Shown: positions 1 through 64,000 of the stretch, in pieces
Layout of the letters: the number at the start of each line of letters is the position of its first letter
How positions within the stretch are numbered: position 1 is the first letter of the stretch
Notes under the pieces: model-generated
The model's input: only the letters and a program-made list of their open reading frames with translations
Database searches by the model: none
What the model was told of the DNA's origin: nothing
Assembly: GCF_037392515.1 (NCBI RefSeq)
Contig: NC_090280.1
Location: 27,533,118-27,597,117 of the forward strand
Direction of reading: 5' to 3'
Origin: Haliotis asinina
Lineage: Eukaryota; Mollusca; Gastropoda; Lepetellida; Haliotidae
Length of the DNA: 64,000 nucleotides
Made by a program: the position numbers and the translations under genes

Positions 1-359
1 TAGTGACTGACACCAACACCTGCAGTCTTACTACAGCCACACATGTAGTGACTGACACCAACACCTGCAGCCTTACTATATCCATACCTGTAGTGACTGA
101 CACCAACACCTGCAGCCTTACTACAGCCACACATGTAGTGACTGACACAACACCTGCAGCCTTACTACAGCCACGCATGTAGTGACTGACACCAACACCT
201 CCAGCCTTACTATATCCATACCTGTAGTGACTGACACCAACATCTGCAGCCTTACTACAGCCACACATGTAGTGACTGACACCAACACCTGCAGCCTTAC
301 TACAGCCACACATGTAGTGACTGACACCAACACCTGCAGCCTTACTACAGCCACACATG
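1..359. repeat. 45-bp minisatellite, about 8 copies
   Basis: Eight head-to-tail copies of a 45-bp unit begin at 1, 46, 91, 136, 180, 225, 270 and 315; the copy at 136 is 44 bp. Two variants occur, ending 'tactacagccacacatg' or 'tactatatccatacctg'. The array reaches the left edge and may continue beyond it. Because 45 is a multiple of 3 it stays open in several frames, but the open frames are pure repeat. Confidence 0.95.
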
Positions 360-485
360 TATTCTTGAGAGGTATTTAGAAGTTGCTGAATATTATTAGA
401 CGAGAATATGGATGACAACTTCTTTTTTATTGTCTAACATGACGTTTCTGGGCTACTTCTTGCCCTTCTTCAGGTGAAGTTATTA

Positions 486-705
486 TGCATCGATATCACT
501 GCAATCACAGGTATGACATATTGAGTGTATATACATCGATATCACTGTGCAATCACAGATATGACATATTGAGTGCATATGCATCGATATCAGTTTGCAA
601 TCGCAGGTATGGAACATTGAGTGTATATAGATCGACATCACTGTGCAGTTACAGGAATGAAATATAGTGTGGATATGCATGAATGCTAGAGAGCAATCAC
701 AGTCA
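486..705. repeat. 48-bp degenerate minisatellite
   Basis: About four and a half diverged copies of a 48-bp unit built around 'catcgatatcactgtgcaat' and 'gacatattgagtg'. Related copies in reverse orientation lie at 950-1096. Confidence 0.85.
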
Positions 706-780
706 TGAAGTATTATATGGGATTTGACAGTTAAACACCACTGGGTATGATAGCAATGTCATGAGAGTGACACAAGAGAA

Positions 781-872
781 TGGCTTCACACATTGTGCCC
801 ATGTGGGGATCAAACCCGGGGCATACGACGTGACAGCGACCTTTCTAAACACAAGACTACCAAACTACATCG
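781..872 (-). mobile_element. Family A SINE fragment
   Basis: Contains the reversed B-box region (catgtggggatcaaacccgg) and the 'ggcttcacacattgt' segment of family A. It lies between the two oppositely oriented minisatellite blocks. Confidence 0.7.
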
Positions 873-949
873 TCACCAATACGAGTGGTAGACACTTGCA
901 AGGTGACAGGTGTCTCCATTGTTCATAATAATTGTTTTAAAGTTATGTA

Positions 950-1096
950 CCTTTGATTGCACAGTGATATCGATGTATACACACTAAGTATTTCATACCT
1001 GTTATTGCACGGTGATATGGTTGTGTCTACACTCAATATTTTATACCTGAGGTTGCACGATGATATCGTTGCGTCCAACTCGATATGTCATTCCAA
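950..1096. repeat. Inverted copies of the 48-bp minisatellite
   Basis: Three degenerate copies read 'attgcacagtgatatcgatg' and variants, the reverse complement of the unit at 486-705. With that block they form a loose inverted pair about 250 bp apart. Confidence 0.75.
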
Positions 1097-1460
1097 AATT
1101 TCGTTTCGTTGAAAACAATAGATCAATATGTAGCTTTAATAGCTTGATTGCATAAGGTTACTCGTGAGGAACGGCTTCAGCAGTCTCTGAGTACTTGCAT
1201 TTAGACAATACAATGAGACCGTCAGCTAAACTGACCCCTAAAAATAACCAACAAAAGGCGCGCTGTGATTAAAATGGCCTTGGTGTACTGACACCGTGGT
1301 CCACGTGCTGGCGCCGTGACTTGTCGTGTGCAGTGTACAAGGTGTAGGGGATATGAGCGGGCTTTGCGGGCTGCAATACTCACGACACACATGAAAAACA
1401 CAGGACGACACACGCCGCGTTAACCTGTGTCTGACAACGTGAACACGGGCTTGCATTTTG
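1097..1460. other. Unassigned stretch
   Basis: Only short open frames of 63-72 codons are present, on the minus strand, with no recognisable domain. I see no repeat or RNA gene. Confidence 0.5.
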
Positions 1461-1650
1461 CCTCACTCAGCAATATTCCAGCTAGCGATGGTGTGCAAAT
1501 ATTTCAGTCTGGACCAGAGATTCCTGTGAGCAATGGCATAAGCATCGATCTACTTGTATGAGATGTGGCACCCAAGTCTGAGCACCAGATGCCACTACCT
1601 GCCTCTTATGGGTTACTGAAGATCAATTCTAACTTGGATTTTTACAGACT
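1461..1650 (-). mobile_element. Family B SINE, diverged
   Basis: Family B landmarks in order on the + strand are 'cagcaatattccagct', 'cagtctggaccagag', 'catcgatct' and 'gcctcttatgggttactga'. Several internal deletions mark it as an old copy. Confidence 0.75.
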
Positions 1651-1867
1651 TGATTTAAGATGCAGTTAAACGAAGACGGAGGTCTGCTTTTTTGACACAT
1701 GATATGGCAAACTGAAGCAAGCACACGTTCACCTGAGAGTCTCAAGCATTTACACTCGGATCACAATCAGTTTCACCTTGAACACAAACACTTTTTTCAC
1801 GGGGCACAAGAACTTTCACCTGGGGTACAAACACTCCACCTGGGGCACAAAACTTTGGGATACGGTA

Positions 1868-2110
1868 TATGCCAGTTCAGAGAGCCTGACCACCCGAACC
1901 CGTTAGTCACCTCTTTCGACAAGCATATATTTCTGAAGACCAGTGAAAAACAGACAACCTAGTGATCAACAGCATGAACATCGATCTACGAACTGGGATA
2001 CGATGACATGTGCCAACCAAGTCAGTGATCCTGACCACCCGATCCTGTTAGTCACCTCTTACGACAGGTATGGGTTGCTGAAGATCATTTCTAGTCCGGA
2101 TCTTCACAGA
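1868..2110 (-). mobile_element. Two family B SINE pieces in tandem
   Basis: A partial copy (about 1868-1945, with 'gagcctgaccacccgaaccc' and 'cgacaagcat') is followed by a longer one (about 1951-2110, with 'gtgatcaacagcatgaacat', 'gaccacccgatcctgttagt' and 'gggttgctgaagatca'). A family A copy follows immediately. Confidence 0.75.
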
Positions 2111-2235
2111 TATGATAAGGAAGACCCAGGTTCGATTCCTGAAATGGGTAAAATGTGCGGAGCCCATTTCTGGTGTCCTGTACCGTGATATTGCTGAGAT
2201 ATTCCTAGAAGCGGAGCAAAACCATACTCACCACC
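2111..2235 (+). mobile_element. Family A SINE, 5' truncated
   Basis: It starts near the B box (caggttcgattcc), then shows 'ggagcccatttctggtgtcc', 'cgtgatattgctgagatatt' and the tail '..gcaaaaccatactcacc'. Confidence 0.75.
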
Positions 2236-2299
2236 TTCACATATTGATCCTTGTGGTGAATCGAACCCGGACTTGTTCACATTAGCCTTGTTTCGACAG

Positions 2300-2410
2300 G
2301 GACGATGGTGTATCCTAAAGGTTAAAGCGTTCGTTCGTCACGCTGAATACCCGGGCTCGATTCCGCGTATGGATACAGTGTTTGAAGAACCTTTGTTGTA
2401 TCCCCCTGTC
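2300..2410 (+). mobile_element. Family A SINE head, 3' truncated
   Basis: Shows 'ggttaaagcgttcgttcgtc', 'acccgggctcgattcc' (B box with one change) and a decayed continuation to about 2400. Confidence 0.65.
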
Positions 2411-2439
2411 TTTTTTTTAAAGATTCAAGTAAGAATTAA

Positions 2440-2550
2440 TCGGGTGCTCAGGCTCGCTGATTTGGTCGATGCTCATGATGTTGGAATTTACAGACCGCCG
2501 CCATATAGCTGGGATATTGCTTAAAGCGGCGTAAAACTATACTCTTTCAC
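2440..2550 (+). mobile_element. Family B SINE, internally deleted
   Basis: Shows 'gggtgctcaggctcgctgat', 'gatgctcatgatgttg', 'acagaccgccgccatatagc' and the tail 'gcggcgtaaaactatactc'. The segment between the 'ttgg' of the Thr/Gly region and 'gatgctcatg' is shortened. Confidence 0.75.
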
Positions 2551-2652
2551 CCTTGTTTCTACACATGTATGCCGTACATCACCTTGAATAAACATATCCC
2601 ATTATAATCAAATACTGAAGTTAACACTGAGAAAGTGAGAGAGCTGGGTTTC

Positions 2653-2686
2653 ACCAGAGACCATATACCGGTATATGGTCTCTGGT
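2653..2686. repeat. Perfect 34-bp palindrome
   Basis: The arm 'accagagaccatatacc' (17 nt) is followed directly by its exact reverse complement, with no loop. The flanks 'gtttc' and 'gtttc' repeat in direct orientation on both sides. Confidence 0.95.
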
Positions 2687-3339
2687 TTCACTCACCCTTT
2701 TTACTATTCCATCAATATGACGGTCGCCAGAAATAGACCTCACACAGCTAAAAATGAGACCTGTGTTTTATTGCAATATCACCTCTCAGAATAATTTTCT
2801 CGTAATCCGGAGTCAAGGCGAGGCTGTGTCGTATGTATCAAGGAAACTATTATCTCCAAGGATCACTACCTCAGCAATACTTGCAGTCTCCAATGATAAC
2901 CCTCGTGACGCGGCAAAATTCACGCACCTTTGTATGTGGGTGAAGCAAGCGTTTCCAACACGTCTTTCACAACAAACAATCACTCCTTGAAAAATTCAGC
3001 AGTGAAAGTACAATGAAATGAGATTCTCCCTCACCGGTCATCGACCTCGCGCAGTGTTTCGTCACCTGGTCGATAGCCGCCAGGAGCAGTACTTATGCAG
3101 GTCCACTGCCGCACGAATCGGGACATCGGCACGTCGCACCTGTGACGATGACGTCAGCGAAAAAGGTGTGCCTGTTGTTTTGACGATATTCTCCTATGTA
3201 TTTTCTCTTTATAATCAAACATGGTGGATTAAATAGCCATGATAGAACTACTGAACTGTTAAGCTGCCATTCGGAAAATGGTGTCTGCCAAAGTATATAA
3301 AGGATTTCTGGACTAGAAAATCAGTTCCTACGCGGATAG
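2687..3339. other. Unassigned stretch
   Basis: Holds open frames of 78 codons (2754-2990) and 72 codons (3018-3236) on the + strand, with no recognisable domain. One TGACGTCA site lies at 3149-3156. Confidence 0.45.
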
Positions 3340-3485
3340 GGTGAGTGACTGAATGAGCGGGTATGGTTTTATGTTACGCTAGGGACTAAAGAGACTGGCT
3401 TCAGAAATTGCATACATGTGGGAAATCGAACTTTGGCCTTCAGCGTGACCGGCGAATGCTGTAACCACTGGGATACCCCACCGCC
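3340..3485 (-). mobile_element. Family A SINE, near full length
   Basis: Reversed family A: tail 'gagtgactgaatgag', 'catgtgggaaatcgaac' (B box) and head end 'ccactgggataccccaccgc'. The middle is diverged. Confidence 0.75.
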
Positions 3486-3605
3486 AAGGTTTTATGATAA
3501 AAATAGAATGATCAGCAGTGTGCCCGAAATGAATACCTTCTTCACAGTGACGTTTAAGTGTTTAACTGACAGATTTGTTCAATTTCAATCCAAATTATGT
3601 GTTAA

Positions 3606-3875
3606 ACTCACTCACTCAGTTTTACGCCACACTCAGCAATATTCCTGCAATATGGGCTGGGTCTGTAAATAATCGAGCCTGGACCAGACAATCCAGTGAT
3701 CAACAACATGACCATCGATCTGCGTAACTGGGAACCGATGACATATGTCAACCAAGTCAACGAGCCTGACCACCCGATCCCGTTAGTCGCCTCTTACGAC
3801 AAGCATAGTCGCCTTTGATGGCAAGCATGGGTTGCTGAAGGCCTTATTCTACCCCGGGACCTTCACGGGTCACTC
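3606..3875 (-). mobile_element. Family B SINE, near-complete copy
   Basis: A good reference copy for the family. On the + strand it runs from 'ctcactcactcagttttacg' through 'ctgtaaataatcgagcctgg', 'gaaccgatgacatatgtcaa' and 'cctgaccacccgatcccgtt' to the far terminus 'cccgggaccttcacgggt'. It is about 270 bp, and a family A copy begins 11 bp further on. Confidence 0.9.
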
Positions 3876-3885
3876 AATCTTAGAA

Positions 3886-4050
3886 TGGTGGTAGGTTAGC
3901 CTAGTGATTAAAGTGTTCCTTTGTCACGCCGAAGACCTGGGTTCGATGCCCCACAACGTGTGACCCCCAGTTTCTGGTGTCCCTCGCCGTGATATTGGTG
4001 GAATTTTGCTAAAGGCGGTACGAAAAAGCAACTCATTCACTCAGTCTCAC
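3886..4050 (+). mobile_element. Family A SINE, full length
   Basis: Complete structure: A box-like 'ttagcctagtgatta', 'cacgccgaagacctgggttc' entering the B box, 'tttctggtgtccctcgccgt', 'gatattggtggaattttgct' and a tail ending 'caactcattcactcag'. Confidence 0.85.
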
Positions 4051-4805
4051 AGCTGAACATGGGCGTGGTCATTTTGAATGCCAATAAACATAACAGAAAA
4101 TCCCATATGGGATGATGACACAGTTTGTAGATTAGTGTTTGGGTCCAGGACAAATGAAGCTGTGCTGTTCTTGCAGTCATCATAGTGTTCAGGAATATCA
4201 GCTCTGAAGTTGCAGGCCTACGGGAAGGTTCCTGATGTATTGGGCAATAAATTGAAATGACGGAACCGGCATGATGTTTTAATGTTAACTGGCACATCAG
4301 AAGGTAAGGTCATACACATTTTCTCAAAAAACCTGCTTAAATCATCTGACTGTGCCCAATGACACGCTTCTATTTCCTGCCATGGGAAGGCGTTTAGTCT
4401 GTTCCACAGTCCCTGAACCACATTATTTTCCCCACTGCCTAGGCCTTTCCGGAATGAAGATCTAAATGAAGCAAGTCTATATTTTCATGGTCTTAATCTC
4501 CCGACTCACTGGGGCTCAATTTAAATAGGTTTATTCGTTACTATCAAAATTATGTATATTCAGGGGCTGTTAAAGCGTTAGTCTAGAAGTGTGTGAGACT
4601 AATTCCTTGTGAATGTTTGCTGAATAACCAAGAAATATTTCTGATAGCTGCGTCAAGCATGTTCAGAACAGCAGTTGCTACCTCAGTAACACTGGAATTA
4701 CGTGAAGTGGTAATAATGGTATTAATAACGATATTGCCAGATTCTGCACCGGCCGGAATCAATAAGGTGAATAATGGCATATTCTCACTCAATTATTCAC
4801 CCACC
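4051..4805. other. Unassigned stretch
   Basis: Open frames reach 100 codons (4593-4895, +) and 86 codons (4037-4297, -). The longer one runs into a tetranucleotide repeat and neither resembles a known protein. Confidence 0.45.
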
Positions 4806-4852
4806 CACTCACTCACTCACTCACTCACTCACTCACTCACTCACTCACTCAC
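4806..4852. repeat. (ACTC)n microsatellite
   Basis: About 12 perfect ACTC units. The same tetranucleotide ends the SINE tails in this window, so it may be the relic of a SINE 3' end. Confidence 0.95.
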
Positions 4853-5194
4853 AAACGTTGGTCTGGGCTCAGTTCATACTGAATTTTCGTTGTGACCGAC
4901 TTTGAAAACAGAGCGCTGTCAGTCTCATGAAACCTCCGACGTTTTATATGCTAATGTGTGTAGCTAGGTGTGTATCTAGATGAATTACATTTTCTTTGGG
5001 TTTGTACGAAGTATTGTGTGTCTGTTGAATAGCTCGTTATTCTGGTGGAAAATAAATCTCGCATGAGCACAACAAACTGTGGGAGTGCCTGTGTCGGAGT
5101 CCAATGTAAAATACATTATAATAATTTCGGAATAAATGTAAGATCGTATATTTAAAACATCAACTTTATTACGTCACCGGTTCCACATGGATGC
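4853..5194. other. Unassigned stretch
   Basis: AT-rich single-copy-looking DNA; I see no gene, repeat or hairpin in it. Confidence 0.5.
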
Positions 5195-5320
5195 GTGCAA
5201 TATCACAGAGGTGGACACCAGAAATGGGCTTCAAACATTGAACTACTGTGGGAAATCGAACCCAGGACTTCAGCATATGGAGTAGACGTTTTAATCACCT
5301 CGATCCCCCATCGCTCCGGG
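5195..5320 (-). mobile_element. Family A SINE, tail missing
   Basis: Shows 'ggacaccagaaatgggcttc', 'gtgggaaatcgaaccc' and head end 'ttttaatcacctcgatcccc'. The shared tail is absent. Confidence 0.75.
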
Positions 5321-5655
5321 TGCCAATTCAACATCCACGAGAACACTATCTCACGTGCCAGACGATCCAGGTCGCCCGTGACCTCACTGCAATGGTATTA
5401 CAGCAAGTATATTACATCTGTGATCGTCGGGCAGAAATAAACAACACGATTAGGATGCCTGGAATTATGTGTGAGCTTCTGTACTAGATGCACTAGTCGT
5501 ATAGGGCATTATTCCCAGAGTGACCTGCCCTTGGCCTACTGAAAGACTGAGCCATTTTGTACCAGTGACAGATGGCGCTCCCAGCTAATGGCCAACCAGC
5601 CACAGTCTGCGTGTTAAAGCGTCTGTGTCATATTGCAAGAAGGGAATCGGGAGTA
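5321..5655. other. Unassigned stretch
   Basis: Nothing recognisable; the short + strand frames (79-81 codons) begin inside the neighbouring SINE. Confidence 0.5.
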
Positions 5656-5808
5656 ACCTAGTGAGTGAGTTTAGTTTTGCGCCGCTTTTAGAACTGTTTC
5701 AGCAATGTAACGGCAGGGAACACCAGTAAAAAGGTTCACACACAGCACCTGTATGGGGAATCGAACGCTGTTCTTCGGCGTGACCACTATGCTATCCCCT
5801 GACCCTAT
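5656..5808 (-). mobile_element. Family A SINE, full length
   Basis: Tail 'agtgagtgagtttagttttg', 'cagcaatgtaacggcaggg', B-box region 'tatggggaatcgaac' and head end 'accactatgctatcccctg'. Confidence 0.85.
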
Positions 5809-5819
5809 GGTGTGAGCTC

Positions 5820-5952
5820 GAGTGAGTGAATGAGTATGATTTTACGCCACCTTTAGCAGTATCCCAGCAACATCACTGCCGAGACACCGGAATCGAACCC
5901 AGATCCAATGTGACGAGGAACCACTTCAATCACTGGGCTACCCCACTGCCCA
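5820..5952 (-). mobile_element. Family A SINE, internally deleted
   Basis: Tail 'gagtgagtgaatgagtatga', 'gcagtatcccagcaacatca', then a direct jump to 'ggaatcgaacccag' and head end 'cactgggctaccccactgcc'. It is in tandem with the preceding copy, in the same orientation. Confidence 0.85.
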
Positions 5953-6738
5953 AAGTGAATTTGAAGACCCTCGGAGGAAGGCGGGCGTAAAGGATGCTAG
6001 TATGTGACGAAGAACAGAATTTTCAGGTTTTTCTTCTCTTGATCTATTTGAGCTACAGCAAATGAAGTTGTGTTACCTTTGATCTGGCCTCGAAAAGACG
6101 GCCGATGCGAATATGACTGAGTGCAGCTCTGAACAACAAACAAACAAACAAACAAACAAACAAACAAACAAACGTAACCCTACATGCTAACATTGGCTAC
6201 GAATGTAGTAGTACCACGAACACTTTGTGGACTGACACTGTGAATCTGATCGTTGTACCACGTTTGATAGCCACCGTCTTGCGGCGTCCTGGCCGCCTTA
6301 ATGGACAACAACGAATTCTCCGAGAGCTCCTCTATGAGGATGCCATGGCGACCAAACCTGTTTTGAGTCAGTATATCAGTTGGTGTGCCCAAGAGTAGCC
6401 AAAATACAAGATCTGGCACGGGCATTGTGCCGAGAATGGCAAAAACCCCAGGAACGCATATTAACTCTAACAGAAGGAGAGTAGACTAGCACTAGGTCTC
6501 TGAACACGTATAATTTTGATAGAAACAAACAATTCCTTTTACATTGTGAGGGAGCCCCGGGGAGATTTAGAACCTATGGGGACCTATGCTTGATTCATTT
6601 AGGGCTTTAGTATGGCAGAAAGGCAAGACAGAAGGGGAGGCAGACTAGAAGGGGAGCTGTTGCGGTCATGATGTTCCTAGCAACGTCAAAACAACTGACA
6701 AGCCTGAGCAGCTTCAATGTCACTATGTCAACGTTGAC
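5953..6738. other. Unassigned stretch around the (CAAA)n tract
   Basis: An 81-codon minus-strand frame (6180-6425) has no recognisable domain. Nothing else seen apart from the tetranucleotide tract. Confidence 0.45.
6134..6173. repeat. (CAAA)n microsatellite
   Basis: Ten uninterrupted tetranucleotide units. Confidence 0.95.
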
Positions 6739-6955
6739 TGTGTGAATTTAGTTTTACGCCGCACTCCTAAATATTTCAGCTATATGGCAGCTGTAACTAA
6801 TATAGTCCGATCCAGACAATCCAGTGCTCAACAGCATGAGCATCGATCTATGCAGCTGGGTTACCAAAGTCAGCGAGTCTGACCACCCGACCTGCCTCTT
6901 ACGTCAAGCCTGGGTTTCTGAAGATCAATTCTAATCAGGAATTTCACGGGTGCAA
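6739..6955 (-). mobile_element. Family B SINE
   Basis: Shows 'ttagttttacgccgcactcc', 'cagctatatggcagctgt', 'gatccagacaatccagtgct', 'cagcatgagcatcgatct' and 'gaatttcacgggtgc' at the far end. Confidence 0.85.
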
Positions 6956-7108
6956 ACATGATGAAATTAATGAACACTGAATACCACTTTCGAAATGTAA
7001 TGAATCGTATCTTTACTTATTAACAAAGATTTACTCTATCGGCATACCATTTGTTCTAATATTATGCCATAGATTTAAGCAAGTGCATACTTGACCAGGA
7101 GTTCTTTC

Positions 7109-7681
<573 letters not shown>

Positions 7682-7689
7682 ACACCAGT

Positions 7690-7849
7690 TTGGGAAGGTG
7701 GGATGCCCTAGTGGTTAAAGTGTTCACTTGTCTCGCCGAAGACCCGGGCTCGATTTCTCCACATAGGTACAATGTGTGAAGCCCAGGTCTGGTGTCCCTC
7801 GTAATATTGTTAAAATTGGCGTAAAGTATAACTCAACCACTCACTTACC
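7690..7849 (+). mobile_element. Family A SINE with candidate 8-bp target duplication
   Basis: Head 'tgccctagtggttaaagtgt', B box 'cccgggctcgatttc', body 'aatgtgtgaagcccaggtct' and tail 'actcaaccactcac'. The 8-mer 'acaccagt' occurs on both sides (7682-7689 and 7850-7857), consistent with a target-site duplication, though 8 bp alone could be chance. Confidence 0.85.
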
Positions 7850-8019
7850 ACACCAGTCAGGACCGAATTGTCTAAAATACTGTTTTTCACCTGTCAGCTT
7901 GAAAAAAATGTAGACGAAACGTGTGTTTTTTCTATTTCATACACAAGAAAAAAAAGAGAAAAGTCATTTACTGTTTTGACTAGAGATTAAACCTTGTGTT
8001 CCATAACTATCTGTTACGG

Positions 8020-8190
8020 GTTAAAATTTATCTTCAACAACCCGTGCTTATAAGAGGCTACGAACGGAGCCGTGTGGTCAGTGTGTGATGCTCAACATGG
8101 TGATCACTGGATTGCCTGGTCCAGACCCGATTATATACAGACCGCCGCCATATAGCTTGAATACTGACGCGTGTGGCGTTCAACAACAAA
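8020..8190 (+). mobile_element. Family B SINE
   Basis: Shows 'caacaacccgtgcttataag', 'gatgctcaacatggtgatca', 'ctggattgcctggtccagac' and 'acagaccgccgccatatagc'. The final tail is lost into 'aacaacaaacaaac'. Confidence 0.8.
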
Positions 8191-8994
8191 CAAACCCAAC
8201 CGTATTGGACGGGTTAACTTAATTGTTAACACTTCGCCCAAGGTAACAAGGAAAAAAACATCATGAACTATACAAAAAGCAACTCCTCCCAGAGTATATA
8301 AAAGGCAACAGGAAAAGCCGCCCCCCCCCCCCCCCCCCCACCCCACCCTCGATACACCTACTGACAGTGAGGCTTTAGTGAAGTCAAGGTGACCTAATTT
8401 CCCTGCCTCGTGGCCTAGTTCCTCTCAGCCTCGTGACCTACATAAGCAAAACAACTACGTCGTTAACAAGTGCAGCATGCTGCCGGCGACGTCCAACGCC
8501 AGGCAGGTGTTCTGACAGTGATTCTACACGACACAAAGAGATAGTATCTGATTTTCAGTATCGATTTGGCTATAATGCCTGCCATGTAGGTAATATGATA
8601 GGACTTTTTATGAATTATAAGACAGATCGATAATACCTCCGAAACCAATTATATTGACAATCAGACTGGAAACTGTATACCGTCTATACAACCTGGGTAC
8701 ATGTGCAGAACGGTATGGTACCGTAATGGTTTTCACTGAAACCTACTGTTCGATTCCCAAGATTAGTACAACGTTTTGTCTCAGATGTGTTGTTGCTGTA
8801 AAGGTAACTTAACACGTAAAAACCCGAATCACTCATTTGATGTGAATTGATAAATCACTAATAGTTGTGTCTTGTCACTCGGTGCCATGGTATAGCGTCA
8901 TGTCTCAGGCATATAACTGTAATTGTAGTCAGCTGACAGGTTGTTTCTGCAAACACCCGTATCAGAATTTGTAGATGTCAGCGTTTCCTTGAAG
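8191..8994. other. Unassigned stretch with poly-C tract
   Basis: Contains a 19-nt C homopolymer at 8321-8339, preceded 16 nt upstream by a TATA-like 'tatataaaagg' (8295-8305). A weak tRNA-like remnant with 'ctgttcgattcccaag' lies near 8745. No gene recognised. Confidence 0.5.
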
Positions 8995-9112
8995 AGTGGG
9001 ACGGTAGCCTAGTGGTTAAAGCGTTCGCTCATCACGCTGAAGACCCAGGTTCGACTCCCCACATGGGCTCTGGAATATTGCTAAAAGCGACGTAAACCCA
9101 TACTCACTGACT
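8995..9112 (+). mobile_element. Family A SINE, internally deleted
   Basis: A very well kept head: 'ggtagcctagtggttaaagc', 'gttcgctcatcacgctgaag' and 'aggttcgactcc'. It then jumps from 'cacatgggctc' directly to 'tggaatattgctaaaagcga' and the tail. Confidence 0.88.
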
Positions 9113-9565
9113 ATTGCAATTATTTCAACGCTGGTGTGTCAGGTTCAGGATGAAAGCCCGGAGTGATAGAGTTTATATTAGACTTGATATATTAATGTTT
9201 TGATACATGTGTTTATTATAGTAGAACGTATTCATGCAAGGTAAAGGCCGGTCCTAAGTACGACCTCTGTGTACTAGCTCACGGACCCCATTAAGTACAC
9301 AATTGACCCCATTCCGCGCCATTAAATCTAGATCCGGGTCACACTGAATACTGCTCCAGCCAGCGTGAGCTGGTGATTCTTTTTGTACTATGTGTTGCTA
9401 TTTGGGATGCATGGAGTTCAGTCAATCGATTTCACAGGTCACTAACACTCATTGCAATCAAATTACTTTAGATATTAATATTTTTCAAAAGCAGTTATTC
9501 CAAACCTGTCCCCAGGTTTCGATCGATTTTGGATAAGAAAAATGAAATGCAACCGGGCAAAGAGT
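9113..9565. other. Unassigned stretch
   Basis: I see no gene, SINE or tandem repeat. Confidence 0.5.
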
Positions 9566-10018
9566 CCGATGTGAGAGCTCAGAAGAGTGAGAGTAGATGT
9601 GAGTGCTCTGAAGATTGAGAATGGGATGTGAAAGGACTGCAGGTGTGACAATATGATGTCAGTACTCTGTAATGGAGGGAATGACATGTGACAGCTGTGA
9701 AAGGTGAGAATGGGGTGTGAAAGGACTGCAGGTGTGAAAATATGATGTCAGTGCTCTGAAATGGTGAGAATGGCAAGTGAGGGCTGTGAAGGGATGAGAG
9801 TGGAATAAGAAAGGAGTGCTGGGGTGAGGATGTTATGTCAGTGCTCTGAAATGGTGGGAATGACATGTGAAAGCTGGGAAGGGACGTGCAGAGGGTGTGG
9901 AATTACCACATGAGAGCTTTGAAGGGTGAAAATGTGACTTAAAAGCTTGGTGAGAAGTGGATGCGAGCGCTGAGAATAAGATACGACAGCTGAGAATCGG
10001 CTGTGAGAGCTGAAGGGG
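9566..10018. repeat. Degenerate purine-rich tandem repeat
   Basis: Higher-order copies of roughly 60-100 bp carry 'gtgagaatg', 'gtgaaaggactgcaggtgtg' and 'gatgtcagtgctctgaaatg', with shorter 'gtgagagct' variants toward the right end. Purines dominate one strand. Confidence 0.8.
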
Positions 10019-10089
10019 TATAGACGGCGAAATGCTGGATGTGAGGAAGAAACGGCTCTCAGTATCGCGTCTGTGCACAATGGTCTTTA

Positions 10090-10550
10090 AGAGACGAGAA
10101 GAGACAACAGCAAGAAAAGAGACAACAGCCAGAAAACAGACAACAGCCAGAGAACAGACAACGGCCAGAGAACAGACAACGGCCAGAGAACAAACAACAG
10201 TCAGAGAACAGACAGCTGCCAGACAACAGCCAGAGAACAGACAAAGGCCAGAAAACAGACAACAGCCAGAGAACAGACAACTGCCAGAGAACAGACAACG
10301 GCCAGAGGACAGACAACAGCCAGAGAGCAGACAACTGCCAGAGAACAGATAACAGCCAGATAACAGACAACGGCCAGAGAACAAACAACAGCCAGAGAAC
10401 AGACAACAGCCAGAGAAAAGACAACTGTCAGACAACAGCCAGAGAACAGACAATGGCCAGAGAACACACAACGGCCAAAGAACAGATAACAGCCAGAGAA
10501 CAGACAACTGCCAGAGAGGAGACAACAGGCAGAGAACAGACAACTGCCAC
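10090..10550. repeat. 18-bp minisatellite, about 25 copies
   Basis: Copies of 'cagccagagaacagacaa' with frequent single changes (acaacg, acaact). The period is a multiple of 3, so four frames stay open for 100-250 codons on both strands; none of these is credible as a gene. Confidence 0.95.
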
Positions 10551-10842
10551 AACCGGGCCGATACCGGACCACACTCAAAGCAGCACATTTATCACGAGCG
10601 GAATCTGTGATTGAAAATCCTCGAGCGATTCTTCATTTGGATAGGCATGTATGGTAGATGCTTCCGTTAGGTGCCAGCGTTGCCTTGGGAACACAAGAGT
10701 GAACTACACAGCGCGAGGTCTTCCAAAGTCAAAACACGATTCTTAGTTGAAAAAATCCCTTCTAGACTTCCCTATCATGGTATTACTATGCATCCATAGG
10801 TTTAATATTCACTACAGTTTTACCATAGTTCGATGTAATAGA

Positions 10843-11640
10843 AAAAGTTCATTTATATGTCTGTAAACGAGTTCTTGGAGTTAAGACAAGTACGTCTAGT
10901 GTTATGTATACGGTGAATGTGGTAGATTACCAATGCACATATTTTCTCAAGTTAAGAGTATCAAATAGTGGCTCCGATTGTTAAACATGCCTGCTCATAG
11001 ATTTCCCAAAAAGTGTTACAATTTGATGATAGTTACAACAATAATGGAAAAACTAATTGGGTAACGAATATTAAAACATTGCTGTTTAAAACGGGGTTTG
11101 GTAACGCACGATGTGACCAAAACATTAACTGTTACCCTAATTTTTTAAAGTCATTGATTCTGAGACTTAAAGATATTTTATGTACAAAAATGGTTTGAAC
11201 CAGTGACTCTATCAAATAAATGTTTCTATTGCAAACTATTTAAAGCAGACATTAGTTTGGAGTGGTACCTCTCTAAGATAACAGTAAAGAAGTTCCGAGG
11301 TGCATTATTACGTTTTCGATGCTCGCCTCGTGAATTATTGGTGGAAACTGGACGCTATACTAATATTAATCGACAAAACAGACCATGTCAACTATGCGAT
11401 TTAAACAATGTCGAGAATGAGAACCATTTCCTTCTTGTTTGTCCGCTGTACTCCGATCTCAGAAGGAAATATTTACCAAATCATTCTTACAGATATCCAA
11501 ACGCTATTAAATCTATTTCAAAACTGTCATGTACAAACAGTATAATACTTCAGAACTTATCAATGTTTATATACCATGCAACTTTGCAAAGGAAGAAACA
11601 AAGGAATAATATCTGAAGATGTAAACATTGTTACTCGGGA
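10843..11640 (+). pseudogene. Non-LTR retrotransposon ORF2 C-terminal remnant
   Basis: This is the C-terminal end of a LINE-type ORF2, the part downstream of the reverse transcriptase domain. From about 10845 one frame reads KVHLYVCKRVLGVKTST, a typical post-RT segment. A second frame (11013-11198) holds NWVTNIKTLLFKTGFG. A third (11175-11616) holds FRGALLRFRC, ELLVETGRYTN and a zinc-type knuckle CQLC followed by HFLLVC (C-x2-C-xn-H-x4-C). The frame changes at least twice and an in-frame stop lies near 10970, so it is dead. The 5' part, including endonuclease and RT, is missing. I recognise the family pattern but cannot name the clade. Confidence 0.8.
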
Positions 11641-11994
11641 GAACATTTATGTGTGAATGTTTTAGGTACTATAGGCCCGTGGCCTCGTCAGTACAGAATA
11701 CAATTTTGGTTTAGTTTGCCTACAGTCCTAGAGCAAGTCTAGTTATGAATTTGAGATTATGGCTATGACCCGAAATCATTCTTACATCTTCTTCTGTTTG
11801 TAAATAGAAATAACATGTTTTCTGAGCATGCAGTCCAGCTAAACAGCTTCGGTTGCAGACAGACATGTCATCGTATTTGATTGTGAAGTCAAGGTACCCG
11901 ATGGCGTCACAATGTTTCAGACCATTGTACAATTCATTTTCGATTTGGACCTCACCTCAACCGTAATCTCCCAACAAGGTCATCTCCCGTGGGA
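11641..11994. other. Unassigned stretch, possibly retrotransposon 3' flank
   Basis: Begins with the likely 3' UTR of the retrotransposon remnant ('actataggcccgtggcctcg' near 11668). No simple-repeat tail is visible and nothing else is recognised. Confidence 0.45.
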
Positions 11995-12130
11995 GCCGTG
12001 ATTGACACATGCCGTCGTAGCCCAGTTGCGTAGATCGATGCTCACGCTGTTGATCATTGGATTGCCTGGTCCAGACTCAATCACTGACAGGCCGCCGCCA
12101 TGTAGCTGGAATATTGCTGAATGTGGCTTT
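11995..12130 (+). mobile_element. Family B SINE, 5' shortened
   Basis: Shows 'tagcccagttgcgtagatcg', 'gatgctcacgctgttgatca', 'attgcctggtccagactcaa' and 'ggccgccgccatgtagctgg'. The first of these fits the Pol III A-box consensus at 11 of 12 positions, hinting that family B also has a decayed tRNA-like head. Confidence 0.85.
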
Positions 12131-13545
12131 GATGAACCTAATAATAGCAAGAGAATCCCTAAACACAAGAATGCTAGTACACATAAAGTCTCTTTCACGT
12201 GGACACATTTAGTTATGTGACAAAACATACCTATGTAAGTAAATTTACTTAAAGGTCACATACAACGTAAAACACAACTTTGCAGATACTGATACCTTTC
12301 GGTATGCACTTACCGAAACAGATCATCAAAAAAGCCAATTCAACCTATAAAGCTGAAGAAAAAAACGCGATGAAAAAAAGCCCGCGAAATCGGAGTTCAA
12401 ACGATTCACTAAATTTCCCCCAGCGCTGGGGGAAGAATTGGTTTCAGCAGCTGTGCTGCGCTGCGCCCATAATGCATGCGCAGTGAATAGGTTCGCGGAG
12501 TTTGAAACAGTATGCATGCCTGGAGTATGAGGTCATGAGCAGTATGAGGTCTTATCTTGGTTGTGTACACAAACAAGTAAATAATCTACTCGTTGCATTA
12601 AAAAGATTATTGATTGTGGTAAGCAGCCTCTGTCACAGGGAAAGCTCAATGCCTGGTTTATTGACATCTATATGTCTACCTGCCAGTCTGCTAAAGACAG
12701 TATGCAATACACAGCTTCAATCATTGACCACATGCAATTTGAACTGAACACCTAACAGGCTATTCCCCATAAATAAAATAAATTAGTTTATGACTCGTGC
12801 ACCCGTGTCCTGTCCCTGCCTCATTATGTAATTAATCAGGTGTGATACTTGTACCTATGACATGGTTTTATGTCTGTAGGTTGCAAACAAACTACATCCA
12901 TTTTTCTCGGATGACTGGATCTGGCAGAAAATGATGCACACTCTTGTTAGTTTCAAGTCCTGCTTTGTAGTTGGACGAATGACAGTTTCAAGCCACGCAG
13001 TTGTTCACCATCTCTACTGAGATGATTTTTGATTGGATCGAGCGCACATTTAGAGAACATGTATTTACAAAACCCAACATCTCCATATACATTCGTAATG
13101 GATAACAACTTCTCCTAGTGTATAGGATTTTGTTTTGACAACGGTATATGAATCCACACTGACGCATCAAGTACAATAAAAGAAGTTGTTATCCATAAAG
13201 AATCTTACTTTCTTGTGACTCGCCATACTTCTAAAATGCCCATCAAACGGATCATCTTTCTGTACACACATTGAGCTCTCTGCGTATCAGCAAATGAACT
13301 AGTCGGAAGCCGTCTTTACATTTGAGTGCACACCCACCCGCTATGACTGGGTTCGGTCTCCTGAGGGCTTCGTTTCGATAGAAGTACAAAATATTGCACT
13401 TTTGAATCGCGATTCTACGCTTATAATTTTGTTTATTTGCTTTTTTTTACAAGCCGCAATGTATATCATGAATAGTATGAATAAGTGATAACTGTGTCTT
13501 AATTATGTTTGATTTTGTTGTTGCATGTAACCTTTATGCATTTGC
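12131..13545. other. Unassigned stretch with two perfect palindromes
   Basis: Holds a 16-bp palindrome 'taagtaaatttactta' (12236-12251) and a 20-bp palindrome at 12415-12434 (ttcccccagc and its complement). They may belong to one decayed transposon, since 'aaaggtcacatacaacgtaa' directly follows the first. No gene is recognised; frames are all under 85 codons. Confidence 0.5.
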
Positions 13546-13780
13546 AGTATATTTACTTTACCCCAAGAGGTCTAGTAAAAGTATATTTACTTTACCCCAA
13601 CAGGTCTAGTAAAAGTATATTTACTTTACCCCAAGAGGTCTAGTAAAAGTATATTTACTTTACCCCAAGAGGTCTAGTAAAAGTATATTTACTTTACCCC
13701 AAGAGGTCTAGTAAAAGTATATTTACTTTACCCCAAGAGGTCTAGTAAAAGTATATTTATTTTTACAGTAAATATACTAC
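13546..13780. repeat. 34-bp minisatellite ending in an inverted half-unit
   Basis: Six near-identical copies start at 13546, 13580, 13614, 13648, 13682 and 13716 (only one copy differs, 'caacagg' for 'caagagg'). A seventh, partial copy at 13750 is followed by 'taaatatact', the reverse complement of the unit start 'agtatattta', making a 10-bp stem at the array end. Confidence 0.95.
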
Positions 13781-13844
13781 TGGAGTATTTGAGGTTATGT
13801 AAACAGTATTTACGTTTGCTTAGATGAGTATTTCACCACATAAT

Positions 13845-14084
13845 TTAAACATTCATTGTGGGAAAACATGACCATAGTTCATTGCAAAGAGCATAAAATG
13901 CCTTTCTAGTCATCCGAAAGTTCTCTATCCAAAGCGTACCCCCAAAGAACATTTTCATGGTTTGAGACCACCAGTGGCGAGATCGTTCTCTAATCCATAC
14001 TCCTCTCTCACCACAAAACCCCATCCATACTGACAAAGTATGGGAACTCCACCCTCCTTTTCTTACGCAACGACATTGCATCAA
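13845..14084 (-). pseudogene. PIF/Harbinger-like transposase N-terminal fragment
   Basis: A 79-codon frame contains RSRHWWSQTMKMFF followed by WIENFRMTRKAFYALCNEL. The W-W ... W-x-x-N-F-R-M-[ST]-R-x-x-F-x-x-L-C pattern is typical of the region preceding the catalytic domain in HARBI1/ALP1-like DDE transposases. The frame stops soon after and I see no DDE domain within reach, so this is a fragment. It starts just 64 bp from the 34-bp minisatellite. The family call rests on pattern recognition alone. Confidence 0.6.
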
Positions 14085-14254
14085 ATGATGAAAATCCAGC
14101 TATTCTAAGATTCTGTTTACTTATGCCTGGCGAAAACAACATGTGAACATGATGTAAACTTACTTTTACTTCTGTGAGTATATTTATCATGTACGTTAAT
14201 TGCTTATGTAAGTAATTAGTGTTTATGTGAAAGAGGCTTAAGACTCTTGTTAAA

Positions 14255-14342
14255 ATGTGAAGCCAGAGGTGTCCCCCGACGTGATATTGCTGGAGTATCG
14301 CTTAAAGCGGCGTAAAACCAAACTTAATCATTCGCTCACTAG
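14255..14342 (+). mobile_element. Family A SINE 3' fragment
   Basis: Shows 'tgaagccagaggtgtccccc', 'gacgtgatattgctggagta' and 'gcggcgtaaaaccaaactta' before a tail ending 'cattcgctcac'. The tRNA-like head is absent. Confidence 0.85.
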
Positions 14343-14639
14343 TTACATAAAATCATGCTGAAAGAGCGAGCTAGTCACCAAAACCAAACAAAAACGTTTT
14401 ACCAAGCTGATGGATCAAATCTGCTGCATATCTTTCCCTCTGTATGTCGAGGACAAACTATCAACCCTATGTTCAGTCGTACTAGACAAAAACAGCAACG
14501 GAAACGTTCAACTGGATCGGGGTTATCTTATCTTGAAGAGACCCTGGCCTTAACAGATAATGGCGATAACCTCTCTGATATGAACACTGAAGTCTGCAGG
14601 TAAACAAAATACCACTGTATTTGAAAAGAAATGGTCTTA

Positions 14640-14800
14640 ATCAGACCATAGTTTATAGCCTCTGCGGACTGGGATTCGAAACCACGATCATCGGATCCTG
14701 GCACGTCTAACCGTCGCAACTCTGTCCTGCTGATCACAGTATCTTTGTGTCTGTGCTTTCGTCTGACAAATGGATGCTTCTGCGGGTCCGACGGTTCCAT
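14640..14800 (-). mobile_element. tRNA-headed SINE of a third type
   Basis: On the minus strand it reads 'ggacagagttgcgacggtta', then 'gacgtgccaggatccgatga' and a B box-like 'ggtttcgaatcccagtccg'. The head differs from family A and no shared tail is visible, so I treat it as a separate tRNA-derived element. Confidence 0.55.
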
Positions 14801-15910
14801 TAAACCATGTCGACATAAACATCTTTGCAGACGTTGCCCTTCATGTTCATGAGTCTGGAGTTTTCCTTTCCTTGAATTGTTTCATTTGAAGTCATTTACT
14901 TTATATAAAACAAAAACAGACTGAGTAGTTTCAGTCTCTTTTAATAGCTGACAAGAAACGTGAAACCCAGATCTAGAGATGTTATTCACAATTTCAAACT
15001 CTGAGTCGCATGCCGTGATTGTTGAAGACGTAACAGGGCAGATAACTCTAAATCAAAGTGAACGAATTTGGTACGTCCTGTATTTTAGGTTAAACCACAC
15101 CAAATGTTTTGCTATCGACTTCTAGTAACCCTATATATATTTTAAATCATCCAGGCTATCAACAGCCATTCCACGTACATAGTGTGACCATGTGCAATCT
15201 GACCTTTAAACTACAATAAAACACATGTTCTGTCCAAATCTTCCGAGCACAGGAAGCGGCACACATCAACCCCTATTCTGCACCAAATGTCACCTACTTG
15301 TAAATATCTGCACACATAAGCATAAGTCATGCTGAACTGAATACTCAAAATCGTGGTCAGTTTTAATTACTTAAACTAATTACTTAAACACAAAAGTTTT
15401 AAACATCTTACACTATTTCATCCACTCACACATGTAACAAGTCGCTGTCCCTTTGAGGTGTCCCGTGGAGCATGTGATTCTGATATGGTGTAGTGGAACC
15501 TGATGCGCTGCCTACTGACACCGGAAGTCAGTTACTAAACTACCGACGGTCACACTTGCGACTGCACCCCTCGGGGTCATTGGTATCAAATGAGGTTTCT
15601 GGAAGAACAAATGTCACATGAACACTTGCATCAAGGTAATGCTAAGGTGCATTATAAATACTTTTGTAATTATAACTCTTTAAGTCAATGCCGATATGTT
15701 GGTATATCAAAAGCACCATGGTCAGCTTATTTGCTACTGTTATGATTTATAATGAATTCATAAACAGTAACGTTACTATTTCAAGATAATAACATTACGT
15801 GTTATGAAACTACACATTCCAGTTAATATAAACAAGAAAACGGTACACTTACAGAATACCGGATATCTTGTGTCACGTCACCTTAACCGTAACGCAAACC
15901 CTAACTTAAA
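14801..15910. other. Unassigned stretch
   Basis: AT-rich; no open frame of 60 codons or more, no SINE and no tandem repeat seen. Confidence 0.55.
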
Positions 15911-15952
15911 CCTAAACCTAAACCTAAACCTAAACCTAAACCTAAACCTAAC
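15911..15952. repeat. (CCTAAA)n telomere-like hexamer tract
   Basis: Seven perfect CCTAAA units (TTTAGG on the other strand), preceded by 'aaccctaactt', which contains the canonical animal telomere word CCCTAA. Confidence 0.95.
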
Positions 15953-16271
15953 GTAAACTTGCTTCCTTTCAAAGATTGCAGAGGGGGTCCGGTACTCTGT
16001 AATCTTGCCCAAAAAAACATCATGATTCAACTCTGTAAGCACACAGACTGAAAGGTTTTATAAAGCATTGAATCTAACAAATATTAAGAATAGTTAAGTA
16101 AATGCATAAACAAGCACCTAGTGATGTTCAACCAAAAATATAATGTACTGTGAACCATTATCAGTTAAACAATAACGATTCAACAATCATGGGCACAGCC
16201 ATCTTGGATTTTACCATACCTTGTGGCAGACCTTGTGGCAGGTGAGATAACTCAATCCAGATTATGTGTCA
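15953..16271. other. Unassigned stretch
   Basis: A weak inverted pair 'agattgcagag' / 'ctctgtaatct' (one mismatch) lies near 15973-16005. Nothing else is recognised. Confidence 0.5.
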
Positions 16272-16510
16272 AACTCACTCATTCAGTTTTACGCCGCACA
16301 CAGCAATGTTCCTGCTATATGGCGGCAGTCTTTAAATAATCGTGCCTGGACAACGTGAGCATCCATCTGTGCAATTGGGAACCGATGATATGTGTCAACC
16401 AAGTCAGCGAGTCTGACCAACCGATCCTGTTAGTCGCCTCTTACGACAAGCAAAGTCGCCTTTTGTGGCAAGAATGGGTTGCTGAAGGCCTATTCTATCC
16501 CAGTTACCGT
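16272..16510 (-). mobile_element. Family B SINE with small internal deletion
   Basis: Shows 'ttttacgccgcacacagcaa', 'gctatatggcggcagtcttt', 'gcaattgggaaccgatgata' and 'gaaggcctattctatcccag'. The usual 'cagacaatccagtgatcaac' segment is missing. Confidence 0.88.
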
Positions 16511-17231
16511 GTATGTTCGTTTCTTAAATAATGCTACTGCTAAAAATGAAAGCGATTCAGTTACATAGCGCCAAGTATATCCATGTGACTAGTTGCTCAC
16601 TGGACGCTCTAATCAGATTCTGATTAATGCCCTGGATAAGCCAAGCTGCGAAGGTTATAGTCACAACACTTTATGCAACCGGGTACCCATTTTCTGCTGG
16701 GTGAACAGGGACAATTTTGAACAAACTCACTTACTTTAGGTGAGACCACATGGATCACACGTGGTTCGTTGTGGAAAAGGACTAAAGCCCCAGAAACTCC
16801 CAGGAGTCAAAGCTGCCAAACAGGGTCACCCACCCAAGGACTGTCCGAGCTCGACAATGCTTAACTGCAACTGGTGTGTGACCTGAGCTCGACGCACAAA
16901 ATCACTTACCGCCATAACGCAATGAAACACATCTAATACAACAGTATAACAGTTCCGATGAAAAAAACTGGCACAATGCGAAATATGGACTTGTCCACGT
17001 TTCTGCATTTGGCCAGGATACGTTAGCTTGGGCCACTTGCATAGGTAAATGCTCAAGCTTTTTATCACTGGATTGTCAGACTTAGAAACATGTGCCGACA
17101 ACAACCCATTCAGCATTAATGGGCAACTGTTATCATGAAAATACTCAAAATATATGTCGATTCAATTCTAAACGGTGGAATTTGGGAATCATATCACTGC
17201 CCGTTTCCTTCTCAGATTGGCTGTTTTCACG
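16511..17231. other. Unassigned stretch left of the palindromic array
   Basis: Holds a 96-codon minus-strand frame (16826-17116) without a recognisable domain. No repeat seen up to the direct repeat that borders the array. Confidence 0.45.
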
Positions 17232-17243
17232 TGTGTGTATTTC
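17232..17243. other. Left 12-bp direct repeat bordering the array
   Basis: The word 'tgtgtgtatttc' recurs exactly at 20047-20058, just outside the right end of the array. This is the layout of a target-site duplication; the empty site would read 'ttcacg', the 12-mer, then 'gccttcg'. Confidence 0.85.
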
Positions 17244-18766
17244 AACATATGTCATATTTGGGATTTCACTTTCTTAGTAAAGTACAAATTCTAGTACTTT
17301 TTTCGGTTGAGTCCCATCCGGGATTCGAACCCGCACCCTCAGAGTCAGGCACCTAATCGCCAGCACACAAAGTCAGCCGCCTAGCCCGCTCAGCCACCGC
17401 GACTTCCACAAAAATGAAAGTCGGACAACTGGTAGTCTAGACTGCGTACTTTGTGTACCCCTCTGATGAGTGTAAATTGGCACGGCTCCCACGGCCGAAA
17501 GCTATGATTACACGATGCCATTTAGAAAGTGGTCACATGCAACATATGTCATATTTGGGATTTCACTTTCTTAGTAAAGTACAAATTCTAGTACTTTTTT
17601 CGGTTGAGTCCCATCCGGGATTCGAACCCGCACCCTCAGAGTCAGGCACCTAATCGCCAGCACACAAAGTCAGCCGCCTAGCCCGCTCAGCCACCGCGAC
17701 TTCCACAAAAATGAAAGTCGGACAACTGGTAGTCTAGACTGCGTACTTTGTGTACCCCTCTGATGAGTGTAAATTGGCACGGCTCCCACGGCCGAAAGCT
17801 ATGATTACACGATGCCATTTAGAAAGTGGTCACATGCAACATATGTCATATTTGGGATTTCACTTTCTTAGTAAAGTACAAATTCTAGTACTTTTTTCGG
17901 TTGAGTCCCATCCGGGATTCGAACCCGCACCCTCAGAGTCAGGCACCTAATCGCCAGCACACAAAGTCAGCCGCCTAGCCCGCTCAGCCACCGCGACTTC
18001 CACAAAAATGAAAGTCGGACAACTGGTAGTCTAGACTGCGTACTTTGTGTACCCCTCTGATGAGTGTAAATTGGCACGGCTCCCACGGCCGAAAGCTATG
18101 ATTACACGATGCCATTTAGAAAGTGGTCACATGCAACATATGTCATATTTGGGATTTCACTTTCTTAGTAAAGTACAAATTCTAGTACTTTTTTCGGTTG
18201 AGTCCCATCCGGGATTCGAACCCGCACCCTCAGAGTCAGGCACCTAATCGCCAGCACACAAAGTCAGCCGCCTAGCCCGCTCAGCCACCGCGACTTCCAC
18301 AAAAATGAAAGTCGGACAACTGGTAGTCTAGACTGCGTACTTTGTGTACCCCTCTGATGAGTGTAAATTGGCACGGCTCCCACGGCCGAAAGCTATGATT
18401 ACACGATGCCATTTAGAAAGTGGTCACATGCAACATATGTCATATTCGGGATTTCACTTTCTTAGTAAAGTACAAATTCTAGTACTTTTTTCGGTTGAGT
18501 CCCATCCGGGATTCGAACCCGCACCCTCAGAGTCAGGCACCTAATCGCCAGCACACAAAGTCAGCCGCCTAGCCCGCTCAGCCACCGCGACTTCCACAAA
18601 AATGAAAGTCGGACAACTGGTAGTCTAGACTGCGTACTTTGTGTACCCCTCTGATGAGTGTAAATTGGCACGGCTCCCACGGCCGAAAGCTATGATTACA
18701 CGATGCCATTTAGAAAGTGGTCACATGCAACATATGTCATATTTGGGATTTCACTTTCTTAGTAAA
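17244..18766. repeat. Left arm: five direct 297-bp units plus partial
   Basis: Unit starts at 17243, 17540, 17837, 18134, 18431 and 18728 (partial). Copies are identical by eye except for one T-to-C change at 18447. Such homogeneity means very recent amplification or ongoing conversion. Confidence 0.95.
17310..18592 (-). pseudogene. Five tRNA-like sequences on the minus strand
   Basis: Copies at 17310-17404, 17607-17701, 17904-17998, 18201-18295 and 18498-18592, each 95 nt. On the minus strand each has an A box TGGCTGAGCGGG (full match to TRGCNNAGYNGG) and a B box GGTTCGAATCC. It has a class II-type variable arm (ACTC-TGA-GGGT) and closing AGTC/GACT ends. The acceptor and T stems carry mismatches, and the anticodon stem expected from serine/leucine tRNAs does not pair. 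I therefore call them tRNA-derived heads, not working tRNA genes. Confidence 0.8.
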
Positions 18767-18784
18767 AAGTACTAGAATTTGTAC

Positions 18785-20046
18785 TTTACTAAGAAAGTGA
18801 AATCCCAAATATGACATATGTTGCATGTGACCACTTTCTAAATGGCATCGTGTAATCATAGCTTTCGGCCGTGGGAGCCGTGCCAATTTACACTCATCAG
18901 AGGGGTACACAAAGTACGCAGTCTAGACTACCAGTTGTCCGACTTTCATTTTTGTGGAAGTCGCGGTGGCTGAGCGGGCTAGGCGGCTGACTTTGTGTGC
19001 TGGCGATTAGGTGCCTGACTCTGAGGGTGCGGGTTCGAATCCCGGATGGGACTCAACCGAAAAAAGTACTAGAATTTGTACTTTACTAAGAAAGTGAAAT
19101 CCCAAATATGACATATGTTGCATGTGACCACTTTCTAAATGGCATCGTGTAATCATAGCTTTCGGCCGTGGGAGCCGTGCCAATTTACACTCATCAGAGG
19201 GGTACACAAAGTACGCAGTCTAGACTACCAGTTGTCCGACTTTCATTTTTGTGGAAGTCGCGGTGGCTGAGCGGGCTAGGCGGCTGACTTTGTGTGCTGG
19301 CGATTAGGTGCCTGACTCTGAGGGTGCGGGTTCGAATCCCGGATGGGACTCAACCGAAAAAAGTACTAGAATTTGTACTTTACTAAGAAAGTGAAATCCC
19401 AAATATGACATATGTTGCATGTGACCACTTTCTAAATGGCATCGTGTAATCATAGCTTTCGGCCGTGGGAGCCGTGCCAATTTACACTCATCAGAGGGGT
19501 ACACAAAGTACGCAGTCTAGACTACCAGTTGTCCGACTTTCATTTTTGTGGAAGTCGCGGTGGCTGAGCGGGCTAGGCGGCTGACTTTGTGTGCTGGCGA
19601 TTAGGTGCCTGACTCTGAGGGTGCGGGTTCGAATCCCGGATGGGACTCAACCGAAAAAAGTACTAGAATTTGTACTTTACTAAGAAAGTGAAATCCCAAA
19701 TATGACATATGTTGCATGTGACCACTTTCTAAATGGCATCGTGTAATCATAGCTTTCGGCCGTGGGAGCCGTGCCAATTTACACTCATCAGAGGGGTACA
19801 CAAAGTACGCAGTCTAGACTACCAGTTGTCCGACTTTCATTTTTGTGGAAGTCGCGGTGGCTGAGCGGGCTAGGCGGCTGACTTTGTGTGCTGGCGATTA
19901 GGTGCCTGACTCTGAGGGTGCGGGTTCGAATCCCGGATGGGACTCAACCGAAAAAAGTACTAGAATTTGTACTTTACTAAGAAAGTGAAATCCCAAATAT
20001 GACATATGTTGCATGTGACCACTTTCTAAATGGCATCGTGTAATCA
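18785..20046. repeat. Right arm: four inverted 297-bp units plus partials
   Basis: Unit boundaries at 18823, 19120, 19417, 19714 and 20011, each the reverse complement of the left-arm unit. No difference among the four copies is visible. Confidence 0.95.
18959..19944 (+). pseudogene. Four tRNA-like sequences on the plus strand
   Basis: Copies at 18959-19053, 19256-19350, 19553-19647 and 19850-19944, mirror images of the left-arm set. Downstream of each head the first run of four or more T's is the TTTTT at unit position just before the next head (for example 19246-19250). A Pol III transcript would therefore span about 290 nt and end before the next copy. Confidence 0.8.
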
Positions 20047-20058
20047 TGTGTGTATTTC
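20047..20058. other. Right 12-bp direct repeat bordering the array
   Basis: Exact copy of 17232-17243, in the same orientation, immediately after the last partial unit ('..gtgtaatca'). Confidence 0.85.
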
Positions 20059-20069
20059 GCCTTCGATTC

Positions 20070-20244
20070 TTAGAGTAAGTGAGAGAACAAGTCATGATTT
20101 TACGTCGCTTTTTGCAATATTGAAGCAATGTCACCATGGGGGACACCAGAAATGGACTTTACACAGTGTACTCATGTGGGGAATCGAACCCGAGTCTTCG
20201 GCTTAATGGGCGGACGTTTGAACCCTTAGGTTACCCTACTGCCC
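20070..20244 (-). mobile_element. Family A SINE, full length
   Basis: Tail 'gtaagtgagagaaca', 'gggggacaccagaaatggac', 'catgtggggaatcgaaccc' and head end 'aggttaccctactgcccc'. It starts only 12 bp after the bordering direct repeat of the palindromic array. Confidence 0.85.
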
Positions 20245-20582
20245 CTTTTTCGGATGTGTTGCAAACAGTTCATTCGGTGATGTAAGCCGATGTAACAGAC
20301 CCAGTATAGTGACCTCTACGTCAATGGTGCCATGAATGATCCCGATAGCGTTGAGATACTTCAACTTCGTTTAATACATCATATCACCTTCGACTTTATC
20401 TACCTGCGGACCACGTTTTCTCACAGGTGTTGTCTCATGATATCTATACGTGTAACAGCAAAATGATACCCACACCTCATAGTAATTGACAGTGATTGAC
20501 AGGTGGAGGTTAGTGGGTCAAGGCAATCATGTCATAGCTACTCATATGACAGGTGCTCCTGTCCCGCGTTTAGGTGAGACAG
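20245..20582. other. Unassigned stretch
   Basis: Nothing recognised. Confidence 0.5.
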
Positions 20583-20748
20583 TGGCTGGGTTTAGTTTTA
20601 CGCCGCTTTTAGCATTATTCCAGCAATATCTTGGCTTAGGACACCCGAAATGGACTTCGCACATTGTATGATAAATAAGGGAAATCGAACAGGAGTGCTC
20701 AGCATGACGAGCGAACGCTTAAAACTCATAGCTACCCCCACCGCCCCC
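20583..20748 (-). mobile_element. Family A SINE, full length
   Basis: Shows 'gtttagttttacgccgcttt', 'agcattattccagcaatatc', 'gggaaatcgaacagg', 'gacgagcgaacgctt' and head end 'agctacccccaccgcccc'. Confidence 0.85.
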
Positions 20749-20866
20749 GTACTTAGGAGACTTAAACTAAGAATATAAGAAAAGTCCGGAAGTGAAAGTA
20801 TATGGTTCGGGGGCTTGGAAAAGGTTGCGTATGAAGATACATAACTTAGTAATTCCTACAGGATGA

Positions 20867-20930
20867 GTGAGTGAGTGAGTGAGTTAATATTTAACGTCAC
20901 ATCGGCAATATTTCAGCCATATCGTGACGA
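20867..20930 (-). mobile_element. Tail-only SINE insertion with 12-bp target duplication
   Basis: A 64-bp insert consists of (GTGA)n followed by 'atatttaacgtcacatcgg' and 'caatatttcagccatatcg', a variant of the shared SINE tail. It is bracketed by 'cctacaggatga' at 20855-20866 and 20931-20942. This is a severely 5'-truncated retroposition with its duplication intact. Confidence 0.88.
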
Positions 20931-20942
20931 CCTACAGGATGA

Positions 20943-21654
20943 ATAAATAGATGTTTTACTATATTATATCAAATAAAGTATTTATCTCATGAATGATTTC
21001 ACAAGACTACTCCACCGCCCCTCTCCAGTCTATAGACAACGCACATTTAAGAAAATATGAACCAAGTGATGATAACCTTGTATTAGCTATAAGTGAGTGA
21101 GTGAATATGATTGTATTAATACATTGAATTATGTAAGAGCCTCATCTCTCGTCATACTTGTCGAGGTTTTACGGTAGAAAGAGGGAGAAAGCTTTCAGGC
21201 TGCTGTCTGGTGCACAAAACGATACTTGGTTAGTGAGTGGTCTTGCACCACAAGAGGATAAATGCATGGATGAATTGGTCGGAGAGAAAGTGAACCATTT
21301 AAACAGTATTCAGCACTGAGATTCACACGCTGCAGCCATTGTTCATCCATACCCACGTGCTGGTTTAGGTAAGGGCTGACTTTATTGTATTTACACAATC
21401 CCAGGAGACTGAAAGAAAAAATTTTGTTTCCTAAAACAGTTAGAAGGTAGGAGATTAGGGGCGACTGGAGGGCGTAGTGGGTGGTGGATGGGCTAGTTAA
21501 AGGAAACATCTTAATTAAAGTTCATACTTTTTGTGAATTTTTCTGGTGCAGATATTTAGGGTTTCTGGTTCAGAAAACAAACCCTATTTATGTTTTTTCA
21601 AGCTTGCAGTATAAAACATGTTTTACACAAAAGAGTCCTGACTGGTAAATTTAG
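20943..21654. other. Unassigned stretch
   Basis: A 104-codon minus-strand frame (21195-21509) has no recognisable domain. A short 'gtgagtgagtgaatatgatt' at about 21092 is a SINE-tail crumb. Confidence 0.45.
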
Positions 21655-21810
21655 TGGGTGAGTGAGTTTAGTTTTACGCCGCTTTTACCAGTTTTCCAGC
21701 ATTATCACGTCAAGGGACGCCAGAAATGGTTTCCACACACTGAACTGAATCGAACCTGTGTCTTCGGTGTGATGAGCGAACTCTTTCACCACATGGCCCC
21801 CCCACCGTTT
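21655..21810 (-). mobile_element. Family A SINE, full length
   Basis: Tail 'gggtgagtgagtttagtttt', 'gggacgccagaaatggtttc', decayed B-box region 'gaactgaatcgaacc' and head end with a C-run 'atggcccccccaccg'. Confidence 0.85.
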
Positions 21811-22089
21811 GTTCGGTATAAATAAACCACAAGTATTCGGGTATAGATGTTTTCGAGTGATCAGGACGCCTACCTGCCAAGTGACACGACGTTCGCCTAC
21901 ATATGCCATATATGGATCATGTACTACATACGCTACGGGCTTATCTTGCAACACAGCCTGGCCTTAACCCATCATGTCGTGTATCCGAGCAGATGTCGTA
22001 ATGGATCTAATCCTGGTACACAATAACGGGTTGGCATAGTCATATCAGCAGTAGCCGTCTTTTGGAATGTGTAATATTCCTAGACCCAG

Positions 22090-22180
22090 TTGGGCGGAGG
22101 GGTAGCCAAGTGGTTAAAGTGTTCGCTTGTCACGCCCAAGACCCTGGTTCGATTCCCCACATGGGTACAGAGTAGGAAGC
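22090..22180 (+). mobile_element. Family A SINE head, 3' truncated
   Basis: Strong head: 'gggtagccaagtggttaaag' and 'tggttcgattccccacatgg', then unrelated sequence after 'gggtacagagtaggaagc'. Confidence 0.85.
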
Positions 22181-22754
22181 GGAAAGTAAGTTAGCGGAAT
22201 GAAAACTGCTTTGAAGAGGGGCGATGGCTCTCGACAGCAGACTTGTTGAGTAACAAGTGTTCGCTGAGAGATCGGTCGACTGCTTGAATATGCCCGTTTA
22301 ATTTATTGATCATATGCGTAATAGACTGATAGACTGACAATTAGCAGGATTGAACATGTGATTTAATGGACTGACGGATATGAAGATCAGTACCATTTCG
22401 TGCATCATTCTCGTATGGTAACAGCTGTACAAATTCATGGCGTAAACATGTTCCTCTAATGCCGAAGAACATGGCCCGAGTGTACTACTACTGTGAGTTA
22501 CATTAGGGTAGCTAGGCAAAGCAGGTGACAAGACTAAATGGCAATAGATTGTGAAAACATAAAACTTTAATTTTTCACAACAACTGTTACGATTTCAGAT
22601 CTACACATACCTTTGAAAAAAATACCCCTGGAAATGTACATGAATTCTTCAGTGCCCTTCATAGGTATTACCTCAAGTTACGTCACGGAGTCGAGCCACT
22701 CTGACTGGTTGAAATGACGTTGTTGGAGAGATTTGTTAACTGTTATCAAAAAAG
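22181..22754. other. Unassigned stretch
   Basis: Nothing recognised; the longest frame is 73 codons on the minus strand (22310-22531). Confidence 0.5.
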
Positions 22755-22792
22755 TAGATAGATAGGTAGGTAGGTAGGTAGGTAGGTAGGTA
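22755..22792. repeat. (TAGG)n / (TAGA)n microsatellite
   Basis: A few GATA units run into seven GGTA units. Confidence 0.95.
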
Positions 22793-24012
22793 GACTTACA
22801 GACAGATGGAGCTAACTATAGTATGGAACCCTACCAGGATTTGAAGAATACCTAATGCCGCTAAAGCTGCATTTTCCAGTACAAACCTCTTTGCCGCAAT
22901 AGTCACAATGAGTAAGGGAATCATTGCAGCTTGTTTCTGTGTTTGTTCTTAAATATGGCTTTACCACGCTGTCAGCGTTTTTTGCACATATAACACAGAA
23001 TGTGTAGAAAATGATGGCAGTTGTAAACTGCGCAGATATTTGAGTCATTTCACAAACTGGTTGAAACATCTGTCCACATTTGACACATCGACTAAAAATA
23101 TTCAGAAGACTGAATGGGCTTTTTTCCAAAAGATAGGAACAGTCCACATATGTTTTGATATAATTACAAAATTTGTTCTATATGTTATGAATCCTAACTT
23201 TATCACGGGGTGGAACCCGCTTGGTCATGAAAAAAATCAACACATTTTTCAGTCCCTGCATAACATTTTAAGAGTTTTTTTTATCAAATTGCTGGAGTAA
23301 AAACTTCAGTCTTGCACTTTTACTGCTATTCACACGACTTGCCCTACTTCAGGAGAGAGAGTATGCATGCAGGTTGCATGCATACACATGACACGTGCGA
23401 CTCCAGAATAAACCTGCTGAGGCAGCAAATCTGTCTATCGATCAGTTGACTTGCGCGTGCGTGTATTATGTGCACGTTTACCGTTCACCGTGACTACACC
23501 AACCATTAAGCTCTATCAGGGCAAATATGACTCATGCTCATGCCCTGATCGAGAATTCTGTAATGGAAAGCAGCTGAAATTGTCAATATGCTACGACCAC
23601 AGTCGATATTCCTAAGACTTGATCAATGCCGAAGCAGGGGCTTGTCTGTCCAAGAACAGTGATGAGGGGGGTATAAAAGATCAAGGAATGTATTTACATT
23701 GAAATGCCATGGATAAATATAACTGAGATAATCCTGGCTGGTACTTGAACGATCTATGATCATGAAAATCTATTACAGCGTGCAGCGGTCCTCCGCATGT
23801 GCAACAGGCTCAAGAAAGGGTGGAGCGATTGAAAGTCGTGAATGTTATTACTCTGTAGTGTATTTGGAATTTTAAGCGTTTGACCAGCATAGTAAAACTA
23901 TACAGCCAGGTACAGGGGAACAGTCATGTTACATTGGGAAGGTGGTAATCTGTCTCACAGCTCTTAAACCCAAGTAGTACGGGGTATAAATATTGTGTAT
24001 GACATGATATAG
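22793..24012. other. Unassigned stretch with a Cys-rich frame and two hairpins
   Basis: A minus-strand frame of 111 codons (22812-23147) contains CVKC, CVIC and CDYCGKEVC. It is suggestive of metal-binding knuckles but matches no family I know. An 11-bp perfect stem with a 3-nt loop, 'gtatgcatgca'-ggt, lies at 23361-23385. A looser inverted pair 'atcagggca' / 'tgccctgat' lies near 23514-23549. Confidence 0.4.
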
Positions 24013-24480
24013 GACGTATATTCCTCTAGTATTACATAGGGAATGTGGGGCGTATATTCCTCTAGTATTACATAGGGAATGTGGGGCGTATATTCCTCTA
24101 GTATTACATAGGGAATGTGGGGCGTATATTCCTCTAGTATTACATAGGGAATGTGGGGCGTATATTCCTCTAGTATTACATAGGGAATGTGGGGCGTATA
24201 TTCCTCTAGTATTACATAGGGAATGTGGGGCGTATATTCCTCTAGTATTACATAGGGAATGTGGGGCGTATATTCCTCTAGTATTACATAGGGAATGTGG
24301 GGCGTATATTCCTCTAGTATTACATAGGGAATGTGGGGCGTATATTCCTCTAGTATTACATAGGGAATGTGGGGCGTATATTCCTCTAGTATTACATAGG
24401 GAATGTGGGGCGTATATTCCTCTAGTATTACATAGGGAATGTGGGGCGTATATTCTTCGAGTATTGCCCAGGCGTGTGGG
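24013..24480. repeat. 36-bp minisatellite, 11 identical copies plus degenerate ends
   Basis: Identical units of 36 bp run from 24049 to 24444, containing 'ggcgtatattcctctagtat'. A copy with one change lies at 24013, and decayed copies continue from 24445. The 190-codon minus-strand frame across it encodes only a 12-residue repeat (CNTRGIYAPHSL). Confidence 0.97.
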
Positions 24481-24706
24481 GCGTATACATGTATCCCTCA
24501 AGTATTGGACAGGGATGTGGAGGCTTATGATCCTGCTGCATTACAGAGGGGTAGCAGGGCGTATGTCCCTTCTTTATTACCTACAAAGGCGAACATATCG
24601 GGATTCATATTGTTCATACGATGTCCTAGGGCAAAATATCACTTTGTCATGGTAGAACAATGCGATGACGTCACGCCCATGTTTGAAAGTAGACCCCGGC
24701 ACAAAA

Positions 24707-24829
24707 TATTAGTCACGCCAAAGACCCGGGTTCGATTCCCCACATGGGTACAATGTTTCTGGTGTCTCCCGCCATGATATTGCTGGAATGGTGCTAAAAG
24801 CGACGTAAAACTGAACTCACTCACTTTCA
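24707..24829 (+). mobile_element. Family A SINE, 5' truncated
   Basis: Starts at 'ttagtcacgccaaagacccg', with B box 'gggttcgattccccacatgg', a short deletion before 'tttctggtgtctcccgccat' and tail 'aactgaactcactcacttt'. Confidence 0.88.
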
Positions 24830-25540
24830 AGGGTCTGAATATATCAGATACATGATACATGAGAAGTAATTTTGGTGATACAATTACATGTGTGTATGTA
24901 TATATATACAAAATGTTAGGATAACAGATGAGAGACGAGACCAACCTCATTCTGTAATTCATTCTCTCTTCATCCCTCGTCAGACTTTCATTTATACATA
25001 TTAAGGGAAAATTACTTCTAGTGTATCACTTGCTTGACAACGACATTAATTAGGATCTTAATATGTATGTCGAAATGTCACATTTACAGAATAAAGAAGT
25101 TGTGTGTCCATTAAACTAGTAATCATTCTTAATAATACTAAAGGACATCAAATTACTTGAGATATGACCTTGCACTTAAGGTGGACAACGGAGCAACTCT
25201 ATCAAGGGAGTGAACTCGTGATGACCGATCGTGGTTCAGTAGGACACGTGTTCGTTGATGTCCTCAGCATCACGTAGCACTGAGTCCTGTCAGCAACAGA
25301 TAGTGAGAGGTCTTTATCTCATAGTTATCTCACCTCAGAAACCGCAGACTGTGGTAGTGTCTGGAAGCCAGGTGCCGACAGCGCTGATAAGATATGACAC
25401 GCTCTCAAGTACCGCAGGGAACATGTGGTTAACAAACCACAAGATTACGTTCGGGTTCGAATTTTAGGTTGAATCATCCCTCATGCTCTCTTTGTCATAC
25501 CCCTAAGTGTTTGACGTCCAGTACATCTTGTCACACATGC
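24830..25540. other. Unassigned stretch
   Basis: No gene or repeat recognised beyond a short TA-rich run near 24900. Confidence 0.5.
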
Positions 25541-25735
25541 ACGCGGGTTAGAACTGATCTTCAGTTGCCTGTGCTTGTCGTAAAGGGCGACTAACAGGAT
25601 TGGGAGGTCAGTCTCATTGCTCGACTCATATCGTCATGTGACAGAATTTCATGGTCAAGACTCGATTGTTTACAGACCGCCTCTATATGGTTGAATACTG
25701 CTGCGTGCGGCGTAAAAGTAAATACATTCACTTAC
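25541..25735 (+). mobile_element. Family B SINE
   Basis: Shows 'gggttagaactgatcttcag', 'gtcgtaaagggcgactaaca', 'tcaagactcgattgtttaca' and 'gcggcgtaaaagtaaataca'. Confidence 0.85.
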
Positions 25736-25784
25736 CCATGCTGCCTTCGAGGAAGGTTAGAGATCTGTGGACGAAATATTTTCT

Positions 25785-25936
25785 GGGCAACAACATTAGC
25801 ATCGATCTACGCAATTGGATTATGATGACATGTGTCAGCCAAATCAGCCAGCCTGACCACCCGATCCCCTTAGTCGCCTCTTACGACAAGCATGGGTTGC
25901 TGAAGATCAGTTCTAACCCGGATCTTCACAGATATC
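25785..25936 (-). mobile_element. Family B SINE, tail missing
   Basis: Shows 'catcgatctacgcaattgg', 'gacatgtgtcagccaaatca', 'gcctgaccacccgatcccct' and 'catgggttgctgaagatcag'. With the preceding copy it makes an inverted pair about 50 bp apart. Confidence 0.85.
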
Positions 25937-26018
25937 TACAGAAGGGTTGCAACAATCCTGAGAACGCGAGGAACGAATGTCGCGCCCCGAATCACGAGAA
26001 ATGAGAAAACTACAATTA

Positions 26019-26095
26019 AGACATGTGGGAAATCAAACCCCGCTCTTCGGCGACAGGAACGAACACTTTAACCACTGGGCTACCCCACCGCCCTG
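26019..26095 (-). mobile_element. Family A SINE head fragment
   Basis: Shows 'acatgtgggaaatcaaaccc', 'gaacactttaaccactggg' and 'ctaccccaccgcc'. Confidence 0.8.
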
Positions 26096-27124
26096 ATGAG
26101 AAACATGGCGACCTTGAACTTTCATGCCAGATAATACGATGAGATGGACAGCTCAGAGTTCCCATCTGTAGTGACAATGTACGTTATAATCCGCTTGTCT
26201 CGACTGGTTCTCATGACTTTTAAATGCGAATAAAGACAATAAAATGACATTCACTGGAGGTAAACGCCTGTGGAGCTGTGTTCCATTGTGGTAAATAGAG
26301 TATTTATGACATTACTAGTATTTGTTTCGGCTAATGAACTCCTGTCTTTTCACTGGCGAGATAGGGAAAGCGTAAAAATATGTTTTATTGCAATGTTCAG
26401 TAGTACAGACGTCGAAGTTTAGTTTCATCTGAAACATTCAAATAGCGTGTTTTATCTGCCCGGCCACTCGAGTCACTGAGCGATAATGGCCAAGGGACGT
26501 AACCCAGTATATCCCAACTGTCAGCTGTTCTGAGCCCACACAAATCTACCAGATAAGAAACAGCATTAATGTTTTATGATAACACATATACCCTGCATAT
26601 ATAACAGCATTGTCTCCTATAACGCATATACAAGCTGTAACAAGCGCGACACAGTGCATATATACTGGGCGATATTCGTCGACAGTGGAGGATTTCCCCC
26701 ACGGTTTCTGTTGGACTGCTAACATCAGCTGATCTAACCGCAGCTAAAAATAGATGCCCTAGATTGTGTTACTGTATGTCGACTGAGAGTCTCCCAGTGG
26801 TCAGTTGAGTCGTGACACACACGAATATCTCAATTTCTGCTATTTGTGCCATGGGTATATTAAAAAGACGCATTTGTCCTTGTGGTTGGACCAATCACGA
26901 CCCGATATCGAAGGGTCATGTTAGTCAGATTGCATGGAATAAACAAGCCAAGGTCACGGCTCCCGGGAACATGTATAAAGTACCATCACGGCTCGGACGG
27001 GAATAACATGAATACCTCGCTAAATAAAGATATGCAAATGACCCGTGTCACAGTTTGAGGAAAAAAGCCTCTGTGATCCCTCACATTATTTTCATTGGAT
27101 GTCCTGGTATATTTGGTTGTTAAT
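26096..27124. other. Unassigned stretch
   Basis: I see no gene or repeat; frames are under 65 codons. Confidence 0.5.
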
Positions 27125-27229
27125 TTATGCCGCTCGCTGCTATGTTCCACGTGACTGGCAGCTGTCTATGTATAATCGGGTTTGGACCAGCTAATCAAGT
27201 GACCAACAACATGAACATCGGTCTACCCA
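27125..27229 (-). mobile_element. Family B SINE, truncated copy
   Basis: Shows 'gccgctcgctgctatgttcc', 'tataatcgggtttggaccag' and 'catgaacatcggtctaccc', where it is cut off by the next copy. Confidence 0.75.
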
Positions 27230-27455
27230 GTGAGGTTAGTTTTACGCCGCAATCAGAAATATACCAGCTACGAAGCGGCCGTCTGTAAATAATCGAGTCC
27301 GGGTCAGACAATCCAGTGATCAACAGCATAAGAATCAATCTTCGAACATTGCTATACTATGACGTGACAACCAAGTCAGCGAGATTGACCATCCCATCTT
27401 GTTAGTTTCCTCTTACGAATATGGGTTGCTGAAGATATTTCTAAACCCGATGTTC
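27230..27455 (-). mobile_element. Family B SINE, near full length
   Basis: Shows 'ggttagttttacgccgcaat', 'gccgtctgtaaataatcgag', 'cagacaatccagtgatcaac' and 'atgggttgctgaagat'. It follows the truncated copy in the same orientation. Confidence 0.85.
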
Positions 27456-27888
27456 ACGAGTCGGATGTCCTGGAAGTCCTGAAAGTGTTAACGTTCGTGT
27501 CGAGTGGTTACATGTCTAGAGACACTAATTTAATCAGTTTGAATTTTTCATATGAGAATCTTGATCCGAGGCACTGTTTAATTTATTTCTAGATATGTGA
27601 AACTAATAATGGATTTGTCAACAATAAGAATATTTAATGAGAATGTTTATAACGCGCCTTTTCCAGGTTAGATATCATGCTCAAGTCACACTGCCTGATC
27701 ATTATTACCAAACCAAACACGATAACCCACCCAACGACTCTCTGCGTCCAACGGTTCTCAACTTCAGCAGATTTCGACGTGAGTCTAGGGAAACGTTCAC
27801 TGTGTTTCACACCCAGGTGTGATGTTTAAATGTGTCACTTAAAGACAGTGGACACAAATTATGATTGATATATTCAGACCCTTGAAAG
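27456..27888. other. Unassigned stretch
   Basis: Nothing recognised. Confidence 0.5.
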
Positions 27889-28024
27889 AGAGTTCAGTTT
27901 TACGTCGCTTTTACCACCATTCCAGCAAGATCATGGCTGGGGACACCAGAAACATTGTACCCATGTGGGGATCGAACCCGGGTCTTTGGCGTGACGAGCG
28001 AACGCTCAAGCCACTAGGCTACCA
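27889..28024 (-). mobile_element. Family A SINE
   Basis: Shows 'agttcagttttacgtcgctt', 'ggctggggacaccagaaac', 'catgtggggatcgaacccgg' and 'gacgagcgaacgctcaagcc', then 'actaggctacc', a duplicated 'ccactaggc' at its head end. Confidence 0.88.
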
Positions 28025-28118
28025 CTAGGCAATGATTAGTAGTAACAGGTCTTAATAAAAGGGTGCTTCATTATTAGTATTTCATATGAGATGTAACGCC
28101 CGTCCCCAAACCTCCAAC

Positions 28119-29000
28119 GCTGTCATCATCATCATCACATTATCAGCACTAACATCATCCAATCTTCTATATCATCATCGTCGTCGCCGTCGTCGTCACC
28201 ACCACTACACCATCATCTTCATCATCATCGTCGTCGTCACCACCACCACACCATCATCTTCATCATCATCGTCGTCGTCACCACCACCACCACACCATCA
28301 TCTTCATCATCATCGTCGTCGTCACCACCACCACCATTATCTTCATCATCGTCGTCGTCGTCACCACCACCACCACCATCATCTTCATCATCATCGTCGT
28401 CGTCACCACCACCACCATTATCTTCATCATCATCGTCGTCACCACCACCACACCATCATCTTCATCATCATCGTCGTCGTCACCACCACCACCACCACCA
28501 CCATTATCTTCATCATCGTCGTCGTCACCACCACCACCACCATCATCATCTTCATCATCATCGTCGTCGTCACCACCACCACCACCACCACCACCATTAT
28601 CTTCATCATCGTCGTCGTCACCACCACCACACCATCATCTTCATCATCATCGTCGTCGTCACCACCACCACCATCATCATCATCTTCATCATCATCGTCG
28701 TCGTCACCACCACCATCATCATCTTCATCATCGTCGTCGTCGTCACCACCACCACCATCATCTTCATCATCATCGTCGTCGTCACCACCACCACCACCAT
28801 CATCATCTTCATCATCATCGTCGTCGTCACCACCACCACCATCATCATCTTCATCATCATCGTCGTCGTCACCACCACCACCACCATCATCATCTTCATC
28901 ATCGTCGTCGTCGTCACCACCACCACCACATCATCATCTTCATCATCATCGTCGTCGTCACCACCACCACCACCATCATCATCTTCATCATCGTCATTGC
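28119..29000. repeat. Compound trinucleotide array (CAT/CGT/CAC), about 880 bp
   Basis: Higher-order copies of roughly 45-60 bp, each a run of ATC units, then (GTC)n, then (ACC)n with variable numbers. The absence of stops gives open frames up to 344 codons (His, Ser/Pro, Ile/Val, Asp/Gly tracts). The frame composition is dictated entirely by the repeat, so I do not call a gene. Confidence 0.97.
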
Positions 29001-29801
29001 AAATTGTCATATAATTTCAGTAGGAAATTTCATTTTATACACAAGGAGTATCGCTACAACTTTGTAATAGGCTTAGGCTACATTTCAGGATTTGTGAGCA
29101 GTACATGCGTGCATATATAGTCATGTTTCTCATATTATCAGTCTAACACCATCATAGCGAGGGAAGTTATTCAACCATCAATTTAACTTAGTAACTGGAT
29201 AAAACTGAGACTAAAACATTTCGCAGAATAAACTGAAATAGATGTTTAACTCAAGAAATTTGCGTTTGGTAGACAGGTTACATAAACTGTTTTCGTTTGT
29301 TGATTTTAGAAATGCAGTTGATTTAGAAATTCGGATGTTTCAAATTGTCGAACTCACTTTGAAATGTGAGTCAAAGTTTCTTTCGAGAAATCGAAGCCAG
29401 GACTTCCTTTAACAAAGCGCTAAGGTGATCGTAAGTCACTAAGGTAGCTTAGTTCAATGTTAAGGTTAAGCTTGGCAAAGGTTGCTTCGTGAAAGGAGCT
29501 TGAAAGGACTTCTTGCCGGTCAAGGAGTTGCTCCCGATTTCGGCCGTGAGTATGGAGCAAAAGGGCTTAGTTGGGGAGGCTTGCTTTGTACGTTATAGAG
29601 CTGGAAGAACAGTTTATATTCGCTTAATGACGACGGGTTACAAATCAATGGTGTTGCGATACTTTTCTCCATGTATGTATAATGTGCATATGACTGTCCT
29701 GGGGTGCATTCTAATGTTATCTTAGCTGTAGGTGGGAAGTTTCTGGAGTCGACGATCCGTATCTAGCTTCGTGATATCAGGTGATTCGTGATAAAAGGTA
29801 C
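29001..29801. other. Unassigned stretch
   Basis: No gene, SINE or tandem repeat recognised. Confidence 0.5.
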
Positions 29802-29810
29802 TTCGAAATA

Positions 29811-29962
29811 GGGGCGAAGGGATAACCAAGTGGTCGTCTGACCGAAGGCCGAGGTTCGATTCCCCACATGGGTACAATGTGTGAAGCCCATTTGTGGTGT
29901 GTCCCGACGTGATATTGCTGGAATATTGCTAAAAGCGGCGTAAAACCCATCTCACTCACTAT
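29811..29962 (+). mobile_element. Family A SINE with 9-bp target duplication
   Basis: Head 'gggataaccaagtggtcgtc', B box 'gaggttcgattccccacatg', body 'aatgtgtgaagcccatttgt' and tail 'gcggcgtaaaacccatctca'. It is bracketed by 'ttcgaaata' at 29802-29810 and 29963-29971, which fixes both ends of the element. Confidence 0.92.
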
Positions 29963-29989
29963 TTCGAAATAACACGTGCTGGTGAAGCA

Positions 29990-30610
29990 GTTGAGTGGTA
30001 TGTTTCCTAGTGGTACGATGTTGTGTATTTTAGTGGTATGCAATAGTGTGTACAGTTTTGCGTAGTGGTACGCACTTGTGTGTTTCCTGGCCTACGTGGT
30101 ATGCGAGAGTGTCTTTTCATTTTCAGTGGTATGCAGTAATGTGCTTTCTCTCCTATTGGTATGCAATTTTACAATTGTGTGTTTTCACTTTTAGTGGTAA
30201 GCAGTAGTGTATTTTCTGACCTCATCGAATGCAATAGTGTATTTTCATTTTTAACGGGGTGTAGTATTGTGTTTTCAGGTCAAGTGATATGCAATAGTGC
30301 GTTTCATTTTTAATGGTATACGGCAGTGTGTTTTCTCTCCTAGTGGTATGCAGTTTTTAGAGGTATGCTGTATTGTGTTTTCTGGTAATGATATGGAAAA
30401 GTTCAGGTTCATGTCTCGTGATAAAGTCCACTATTTGTCTAGTGGTATGCAGGAGTGTTTTTTCCCTTGTCTAGTCTTATGCAGTAGTATGTTTTGTACT
30501 CCGTGGTGTGTGGTCCGAGACTTGATGGTACGGACTACTGTCTTTTGTTCCACTGCTGTCTGTAGTTGTGTGTTTCGTTGCTTGGTGTTATACACTAGTG
30601 GTTTTGTACT
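29990..30610. repeat. Degenerate minisatellite of about 31 bp
   Basis: Roughly twenty diverged units built on 'agtggtatgcagtagtgtgt' followed by a T-rich spacer (ttttcattttt or tttctctcct). Spacer types tend to alternate, suggesting a two-unit higher-order period. The 112-codon + frame at 30297 is repeat-derived. Confidence 0.8.
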
Positions 30611-30837
30611 TGATGCTGACTTCCGGGTCGAGTGACAGCGCTACAGAAAGGCGTAGATCAGACTGAAATACCCTCGATAGAAGCCTATAAGTTATGGTAC
30701 CATACTGCCGATATTCCATAACCACTACGGGCAAGGGCTGCCTCAGATATTTAGCCAGTTTAATATATTTAACAAAACAAAACTACATCCCCTTGCTGTG
30801 ACTCTCTCCGTGTATGCCACCACTGCTGGTATGGAAG

Positions 30838-31005
30838 CATGAGTGAGTGAGTGTGTTTAGTTTCATGCCGCTTTTCAGCAATTTCCCAGCAATATCATGG
30901 GAGGGAACAAGAAATGGCCTTCACACGATTTGCCCATGTGGGGGATCCAACCCGGGTCCTCGGCGTGACGAGTGAACCCTTTACCCACTAAGCTACCCCA
31001 GTGCC
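30838..31005 (-). mobile_element. Family A SINE, full length
   Basis: Tail 'gtgagtgagtgtgtttagtt', 'cagcaatatcatgggaggga', 'catgtgggggatccaacccg' and head end 'actaagctaccccagtgcc'. Confidence 0.88.
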
Positions 31006-32194
31006 CCGTAAAAACAGGGACGTATCACATAGACATATCAATTAAAATGCATGAAAAATGTTTTATAACTTGGAGGGTGTGTGTGCAAAATACCTTGCAA
31101 TCGAAATATCACTCAAGCAATACCACCTTCTACCACCACACACGCACGCATGCACGCACGGTCTCCATGGATACTCTAAAGCAGAATGCACGACCTCTAT
31201 GGCAGACGGCAGATGTGGATGCTGCAACCAAATAATTGCCATGCTGTACAAATTCCAGGAAAATTAATTCCTACGCCAAACATACGTTTTTGACCTCATT
31301 GACGCTATTTACCCGAGATTTTCATCATTTTTGTCACAATGTTGATTTTATAGTTGACCGAGTTATCGGCCTTGGCTTTCTGCCCCAAACTGCACGCATA
31401 TCACCTGCACCTGCGCAGCTACACGCCAAGAGCCTGTATCATGTGTTTTACAAATGGGGGTGTCACTGCTGTCAACCAATCAGATTCAGTGTACCAGCCC
31501 ACGCCCCTTTTATTCCCTCAACGACCTTGACTTATTTTTCACCATATGACAACACCATCAGTGAATTTGCCCGCTGCATGCAGACTATATACTCTTTGTT
31601 ATACAATGTCACGCCATCAAGTGAATTATTCAACAAGCTCATGCATTGTTCGATTTGATAAACAGGCTTCTTTTGAATTTCGGCTGGCGCAGAGAGTTAA
31701 CTGACGGAAGGAAGGAAGGAGGGAAGGAAATACGTCACGATTCGATCAAAGCGTTTTAAAGAGGGGGAAATCCGGTTTCAGTATGCTCAACGAAATAGAT
31801 CCTTTTGAATCTTTATGTGGCAACTCACGAACAAGCGGCTCCTAACCTTGACACCTGTTTGCATATATGCATAAGCACAAGTTCACTGATATCAATCTCG
31901 CGCAGAATAATTCTAATATTCATCAAGGTGTCAGTTTACGTACATATGTAGTAACGTGTAGTATCTTCCTAATAGTGGCTTCCTAAATTTGTCGGTCAGT
32001 TAAATCATCTGACGGCGTTTACATCTTTGGTCAACTCGTCGTTAGACGCACGTGGAAATGCTATGGCCGCAATACTTGGGGAAGGTTATTAGACGTCGTG
32101 TCGTGCACGACGTCGTCCACAGATTGTCAGTCCTTTATAATTCCTCTATGAGGGAGCGTAATATGATATCTTGATCTGTGACTGACTTCATCAA
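31006..32194. other. Unassigned stretch with a short GGAA tract
   Basis: Frames of 87 codons (30972-31235) and 140 codons (31236-31658) on the + strand have no recognisable domain. A GGAA-rich tract lies at 31705-31730. Confidence 0.4.
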
Positions 32195-32347
32195 AGTGTG
32201 TGAGTTTAGTTTTACGCCTCTTTTAGCAATATTCATTCACTATCACGGCGGTGAAGACGAGAAATGGGCTTCACGTATTTTCTTCCATGTGGGAATCGAA
32301 CCCGGGTCTTTGGCGTGACGAGCAAACTCTGGGGCTACCCACTGCCC
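32195..32347 (-). mobile_element. Family A SINE
   Basis: Shows 'gtgagtttagttttacgcct', 'gacgagaaatgggcttcacg', 'catgtgggaatcgaacccgg' and 'gacgagcaaactctggggct'. Confidence 0.88.
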
Positions 32348-32357
32348 AAATGTCTCT

Positions 32358-32490
32358 GTGATTGTGGTTTTACGGAGACGCAAGCAATATTCCAGCAATA
32401 TCACGGCGAGTGACAACAGATCAACAGATCAACCAAGTCAGCGAGCCTCGGGTCTTTAGTGTGACGAGCGAACGCTTTAATCCCACAGAA
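32358..32490 (-). mobile_element. Rearranged A/B SINE copy
   Basis: Starts as family A ('gcaatattccagcaatatca', 'cggcgagtgacaac'), switches to family B text ('caaccaagtcagcgagcct') and returns to A ('cgggtctttagtgtgacgag', 'cgaacgctttaatccca'). It looks like a gene-conversion or recombination chimera between the two families. Confidence 0.65.
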
Positions 32491-32708
32491 ATATTTCTTT
32501 GTCTAGACATCGGGGGAGGTTTTCTTTCCGGAAGAGCACATTAAAACCTTTGAAGGGATTAATTACCTATCAGTGTAGACTGTCTTGTTTTTGTTTTTGT
32601 TGTTTTTGAAAGCTTGTAACCTAAATTCTTTGTTTTTCCACACTTATCAGAATTAACTGCCACTGATTGTCACCGAACGTTGTAATTCAATCGACCCGAG
32701 ATGATACG

Positions 32709-32841
32709 GGGTAGAATTGATTTTCAGCAGCCCATGCTTGTGAGAAGAGACGACCAACAGGACGACCAACAAGCTCTCTGACACCCATTTGCGTAGGTCG
32801 CTGCTTATGCCGTTGAACACTGGATTGTCTGGTCCAGTTTA
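32709..32841 (+). mobile_element. Family B SINE, 5' part (interrupted)
   Basis: Shows 'ggggtagaattgattttcag', 'cagcccatgcttgtgagaag', 'acccatttgcgtaggtcgct' and 'ggattgtctggtccag', where it is broken by the inserted element at 32842. Confidence 0.85.
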
Positions 32842-33454
32842 AGTAAACCTAGTCTCAGTGTATTTCGTTACACTTCACCACTGAGTCTAACAAAACCTAG
32901 TAGAAGGTCACATCAGGTAACCTTTGAGCAACCAATGACCGTCCAATCAAACGCGAGACGGTTAAGTAGATTTAACCAACCAGACAACGGCTACTATTTA
33001 GGGATCGGAGGGACTTTCAAAATATTCAGGTCACTGACACAGATCTCTCCACAAACAAAAATCCGCATATAACACATTTATTTCACCTGCAGTATATACG
33101 CTTTGGGGTTTCTGTTGACATGGTCACCATTAGCTAATACTTCCGCATGATAACACCCTTGAATATTGCCCAAAACACCATTTTCGGCGACTGTTTACTC
33201 ACCGTTGTCATGGTTGTACGTACGCCGTGTGGATCACCCGGAAGCGAGCGTACGCTAAATAGCATTCGGAATCGTTCGTGTACGAACATTTTCGAGATAA
33301 AAGATTCAAAGGGTATGTGCGAATGTGCACTTTCGCGATTTGGTAAGCTGTGTTCTGATTGGTCAATCTCAAATGTTACCTGACGCGAGCTCCCATAAGG
33401 TTTTGCTAGACTCAGTAGTGGAGTGTAACGAAAAGTACTGAAGATAAGTTTACT
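32842..33454. mobile_element. 613-bp TIR element inserted into a SINE
   Basis: Long imperfect terminal inverted repeats extend about 130 bp from each end. The left end begins 'agtaaacctagtctcagtg' and contains 'cgttacacttcaccactgag'; the right end, reversed, begins 'agtaaacttatcttcagta' and contains 'cgttacactccactactgag'. TA borders both ends (32840-32841, 33455-33456), consistent with a TA target as in Tc1/mariner-type elements, though the superfamily is not proven. The interior has only a 78-codon frame with no transposase motif, so it is non-autonomous. Confidence 0.88.
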
Positions 33455-33535
33455 TAGACTGTGTCTGTCGACTATTTACAGACCGCAGTCATATAGGTGG
33501 AATATTGTTAAAAGTACACACACTCACTCTGTTGA
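33455..33535 (+). mobile_element. Family B SINE, 3' part (interrupted)
   Basis: Continues the copy begun at 32709: 'gtcgactatttacagaccgc', 'agtcatataggtggaatatt' and tail 'cacacactcactctg'. Confidence 0.85.
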
Positions 33536-34119
33536 TTCATCAGCACATGCCGTGTTACAGTGACCAAACATACGGGCAAGAGGACAACATTCTACGTGCT
33601 GTGTGGGCGGGAAAATTTTGCATTTTCACTGCCTTTTAGCACAATACAGTATAGATGTTCTTCACACATGACGCTGACGTCATATCGATAACGGGTGCTT
33701 TGAAAAACTATTTTGCAAGTGGTGGCCACTGATTCGTCTGACAACGTGTTACTAGCTCTTAGCCCTACTTTACGTAATTCTTGACGCTACCAAAGGTATC
33801 ATCTGGGAGATGGGAAAAGACAGATGACATCTCAAAGTAGTCATCATTGGAGAAAAAATTCATCGGTTTGTCATATCGAACCTCTTCTCTTACATACTCC
33901 AACGTGAGCGGACATGTGTTCGGAAATTATATTTACCAGAGAGAAGTTGACCTGCATCATAAATTGTAGGTTTGTAAACAGAGAAACGAAGTGCTTCTTT
34001 AATATTGGCTATGATATTTTCTGCTTTTAAATGCTAGCGAACTGAAAAATATTTTTCTTTAACGTTTCTTAAACGTTTTTGGACCATGGACCGAGAGCGG
34101 TAATAAATGACTTGATCTC
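33536..34119. other. Unassigned stretch
   Basis: No gene recognised. One TGACGTCA site at 33675-33682. Confidence 0.5.
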
Positions 34120-34197
34120 GTCACTGTGTGGATGGAATAATGCCAATGTGACGTAAAGCCCGACTCAACTCAACTCAACTCAACTCAACTCAACTCT
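34120..34197 (+). mobile_element. SINE tail fragment ending in (CAACT)n
   Basis: The shared tail ('atggaataatgccaatgtga', 'cgtaaagcccgactcaact') passes directly into seven CAACT units, another case of the tail ending in a simple repeat. Confidence 0.75.
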
Positions 34198-35227
34198 TAC
34201 ATACGACTTTTGCGTAAGCAAGTCGCGCCGCCATTTCAGAAGCGTGGGTTATTGTAGATCCTTGCTGAGCATGTAGTTGGCTTACTCTGAAGTAATTCGT
34301 CTAAGGCACTCCCAACGCTATAACGTCATTACCTTTGTAGATATGATGCCATAGTGCAAAGAATGACGTCACTGACCAGGTGTTCAGGACGCCCTGTCTC
34401 AAAAGTAAAATTCGTGACACTACGCCGTCATTGGTGATGTAGCTGTGACGTCATATTGCTAACATAAGTAACTTTTCAATGATATGACGTTACAGTACAT
34501 TTAACTATGGGAACACGCGTACAATCGTAGCGTCAGACGTGAACACACATTTAGCTATCACTGCCTTGCAGGCTGTCAGCAGATGAAAATAGTTTCCCGT
34601 GTTCCAGAATAGATGATGTCCCGAAAACATGGCATTTCACGTGAAGTGTCACGTGCCCTCCAGGAATAAGGCCAAAGTTTATAACCAACAAGACCCAATG
34701 TAAAATGCAAGTCGTTGGGATTCAGGCACTGCTTATATTTGATGACGTTGACGGGACCACGCTGCAGGTGTATGTCGCAATAATGGGGAGACAACTGCAA
34801 CTTATTTTTAACAAGTGAGCTACGTTATGCTGACAACTTGCCCGACATTTTAGCATGGAGTCGTCGCTACTCCTGGTGAAGAAATAGGTCGCTCATTGTG
34901 CAGTTGTTCGGTTTCCATTCCAGCAACACATTGTACATTGGTCGTAAAGTTGTTGCCACTAGAAATAACTACTGATGGTTTTCCAATTACATAAGAACTA
35001 TTTGGGCCAATGGTTGAACCTCTACTGTGTTGTTAGTGTTTGTTTGTGTCTCGTGCAGAGCCCAGAGCATATGTCTGATAAAAACGGTCACCACAGTTTT
35101 ATCCATCACGAATGCAGAAGTTCATATCTTTCAGAGTTAAGTCCAGAAAATTATGGGTTTTTGATATGGAGTTGTTTCTGTTTAACCGTTTGCTTTGTAA
35201 CTGAGGTCATGCACTCTTGTTTGTTCT
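34198..35227. other. Unassigned stretch with TGACGTCA sites
   Basis: Sites at 34364-34371 and 34446-34453. Frames up to 84 codons (34975-35229, +) show no recognisable domain. Confidence 0.45.
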
Positions 35228-35335
35228 GACGGTGGGGTAGCTCAGTGGTTAAAGCGTTTGCTCGTGACACCGAAGACCGGATTTGATCCCGCACAAGGCT
35301 AAACTGGGTGTCTCGTGAACCCCTGCCGTGATAAT
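35228..35335 (+). mobile_element. Family A SINE, tail truncated
   Basis: Head 'ggtggggtagctcagtggtt' and 'aaagcgtttgctcgtgacac', a mutated B box 'cggatttgatcccgc', then 'gggtgtctcgtgaacccctg'. Confidence 0.85.
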
Positions 35336-35539
35336 ATGTGGCCTTAGAAATAAACTGAAGGGCGTCATAACCACTTATGTAGAAATACGCTGATTTTGAC
35401 GTCACATTGAAGGGGGTGGCTTCGAAAACAGTCATGGCAATGGAAAAATACGTGGTTCGTCATTCGGTATTCATAACCCATCAACGTTAGTTTTTTTTTT
35501 ATTTAATCATGTTCCGATACCGTGCTTGTACGAAATAAC

Positions 35540-35770
35540 CCGTGCAGATCCGGGTTAGAATTGATCTCCAGTAACACATGTTTGTCGTAAGATGTGACTG
35601 ACGGGATCGGGTGGTCAGACCTGCTGACCTGGATGGCACGTATCATCGTATATAGTACGATCCTCATGATGTTGATCACTAGATTATCTAGTCCAGACTC
35701 GATTATTTACAGACCAACGATATACAGCTGGAATATTGCTGGTATAGCGTATAACTAAACTCACTCACTC
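35540..35770 (+). mobile_element. Family B SINE, near full length
   Basis: Shows 'gatccgggttagaattgatc', 'acgggatcgggtggtcagac', 'catgatgttgatcactagat', 'gtccagactcgattatttac' and tail 'ataactaaactcactcactc'. Confidence 0.9.
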
Positions 35771-36299
35771 TTTCCACGGAGCATACAGACTTGTCCTAAC
35801 CCCGACTGTATTCTATTTCTATCGGTACCATGGAAACACTGGCTTTAATTCTAAGAATTAACCAAGTTATGACTGTACAAGCTGTACTGAATGCTAAGCC
35901 CAGGCATACATAGTAATTGCACATTTTAAAGAGACATGTCAAGTTGAGCGCATTGGAAGGATACCAGTCTGTTATTTATATGTTGTGAATAATTATCATT
36001 AAAACTACAATTATTGCCTTAGAAACATGTGCAACATGTCATCAAGCGAGAGAAAGGTGGCTTGTGTTTCTAGTCCTGAAACTACGTGTATGCCCGTCGT
36101 TTGTTGACTGAAGCTGCTCATGGAATATTCAAAACTGAACTGCCCTTTCTAAAGAAAGTTCCCACTTAAAAATTCATTTGACCATTCGTGACAAACGAAT
36201 GGAAGCACTCCCTGTCAGAAACCAGTCGTTGAAAAACAGTATGTAATGCTAAAGACAAACTCTTGCTTGCAATCGCTCTGAAAGTTCAAAGTTCGACCA
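35771..36299. other. Unassigned stretch
   Basis: Nothing recognised. Confidence 0.5.
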
Positions 36300-36437
36300 G
36301 TTTCGTGGGTAGGCTTGTGGTTAAAGCGTTAGCAAGACACGACAAAGGGCCAGGTTCGATTCTCCATCATTTCTGGCGTCTCCCGTCACGGTATCGCTGG
36401 AATATCGCTAGTATCCCTGTAAAACCTCTCTCACATA
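36300..36437 (+). mobile_element. Family A SINE
   Basis: Head 'gtaggcttgtggttaaagcg', B box 'aggttcgattctcc', 'atttctggcgtctcccgtca' and 'ggtatcgctggaatatcgct'. Confidence 0.85.
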
Positions 36438-36460
36438 TTCTCTAATGCCAGCGACATTAG

Positions 36461-36614
36461 GGCGGTGGGGAAGCCCAGTGGTTAAAATGTTTGCTCGTCA
36501 CTCCGAACACCGGGTTCGATTCCCAACAAGGGCACAATGTGTGAAGCCCATTGTTAGTGTTGCCCACGGGTGGCATATTGCTAAAAGCGGCGTAAAAACA
36601 TACACACTCACTCG
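36461..36614 (+). mobile_element. Family A SINE, full length
   Basis: Head 'ggcggtggggaagcccagtg', B box 'gggttcgattcccaacaagg', 'acaatgtgtgaagcccattg' and tail 'gcggcgtaaaaacatacaca'. It lies in tandem with the previous copy. Confidence 0.9.
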
Positions 36615-37589
36615 ACAGTATCACAGACGAAACCGACAAGATCACTACACCGGCACCTACCCAAAATACTTGTTTCGTATGAGTTTGATTTTATGCCTGC
36701 ACATCGTCGAAATCAGATCGTATTAGTAACGGCCTAACGGACTCTGCGGAATTAACGCCATTCAATAGAAGAAGAGAAACGTCAAAGCAGACCTAGAGAA
36801 CAGGCGGGACGGACAGGTCTTTGACGCAATGTTATACGTGTTTCGTACCTCCGGGTCATGGACATTTGATTCCTCATACATAATACAGCTTAATCAGTAA
36901 ACGTGTTTGATGGAATTAATCTATATCTCGTCTTTAAATAACCTGGGGACCCCATTGAAGAATAGCGCTTATAGAACTCGCCGTAAGCGTGTGTCAAACG
37001 CGATTGGGTGGACTGGTTTTATCAATATGCTAGGTCGTGTTAGTTAGTTTGTTTGTTTGTTTGTCTGATACTGCACCCAGCCTTATTCTATCCACATGAC
37101 GTCGGTCTGAAAGTAATGTGATGTAATGCATACATATCGCCCAAACTGGATGCTGCGATACATGTCAACTCAATGCCTTCAGTCGGGTATTCCTATAATC
37201 ATGGAATGGTGAAGACACATTCTTGTCCGGATCTTCACGGGCTGCTTCACAAAGCATTCGTAACGTTACGAGCTGTTGTAGCTATACAATATACAATATG
37301 CAATATACAATATGCAATATTTTGCGAACGTCGTAGCGCCATGAAGGCTTTGTCGATCGGGATCTTGAAGGTCAATTCTGACCCGAACCTTCTTTTTGGT
37401 ATTTCGTCTGCTTTGTACGCACGCACATACGCACCGATACTATACCAGTTCAATCAGACGCGCTTGGAATGTGTGCATCGTTAAATGGTTACACCGCATT
37501 ACTTTGCGTCGACGTCAAGCTGTATATGTTCGCCTAGCTGTGTCTTGAAATAACTATTGAATTGCTGTCAATCGGCTGACAACAGCCCT
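36615..37589. other. Unassigned stretch
   Basis: Contains a small run of 'atacaat' / 'atgcaat' words at about 37285-37320 and (GTTT)n at about 37047-37061. A 103-codon + frame (37173-37484) has no recognisable domain. Confidence 0.45.
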
Positions 37590-37905
37590 GTGTGACGCAG
37601 CTGATATATTACTTACTGCAGGCATGTGTGATACAGCTGAAATGTTGATGACCACAGGCCTGCATGATACAGCTGGTATATTGCTAACTACATGGCAGTC
37701 TCATACAGCTGGAACATTGCTGGTTACAGGGTTGTGTCATACAGCTGGAACATTGCTGGTTACAGGACTGTCTGATACAGCTAAAACATTGCTGGTTACA
37801 GGACTGTCTGATACAGCTGAAACATTGCTGATTACAGGACTGTCTGATACAGCTGAAACATTGCTGGTTGCAGGACTGTGTGATCAGCTGAAATATATAG
37901 ATGAT
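37590..37905. repeat. 36-bp minisatellite, first block
   Basis: About eight units of 36 bp built on 'gatacagctgaaacattgct' and 'ggttacaggactgtctg'. Copies near 37740-37880 are nearly identical; the left ones are decayed. Confidence 0.93.
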
Positions 37906-38239
37906 ACTATATGAGTGCTCATGTCACACTGTTTACAACAAAAGTGTCTAAATGTTGTTATTTCCCGAGCGAAGGATATACCGAAATTTAGGCACGAGTG
38001 TCGTAAACAGTATGATATGGTCACGAATATAATGTTCTGTTTATTACAAAAGTCGTCACATTGAGAAAGCAAACCAAAATCTACTTCCAAACATCGGCTA
38101 GCTACAGGCCGTCGTCAGCAGAAAAGTGACGTCATAGCATTGTTCATGACGTCAAGTCACATGACAAACTGACATTTTGCGATAAGGCATCGTATGAAAA
38201 TATTAATCCCGACATTTTCGTCCTCGTGGGTAATAACAT
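37906..38239. other. Intervening segment between two blocks of one minisatellite
   Basis: A 334-bp segment splits the 36-bp array. It contains 'cactgtttac' near its left end and the matching 'gtaaacagt' about 75 bp later, and two TGACGTCA sites (38127, 38147). It may be an insertion, but no duplication at the ends is clear. Confidence 0.4.
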
Positions 38240-38372
38240 TGATTACTGACTACAGACCTGTGTGATACGGCTGAAATATTACTGACTACAGTCCTGTGTG
38301 ATACAACCGAAATATTACAGACTACAGGCCTGTGTGATACAGCTGATAAATACTTCTGGCTACAGGCATGTT
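38240..38372. repeat. 36-bp minisatellite, second block
   Basis: About three and a half units with 'ctacagacctgtgtgatac' and 'gctgaaatattactga', the same family as the block at 37590. Confidence 0.88.
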
Positions 38373-41300
38373 TTCAGAAACTTAAACTCCATTTAAGTCG
38401 GAGGTTAGACCCAGTATTCGAGGGAAATTTAGACGTGCATTACAAGGTGTTTTCACACGACAGAAGGGACTGTATCTAAGGAAGAGACACACATATATAT
38501 CACGTTAACCACTATCAAAAGCATCGTGTATATTTTACATAAGCGTGTACATTTTTTCTAGAGCTAAGTGTGTACTGTGACAATATAACCACGGAACTGT
38601 AACGTCGGTTTTGGGCCTGGCCTGACTTTCACGTTCTGTTGTTTGACAGGTGCTCAGGCGGGTGCGCTACCGACAAGCACCTGTTCCTTGTCACGGGTCA
38701 GATTGCCCTGATAGCTGCGCTATCAAAGTGAACACGGACATTACAAGTAAATGGCGTTTGAGGTTCATCTATAAAGGTCAAAGTGTAATATGTGCTAAAA
38801 ATCATCTCTTAGATTCCCCTCTACCCCGCTCAGCTGATTTTCCTGATCAATTGAGCAGCAAGCAGCAATTTGAAATCCTCGAGCTGGGCGTCGGTTCGTG
38901 CACACCATGCTGCACAGGCTCGTGCTCCACGCGCTGACGGACGATCCCGGTAACAAACAAATGCAACACGTTCTCTCCGACAAATACATGCAAACCGAAG
39001 ACTGAAACTGATCACTAAACGGTCATAACATGTCATATTGTCCTGAAACCCAACAGCGAATGCATGCTGCACCCCGACTGCAATTGGACCATTGTGCATT
39101 ACATTAGTGACGTCACATATTCCGACCAATCAAAACCGCAGATTCTTGCTCACTCCCCTTCCCAGCATATAGGTCGCCGACGATCAGCTGTTCTCGCTCG
39201 AGACGACGAAGTACGAGCAAGGGTGTTCGGAATTTATCAAGACAGCGTTTGGATAATAACTTTTGTACCATTTTATACCGGAATTAGGGGAAACACCCCT
39301 TTTCCATCCCACATGCGGCGATAAGGTAGGTTGGCTGGTGTTGTTTCCCTCAAATATACGGTTCTATGTAGCCCACTTTCTTTGTGTTTCCAACCGGCAG
39401 AGCTGCCCTGTTCAGCTGTTACGTACTGATTAAACTACGATCAGTCACTGCGATATTATGTCATTTCCTAGTGTGTTTATGATCATGTTTGCCATTTTCA
39501 CGCATGTCATAATCGTACGACTCCTGTATTTCTTTGTATCTAGGTTTTAACCTTGATATGTAGGCCTCGGACAAAGAGAAACAATGACGACGTTACCCAG
39601 AATTCCATTTGGTTAATAATTCATGAGCTTCACATACTTCCATAGTGTATACACAGGGAACGCACAATTATAATATTGTACTCAATCCAGTGAAAAATAT
39701 AATATACATTCAAGCCAATAATTTGAACAAATATCTATTAAAAACGTTCAATAATTGGGGGAAAATATTGTTACCCAATTTGAAAAATTCTACATTTTCC
39801 AAATTGGGCAGAATATGTTTTTTTCCCAGCGAAACCAGCATCAGCTGCGAGATATTTTTTTCCAGGAGTTTGTGAAGATGATCTCAGCGGCTATATTTAG
39901 ATCAATTGGTTCAGCGCGGACGACGTCAGCTGCGCTCTCGCTATTCACACATCAGCATGTCGGGATTTCTTAAAGAAGACCATTTTTTAATGCTTAGTTT
40001 GCTCCAAAAGGAAGACTATTTTTTCTTAAAATTCCTACACACTTTACAAAAGTAACAAATGTGCTTTCGTGTGATGCTCATTATTGTCGCGTTTGCATAT
40101 GTTGATGAAATTGACATTATTCAAGTTAACATTATTCAAGTTAACATATTTCCCTTAACCTCACTGTAATGACTTTACATCATTGTAAAACTACTTTACG
40201 TTTTAGATTCACTGAAAGAAGGGCGTTATTTTCCGTTCCTATATGTAAAAATAGTTTTAGAAATATTAGTTTAGACATGGTCATGTGACGTCAGAGCTCG
40301 AGACAGGCATACGTGCTTTCCATCATGAGAAGATAAAGACAGGACATAGTGAATATTGTCAAACATCGAAATGGATTGACAGACAAATTTATTTTTCATT
40401 TGTTTTTACGAAAATCATTAGTTTAAAGAAACCCTTCGTCAGTTTAAAGAAAATCTTCATCATTTGAAAGAAAGTCCAAAGAATTCAGTAATATTTAATT
40501 TAATCAACAGATATGCTTCACAGTATACAGTGTAATTTACTGATTGAAATATTGAACTTAATATTATTTTCCAAATTATATTATATCATAATATTCCATT
40601 TAAAACCAGTTTTCATTGCTTTGGATTATGTTATATTTAATGGTAGTCGCCGAACACGGCTACAAGGAAAACGATCAATTGGAGCGGTGCGACTGAAAAC
40701 CGTCGCTGGAGTGCCTCCCGATAATTGGTTTGTTTGTTTGATGGTTCGCGTTTAGGTGTCTTTGTTTTTCAGGTTTTTTGTATCCACGAAGGGAGCATTG
40801 TATCTAAGTTGAAACTCATAACACAAGGGGTCATTAACGAATTGATATTGGCTGTATTCACACCACGGTCAAAGTTCACAGAGAGAATAAGACAGTCGTG
40901 ACGTCACGATGAAGGTGTAACCAGTTTGAATATCCAGGTGCAACTGAGACTGGTATACAAGTTGGGCTTGCATCCGAGTGCAACATCTTATTTATCCTGT
41001 TATTGTAAAACTGTACTGGTTTTGTGCAAAACACGACCTAGAAGAAATCGGAATATCGTCAGCCAAAGGAAAGTGAAAGATGTCTTTGAGATTTTTTGAA
41101 ATACACTCTTGTTAAAATACGAAATAACTAACATCCGGGTATATCGAAGTGGAAGATGTTTTTGAGTTGTGTTAAAATACAAACCTGAAAAAATACGAAC
41201 TAACAATACTTCCGACATATCGACCATGAAATTACTTGATTTCTGACACGAACAACGGATGCACAGTTCAACTCAGTTCAGAACAGAGCAAGTAAATGCA

Positions 41301-41629
41301 CTAGCGAGCGCCATCATCAAAGTTAGCTCCATCAACGACAAACTGGCCGTAGGGAAGTGGTCCGCACATGGGCTTCACAAGGGGATTTCGCTAACTCATC
41401 ATTTCTTGGCAGTGGCCTGTTTGTTCAGAAATAGGGTGACTCCATTGGGGAGGAAGCGGGGCAGGGAGCTCGGGAGATTGTTTGGCCATCAGATTATATA
41501 TAACTAACTGGTCACTCGTAGGAGAGTTACAGCTTACACAATTGGAAACATCACTGATGAGTCAGCGAGATGGCTAATTTCTCGCAATCTCATCATATTT
41601 ACCTGTTCTCAGGTGTAAATAAGTCCGAC
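38373..41629. other. Long unassigned stretch, about 3.3 kb
   Basis: No SINE and no gene that I can support. TGACGTCA sites lie at 39108, 40286 and 40899. A short direct repeat 'attattcaagttaacat' occurs twice near 40116-40150. Two diverged copies of about 70 bp, each with 'gatgt.tttgag' and ending near 'atatcga', lie at 41078-41148 and 41153-41223. Frames of 95-99 codons at 38650-39129 overlap on both strands and show no domain. Confidence 0.45.
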
Positions 41630-41690
41630 AGGGGCGGTGGGGTGGCTTTGTCGTCCCAGGGTTCGATTCCCCACATTGAGGCCCATTTGC
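41630..41690 (+). mobile_element. Family A SINE, short fragment
   Basis: Shows 'ggggcggtggggtggctttg', deletes most of the head, then 'cagggttcgattccccacat' and 'gaggcccatttgcg'. Confidence 0.8.
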
Positions 41691-42044
41691 GAAAGCCAAA
41701 CAGTTGTAAACGAGCGTCGTTTTGAGTGAAATCAGAACTCCCCATGTTCTTTTGTCTTGTTCGTGTTGTTTTGTGTTTTTGGTTTTCTTTGCGAACGAGT
41801 GCCCTTTTAGTCACTCAGGGATCTGCGGATTGTTGTCCGAATGCATTGGTTGTCCGATTCTGATCGTTTGGACTGTGAAGATCGGTAATATCAGCATACT
41901 GAGCGAGTGTGACTTTATGCCGCTTTGAGCAGCAGTTAAGAAATGTTTATGGTTGCACAAACCTCTGTTTCAATATCTTTATGGTTGTCTCTGGATGTGC
42001 TAAAATTCTGTTTCAGTGTATTGTTTCACAATAAATGTCTATCA

Positions 42045-42425
42045 AGATCTCAAACTGCGTGATCCTGTGTATCAGCATGTGCATCAGTATGACTGATTGA
42101 TTGATCCCGCGCATCAAGCTTTTTAGCAATGTTTCTTATTGCGTAATCCTGCCTATCAATGTGTCTATCAATATCTCTTATTGCGCAATCCTGCCAATCA
42201 ATATGTCTATCAGTGTTTTGATTGCGTAATCCCACGCATGAACGTGTTTATCAATATCGCTGATTGCGTAATCCTGCGTATCAATATGTCTATCAATATC
42301 TGTGATTATGTAACCCTGCGTATCAACATGTTCATCAATAACTCTGATCACCTAATCATGCGTACCAACATGTTTATCATTATCTCTGACTGTGTAATCA
42401 ATCCTGCGTATCAACATGTTGATAA
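42045..42425. repeat. 42-bp degenerate minisatellite
   Basis: About nine units built on 'attgcgtaatcctgcgtatc' and 'aatatgtctatcaatatct'. The 114-codon + frame at 42139 follows the period and is repeat-derived. Confidence 0.92.
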
Positions 42426-43339
42426 ATATTTCGGGGTCGTTCTTTTCCGGAAAATGTTACCTTTGACTTTCGGTATGCTCTAACATCGTCAAGAAAATGT
42501 GACTAGTGATTTTCGTCAGTACTCTCTGCCTTTGTGACGATTAAGTCACTGCGGATTTTCTTCACTACTCCGTCATTGTCAGGCAAATGTTTCCACTGAC
42601 TTACGACGTTGTTCAGCAGTCAGTTCCATTGAAGTCGTGGTGTTATAATTCCATATCGTTTTGCGCAACATTTATTATTTTTCTGAATGCGACATGTTCC
42701 TTAAATCGACAGGACGTGTTTTCACACTCAAAATATTTTCAGTTGTAGGCGATAAAACTTGTCGTTATTTGGTATCGCTTCAATGCGGTTAACGTACGTA
42801 GGATGTTAAATATAATCTCGCGTCTTCCTCTCTCACGTGCTTACTGAAAGTACATATTTAGCGAAGACTTTTAGAGATAGAGAAAAAAACAGTATTGAGA
42901 GCTCCTGGTGAGGCTTCATTGAGAAGACGCTGCAAGGAGCTGATCGCGCACCTGCTCCACCGCCGAAGAGGTGATGTTCTCACGCTCTTAATTATCCCCA
43001 GGAACTCGCAGGGTGCGTGTTCGGGGAGGTTTGGAGTTTTCTGAGGAGAAATGGGAGGGGTTTGTTAGAATCAGCTGATGTTGCAGACTTGCCATTACGT
43101 GTTGGCGAAGATTCGAAATCCATGACGTGAGGGGTATGTATTGCCAGAATCAACTTTGAAACTTCTCGTTTTTTCTTTTCCCCGCCAGAGAGAAAGCCAT
43201 TCCAAGACTGGCGTGTTATAGATGATAGCCTGTTCAAACTGTTCATGTCAGGTAAATTCCTTGCTAGGAACATAAACTGCATCACACATCAGACAGCCAT
43301 CAAGTGGATCAGTGATCGCAGCTGTACAGGATCGTCTCA
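42426..43339. other. Unassigned stretch
   Basis: A 97-codon minus-strand frame (42992-43285) shows no recognisable domain. No repeats seen. Confidence 0.45.
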
Positions 43340-43502
43340 AGGCAGTAGGGTAGGCAAGTGGTTAAAGCGTTCGCTCGTTGTGCCGAAGACCAAGGTTCGT
43401 TTCTCCACTTGGATCTAACATGTGAAGCGCATTTCTGGTGATTCCGGCCGTGATATAGTTGGAATATTGCAAAAAGCGGCGTAAAACTAAATTCAATCAC
43501 TC
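43340..43502 (+). mobile_element. Family A SINE, full length
   Basis: Head 'gggtaggcaagtggttaaag', 'cgttcgctcgttgtgccgaa', altered B box 'aaggttcgtttctcc' and tail 'gcggcgtaaaactaaattca'. Confidence 0.9.
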
Positions 43503-43849
43503 TTCACTGAATAATGTTACTTGTGCGTTGTAGAATATTTCAGCACGGTGAGGCTCAGTAAAGACATGAGTGTATTACATGTCGTGTCTGTACGTAATTG
43601 CTGCCCAGTATAGTAGGATATCTCGTGACCAGGAAGTGCTTATAAAAGCAATGTGTTCAGTCCGAGAAGATATGGCATATTGATGATGCCAATGAGAGGG
43701 TAACGTGCCACTAACAAGCAGGAAGCGTGGGCTTGTTTGATGTCAGCGTCGCCGAACTAAGATACTGTCATCTGTATCATTATATTGTAAAAATTATCGG
43801 ATTGGGCGATGGTGACAACATTAGAACAATTTAGAGATAATGTAATATT

Positions 43850-44062
43850 TGGTTGTTTAACGCCACAAAACAGTATTCCAGCTACAGGGTGTCCGTAAAT
43901 GATCGAGTCTGAACCAGACAATGCATTGATCAACAGCATGAGCATCGATTTGAGCAACTGAGAACCGATGACACGTCAACTGAGTCACGGAGTCGGACAA
44001 TTTGATCCCGTATGTGGCCTCATACGACAAGCATGGGTTACTGAAGATCAGTTGTAAGCCAG
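43850..44062 (-). mobile_element. Family B SINE
   Basis: Shows 'acagtattccagctacaggg', 'gtaaatgatcgagtctgaac', 'gatcaacagcatgagcatcg' and 'gacaagcatgggttactgaa'. Confidence 0.88.
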
Positions 44063-44187
44063 AGATAATGGTGTGGTTTTCAACAATGGACCATGCACAT
44101 CTCTCCCGTGACATTAAATGGCAAGACGTCAGGCTCTCATATCGTAAGTATCCCATCATTAGGTTGGCTAGTGACATGATTAAGTTA

Positions 44188-44341
44188 CAGGGCCCTGTTT
44201 CACAAAACTCTCGTAAGCCTAAGATGTCGTAACTTTTCTCGTAGCTCTCGTTCCTGGCATACTGTAACATAGGAGGTGCAAATGCTACGAGAAAAGTTAC
44301 GAGATCTTAGGCTTACGAGAGTTTTGTGAAACGGGGCCCTG
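44188..44341. mobile_element. Hairpin MITE with 58-bp arms
   Basis: Left arm 44188-44245 begins 'cagggccctgtttcacaaaa'; right arm 44284-44341 is its reverse complement with two mismatches. The loop is 38 nt. There is no coding capacity, and I cannot identify a clear target duplication. Confidence 0.9.
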
Positions 44342-45702
44342 GACTGTAGGTTACCACCGGTATTACGCAATACGCTTTTCGAACGATTCGTAAGTGAGTA
44401 TTTTTCTGAGAAACGATATGAAGGGTAAGATATAAAAACAGTTTTTTTAGACTAACGCTAGCTTTGTCGCAGAATATATATATTGAACTTACTTGAACTG
44501 AAAAGGACCTTGGTGAGATGAGGAAATCGTAGGGCTTCCACATTGCATGGAGGACTGGGCAGTAGGGAAAATAGTGTGGTTCAGGACTGTGGGAATGACT
44601 ATTGACCTCCCAATATATCGCATTACCCAGTTATCGCATATTCTCGACACGTTCGTAGCCCTACGAAGTTCTAAAGCCCATTCTTAACACTTTGGTTACA
44701 ATCAGAGTTAAGAATTCTTATTTCGTGAAAAAGGGCCCAACATCGCAGTATATTCAGTACAGTTTATTTAACAGTGCACAGTCCTATAACGAGCACAAGA
44801 AGTTATCGTTAGTGGCGTTCTTCATATGGCGTAACGTGAGGCGATCATTACCACCAGTTCTTATGACCAGCGCAGATACTGATTCTCAATAAATAGATCA
44901 TATTCCACTTGACCCACACTATGATGACGGGAGACTGTCTGTGGCAAGAGATAACTGAACTCAGTTACATCGCTCAGTTCGAGTTTCTGTTATATTACGA
45001 GTGAGTTTTTTTACGCAATATCTAATGAAGTATTCCAGCTAAAATCAAGTTTGAATCCCTAACACGCATTTCCGAGACGCCTAAGGGACGTAAGTCTTCA
45101 CAACAAATGCAAGTGAAACGTAAGGATGATCAGTCCAGGTACATAACATGTGAGAGATTAGGTTCATAACATAGGACCAGTGGATCTTGGAGGCAAAGGG
45201 GGACAACTCTGATCCACAGCTAATCTCACGATCTTCGTTTATTCGTTATTTTCTTTATTAAAGTAAAACCCTTTAACTAGTTCCAGAAAACTAAAGTACA
45301 TGCTAATTGCTTTAGTGTGGTAAACGCGGTGTGGTCATACTTATAGTATATAGTTCAGAAACCAGCGTTAATTGGCCTCTCTTCACTTTGTGACCCGTAC
45401 ATTATACAAATTATAGGACACGTGACGTAGTTGCTTATCATTGGTTGATAATGTTGAATCAGAACGTGCATAATTATCGGAATCACGTGCCATATATGTT
45501 TAGAGCTTCTTGTTGTGTGTCAATTGCGTTATCATTAACTTAATAATAATCCATCATTTGTTGCCAGTATTTGCATATGAGGGAGGATTGTAACACGCGT
45601 GCGCAGAAGGCTGTCTAGACACGACATGGGTCAATGAAACCCTGATCTCTGGACGTTTTGTACATTAGGTTATCTTGCCACGTGACTAGCCATTGTCTCA
45701 AG
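44342..45702. other. Unassigned stretch
   Basis: A decayed SINE crumb ('cgagtgagtttttttacgc') lies at about 44999-45080. No gene recognised. Confidence 0.45.
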
Positions 45703-45846
45703 AGTGAATATGGTTTATTGCATTTATCAATACCCAAGATATATCAAGGATGGGGAACACCACAATTGTTTCCGCTGTGGGAAACCGAACCCGGGTGATC
45801 GGTTTGACGATCGGATGATTTAGCCACAAAGCTACCCCATTATCCT
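45703..45846 (-). mobile_element. Family A SINE, diverged
   Basis: Shows 'caaggatggggaacaccaca', 'gtgggaaaccgaacccgg' and head end 'caaagctaccccattatcc'. Confidence 0.75.
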
Positions 45847-45859
45847 CTAGTGAAGTCGA

Positions 45860-46012
45860 GCGGGTGGGTAGACGCGTGATTAAAGCGTTCGCTCGTTACA
45901 CCAAAGGCCCGGGTTGGATCCCCACATGGGTTTAATGTGTGAAGCCCATTTCTGTTGGTCTCCGGCGTGATGTTGCTTGAATACTGCTGAAAGCAGCGTA
46001 AAACCCATTCGC
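45860..46012 (+). mobile_element. Family A SINE, full length
   Basis: Head 'ggtagacgcgtgattaaagc', B box 'cgggttggatccccacatgg', 'tttaatgtgtgaagcccatt' and 'cgtgatgttgcttgaatact'. With the preceding copy it forms a head-to-head inverted pair. Confidence 0.88.
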
Positions 46013-49000
46013 CCTGATGACGTCAGTCACAGATACAGTCATAATACACGCTTTGATAATTCAGAGTTTCCAGTTTAAGTATGTTCTTTCAAGGGTAATA
46101 AAACTTTTATTATGATTCCATAATCGCCCAAAAGGCGATTATCATAAATGATTATCATTACATACTTCAACAATAACTTCACAGTCTGCTTGTTCAATTA
46201 TTAGCGCATAAGTTAAAAGTCGGAGTCATCGTTCAGCGCGATTATCAGCCAATGGAGGAACCGTTGTCTGTTTGAGGGCGTGGCCCATTGTTTTGTTTAT
46301 GGAAATGTACGCTCGTAACCGATGGTTCGATTAGCCAATAGCCGCAGAATCAATTGCAATTTTATAAAATTTCTATTGAAAAGTGTCCCCTTCACAAAAC
46401 GTTTCTCTGAGAGTACATGGTATTTCATCAGAGACATATTCGTATACACGGGTGGTAATTTCAGTTTCACAAATACAGCAGTCCCCATCTTGAGTATATA
46501 AGGGAGAATGTTCACTGTCTAACTTTTAAATACACTGTAGGGTACGCCATTTCTATACTGACATACAACCAGGATTGCAAGTATCTTGTATTTTACCGTT
46601 TGTCGATACGTCAACGTCCATGGCAACATACGCTATCATTTTAGAGACAGTGTTGATGGGTTTGTGTTTAAGTTTCTCTTGTCAGCCAATGACATCTCCT
46701 TATCCTGCTAGTCTCGATGACATTTTCGACTTATACTGGTTCTGTATCTGGATCCGCAGACTACAAGCCTGTTAGTACGCAACGATTACGCTACATTATT
46801 CTCATTCTGACCACTTACATAGAACGTGCGTTGCACGTGACCTGTGCGATCTGATTATTGTGTGCCGCCAGATGGCGGCTGACCTTTACTTCCTGTTGGC
46901 ATGTCGTTTTGTTCGTTCAGCTATAATGGTGCATGGAAATGCAAGACTTCAGGTGCGTTCATGCCGTGTTTACCGAAACAGTTTTCAATAATATTGCTCT
47001 ATTTAGACAAAAAAGATTTGTTTAAAAATGATTTCACGTTAACAACATTACAATGTAAAACCACATCTTTTTTCAGACTAGAATTCGGGGCTGAGATATG
47101 TTGGCATGCATTAAAGTCAGTTTGGTGTAATGCCAATACAGACATTACCGCGATGTCATCTAACACTCAAGTCTCATGTAATACGTGTAAGTATACCTCC
47201 ACCCCCTTTAAAAATTAGACTGAATTTGAGAAATAGAATGACGCATCCATCAACACAAACACACGTGCATGTCGTGTCTGCACGCGCACCTTACCCGCAA
47301 TAAAATAACTGTTGTAAGACGAATCGTAGTTATTCGTCCACAATCCTTTGAAAAGTTTCAGTTTCAACGCGTCGAACCCTTAACGTATCCAGCCACCACG
47401 ACGGATGCTGACGCTAATGCATGTAGATATCAGAATACCACTTTCCTGGGTTATTTCCAATGCGTCTCTCACCCTTCCCTCGTTAAACCACGACTCACAG
47501 TATACATAACCTTCACGTTATCTTTTGCGTCCAAGCGGTGTTACATGTGGTATTACGTGTTATGACAACCCAGAGCCTTTATGACTGAAAATTGCAGGTC
47601 TTTGGAAATTCGAGATTTTAAGTGACTCTATACCGGAGAGCGTCTGTAAGTAGGTCAGGTCAGCATATGCATGGCCGAGCACAGGGTCAAGGCTGATGTG
47701 TTTATGCCATCTCTATTCTTCATACACTCGACTGGAATGTAACGCGGTTCGCGAACGCTGTCGCCGTTAGGAGTACTGTGGAGCATTACATCGTTATCAC
47801 CGGATATATTGGTCGCCATGGTAAGAAACGTTAATATGTACATCATTCGTTTGAAATTGTCATAGAATCTTTTCTTACAAAATCTCAAAACTGAGAACGG
47901 CGTCATATTGATTTCTTAGTAAATCAATGTGGTCAAATAGCCTGCGGTTTCAAAATGTTTCCTGAAGTGAAAAGAAACCCGTATGGACTGCTGATGAATC
48001 TATTCTTTGTAGTGGCGTCTTGTCTAAAATCCAAGGAGTCAACGCATACACTTCTTATGGTCTGTAAAGGCGCCGTTTGATAGGGCGACAGGCGGTATCT
48101 ATCAATTGCAATAGTTTACAATATCGGGAAATCTCATGTCAGTGACCCGTAGTAAAATTGTTGTTGTAAACCCCTTTCATTAGTTTTATACACTACCATG
48201 ATGTCGTATTTCCGTCGCTTTTCATTGCCAATGATATTCTTTGAATTACAACCTTAACATTTGGTAGACCCCTCGATCACATCTGGAAATGCTATTTTCG
48301 TCGCATTGATTGGGCAAGTTCGAAGTCTCGGTACCTAAAATAGACCCATGGATGTCGTCACATTCTTGGCATCGATCACGAGGGTGGGTTTTCCCTTGAT
48401 TCCCCGGAAAAGGGACCAGGTGTCCTTTATACCTTGTTTCAGTATCGGGATGGTGAGTCAGAACATTGCCATGTGTGTGCCTTGCAGTTTTTAAAATCCA
48501 GACGGGCCTAACTATGTACATCTAGATCTAACCCACTGTGTCCATATTTTCTGATTGAAACAGTCGCAAGGAAAAATGTATTTCTGTATCGCATTGTCGT
48601 GAGGGAAGTATCACCACTTTTTCACCTGTAGCCATACCCAATGAGGGCGGAATATATTTATTTTATTGCAACATGTAGAATTCAGTACCAAGTCAAATAT
48701 TTTCGTCTTTTTCACGACAAATTAAAGCGTGTTGGTAAGGACGCTTCTGCTTGTAAGAGTTGTCAAGACTGAATAAAATCAGTAAAAAATGAAACCACCT
48801 ATGATGTGAAAAACAAATGACTATGTAGTCTACAAACCAGATTGTGCCATGGATGACAAGGATGTGGTGTATGTGGTCAATTGCTGATTAGCATGTTCTA
48901 TATATGGATACGCCGAACTTGAGTAGGTGCTATATGCGATAACTGCCAGCGGCCCCATGGCCTGACAGCAGCAGCAGCAGCCACTTAAACATGGACTTCG

Positions 49001-49722
49001 CTCGGTTTATTGTAGTTATTGCGCAGTAGGGCTATAACTCTGTCATTTGAACCTATTGCACGTGTCATGATATCTCAGTATATCATATACATTTAATTAA
49101 ACTACGAAATAGTATGATTGATGGATAACAGACACTATCATAATACCTGGTTACTTTGTGTTCCGGAAAATTTGATTCTTTGATTGTAAGTGTTAATATT
49201 AAACGGGTATATGGTTGCGGGTATAATTGTAGTAGAATCCTTCCACAGACTGTTCTGTTAATTGTGAAAAGGAGTGTTGTATTAATGGCTGGTAACACGT
49301 ACCGTACAGTGCGTGCTGTGTGTCATGTCAGCCCCCATCTGTCAAGAGGGCACGTATAAACAGTACAGTTGCCATTTTGTTAGAAATTCTCCCCAGGACG
49401 TGAAATTAATTAAATTTGGTATTGGCATTAAAATTTTAAGTCATTTTCAAAGGAAATGTGATATTTAAATAAGTTCCGTCCATATTAACTTTAGGGGTGT
49501 GATTATTGAGAAATATATGCTGAGATGGTCCCCTGCCTGACTCTCCCACGTTCTCATTGTGGAAGCATGTTGACATGAGAACTGCGAACATCTGGGGCGT
49601 GTGTCAGACCGATCGCATGATGTAATGTTACACGTGGGAATGTGGTGAAACGTCGGTATGATTCACACATACACGCGCGTACAGCCTGTATCGCTCATGC
49701 TCAATAGAACCTCTGATCAAAG
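46013..49722. other. Long unassigned stretch, about 3.7 kb
   Basis: Free of recognisable SINEs. Contains a small perfect stem 'taatcgcc'-caaaa-'ggcgatta' near 46122-46142, TGACGTCA at 46018-46025 and a short (CAG)n at about 48967-48980. Open frames of 98-105 codons (46901-47218, 47269-47565) show no recognisable domain and I find no convincing exon. Confidence 0.45.
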
Positions 49723-49848
49723 TAGTGAGTGACTTACTTTGTTTTTACGCCGCTTTTAGCAATATTTCAGCAATATCTCGGCGGCGAACACCAGAAGTGG
49801 GCTTCTCACATTGTACCCATATGGGGAATCGAACCCGGTTTCATACCA
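49723..49848 (-). mobile_element. Family A SINE, head truncated
   Basis: Shows 'tttttacgccgcttttagca', 'atatttcagcaatatctcgg', 'cgaacaccagaagtgggctt' and 'tatggggaatcgaacccgg', then ends. Confidence 0.9.
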
Positions 49849-49852
49849 TTGC

Positions 49853-50014
49853 CGGACGGTGGGGTGACTAAGTGGTTAAAGCGTTCGCTCGTCACGCCGG
49901 GGGCCTGGGTTCGATTCCTCACATGAGTATAATGTGTGAAACCCATTTCTGGTGTCTCCACGCTTTGGTGTTGCTGAAAAGTTCCTAAACCGGCGTAGAA
50001 CATAACTCATTCCC
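49853..50014 (+). mobile_element. Family A SINE, full length
   Basis: Head 'ggacggtggggtgactaagt' and 'ggttaaagcgttcgctcgtc', B box 'tgggttcgattcctcacatg', 'gaaacccatttctggtgtct' and a tail to 'actcattcccac'. It abuts the preceding reversed copy, making an inverted pair. Confidence 0.92.
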
Positions 50015-51207
50015 ACTGGCATGTGACGTCACAGGGCCATATTGACCCCAATATCACAAAGCACGTTTGTGAGTCAACCCAAGTGAATACGTGACTCAAT
50101 ATATTTTGGATGCGATATTTGGATGTGAAAAAAAATCGATGAAATATGGCGGTATTGATTTGTATTCATAGGGGCATTGTATGCAACGTACTTGCCATGT
50201 GTTGCACTCGTTATGTTTCTGTCAACAATCTGGGAAAGCGTGAATAATGGTCTGACACAGAAACGATCAGGTGTCACTGTTTCTGTAGCCTCGAATCAAA
50301 CTTGCGATGCGTAGCCCCTAACCCAGGTTTATTCTGTTTTGCAAACAGGGCTGTGATTGACCTTCGCTAAATCAACATGTGAATGGTGTGAATACAGATA
50401 CGGGACATATCTATCGTCTGATATTCACTTTCCCATCAGTTCTACTTTTCATTCTCATACATGACTGGTATGCACCAAGGCCCAGATCAAGCATGTTTAA
50501 AATTAGTTTCTTCACAGGTTTAAAATTGTTTCGCTGGAAACGACTCTTACAACAGGACACATGTTGTAATGAATACATTGGTCAATTATTATTAAGGGAA
50601 AAACATAGATAAATACGATGGGTCTCTAAATAATGTCTGTGTGATGATTTGTTTGATAAGACAGCTTTGCCGTCTTCCTGTCGTACGAGAATCGTGTTTT
50701 CTTCAATTTGTTTCCTCCGCCGCCATGAGAAGCCATGTTGTTTCTTGTCAGTCTGTAAATCATTGAACCTCTGTGTCCGTTGACACTTCCCAAAGACTGA
50801 AGAACCGACATTTATTTGTCAATGGGAAAGAACTATTGTCTTACAAAGAATCCTGTCCTCTTTTAGGAGATGAGCATGTTTATTGTTATACACCATTGGT
50901 GAGATTTATAGGAAGCCAGGGCTTGACAGAAGCTGCAATATTCCATATGGCACCTTGCAGTTAGAATAGGCCAAGAGGTCTCAGTGACTGTTGCACCAAT
51001 GGTTTTCAGTCCAGCGAGTCATATTATGTATTACCGAGGTGGAGGGTGATTGTTAAATTTGGTTGTTCGTGGCGTCATAGTTATGTATGTGACGTCATGT
51101 GCTTGTCAGAAACAATACCTTTTTACAGCGAGTTGAGGTTAGAATCACTGCGAAAGAATGATAGATTTGATGCCTTCGTATGTCTCCCTGAAGTGAGAGG
51201 GCATGTT
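50015..51207. other. Unassigned stretch
   Basis: TGACGTCA at 50024-50031 and 51090-51097. Frames under 80 codons, none recognised. Confidence 0.45.
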
Positions 51208-51260
51208 TTTATGTCACGGCGGGGGACACCAGAAATGGGTTTCACACGTTGTACTGACGT
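51208..51260 (-). mobile_element. Family A SINE fragment
   Basis: Only 'cacggcgggggacaccagaa' and 'atgggtttcacacgttgtac' remain. Confidence 0.75.
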
Positions 51261-51307
51261 TATCTTTTCCCATCTACGTAATTGGGATAAGATTATCATT
51301 TTTTCAG

Positions 51308-51631
51308 ACCCGTGAAGGTCCCGGGGTAGAATAGGCCTTCAGCAACCCATGCTTGCCATAAAAGTGAGTGAGTGAGTTTAGTTTTACGCCGCACTCAGCA
51401 ATATTACAGCTATATGGCGGCGGTCTGTAAATAATCGAGTCTGGACCAGACAATCCAGTGATCAACAACATGAGCATCGATCTGCGCAATTGGGAACCGA
51501 TGACACGCGTCAACCAAGTCAGCGAACCTGACCACCCGATCCCGTTAGTCGCCTCTTACGACAAGCTGAGTCGCCTTTTATGGCAAGCATGGGTTGCTGA
51601 AGGCCTATTCTACCCCGGGACCTTCACGGGT
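51308..51631 (-). mobile_element. Family B SINE framed by 56-bp perfect inverted repeats
   Basis: 51308-51363 is the family B 5' end in + orientation ('acccgtgaaggtcccggggt'). 51364-51631 is a nearly complete family B copy in minus orientation ending 'cccgggaccttcacgggt'. The first 56 bp are the exact reverse complement of the last 56 bp (51576-51631). Confidence 0.9.
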
Positions 51632-51862
51632 CCTTGCCATAAAAGGCGACTCAGCTTGTCGTAAGAGGCGACTAACGGGATCGGGTGGTCAGACTAGCTG
51701 ACTTGGTTGACACATGTCATCGGTTCCCCATTGCGCAGATCGATGCTCATGTTGTTGATCACTGGATTGTCTGGTCCAGACTCGATTATTTACAGACCGT
51801 CGCCATATAGCTGGAATATTGCTAAGTGCGACGTAAAACTAAACTCACTCACTCATCATTTT
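51632..51862 (+). mobile_element. Second family B copy, inverted against the first
   Basis: Runs from 'cttgccataaaaggcgactc' through 'gatgctcatgttgttgatca' and 'acagaccgtcgccatatagc' to tail 'aaactaaactcactcactca'. It is highly similar to the reverse complement of 51364-51590, so the two form a long foldback. Confidence 0.9.
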
Positions 51863-51867
51863 TTCAG

Positions 51868-52030
51868 CCAAGTCATCGAGCTTGACTTTACGATAGTCTC
51901 TTACGCCACGCATGTGTTTCTGAAGACCAGTTTAAACTCTTAATTTCGAGAGTCAGCTCGCAACATCAGTCACCGGGTTGTCTGATCTGGAATAGATTAT
52001 TTACAGGCCGTTAACTGGAACATTGTTATA
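51868..52030. mobile_element. Two family B fragments in opposite orientation
   Basis: 51868-51945 (minus) has 'cagccaagtcatcgagcttg' and 'cttacgccacgcatgtgttt'. 51962-52030 (plus) has 'gtcaccgggttgtctgatct' and 'agattatttacaggccgtta'. Confidence 0.65.
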
Positions 52031-53466
52031 ATAAGCCATACAGTTCAAGCACCTTTGTCCAAATACGGTCTCAAGTCATTGCCTCCACCTGACCTTCACC
52101 GCGTAATTACACGTTAACATGTTGTTGTTAGTCGTGGAATAACACCATGTATTCCACACTTGGTAGTTGTGTTGGTCGTCATGAACCCTGTCGGGGACCT
52201 AGGCAGCTAATGCCTCTAGAATCCTCGGGATGGATTGATTCTCGGATGTGGGATAAAACACTTGGAATTATTTCCGTCGAGCAAAGTCAAGGTAATTTAC
52301 CGATATCCAGCCACCGGGTATCAAAGTTAAATGTCGATGGTACTTCTGCTTTCCTTATATGGACATATCGAATGAGCCACGCAGAAAGGAGTTTCTGTTG
52401 CATAAGTGAGTGAGTATTTTGACTCCGTTCTAAGTTATAGTCCAACTGTATCAAGGTGGCGAAGGGCAGCAGTGGGCTTCACTCTTGGTCAGTGAATAGA
52501 ACCACTTCATTCTGGATATCACCATTACTCGAGAACCTTGTCAGACACCATGGATCTTTAATCAATCAGTGATTTGTCAGAAAGCTTCTGCTGTCCTGTG
52601 TTTATATGTCTATGACCAGTCGGAACACAGGCGTGAACCTCTGACCAGTCATGCTTATGTGGTGTACGCTGGAGGCGCAGAAAGTCGCCTTGGTTGAATG
52701 ACCACCTGAATTTGCTGTTTGTGCATACTGCGGTATTGTAAACTAGGGGTGAAGAGCCGCGTGTGGGGGAATTTCCCCTCGGCTGTATTCGGTGGAATAT
52801 AGGTAATGTCAGAGTGTATGTTGATCTGTCTGTCAGAACTGCATCACCATGATTTTGGAGTTTGTCAGAAAGAGCTGTCGAATTATGTTCGGCGCTGCAG
52901 TCACCAGCTTGTAAGTACCCAGTGCAAAGACCCACTAAAACTCTGTGATGACGCATGGGATGTACTTCAGGGCCCCCGCAACACTAGTCTGAAACTAGTC
53001 TGAAACATTGCCAGTAGACCGTATTTACTTACACATAAGCCACATAGACACTGGAACAACAAAAGCAAGGTATCGGGCCATGCTGCTGTATATTTGAGCC
53101 CAGATCGAGGATTACCTTCCCTATGATGTACGGTACTGTGAAACATCTCGACTCCTGTTTATTCTACCTACCTTGATTCAAGACATTGTCTGCAAATGAT
53201 TAATCCACCTGATTTCGTGTGTGCTCAGAAGCGATGGGTGACCACCTGGTAATCGAGGGGAGGGTGGGTACATAATTAATTGTGATACAGTGATCTATTC
53301 CCGGTGATGCTGCGACAGACGCACCGTGGGCGTCATCACGTACTACAGACAGCCGACAGACACCTTGAAGCATGTATATAGTACCATCCTGTACGTTCAT
53401 ATTGGTTCTAAATCATCAGAAAACCCCTGCACAGCCCCCGCCTTCACCACACGCACTTGTTGTGAG
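52031..53466. other. Unassigned stretch
   Basis: A heavily decayed family A remnant may lie at 52410-52510 ('agtgggcttcactcttg'). A 132-codon minus-strand frame (52558-52956) has no recognisable domain. Confidence 0.4.
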
Positions 53467-53611
53467 GCGCGGTGGGGTGGCCTTTTGGTAAAAGTGTTCG
53501 CTTCTAGCACCAAAGACCTGGGCTCGATTCCCCACATGGGTACATTGTTTAAAGCTATTTCCAGGGCCCTCCGTGCCAAAATGCGGATAACACCGTACTC
53601 ACTCTCTCACC
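53467..53611 (+). mobile_element. Family A SINE
   Basis: Head 'gcggtggggtggccttttgg', 'gcaccaaagacctgggctcg', 'attccccacatgggtacatt' and tail 'accgtactcactctctcac'. Confidence 0.88.
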
Positions 53612-54485
53612 CACATGTGTTGTGTCCCCACTACTGGACCTTGAAGCAGATAATACACCATATACTGTCTTATTCGCGGCAGGTGACAATTTTCGCCAAT
53701 CTTGTCTCTCTAACACCCAGACTTAAACGTAGAATTACGGCTGTCATGGTGCTAAGATCACTTGGTGGAAAGACACCAAGCTTTGTAAACTGCTCAAGTA
53801 AACCGCATATATACTACTTGGCAGTATGTTCAACGAAATGGTTTTGCACTAGGCAGGTCCTGAATGATTGTCCCTGTCGCAATCGCGAGGCCTATTGAAA
53901 TATCCATACTTGATTAACTGCACTGAAAACCCTATTGAAATACTTTTCCTGTTTTCTTTCAAAAGCCCCACATGGTAATGCGTTTTCTGTGTGACTTGAC
54001 CTCCTTCTTATGGCTTGACATTGACAAGGGACAAATAGGTCGACTGGTCGAGGTAGGATGTGTGTGAGGATTCTGGGCGACATTAGGCCTTAGAAAGCCC
54101 TTGACTATTGGAGAACGAATGCAGAGTTGCGCCTCTTCGTTAAGCAAGGATTCGCAGGATCGTTTTGGATGTCAGTTTTTACCTTCATTACGATCCTTTG
54201 TGTCGGCGACATGTCCGTCGCTCCAAACAGCAAACGTCTGAACTCGTGTTGACTTGAAACTTTCCTCCAATATCAACGTCTCGCTCTGTAGTATAACGAG
54301 TGCATTCATAGGGGCGATAACCCTGTTGACAATACCAGATGTTTCATACTGCCCTTTTTCGAATTTAACGTTCGTGTAAGGCGCTTTCTACAAGGTAGAT
54401 CTAATGTCTACTTCAGGGCGAAATTCATTGATGACCTTCGTGGTGATGGAAACCTGAGTGGGACACTAAGACAGATTCGGAAATC
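53612..54485. other. Unassigned stretch
   Basis: The 190-codon + frame at 53326-53898 starts before and reads straight through the SINE at 53467, with no recognisable domain. I do not support it as a gene. Confidence 0.4.
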
Positions 54486-54700
54486 AGTGAGTGAGTTTAT
54501 TTTGAAACGGCATGTTGGAAAATCCTATGACCAGCTATCTGTCGGTGGCCTGTAAATATTCGAGTCATGAACATAGATGTATGTAACTGGGATACGATGA
54601 CATGTGTCAACCAAGTCAGCGAGCATGACTACCCGGTCCCGTTGGTCGCCTCTTATGACAGGCATTGGCATGATTGTGTGGGCACCAAGATAAATTCTGA
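54486..54700 (-). mobile_element. Family B SINE
   Basis: Shows 'agtgagtgagtttattttga', 'gtggcctgtaaatattcgag', 'gacatgtgtcaaccaagtca' and 'gtcgcctcttatgacaggca'. Confidence 0.85.
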
Positions 54701-55683
54701 TCGAAGACGCTCCTGGACTCCTGTCAACTGCACTCAGCAATGTAACTGTTTATGGTCGATCTGGTCTAGAACCGATCGGCTGGAAGCAGATGTTGCGGAT
54801 TGACCTCCGGTGGGGTCACAGCTGGGCAATACAATCCACACACTTGTGTCAATGTCAACTTTAATCCCTATTGAAGCAGTGGGTATTCCGAGTTGGATAG
54901 ACAAACAATGTGTGAATGGTTCCAACTATGGATTTATTGTATATACTATTTGTTATAGAACTCACGTTGAATGACATTAGGGAGATGGACAATGATTCGG
55001 TGTACTGTGACCCAACTAGCAACCGTATGTTCCTTACTCATCTCAAGGAATCTTACTACATACATGGGTATGTTTTCATTATTATAGACCAGAACGGAAG
55101 GAATTCACGGTTTCCGAGTATGACATAACAGATACATTGTTGCTAAAATATGGCGCAGATGTGGTCACGTCACATCTACGCTCTTTTTCGCTTCCGGTAA
55201 TATTCACCTAACAACATTACACAGTGCGATCAAACATCTATCGTTCCTTTTCCATTCATATCTTTAGACAAGACAAGATATGTTGCTCGGTCATCTCGCA
55301 TCAGCGGGGCGGGGCGGGGCGTACACGACATTGTCTGTCGGTCTGTCTGTGTCTGAAGATGTGACAAGTATTTCCACACCGTTGCTCGACTGTCAAGGAG
55401 AGAGCACCCCGACTCATCTTCAAGCACAGAGGAAACCATTCAATGCCTTTAGGTACTTCGGGGGACTGGCGGAATGTTCCGGTTTCAGATCTTCGAAATA
55501 GTCCTCCGTCCTCCGTCCAGAGTGAGTCAGCTGTTTGAGTATAACCTGCTTCACCTTATATATTCGTTCACTGCAATGCCTGTGAAATACTAGTACTCTT
55601 GACACCTCGTCCGGCCTTCAGACCCAAGAGAATAAGTTTAAAAAACAAAAAAGAGTCTAAGCTGCCTTGGCTTCAGGAATTGA
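54701..55683. other. Unassigned stretch with a GC-box run
   Basis: Three overlapping GGGGCGG words lie at 55304-55321. No exon or promoter can be supported around them. Confidence 0.4.
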
Positions 55684-55829
55684 GAGTGAGTGAGTTTGGT
55701 TTAAACCGCTGTTAGCAATATTCCATCAATATCACGACAGGGGACACCAGAAATGAACTTCACACTTTACGCCAATGTGGCAAATTGAACCCGGACCATC
55801 GGCGTGACTACCACTAGACTACCCCACCA
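55684..55829 (-). mobile_element. Family A SINE
   Basis: Shows 'agagtgagtgagtttggttt', 'caatatcacgacaggggaca', 'gtggcaaattgaacccgga' and 'accactagactaccccacc'. Confidence 0.88.
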
Positions 55830-56332
55830 AAGAGTCTTGTGGACTCATTTGCTTCATATCTAATTTTATAGATTTATGTGTTAAATATGTCAGATATCTC
55901 TGGGTGTGAATATTAATGTTGTTCACACCCTACCACTCACCCACTCACTCAACCGTCATTTTCTATTAACACGTGATGAGCGTCTGCAGGCACGTTGACG
56001 GCTACGTGCAGGTGTGACATCATCGGACGGTATATATAACTGCAGTTACTATCTCGTATCCATCACGATTATCTATCACCCCTCTGCGTACCCACACTGA
56101 CGACCTTCAGCCTCTGGGATATATACCCCATTATCCCTATCTCTTCTGCCTCCCTGACCCAGTGCTGTCACCATATACCCCTTCTCCAGTACTGTGGTGT
56201 CACATATTTCCAGAACAAAAGGGATATATATCGTATATCTCCTCCTAACGGAAATAAATACAGTGTCAAGGACGCTGTCGTGAGCGGGTGCTGTAAAGAC
56301 GTATAATATAGGTCTTGTGACATGGCCCTGAG
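55830..56332. other. Unassigned stretch
   Basis: Nothing recognised; a pyrimidine-rich part lies at about 56090-56200. Confidence 0.45.
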
Positions 56333-56435
56333 CCTAGATTTTCGAAGCTCTCATAGCGCCAACACAGTCGTAAGTGACATACATTGACATTAACTTACGA
56401 TGATCTTAGCGCTAAGAGAGCTTCGAAAATCTAGG
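56333..56435. mobile_element. Hairpin MITE-like element, about 103 bp
   Basis: Arms 'cctagattttcgaagctctc' at 56333 and its reverse complement ending at 56435 match at 26 of 27 positions. Weaker pairing continues inward (cgtaagt against acttacg). Outer flanks carry 'ggccc' and 'gggcc', resembling the ends of the element at 44188. Confidence 0.8.
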
Positions 56436-56532
56436 ACCTAGTCGGGCCACCCGGTCACCACCTGTTCTCGAATGTGATAGAAGAATTGAACAATAATTTA
56501 CTTAAGCAGGTGCGGTTCGTGTGTGTTGTTGG

Positions 56533-56632
56533 AGCTGGAGTTTAAGCCGCTTTTAGAGAGTATTGTTTTATGCCGTTTTTAAATATTATCACGACGGTTA
56601 CATTGAAATTGACGTTCACACATTGTACTCGA
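56533..56632 (-). mobile_element. Family A SINE, decayed
   Basis: Shows 'gagtttaagccgcttttaga' and a second start 'ttttatgccgtttttaaata', then 'gacgttcacacattgtactc'. Confidence 0.65.
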
Positions 56633-57316
56633 AACTTGCAAAGTTAACATGATACTTTCTACCAAAATATTAACACATTGCCCCAACAGACCAACGTGAT
56701 TGTCCCCTTATCTTGACTTGCCTCATTAAAGGGCAAGAATTACTATCCACCCATGGGCTTAGCATTCGGTACAGCCTTGGAACAAGCTATCGTTATGGTA
56801 TAAACAACATCGTGTCGCAACCCATCTCGCTATAACGCGAGTAAACGCATGACGCCCGAAAAACAGTAATCCGACGATTGAACTGTTATCCTTGTTCAAA
56901 GCATATTGTGTTAGTAAATGTGACTGTCCAAACGTTGTACACAGGTTTATTGTCATGTATATTTTGTCGTATGTAATTTATGGGACGTCAGGATATTCTG
57001 ATGACACATTCCCCTGACATCGCCAGTGTCGTTGATGTCATGCGACATATGCCATACACCGCCGACTTTGTCCAAGACAACAATACGCCCGTTCAGTGTG
57101 AAGCGACACGAGCAAAGGTCGAGATATTTATAAGTGGTTCACAATGTGTACTACACATACATTCAGTGACGGAAAGGGGGCGGTGACACAACGTCACCGC
57201 AGTAGAGGATCGTGGAGGCGATCTGTCCGTCCTAGAACTATCTAAGGCATTGGTTATTTCACATGGCCGTGAAACTGACAGTCGGAGTTCTTAACATAAC
57301 AACCGATCTGCTCATA
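56633..57316. other. Unassigned stretch
   Basis: Nothing recognised; frames under 70 codons. Confidence 0.45.
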
Positions 57317-57472
57317 GGGAGTGAGTATAGTTTTACGCCGCCTATAACACTATTCAAGCAATATCAGCGGAGAGGATACAGAAGTGGACTTCATACATTG
57401 CAGGTATGTGGGAAATCGAACTGGTATCAGGCGTGACGAGGGAACACGCTACCTACTACACTACTATCTCCT
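57317..57472 (-). mobile_element. Family A SINE, full length
   Basis: Shows 'gagtgagtatagttttacgc', 'ggatacagaagtggacttca', 'tatgtgggaaatcgaactgg' and 'cgtgacgagggaacac'. A family B crumb ('atcgagcctgatctttcaat') follows at about 57490-57570. Confidence 0.85.
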
Positions 57473-57584
57473 TAAAACCTTAACCTAATCATCGAGCCTG
57501 ATCTTTCAATCGATTCATTCGTCTTGTACAGGTTGCTGTGGATCTTAATTCTTACCCGTAATACTGACTGGTGAAATATCTGGG

Positions 57585-57718
57585 GGGCGAGGCAGGTTTG
57601 TTTTACGCCGTTGTTAGCAGTGTTCCGGCAGTATCACAGCAGGGACATCAAATATGCGGATTGAAACCTGGATGTTCGGTGTAACGAGCGAACACTTTAA
57701 CCACAAGGCTACCTCACC
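57585..57718 (-). mobile_element. Family A SINE
   Basis: Shows 'gtttgttttacgccgttgtt', 'cagtatcacagcagggacat', 'gtgtaacgagcgaacacttt' and 'accacaaggctacctcacc'. Confidence 0.85.
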
Positions 57719-59199
57719 AACTCCATGTGGGGAAGATGTTTCCTTAGCGCGCGAGTGTCGCCTCGGATCATTTTGTTGGAACCTATTGTACAATAACCGC
57801 AGCAGCTATCGGGGATCGTGTCACCAGACATCTAATCGTCACCTTCTGAGTTCAGAAACATGATTAATGAATAAATATGGATGCGAAGATGTATAAGTGT
57901 ACCACTACGCTAGACTGCCAGATACAGTTGACGGGACTGTCAGGAGAATTGATACGCCACCGCGTGGGGGCAGTAGTCATGGCGACAAGCTGATCGGTTG
58001 ATGCTTCGATGTGGAAAGGTTCATACGAGATAGATACTGATATGAGGTCCTGGCGACATACCTGACACCTGACCGAGGCACATGTTTGCGGTTGTTGGAT
58101 GAGATAACAAGTTGTCGTCTGCTCGCATGTGTACTAGGAGCATCGAAATGCAGACGTGACGCTCGTAGACGCTGTTCAATACTGTAGATATGGTATGTGG
58201 ATCCTGTTCATTCAAAGACTTGTTGATTGATCAGTTTGTCATGGTTAGAAGTTGAGTTCCAGAGTTTGGTTGTTTGGTGGAGACATTTGAGGGAGAACGC
58301 AATTATACCGTCCAAGTTTGCAGAAGCCTGCACGACATATTGAAGTACCTCAAGTATTTGAAAGTAATTACTGTTCACTCAGTCAAGTGTTTAGTCTTTG
58401 CTGCGCGAAGTTTAAACACCAAGGACAGGCGGGTTTACAGAACCCTGTGCTTGTCCAGGGAGCTTCAACGCGAATTTGACGTTCAGTTGACCATCGATCG
58501 TGCGTTATGTAGGGTATTGTTCCAAGTACCAGTCACCAGTCTTGCCTGGTCTTGACTCGAGTATTTTCAGAACACACACGTGCGAAGTGGCAAACTGACG
58601 GAAAACGTGGAAACAAAACGGAAAACAAAAGCAACGACTACTCGAATTCCTAGAGTCTGTATATCATGTCAAATCCGACTGATGAAAAGGTAGCTAATCC
58701 AGATGACATACATCATTGTGGCAATTCAGCTGTCGCATGTAGATCTTTATAGAGGAACAACCTCTGAAGTAGATAATGATTGATCTAGGGAGAACTGTTT
58801 GCTGACCTCCACGTACTTCCACCAGCTGACGGGGCGTGTCAACAGCCTGACCATTCCATGTTCCGCGGACACAGGGAGTGTACACAAGTGCATCATGCTC
58901 TCTGTGACATTAGATGATGGCAGATGGCTCGCCTATCGATGCAGCTAATGAGGGGCTTGATAGTGAGAACTATTCCAAATCCTAACCTTGTGAAAAGTTG
59001 AAAATTGAAATTCCTAATAGATCAAATTAATTTAATTATTTATTGTTTTCACTACTGCTGCTGCTCCTCCTCCTACTACTACTACTACTACTACTACTAC
59101 TATCAGCAGGAGCTGCAGCAGCATCAGTGTTATCTTTTCCAATTTGTGTGATGAGACATATGTCTTTAAGCTATCTCGTTGTAGCTTGTCTCTTGGAGA
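57719..59199. other. Unassigned stretch with trinucleotide tract
   Basis: A (CTG)/(CTC)/(ACT)n tract lies at 59051-59102. I see no exon here, although upstream non-coding exons or the promoter of the transporter gene could lie here or further left. A 93-codon + frame (58274-58555) shows no domain. Confidence 0.45.
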
Positions 59200-59372
59200 T
59201 GGGGTAGGGCAGTGATGAGAGTCAGCGAATTATGATATGTTCTGGTGTTCCCCACTGTGATATTGCTGTAACAATGCATTAAGTTGTGTAAAACGTCACT
59301 CTCTGACTCACTGTTCAACAGGACACTAAGCAATATTACAGGTGCAGGTCTGAACCGGACAATCCAGTAATG
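59200..59372. mobile_element. Decayed family A and family B fragments
   Basis: 59200-59312 (+) retains 'gttctggtgttccccactgt' and 'gatattgctgtaacaatgca'. 59313-59372 (-) retains 'gcaatattacaggtgcaggt' and 'aaccggacaatccagtaatg'. They lie just upstream of the first transporter exon. Confidence 0.65.
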
Positions 59373-59475
59373 TTGTTGAGGGCCAATATTTTTGCCATGA
59401 TTCCCTTAGGTAAATCTAAACTGAATGAAGACCTATAATTGGCAATGAATTATGAATGCTTTGTTTCTTTTGCAG

Positions 59476-59784
59476 GGTGTACCATGATCTAAACAGTGGC
59501 ACTTGTGATAATGACACGAGCAATTGACTCCAATGATGACTGCTGTTGTAAGGACAAGTGTGAGGAGGAGGAGGACGTTCCCGCGCCCTCTCGAGGCAAT
59601 GGCCCTCCCGATGGAGGCTGGGGATGGATGGTTGTCCTTGCCTCTCTGCTGTGCAACATCATCGTTGACGGCATCTGCTTCACCATCGCCACCTTTGAAC
59701 AGCAGTTGATGAGTCAGTTTGACTGCAACCATGCACAGGCAGCTCTCATCCCCTCCTTGTTGGCAGGGTGCTACCTCACTGTGG
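59476..59784 (+). CDS. Transporter exon with start codon (coding from 59511)
   Basis: A pyrimidine-rich acceptor ('tttgtttcttttgcag') ends at 59475, so this is probably not the first exon of the mRNA. The ATG at 59511 opens MTRAIDSND; an upstream ATG at 59484 gives only Met-Ile-stop. A frame extension to 59496 would need a GTG start and is not adopted. The Glu-rich segment EEEED precedes the DGGWGW motif and TM1 (about 40-62). The donor is G|GTGAGT after 'cactgtgg'. Confidence 0.88.
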
Positions 59785-62700
59785 GTGAGTAGGAATCCCT
59801 TTGCACAAGCGGTCACAATTCTTGTCATGATCTATGCAATACTTGATACACGTGTTCAGGTCCAGTCATGTGGAAATGTTAGAAATATATCAGAGGAGGT
59901 TCTGTAGGAATGTATGGTCAAGGATGCATGTTCATAGTGGCTGTTTCATAGGCGAATCCCCTCCTTTGTCCTGAAGGTTTATGAAACGACTGTTGAAACT
60001 CTCGCGAAAATGAAGTGTGCACCCCGCCCCCTCAGAGAATCATAGCAACTGTAAGTTCAAAGTTAAAGAGTAGAGTATTATCCTCCACATATTATGAACC
60101 CATTTCAATCCACACAGGTCCACTGGTTAGTGCCCTGGCCTCAAAATATGGTTGTCGGAAGGTGACCATCCTCGGCAGCCTCATCGCAACGTCAGCCTTC
60201 CTGCTCAGCACCCAAGCCAGCAGTATTCAGATGATGGTCGTAACACTCGGAATCATGGGAGGTAGGTTGGTTGTCTGGGTAGGTTCCAAATGGAGGATTC
60301 AGAATATTTTAAGATGTCTCCACCATGGTATTTCCCTTTCAGAACATATTGAATGAAATCAATAATTTGAAGCAGAGCTCGACAGTTTGCATTGCATGTC
60401 TTTGTTTGAAATAACACATGAAGAATTTTCTTATTAATATATGTTTGATTTGCAAATTTTGCTCAGTCTCGTCTTTGATGGAAGATAAAGTTTTGTGGTT
60501 TCTAATCAGCTCCATCAGAGGCTATTCAAGATGACGGGGAATTTTATCATGTGATGGATAGCATTATCAATATGATGCATCAGTGCAATATATTTGCAAT
60601 ATATTATCAAGTTGGAACAACTTGCAGTAAAATGTTTCTATCGGGCCAAAGTCTATGCTTAAAAAACATTTCATTCAGTTCCCCAAAACTTTAGATCATG
60701 TTTCCATTTGTGTTTATGTAAACCAACATGAAATTAACAGGACACTTCCTTCATGTCAGTGTATGACTTCCTAAGCTAAATAAATAAATCTATGTGTGTT
60801 TCATTTCAATTTTTTAAGATTGAAAGTTTCAATATTGTCTTTGTCTGTTTCCACATTTGTTAATATCATATACGTGTATTACAAGCAAGATGTCTTAATA
60901 CACAAAATCACTTCTAACATATGACATCTGTGTCATACACGCAGAGAATAATATACCATTTTAAAAAAGTAGCAGATATTGAATTTAAAAGATTGATAAA
61001 ATACAAATGATGAAGCCCAGGAGGAAACAAATAATGAGGAGAAATTAGGGGAAAATGTGACAATTTATTCCATTCCTTTGGAAATGTTTCATCTCTATAC
61101 TTTTTCTCATATGTATTGACATTGGCTAGTGGTATACCGACAAAATCTAACATCCCCTACGTTTTAATGGTATTTATGTATATATTCACTTACAACCCAT
61201 AAATCACTGTTTGTGTTGCAGGTATTGGGTTTGGCATGATTTACCTCCCAGCTATTGTGACCGTTGGCTTCTGGTTTGAGAAGAAGCGTGCATTTGCAAC
61301 AGGTATAGCAGTGTGTGGATCTGGCGTTGGAACGTCCATCTTTGCACCGTTTGTCAACTACCTTGTTGAAGAGTATCGTTGGCAGGGTGGACTCACCATC
61401 CTGGCAGGAGTTATCTTAAACTGTGTCGTGTGTGGGGCACTATTCAGACCTCTCGACAAAACTCCTCAGAGAATTCCCCGCAGGATGGTTGAGATTCAGC
61501 GAGGATCGATCATGAAAGCCCTGATTGAGGAAAAGAAGCGACAGAGAACAATCTCCAATGGATCTTTGGATAACTGTATTATTACTAAAGACAACCGCCT
61601 CATCAAGATCGACCCCTCGTTCTTCGAGGCAAAGCGGAACAACTCGTTTATTGCTAGGTTTAAGGAGTCACTAGGTTTCAGCACGAAGAGTTTGGACAAG
61701 AGTAAGCAGAGCCTGGTTATTCCCAGTATTAAGATTGACCACCATGTGTCTAATGGCAACTGTGCTGGCTCCCAGCCTCTCAGCCCCATCTACAGACCCA
61801 GTGCCAAACACACGTCTCAGTCTTCCCTGTCCACAAGCAGCGACAGCGGCTGTAACATGACCCCGGAGTTCATCCTCACTGCCAAGAGCTGTGACATCAT
61901 CCCAGGGGCAGTGCGGTCTTCACAAGACTTGGAATTAAATTCATGCACGCAGAGCATGAAATCTGTGAACTGTCCTGCGATGGGAGCAAGTGTGATAAGT
62001 ATCCAGGTCGTCCCGACCCCACCAACCACACGGTCACGTCATCGAGCGTATAGGTCCTCCTCGTCACGCTCCATTGCATATGCGAGTTCAGGGAACATGC
62101 ACCCTTCGAGTATTGTGTCGGGGAGCGTCATGAGCATACCCCAGTATAGTGTGCAGACTATCGATCAGTACGAGGAGAAGCAGTCCACCTTGAAGAAAAT
62201 CTTCTATCTTCTCAAGGAGATGTTTGATTTCCATTTGCTGAAGAGTCCAATGTTTGCACTCCTAGTGTTTGCCAGTATTCTCAGCATGTTGGGTAAGTAC
62301 TCGTTTTATCTCCTACTGTATATTCCGTCATGTTGTACCTCCTCTGTGGTGTAGTAGTTATAGTGTCAGCCTGGAGAGCAGAAGGTCACAGGTTCAATCC
62401 CTGGACGAGTCAGACCAAAATACCGAAAGATTCATCATACCAAAATATGGTACTTGTTGGTCCCTGCTTGGAGCTTGGCATTAATGGGTACAACAAGGAC
62501 TGGTTGTCTTGGAGTCAGTATGTGTCTGAGCAGGGTATTCATGCTTAAATGTGGCATGTTTCTCAGTGAGCTAGCACTGTAAAACTAGCTATAGTCTGGG
62601 TTAGAACAAACTGTCACACATACCATTGCACGTCATCATGTGAGCAAAATTTACCCCCATTTCACCTCCCGATTCATGTTATTTCTCAGATGACTGGGAG

Positions 62701-64000
62701 GTGGGTTCAGGGTTGGCAATCCAGAGGTGGGTGCAGGGTTGCACACCCCCTCTTTTGTCCTGAGAGTTTGTTATATGACCTATGAAAATGAAGTTTGCCA
62801 TCAAAGTAAATAATGCCCATCATGTGGTGTTCACATAGAGTATGTATTCACATAGAGTATGTATTCACATAGAGTATGTATTCACATAGAGTATGTATTC
62901 ACATAGAGTATGTATTCACATAGAGTATGTATTCACATAGAGTATGTCCCTGTGAAGTGGAGTTCAGTGCTATATAAATAGCCAAGTATTATTATAAGTT
63001 TCTTTCTTTTCCAGCTTTCTTTATCCCGTTCTTCTTCCTGAAAGACAAGGCAGCGATGGAGTCAATCAGTAAGGCAGAGGGTGCGCTGATCTTGACAGTC
63101 ATTGGCATCACCAACACCCTCGGACGCATCATCAGCGGTTGGGTCGCCGACCGGCCATGGGCAGATCCTCTCCATCTTAACAACATGGCACTTATCATCG
63201 CAGGGATCGCAACACTGATGGTACCGATGTGTCACTCGTATGTCTCACTGGCTATCTATGGCACCACCTTTGGGTTGTGTGTTGGTAAGTTCACATAGGA
63301 AGGTTTTAGTTTAGTTTGCAATTGTGTTTAGGATCTGTTGATAATTAATGGCTTGGGGGTGAAGATGATTTTAGGGTTTTTTTAGAGGGATGTCACTCAT
63401 TTTGTACTCATGTACTTAGGAAGTCGGCAATTTTGTACAAACGTAAGCTTCAGAGATAAGGGGAGAGGGGAGTCATTAATTTTGTACATGATATGCAAGG
63501 TGGGTAGGGGGTAGGTAATTCTCATTGTACAGGCGTCTGCATTAAAATCACCATTACATAGAGGGGCCAAAATATGGAAAACACTGGTCCAAACTTTCAC
63601 TTCGTAATATCTGTTTGATGGAAATGATGACAAAGGCATGTAACAAAACTTACAAAATCTGAGTTCCTGTTGTCAGTTGTTACAACCATAAAATTTCGCG
63701 ACCTTCTGATCAAGTTTGGACACTAGTGACCAATGGTCAGCAGGCTGATAAAGCCATGTTGTCATCTGAGGGGATGATTCCATGCCATGCTTTACCCTGA
63801 GAAAACTGTCAATTTGTCAGTTTTGTTTGTGGTATTTTGCAGTTTTCCTTCACAGATTCTTACATTGCCAAATGTTTCTCCACAGCGGTCTTTGTTTCTC
63901 TGAGGTCCATCCTCCTCGTGGACCTCCTGGGCCTTGACCAGCTGTCCAAGTCGTTTGGGATCCTCATGCTGTTTCAAGGTGTGGCCTCCATGGCTGGCCC
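59511..64000 (+). CDS. SLC16 (monocarboxylate transporter-like) protein, 3' incomplete
   Basis: A 12-TM major-facilitator transporter of the plasma membrane; family members move monocarboxylates, thyroid hormone, aromatic amino acids or other solutes, and the substrate cannot be read from this sequence. Joined exons 59511-59784, 60118-60261, 61222-62292, 63015-63284 and 63886-64000+ give 624 residues. The SLC16 signature DGGWGW is at residues 34-39, before TM1. The second family motif, GFWFEKKRAFATGIAVCGSG, is at 155-174 (TM5 entry). TM1-6 end near 214, followed by a loop of about 260 residues rich in Ser, then TM7 (about 478-500). In TM8 the conserved Arg is R534 (ITNTLGR), while the acidic residue four positions earlier in MCT1-type proteins is N530. 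That favours a non-MCT1-4 subgroup. All introns are GT..AG and in the same phase. The last TMs lie past the edge. Confidence 0.92.
59785..60117 (+). other. Transporter intron, 333 bp
   Basis: GTGAGT ... CACACAG boundaries; phase 1. No repeat recognised inside. Confidence 0.85.
60118..60261 (+). CDS. Transporter exon, TM2-TM4 part
   Basis: 144 bp, residues 92-139, starting GPLVSALASKYGCRKV. The G-x-x-x-D/R-K/R-x-G/R-R/K type loop between TM2 and TM3 is represented by SKYGCRK. The donor is G|GTAGGT. Confidence 0.9.
60262..61221 (+). other. Transporter intron, 960 bp
   Basis: GTAGGT ... TGTTGCAG. AT-rich; no gene or clear repeat inside. A 79-codon minus-strand frame (60914-61153) has no recognisable domain. 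Confidence 0.85.
61222..62292 (+). CDS. Transporter exon, TM4-TM7 with the long central loop
   Basis: 1,071 bp in one exon. It encodes the second family motif, TM5, TM6 (ending VVCGALFRPLDK) and the whole central loop. The loop carries basic stretches (EEKKRQR), Ser-rich runs (SSLSTSSDSGCN, RSSSSRS) and many possible phosphorylation sites. TM7 (MFALLVFASILSMLG) is cut by the donor G|GTAAGT. Confidence 0.92.
62335..62540 (+). mobile_element. tRNA-headed SINE-like element inside the intron
   Basis: Head 'ctgtggtgtagtagttatag' is followed by 'aggtcacaggttcaatccc', B box-like (GGTTCAATCC). The body lacks the A/B shared tail, so it is a different, third or fourth SINE type. The 3' end is not defined. 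Confidence 0.6.
62830..62947. repeat. 17-bp minisatellite, 7 copies, in intron
   Basis: Units of 'ttcacatagagtatgta' repeat without change and end about 67 bp before the exon that starts at 63015. Confidence 0.95.
63015..63284 (+). CDS. Transporter exon, TM7 end to TM9/10
   Basis: 270 bp, residues 497-586. Encodes IPFFFLKDKA, TM8 with ITNTLGRIISGWVADRPW (R534) and two further hydrophobic segments (MALIIAGIATLMVPM and LAIYGTTFGLCVG). The donor is G|GTAAGT. Confidence 0.92.
63285..63885 (+). other. Transporter intron, 601 bp
   Basis: GTAAGT ... CTCCACAG. Nothing recognised inside. Confidence 0.88.
63886..64000 (+). CDS. Transporter exon, TM10-11 part, cut by window edge
   Basis: Encodes AVFVSLRSILLVDLLGLDQL and FGILMLFQGVASMAGP. 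The VDLLGL...FGxLxLFQGxA...GP pattern is characteristic of the SLC16 C-terminal half. The frame is open at the edge. Confidence 0.93.

Follow-up and report, generated by a model that had tools for sequence, protein, structure and literature searches.

The 2.8-kb palindrome found in the 64,000-nt stretch of Haliotis asinina DNA analyzed here (the window) is probably (about 0.72) one recent copy of a family of non-autonomous, tRNA-derived retroposons, copied from RNA into both strands of a cut target by the enzyme of a Penelope-like element (PLE). Read from the sequence, the features that point to this origin are fixed and asymmetric ends, a head-to-head order, target duplications, microhomology, variants that are mostly constant from lap to lap, and a PLE-like motif beside one of two start sites, here called A and B. 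A fuller version, in which a SINE-like dependant of PLEs would make a small circular Pol III RNA that is copied in rolling laps from both cut strands, giving one A end and one B end, seems to us an evenly balanced proposition. The interest of the finding lies more in the family than in this one locus.

Within the window, two direct repeats of 12 bp enclose the block, which consists of 5.13 antisense laps followed by 4.32 sense laps of a 297-bp unit (Table 1). An earlier note, made from the letters alone, had reported a palindrome between such repeats, and this is confirmed: TGTGTGTATTTC occurs exactly twice in the whole window, and in a chance control none of 55,163 position pairs at equal spacing elsewhere in the window shared 8 bp. 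The left, antisense arm spans 17243-18766 and the right, sense arm 18764-20047, with one base shared with the repeat at each border and AAA common to both arms. The laps are all identical save for one T>C change on the plus strand; the inverted arms, given as 1,262 bp in the earlier note, measure 1,263 nt, and the centre 18 nt. ARAGORN bears out the tRNA-like character of the units, folding five on the minus strand and four on the plus strand. The palindromic design is right as regards the inverted arms but not as regards symmetry: the arms are unequal and their outer ends lie at different phases of the unit (160/161 on the left and 196/197 on the right, phase 1 being the first base of the tRNA-like domain), so that the block lacks true terminal inverted repeats; its centre is the unit's own hairpin, not a unit border. 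At the inversion, phase 123 is joined to phase 102, flanking or inside the hairpin of phases 104-125. Snap-back of a single cDNA at this hairpin was rejected, since the left arm exceeds the right in length and has its outer end at a different phase. Dispersed SINE-like repeats are also present in the window, as is an exon of a host monocarboxylate transporter, whose best named relatives are molluscan (Elysia, Mytilus, Pinctada, Lottia).

Table 1. Positions in the window of the parts of the palindromic block.
Feature	Position	Strand	Remark
Left copy of the 12-bp target-site duplication TGTGTGTATTTC	17232..17243	+	only two occurrences in window
Left arm, antisense laps; outer end is start site A (phase 160/161)	17244..18766	-	
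Sole base differing between laps, T>C on the + strand	18447..18447	.	
AAA common to both arms at the inversion point	18764..18766	.	
Unit hairpin AAAGTAC-TAGAATTT-GTACTTT (phases 104-125), at the centre	18766..18787	+	
Right arm, sense laps; outer end is start site B (phase 196/197)	18764..20046	+	
tRNA-like domain, left arm unit 1	17309..17403	-	ARAGORN
tRNA-like domain, left arm unit 2	17606..17700	-	ARAGORN
tRNA-like domain, left arm unit 3	17903..17997	-	ARAGORN
tRNA-like domain, left arm unit 4	18200..18294	-	ARAGORN
tRNA-like domain, left arm unit 5	18497..18591	-	ARAGORN
tRNA-like domain, right arm unit 1	18960..19054	+	ARAGORN
tRNA-like domain, right arm unit 2	19257..19351	+	ARAGORN
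tRNA-like domain, right arm unit 3	19554..19648	+	ARAGORN
tRNA-like domain, right arm unit 4	19851..19945	+	ARAGORN
CACTTTCTAAATGGCAT (phases 170-186), resembling the resident PLE end motif, 10-12 nt before site B	20020..20036	+	
Right copy of the 12-bp target-site duplication	20047..20058	+	

The unit has a tRNA-like head according to ARAGORN, with A- and B-box-like sequence; the Rfam tRNA-Sec model gives it 18.2 bits, under the cut-off of 47, and nothing in the whole window reaches an Rfam gathering score. Matches to microRNA precursors in Rfam, the strongest of which sit on the palindrome centre, were set aside, all being under their cut-offs. Stops occur in all six frames and there is no open reading frame; a 70-aa chance frame taken from the unit gave no candidate in a protein search, and exact-pattern scans for pieces of the unit in viral contigs and genome contigs gave 0 matches. 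As a circle, the sense strand is predicted to fold at -107.4 kcal/mol (z -5.0) and the antisense strand with a z of -3.3, none of 300 shuffles being as good in either case. Among 26 aligned copies no covariation above control was detected for the RNA fold, the pairs changed on both sides numbering three, a count as high in 60 of 500 shuffles. Phases 282-287 can pair with 292-297, which would place the putative start at 292 next to the T-run (287-291). A core scan for hammerhead ribozymes found none in either strand of the unit and none in the PLE pieces L047, L048 and L065, and detected one in the PLE-like locus L018, which served as positive control; on its antisense strand the unit has a hammerhead-like CTGATGAG...GAAA, which, judged against the same control, was dropped because its stem II does not form.

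The unit is repeated elsewhere in the 1.14-Gb genome of the same animal, in which a first search gave at least 58 matches (best 39 of 213 candidates scored) and a second at least 108 (best 40 of 211 candidates scored); since only a fraction of the candidates was scored, these copy numbers are lower bounds. The 51 loci that were read, 38 other loci of the first search and 13 new dispersed loci of the second, give 46 distinct copies when the window is added and six segmental duplicates (L035, L036, L041, L044, L045, L046) are removed, all chosen by search score, a selection that favours long arms. Every one of the 28 distinct two-armed copies, the window included, is head-to-head, with the sense strand reading outwards. 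Of these, 23 pair an outer end at A (158-170) with one at B (190-205), and none is A/A or B/B; the remaining five have an off-site end (36, 126, 70, 128 and 80), and four of these are without a duplication. An exact target duplication of at least 9 bp flanks 22 of the 28, as compared with 0.8% of 2000 random pairs examined by a closely similar finder. The 18 one-armed copies end at A (16) or B (2), and three have a duplication of at least 9 bp; L017, scored as one-armed, turned out when read to carry a B arm of 15 nt and a duplication of 14 bp, both overlooked by the script.

The position of the ends and their fit to the target were measured on 18 copies with a duplication, 16 two-armed and two one-armed. 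Site A is at phase 164 in 16 of them and at 161 in two, L009 and the window copy, and lies 33 nt from site B (about 164 and about 197, respectively); mean microhomology with the target is 2.5 nt at A and 1.3 nt at B, against 0.33 and 0.32 expected. It had been proposed that the block was inserted in one event at a staggered break, and this gains support from uninterrupted paralogues in which the target sequence is single, at 88.9% identity for L024 and, more weakly, at 72.5% for a giant array on contig C2 described below. For these two copies a relative with the empty site does exist, but none was found for the window copy, as no match crosses the junction of its joined flanks: of the three matches, two are the window's own flanks and the third is a place similar to the right flank alone. 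For L022, candidate "empty sites" in paralogues (L051 and L018, 68%) are too divergent at the junction to count.

A and B arms run from 0.18 to 5.13 laps; more than one lap is seen in 24 of 44 A arms and in 7 of 25 B arms of this sample, whose score-based selection favours long arms. Their inner (5') ends vary but concentrate in three zones, which were picked after looking: phases 289-2 (15 of 74, 2.7 expected; the query of the second batch starts at phase 1 and may favour this zone), 121-130, at the foot of the hairpin (11 of 74, 2.5 expected), and 43-49 (7 of 74, 1.7 expected). The first cluster looks as if reverse transcription had reached the 5' end of an RNA just past the T-run. The 28 inversion points are variable, 10 showing an overlap of at least one base, two being flush and 16 containing 1-23 extra bases; the overlap in L024, of 55 bases, is within the hairpin region.

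Variants within the copies bear on the form of the template. Between copies the T-run at the lap joint has 2, 4, 5 or 6 T, and within the nine copies that have several joints it is constant in 35 of 35; T4-T6, a Pol III stop, is present at this joint in every scored copy but L024. The same constancy is seen in L012 (three variants in 4/4 laps), in L020 (one variant in 6/6 laps) and in arm A of L011, where 16T and 217T occur in 3/3 laps and are absent from arm B. Some laps only carry two variants in L015 (144, 229) and one in L011 (72), and L024, L026 and L043 have a single mixed position each. Variants are therefore mostly common to the laps within a copy, while the copies differ. This pattern suggests a monomeric and probably circular template, with the two arms sometimes copied from two RNA molecules; the constant lap joints lend indirect support to a circular RNA intermediate, and tandem (rolling) synthesis, one model of the earlier note, is likely. 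The variants limited to some laps of L015 and L011 count against it, one circle leaving them unexplained.

The most serious alternative, a variant nested within the preferred reading, dispenses with the circle: the template would be linear multimers, made by read-through of an array, or successive RNAs would be copied by end-to-end template jumping. Besides the some-laps-only variants, it can draw on the many arms that break off at phases 289-2, as expected of a linear RNA, and on a possible source, a palindrome of about 17.2 kb at C2:31317291-31334542. The ends and centre of this array were read and its middle was inferred from match positions; by length it has roughly 45 antisense and 13 sense laps, with outer ends at phases 161 and about 196 and a 10-bp duplication, CAGATTTTTC. 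One variant unit occurs three times in its long arm, which makes a later expansion by recombination likely. Many of its units match the window unit exactly over the searched length of 111-201 nt, so it could supply linear multimers like the window unit, and it is possible that the window copy came from them, a point that we count against the preferred reading. Set against linear multimers are the T4-T6 at the lap joint of all scored copies but L024, the joints that are constant within copies and not between them, and the arms of L011, which do not match each other at 16 and 217, arm A being uniform there over its three laps. On balance this variant is possible but rather doubtful.

As regards the enzyme, GIY-YIG matches above the cut-off number 17 in this genome, and two of them (E 1.7e-6 and 8.9e-7) are adjoined by RT-like frames with a putative RT motif. 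The assignment of these frames to a PLE reverse transcriptase is weak (RVT_1 E 0.02 and 0.13 for the two pieces, the second scoring better against Nucleoporin_N, E 0.01). Relatives of one of the frames have open frames of up to 797 aa, and three pairs of them stand on opposite strands, reading outwards, with starts 0.7-2.2 kb apart. In the stretch upstream of one 797-aa relative, L065, part of its own frame is repeated in inverted orientation (99.6% identity), and TCACTTCTAAATGACATTCAAAGAC is found at the start of this relative. With at most one mismatch, TCACTTCTAAATGNCNTTCAAAGAC occurs at 2154 genome sites and the reversed control at 0; the motif is also written CTTCTAAATG. All six sites sampled (L066-L071, six of the first ten plus-strand motif sites listed) diverge straight after ...TTCAAAGACTT, L018 and L028 diverge straight after ...TTCAAAGACT, and L065 and L024 continue as PLE sequence.

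The unit contains a counterpart of this motif between sites A and B, ending 10-12 nt before B, the equivalent distance in the PLEs being 8-10 nt. The match, noticed post hoc, extends over 17 columns with one gap and one mismatch and was equalled by 9 and 5 of 5000 shuffles; 96 of 40,000 random 33-nt flank stretches, a pool that includes genuine PLE ends, score equally well. Before site A no significant PLE-like match was found (3084 and 823 of 5000 shuffles as good). The match being short and post hoc, we regard it as supportive of a partnership with PLEs, not as proof. No long sequence is common to the unit and the PLE pieces L047, L048 and L065, and two older PLE copies, when compared with the unit, showed nothing in common with it; a unit standing beside PLE sequence on contig C4 turned out to be an insertion inside a PLE, segmentally duplicated, and not a shared repeat.

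Copying by a PLE enzyme could have proceeded as follows. A Pol III-type RNA of about 297 nt would start near phase 292 and end in the T-run at 287-291; its ends would pair together and it would probably be closed into a circle. An endonuclease would cut the target in staggered fashion, leaving 3' overhangs of about 9-17 nt, and each overhang would anneal by a few bases to a fixed site on the RNA (A, about 164, or B, about 197) and prime reverse transcription. The two cDNAs would grow toward each other, sometimes for several laps, would stop at the 5' end of the RNA or at structured spots, and would be linked through short overlaps or a few added bases. The product would be a head-to-head palindrome of tandem laps flanked by a target duplication. 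As for the enzyme, it would most likely come from the resident PLEs; like the RNA circle and the activity of the Pol III promoter, it is something that we infer.

A different enzyme is supposed by the explanation in which a LINE drives twin priming, of the kind seen in 5'-inverted L1 copies, on a long linear RNA of tandem units. In such L1 copies both strands prime on the RNA, and an inversion, a target duplication and microhomologies at the ends and at the inversion junction are predicted (PMC2912911), all of which recall the present copies, where 10 of 28 inversion junctions overlap by at least one base; the SINE-like repeats dispersed in the window also speak for it. However, one start should lie at the RNA 3' end and the second be internal and variable, and here both start sites are internal, 33 nt apart and fixed in 23 of 28 copies, with a template read for several laps; moreover, in A/B copies neither arm starts at the T-run end of the unit, and a motif resembling the PLE end adjoins site B. 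We regard twin priming as unlikely.

Capture at a break of a ready-made inverted tandem DNA, produced by rolling-circle or foldback synthesis, was a model put forward in the earlier note, and it would account for a single block with a target duplication and for a centre that sits on a hairpin. It is not supported: the fixed but differing A and B ends, microhomology above chance at both of them, inversion points that vary across copies, and A and B arms spanning 0.18 to 5.13 laps point instead to synthesis in place from both strands, and we consider capture very improbable. Less credible still is an assembly or hairpin-read artefact. Short-centred palindromes are a known type of assembly error, and the lap number is uncheckable without reads; nevertheless, the left border joins antisense sequence and the right border sense sequence, with the same 12-mer on both flanks, so that, for any number of laps, the sequence must turn around between the two borders, and all 28 two-armed copies show this layout. 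Weakest of all, with a negligible chance of being correct, is a foldback DNA transposon with terminal inverted repeats made of tandem repeats, which the long inverted arms of tandem units and the target duplication resemble, but whose matching termini are absent here, the two outer ends being different positions of the unit.

The earlier note knew of no named element with this design, a statement that PLEs now qualify. PMC3846280 describes them as having repeats placed head-to-head, target duplications of 8-10 bp and, as an option, a tail of 31 bp, and the purified PLE of Anolis cuts and extends both strands, with internal starts at two sites and a tail of 30-40 bp between them (PMC11167929). 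The copies described here share with PLEs the head-to-head repeats (28 of 28 two-armed copies, with 18 further copies one-armed), the short target duplications, a probable extension of both target strands and two internal start sites about a tail apart, that is, 33 nt, within the 30-40 nt spacing of PLEs, with one site at each end in 23 of 28. They differ in the tRNA-like head, the many-lap arms and the lack of an ORF and of a hammerhead core, and also in their clear end microhomology, whereas in the only PLE tested in vitro the start of reverse transcription is not homologous to the cut DNA (PMC11167929). An autonomous PLE encodes a telomerase-like RT, usually with a GIY-YIG endonuclease, and the unit has stops in all six frames.

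Metazoan retrozymes are also close: they have tandem units of 170-400 nt, self-paired RNA, target duplications and a proposed reverse transcription of small circles (PMC7229834, PMC7761336), and the unit resembles them in size, tandem order, highly self-paired RNA, target duplications and the small circle proposed as template. Retrozymes are, however, defined by a type I hammerhead ribozyme, which the scans did not find in the unit; in the main text of PMC7229834, "inverted" has 0 occurrences as a word. With tRNA-derived SINEs the unit shares a tRNA-like head with a putative promoter, shortness, lack of coding capacity, a T-run, dispersal and target duplications, but its copies do not start at a 3' tail and are tandem and palindromic, which points to a PLE and not a LINE as partner. 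The unit thus fails the defining features of an autonomous PLE (it has no protein) and of a retrozyme (it has no hammerhead), and it works like a PLE. The parts are known, and their combination did not appear in the literature found: a search of titles and the openings of abstracts, with most subscription papers outside its scope, returned no PLE-mobilized SINE and no palindromic tandem SINE.

SINEs are known as partners of LINEs, and a tRNA-derived element that depends on PLEs would, if the reading is true, add a partnership beyond this one. It would also provide a compact natural reporter of PLE activity, in whose copies the starts on both strands, the run lengths of the cDNAs and their joining are recorded. 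In PMC7761336, the repeats of metazoan retrozymes are said to have no motif telling which element mobilizes them, and a PLE-dependent unit bears on this question, there described as open. Finally, the family suggests a route of retroposition that writes palindromes of kilobase size, one of them now about 17 kb, into an animal genome.

Two insertions of the 297-bp unit, a tRNA-like repeat, recur in the H. asinina genome by segmental duplication: one old insertion is repeated on C4 at a spacing of about 250 kb (L046, L041, L045 and L044), with a further copy (L040) lying within tandem remnants of Penelope-like elements (PLEs), and another insertion is present in three copies on C7.

At site A, the outer end of the arrays near phase 164 (counted from the first base of the tRNA-like domain), the end falls at phase 161, not 164, in the 2.8-kb palindrome of the window, in the genomic copy L009 and in the giant C2 array, and phase 165 is G instead of T in the window copy and L009. 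The phase-161 end possibly reflects a shift of the start site in a subfamily.

Two further inverted repeats occur in the window. The 48-bp array and its counterpart, with arms 79% complementary over about 119 nt, are a further inverted tandem layout, now diverged, and the other, a palindrome, consists of a dispersed repeat that is found several times in the window.

Among the PLE ends, the hammerhead-like core of L018, a PLE-like locus, was unreported by Rfam, even at E 5. At L068, a sampled PLE end-motif site, the sequence beyond the motif is similar to the L018 stretch upstream of it (GAAGTTG.TATCCATAAA), as if one PLE end abutted another PLE repeat.

Coordinates of the features in the window and at other loci
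Feature	Location	Remarks
48-bp tandem array and inverted counterpart	window 484-709 and 948-1091	tRNA-like SINE fragment between the two
TCA-rich trinucleotide array	window 28123-28997	long
Palindrome	window 51365-51855	arms 223 nt, 96% complementary; loop 45 nt
Exons of monocarboxylate-transporter-like (MFS) gene	window 59997-62354	
PLE-like end	L018 100-420, minus strand	minimal hammerhead-like core CTGATGA...GAAAC
Old insertion	C4: 13.08 Mb (L046), 13.32 Mb (L041), 13.58 Mb (L045), 13.83 Mb (L044), 44.40 Mb (L040)	
Another insertion	C7: 64.20 Mb (L036), 64.33 Mb (L035), 64.34 Mb (L030)
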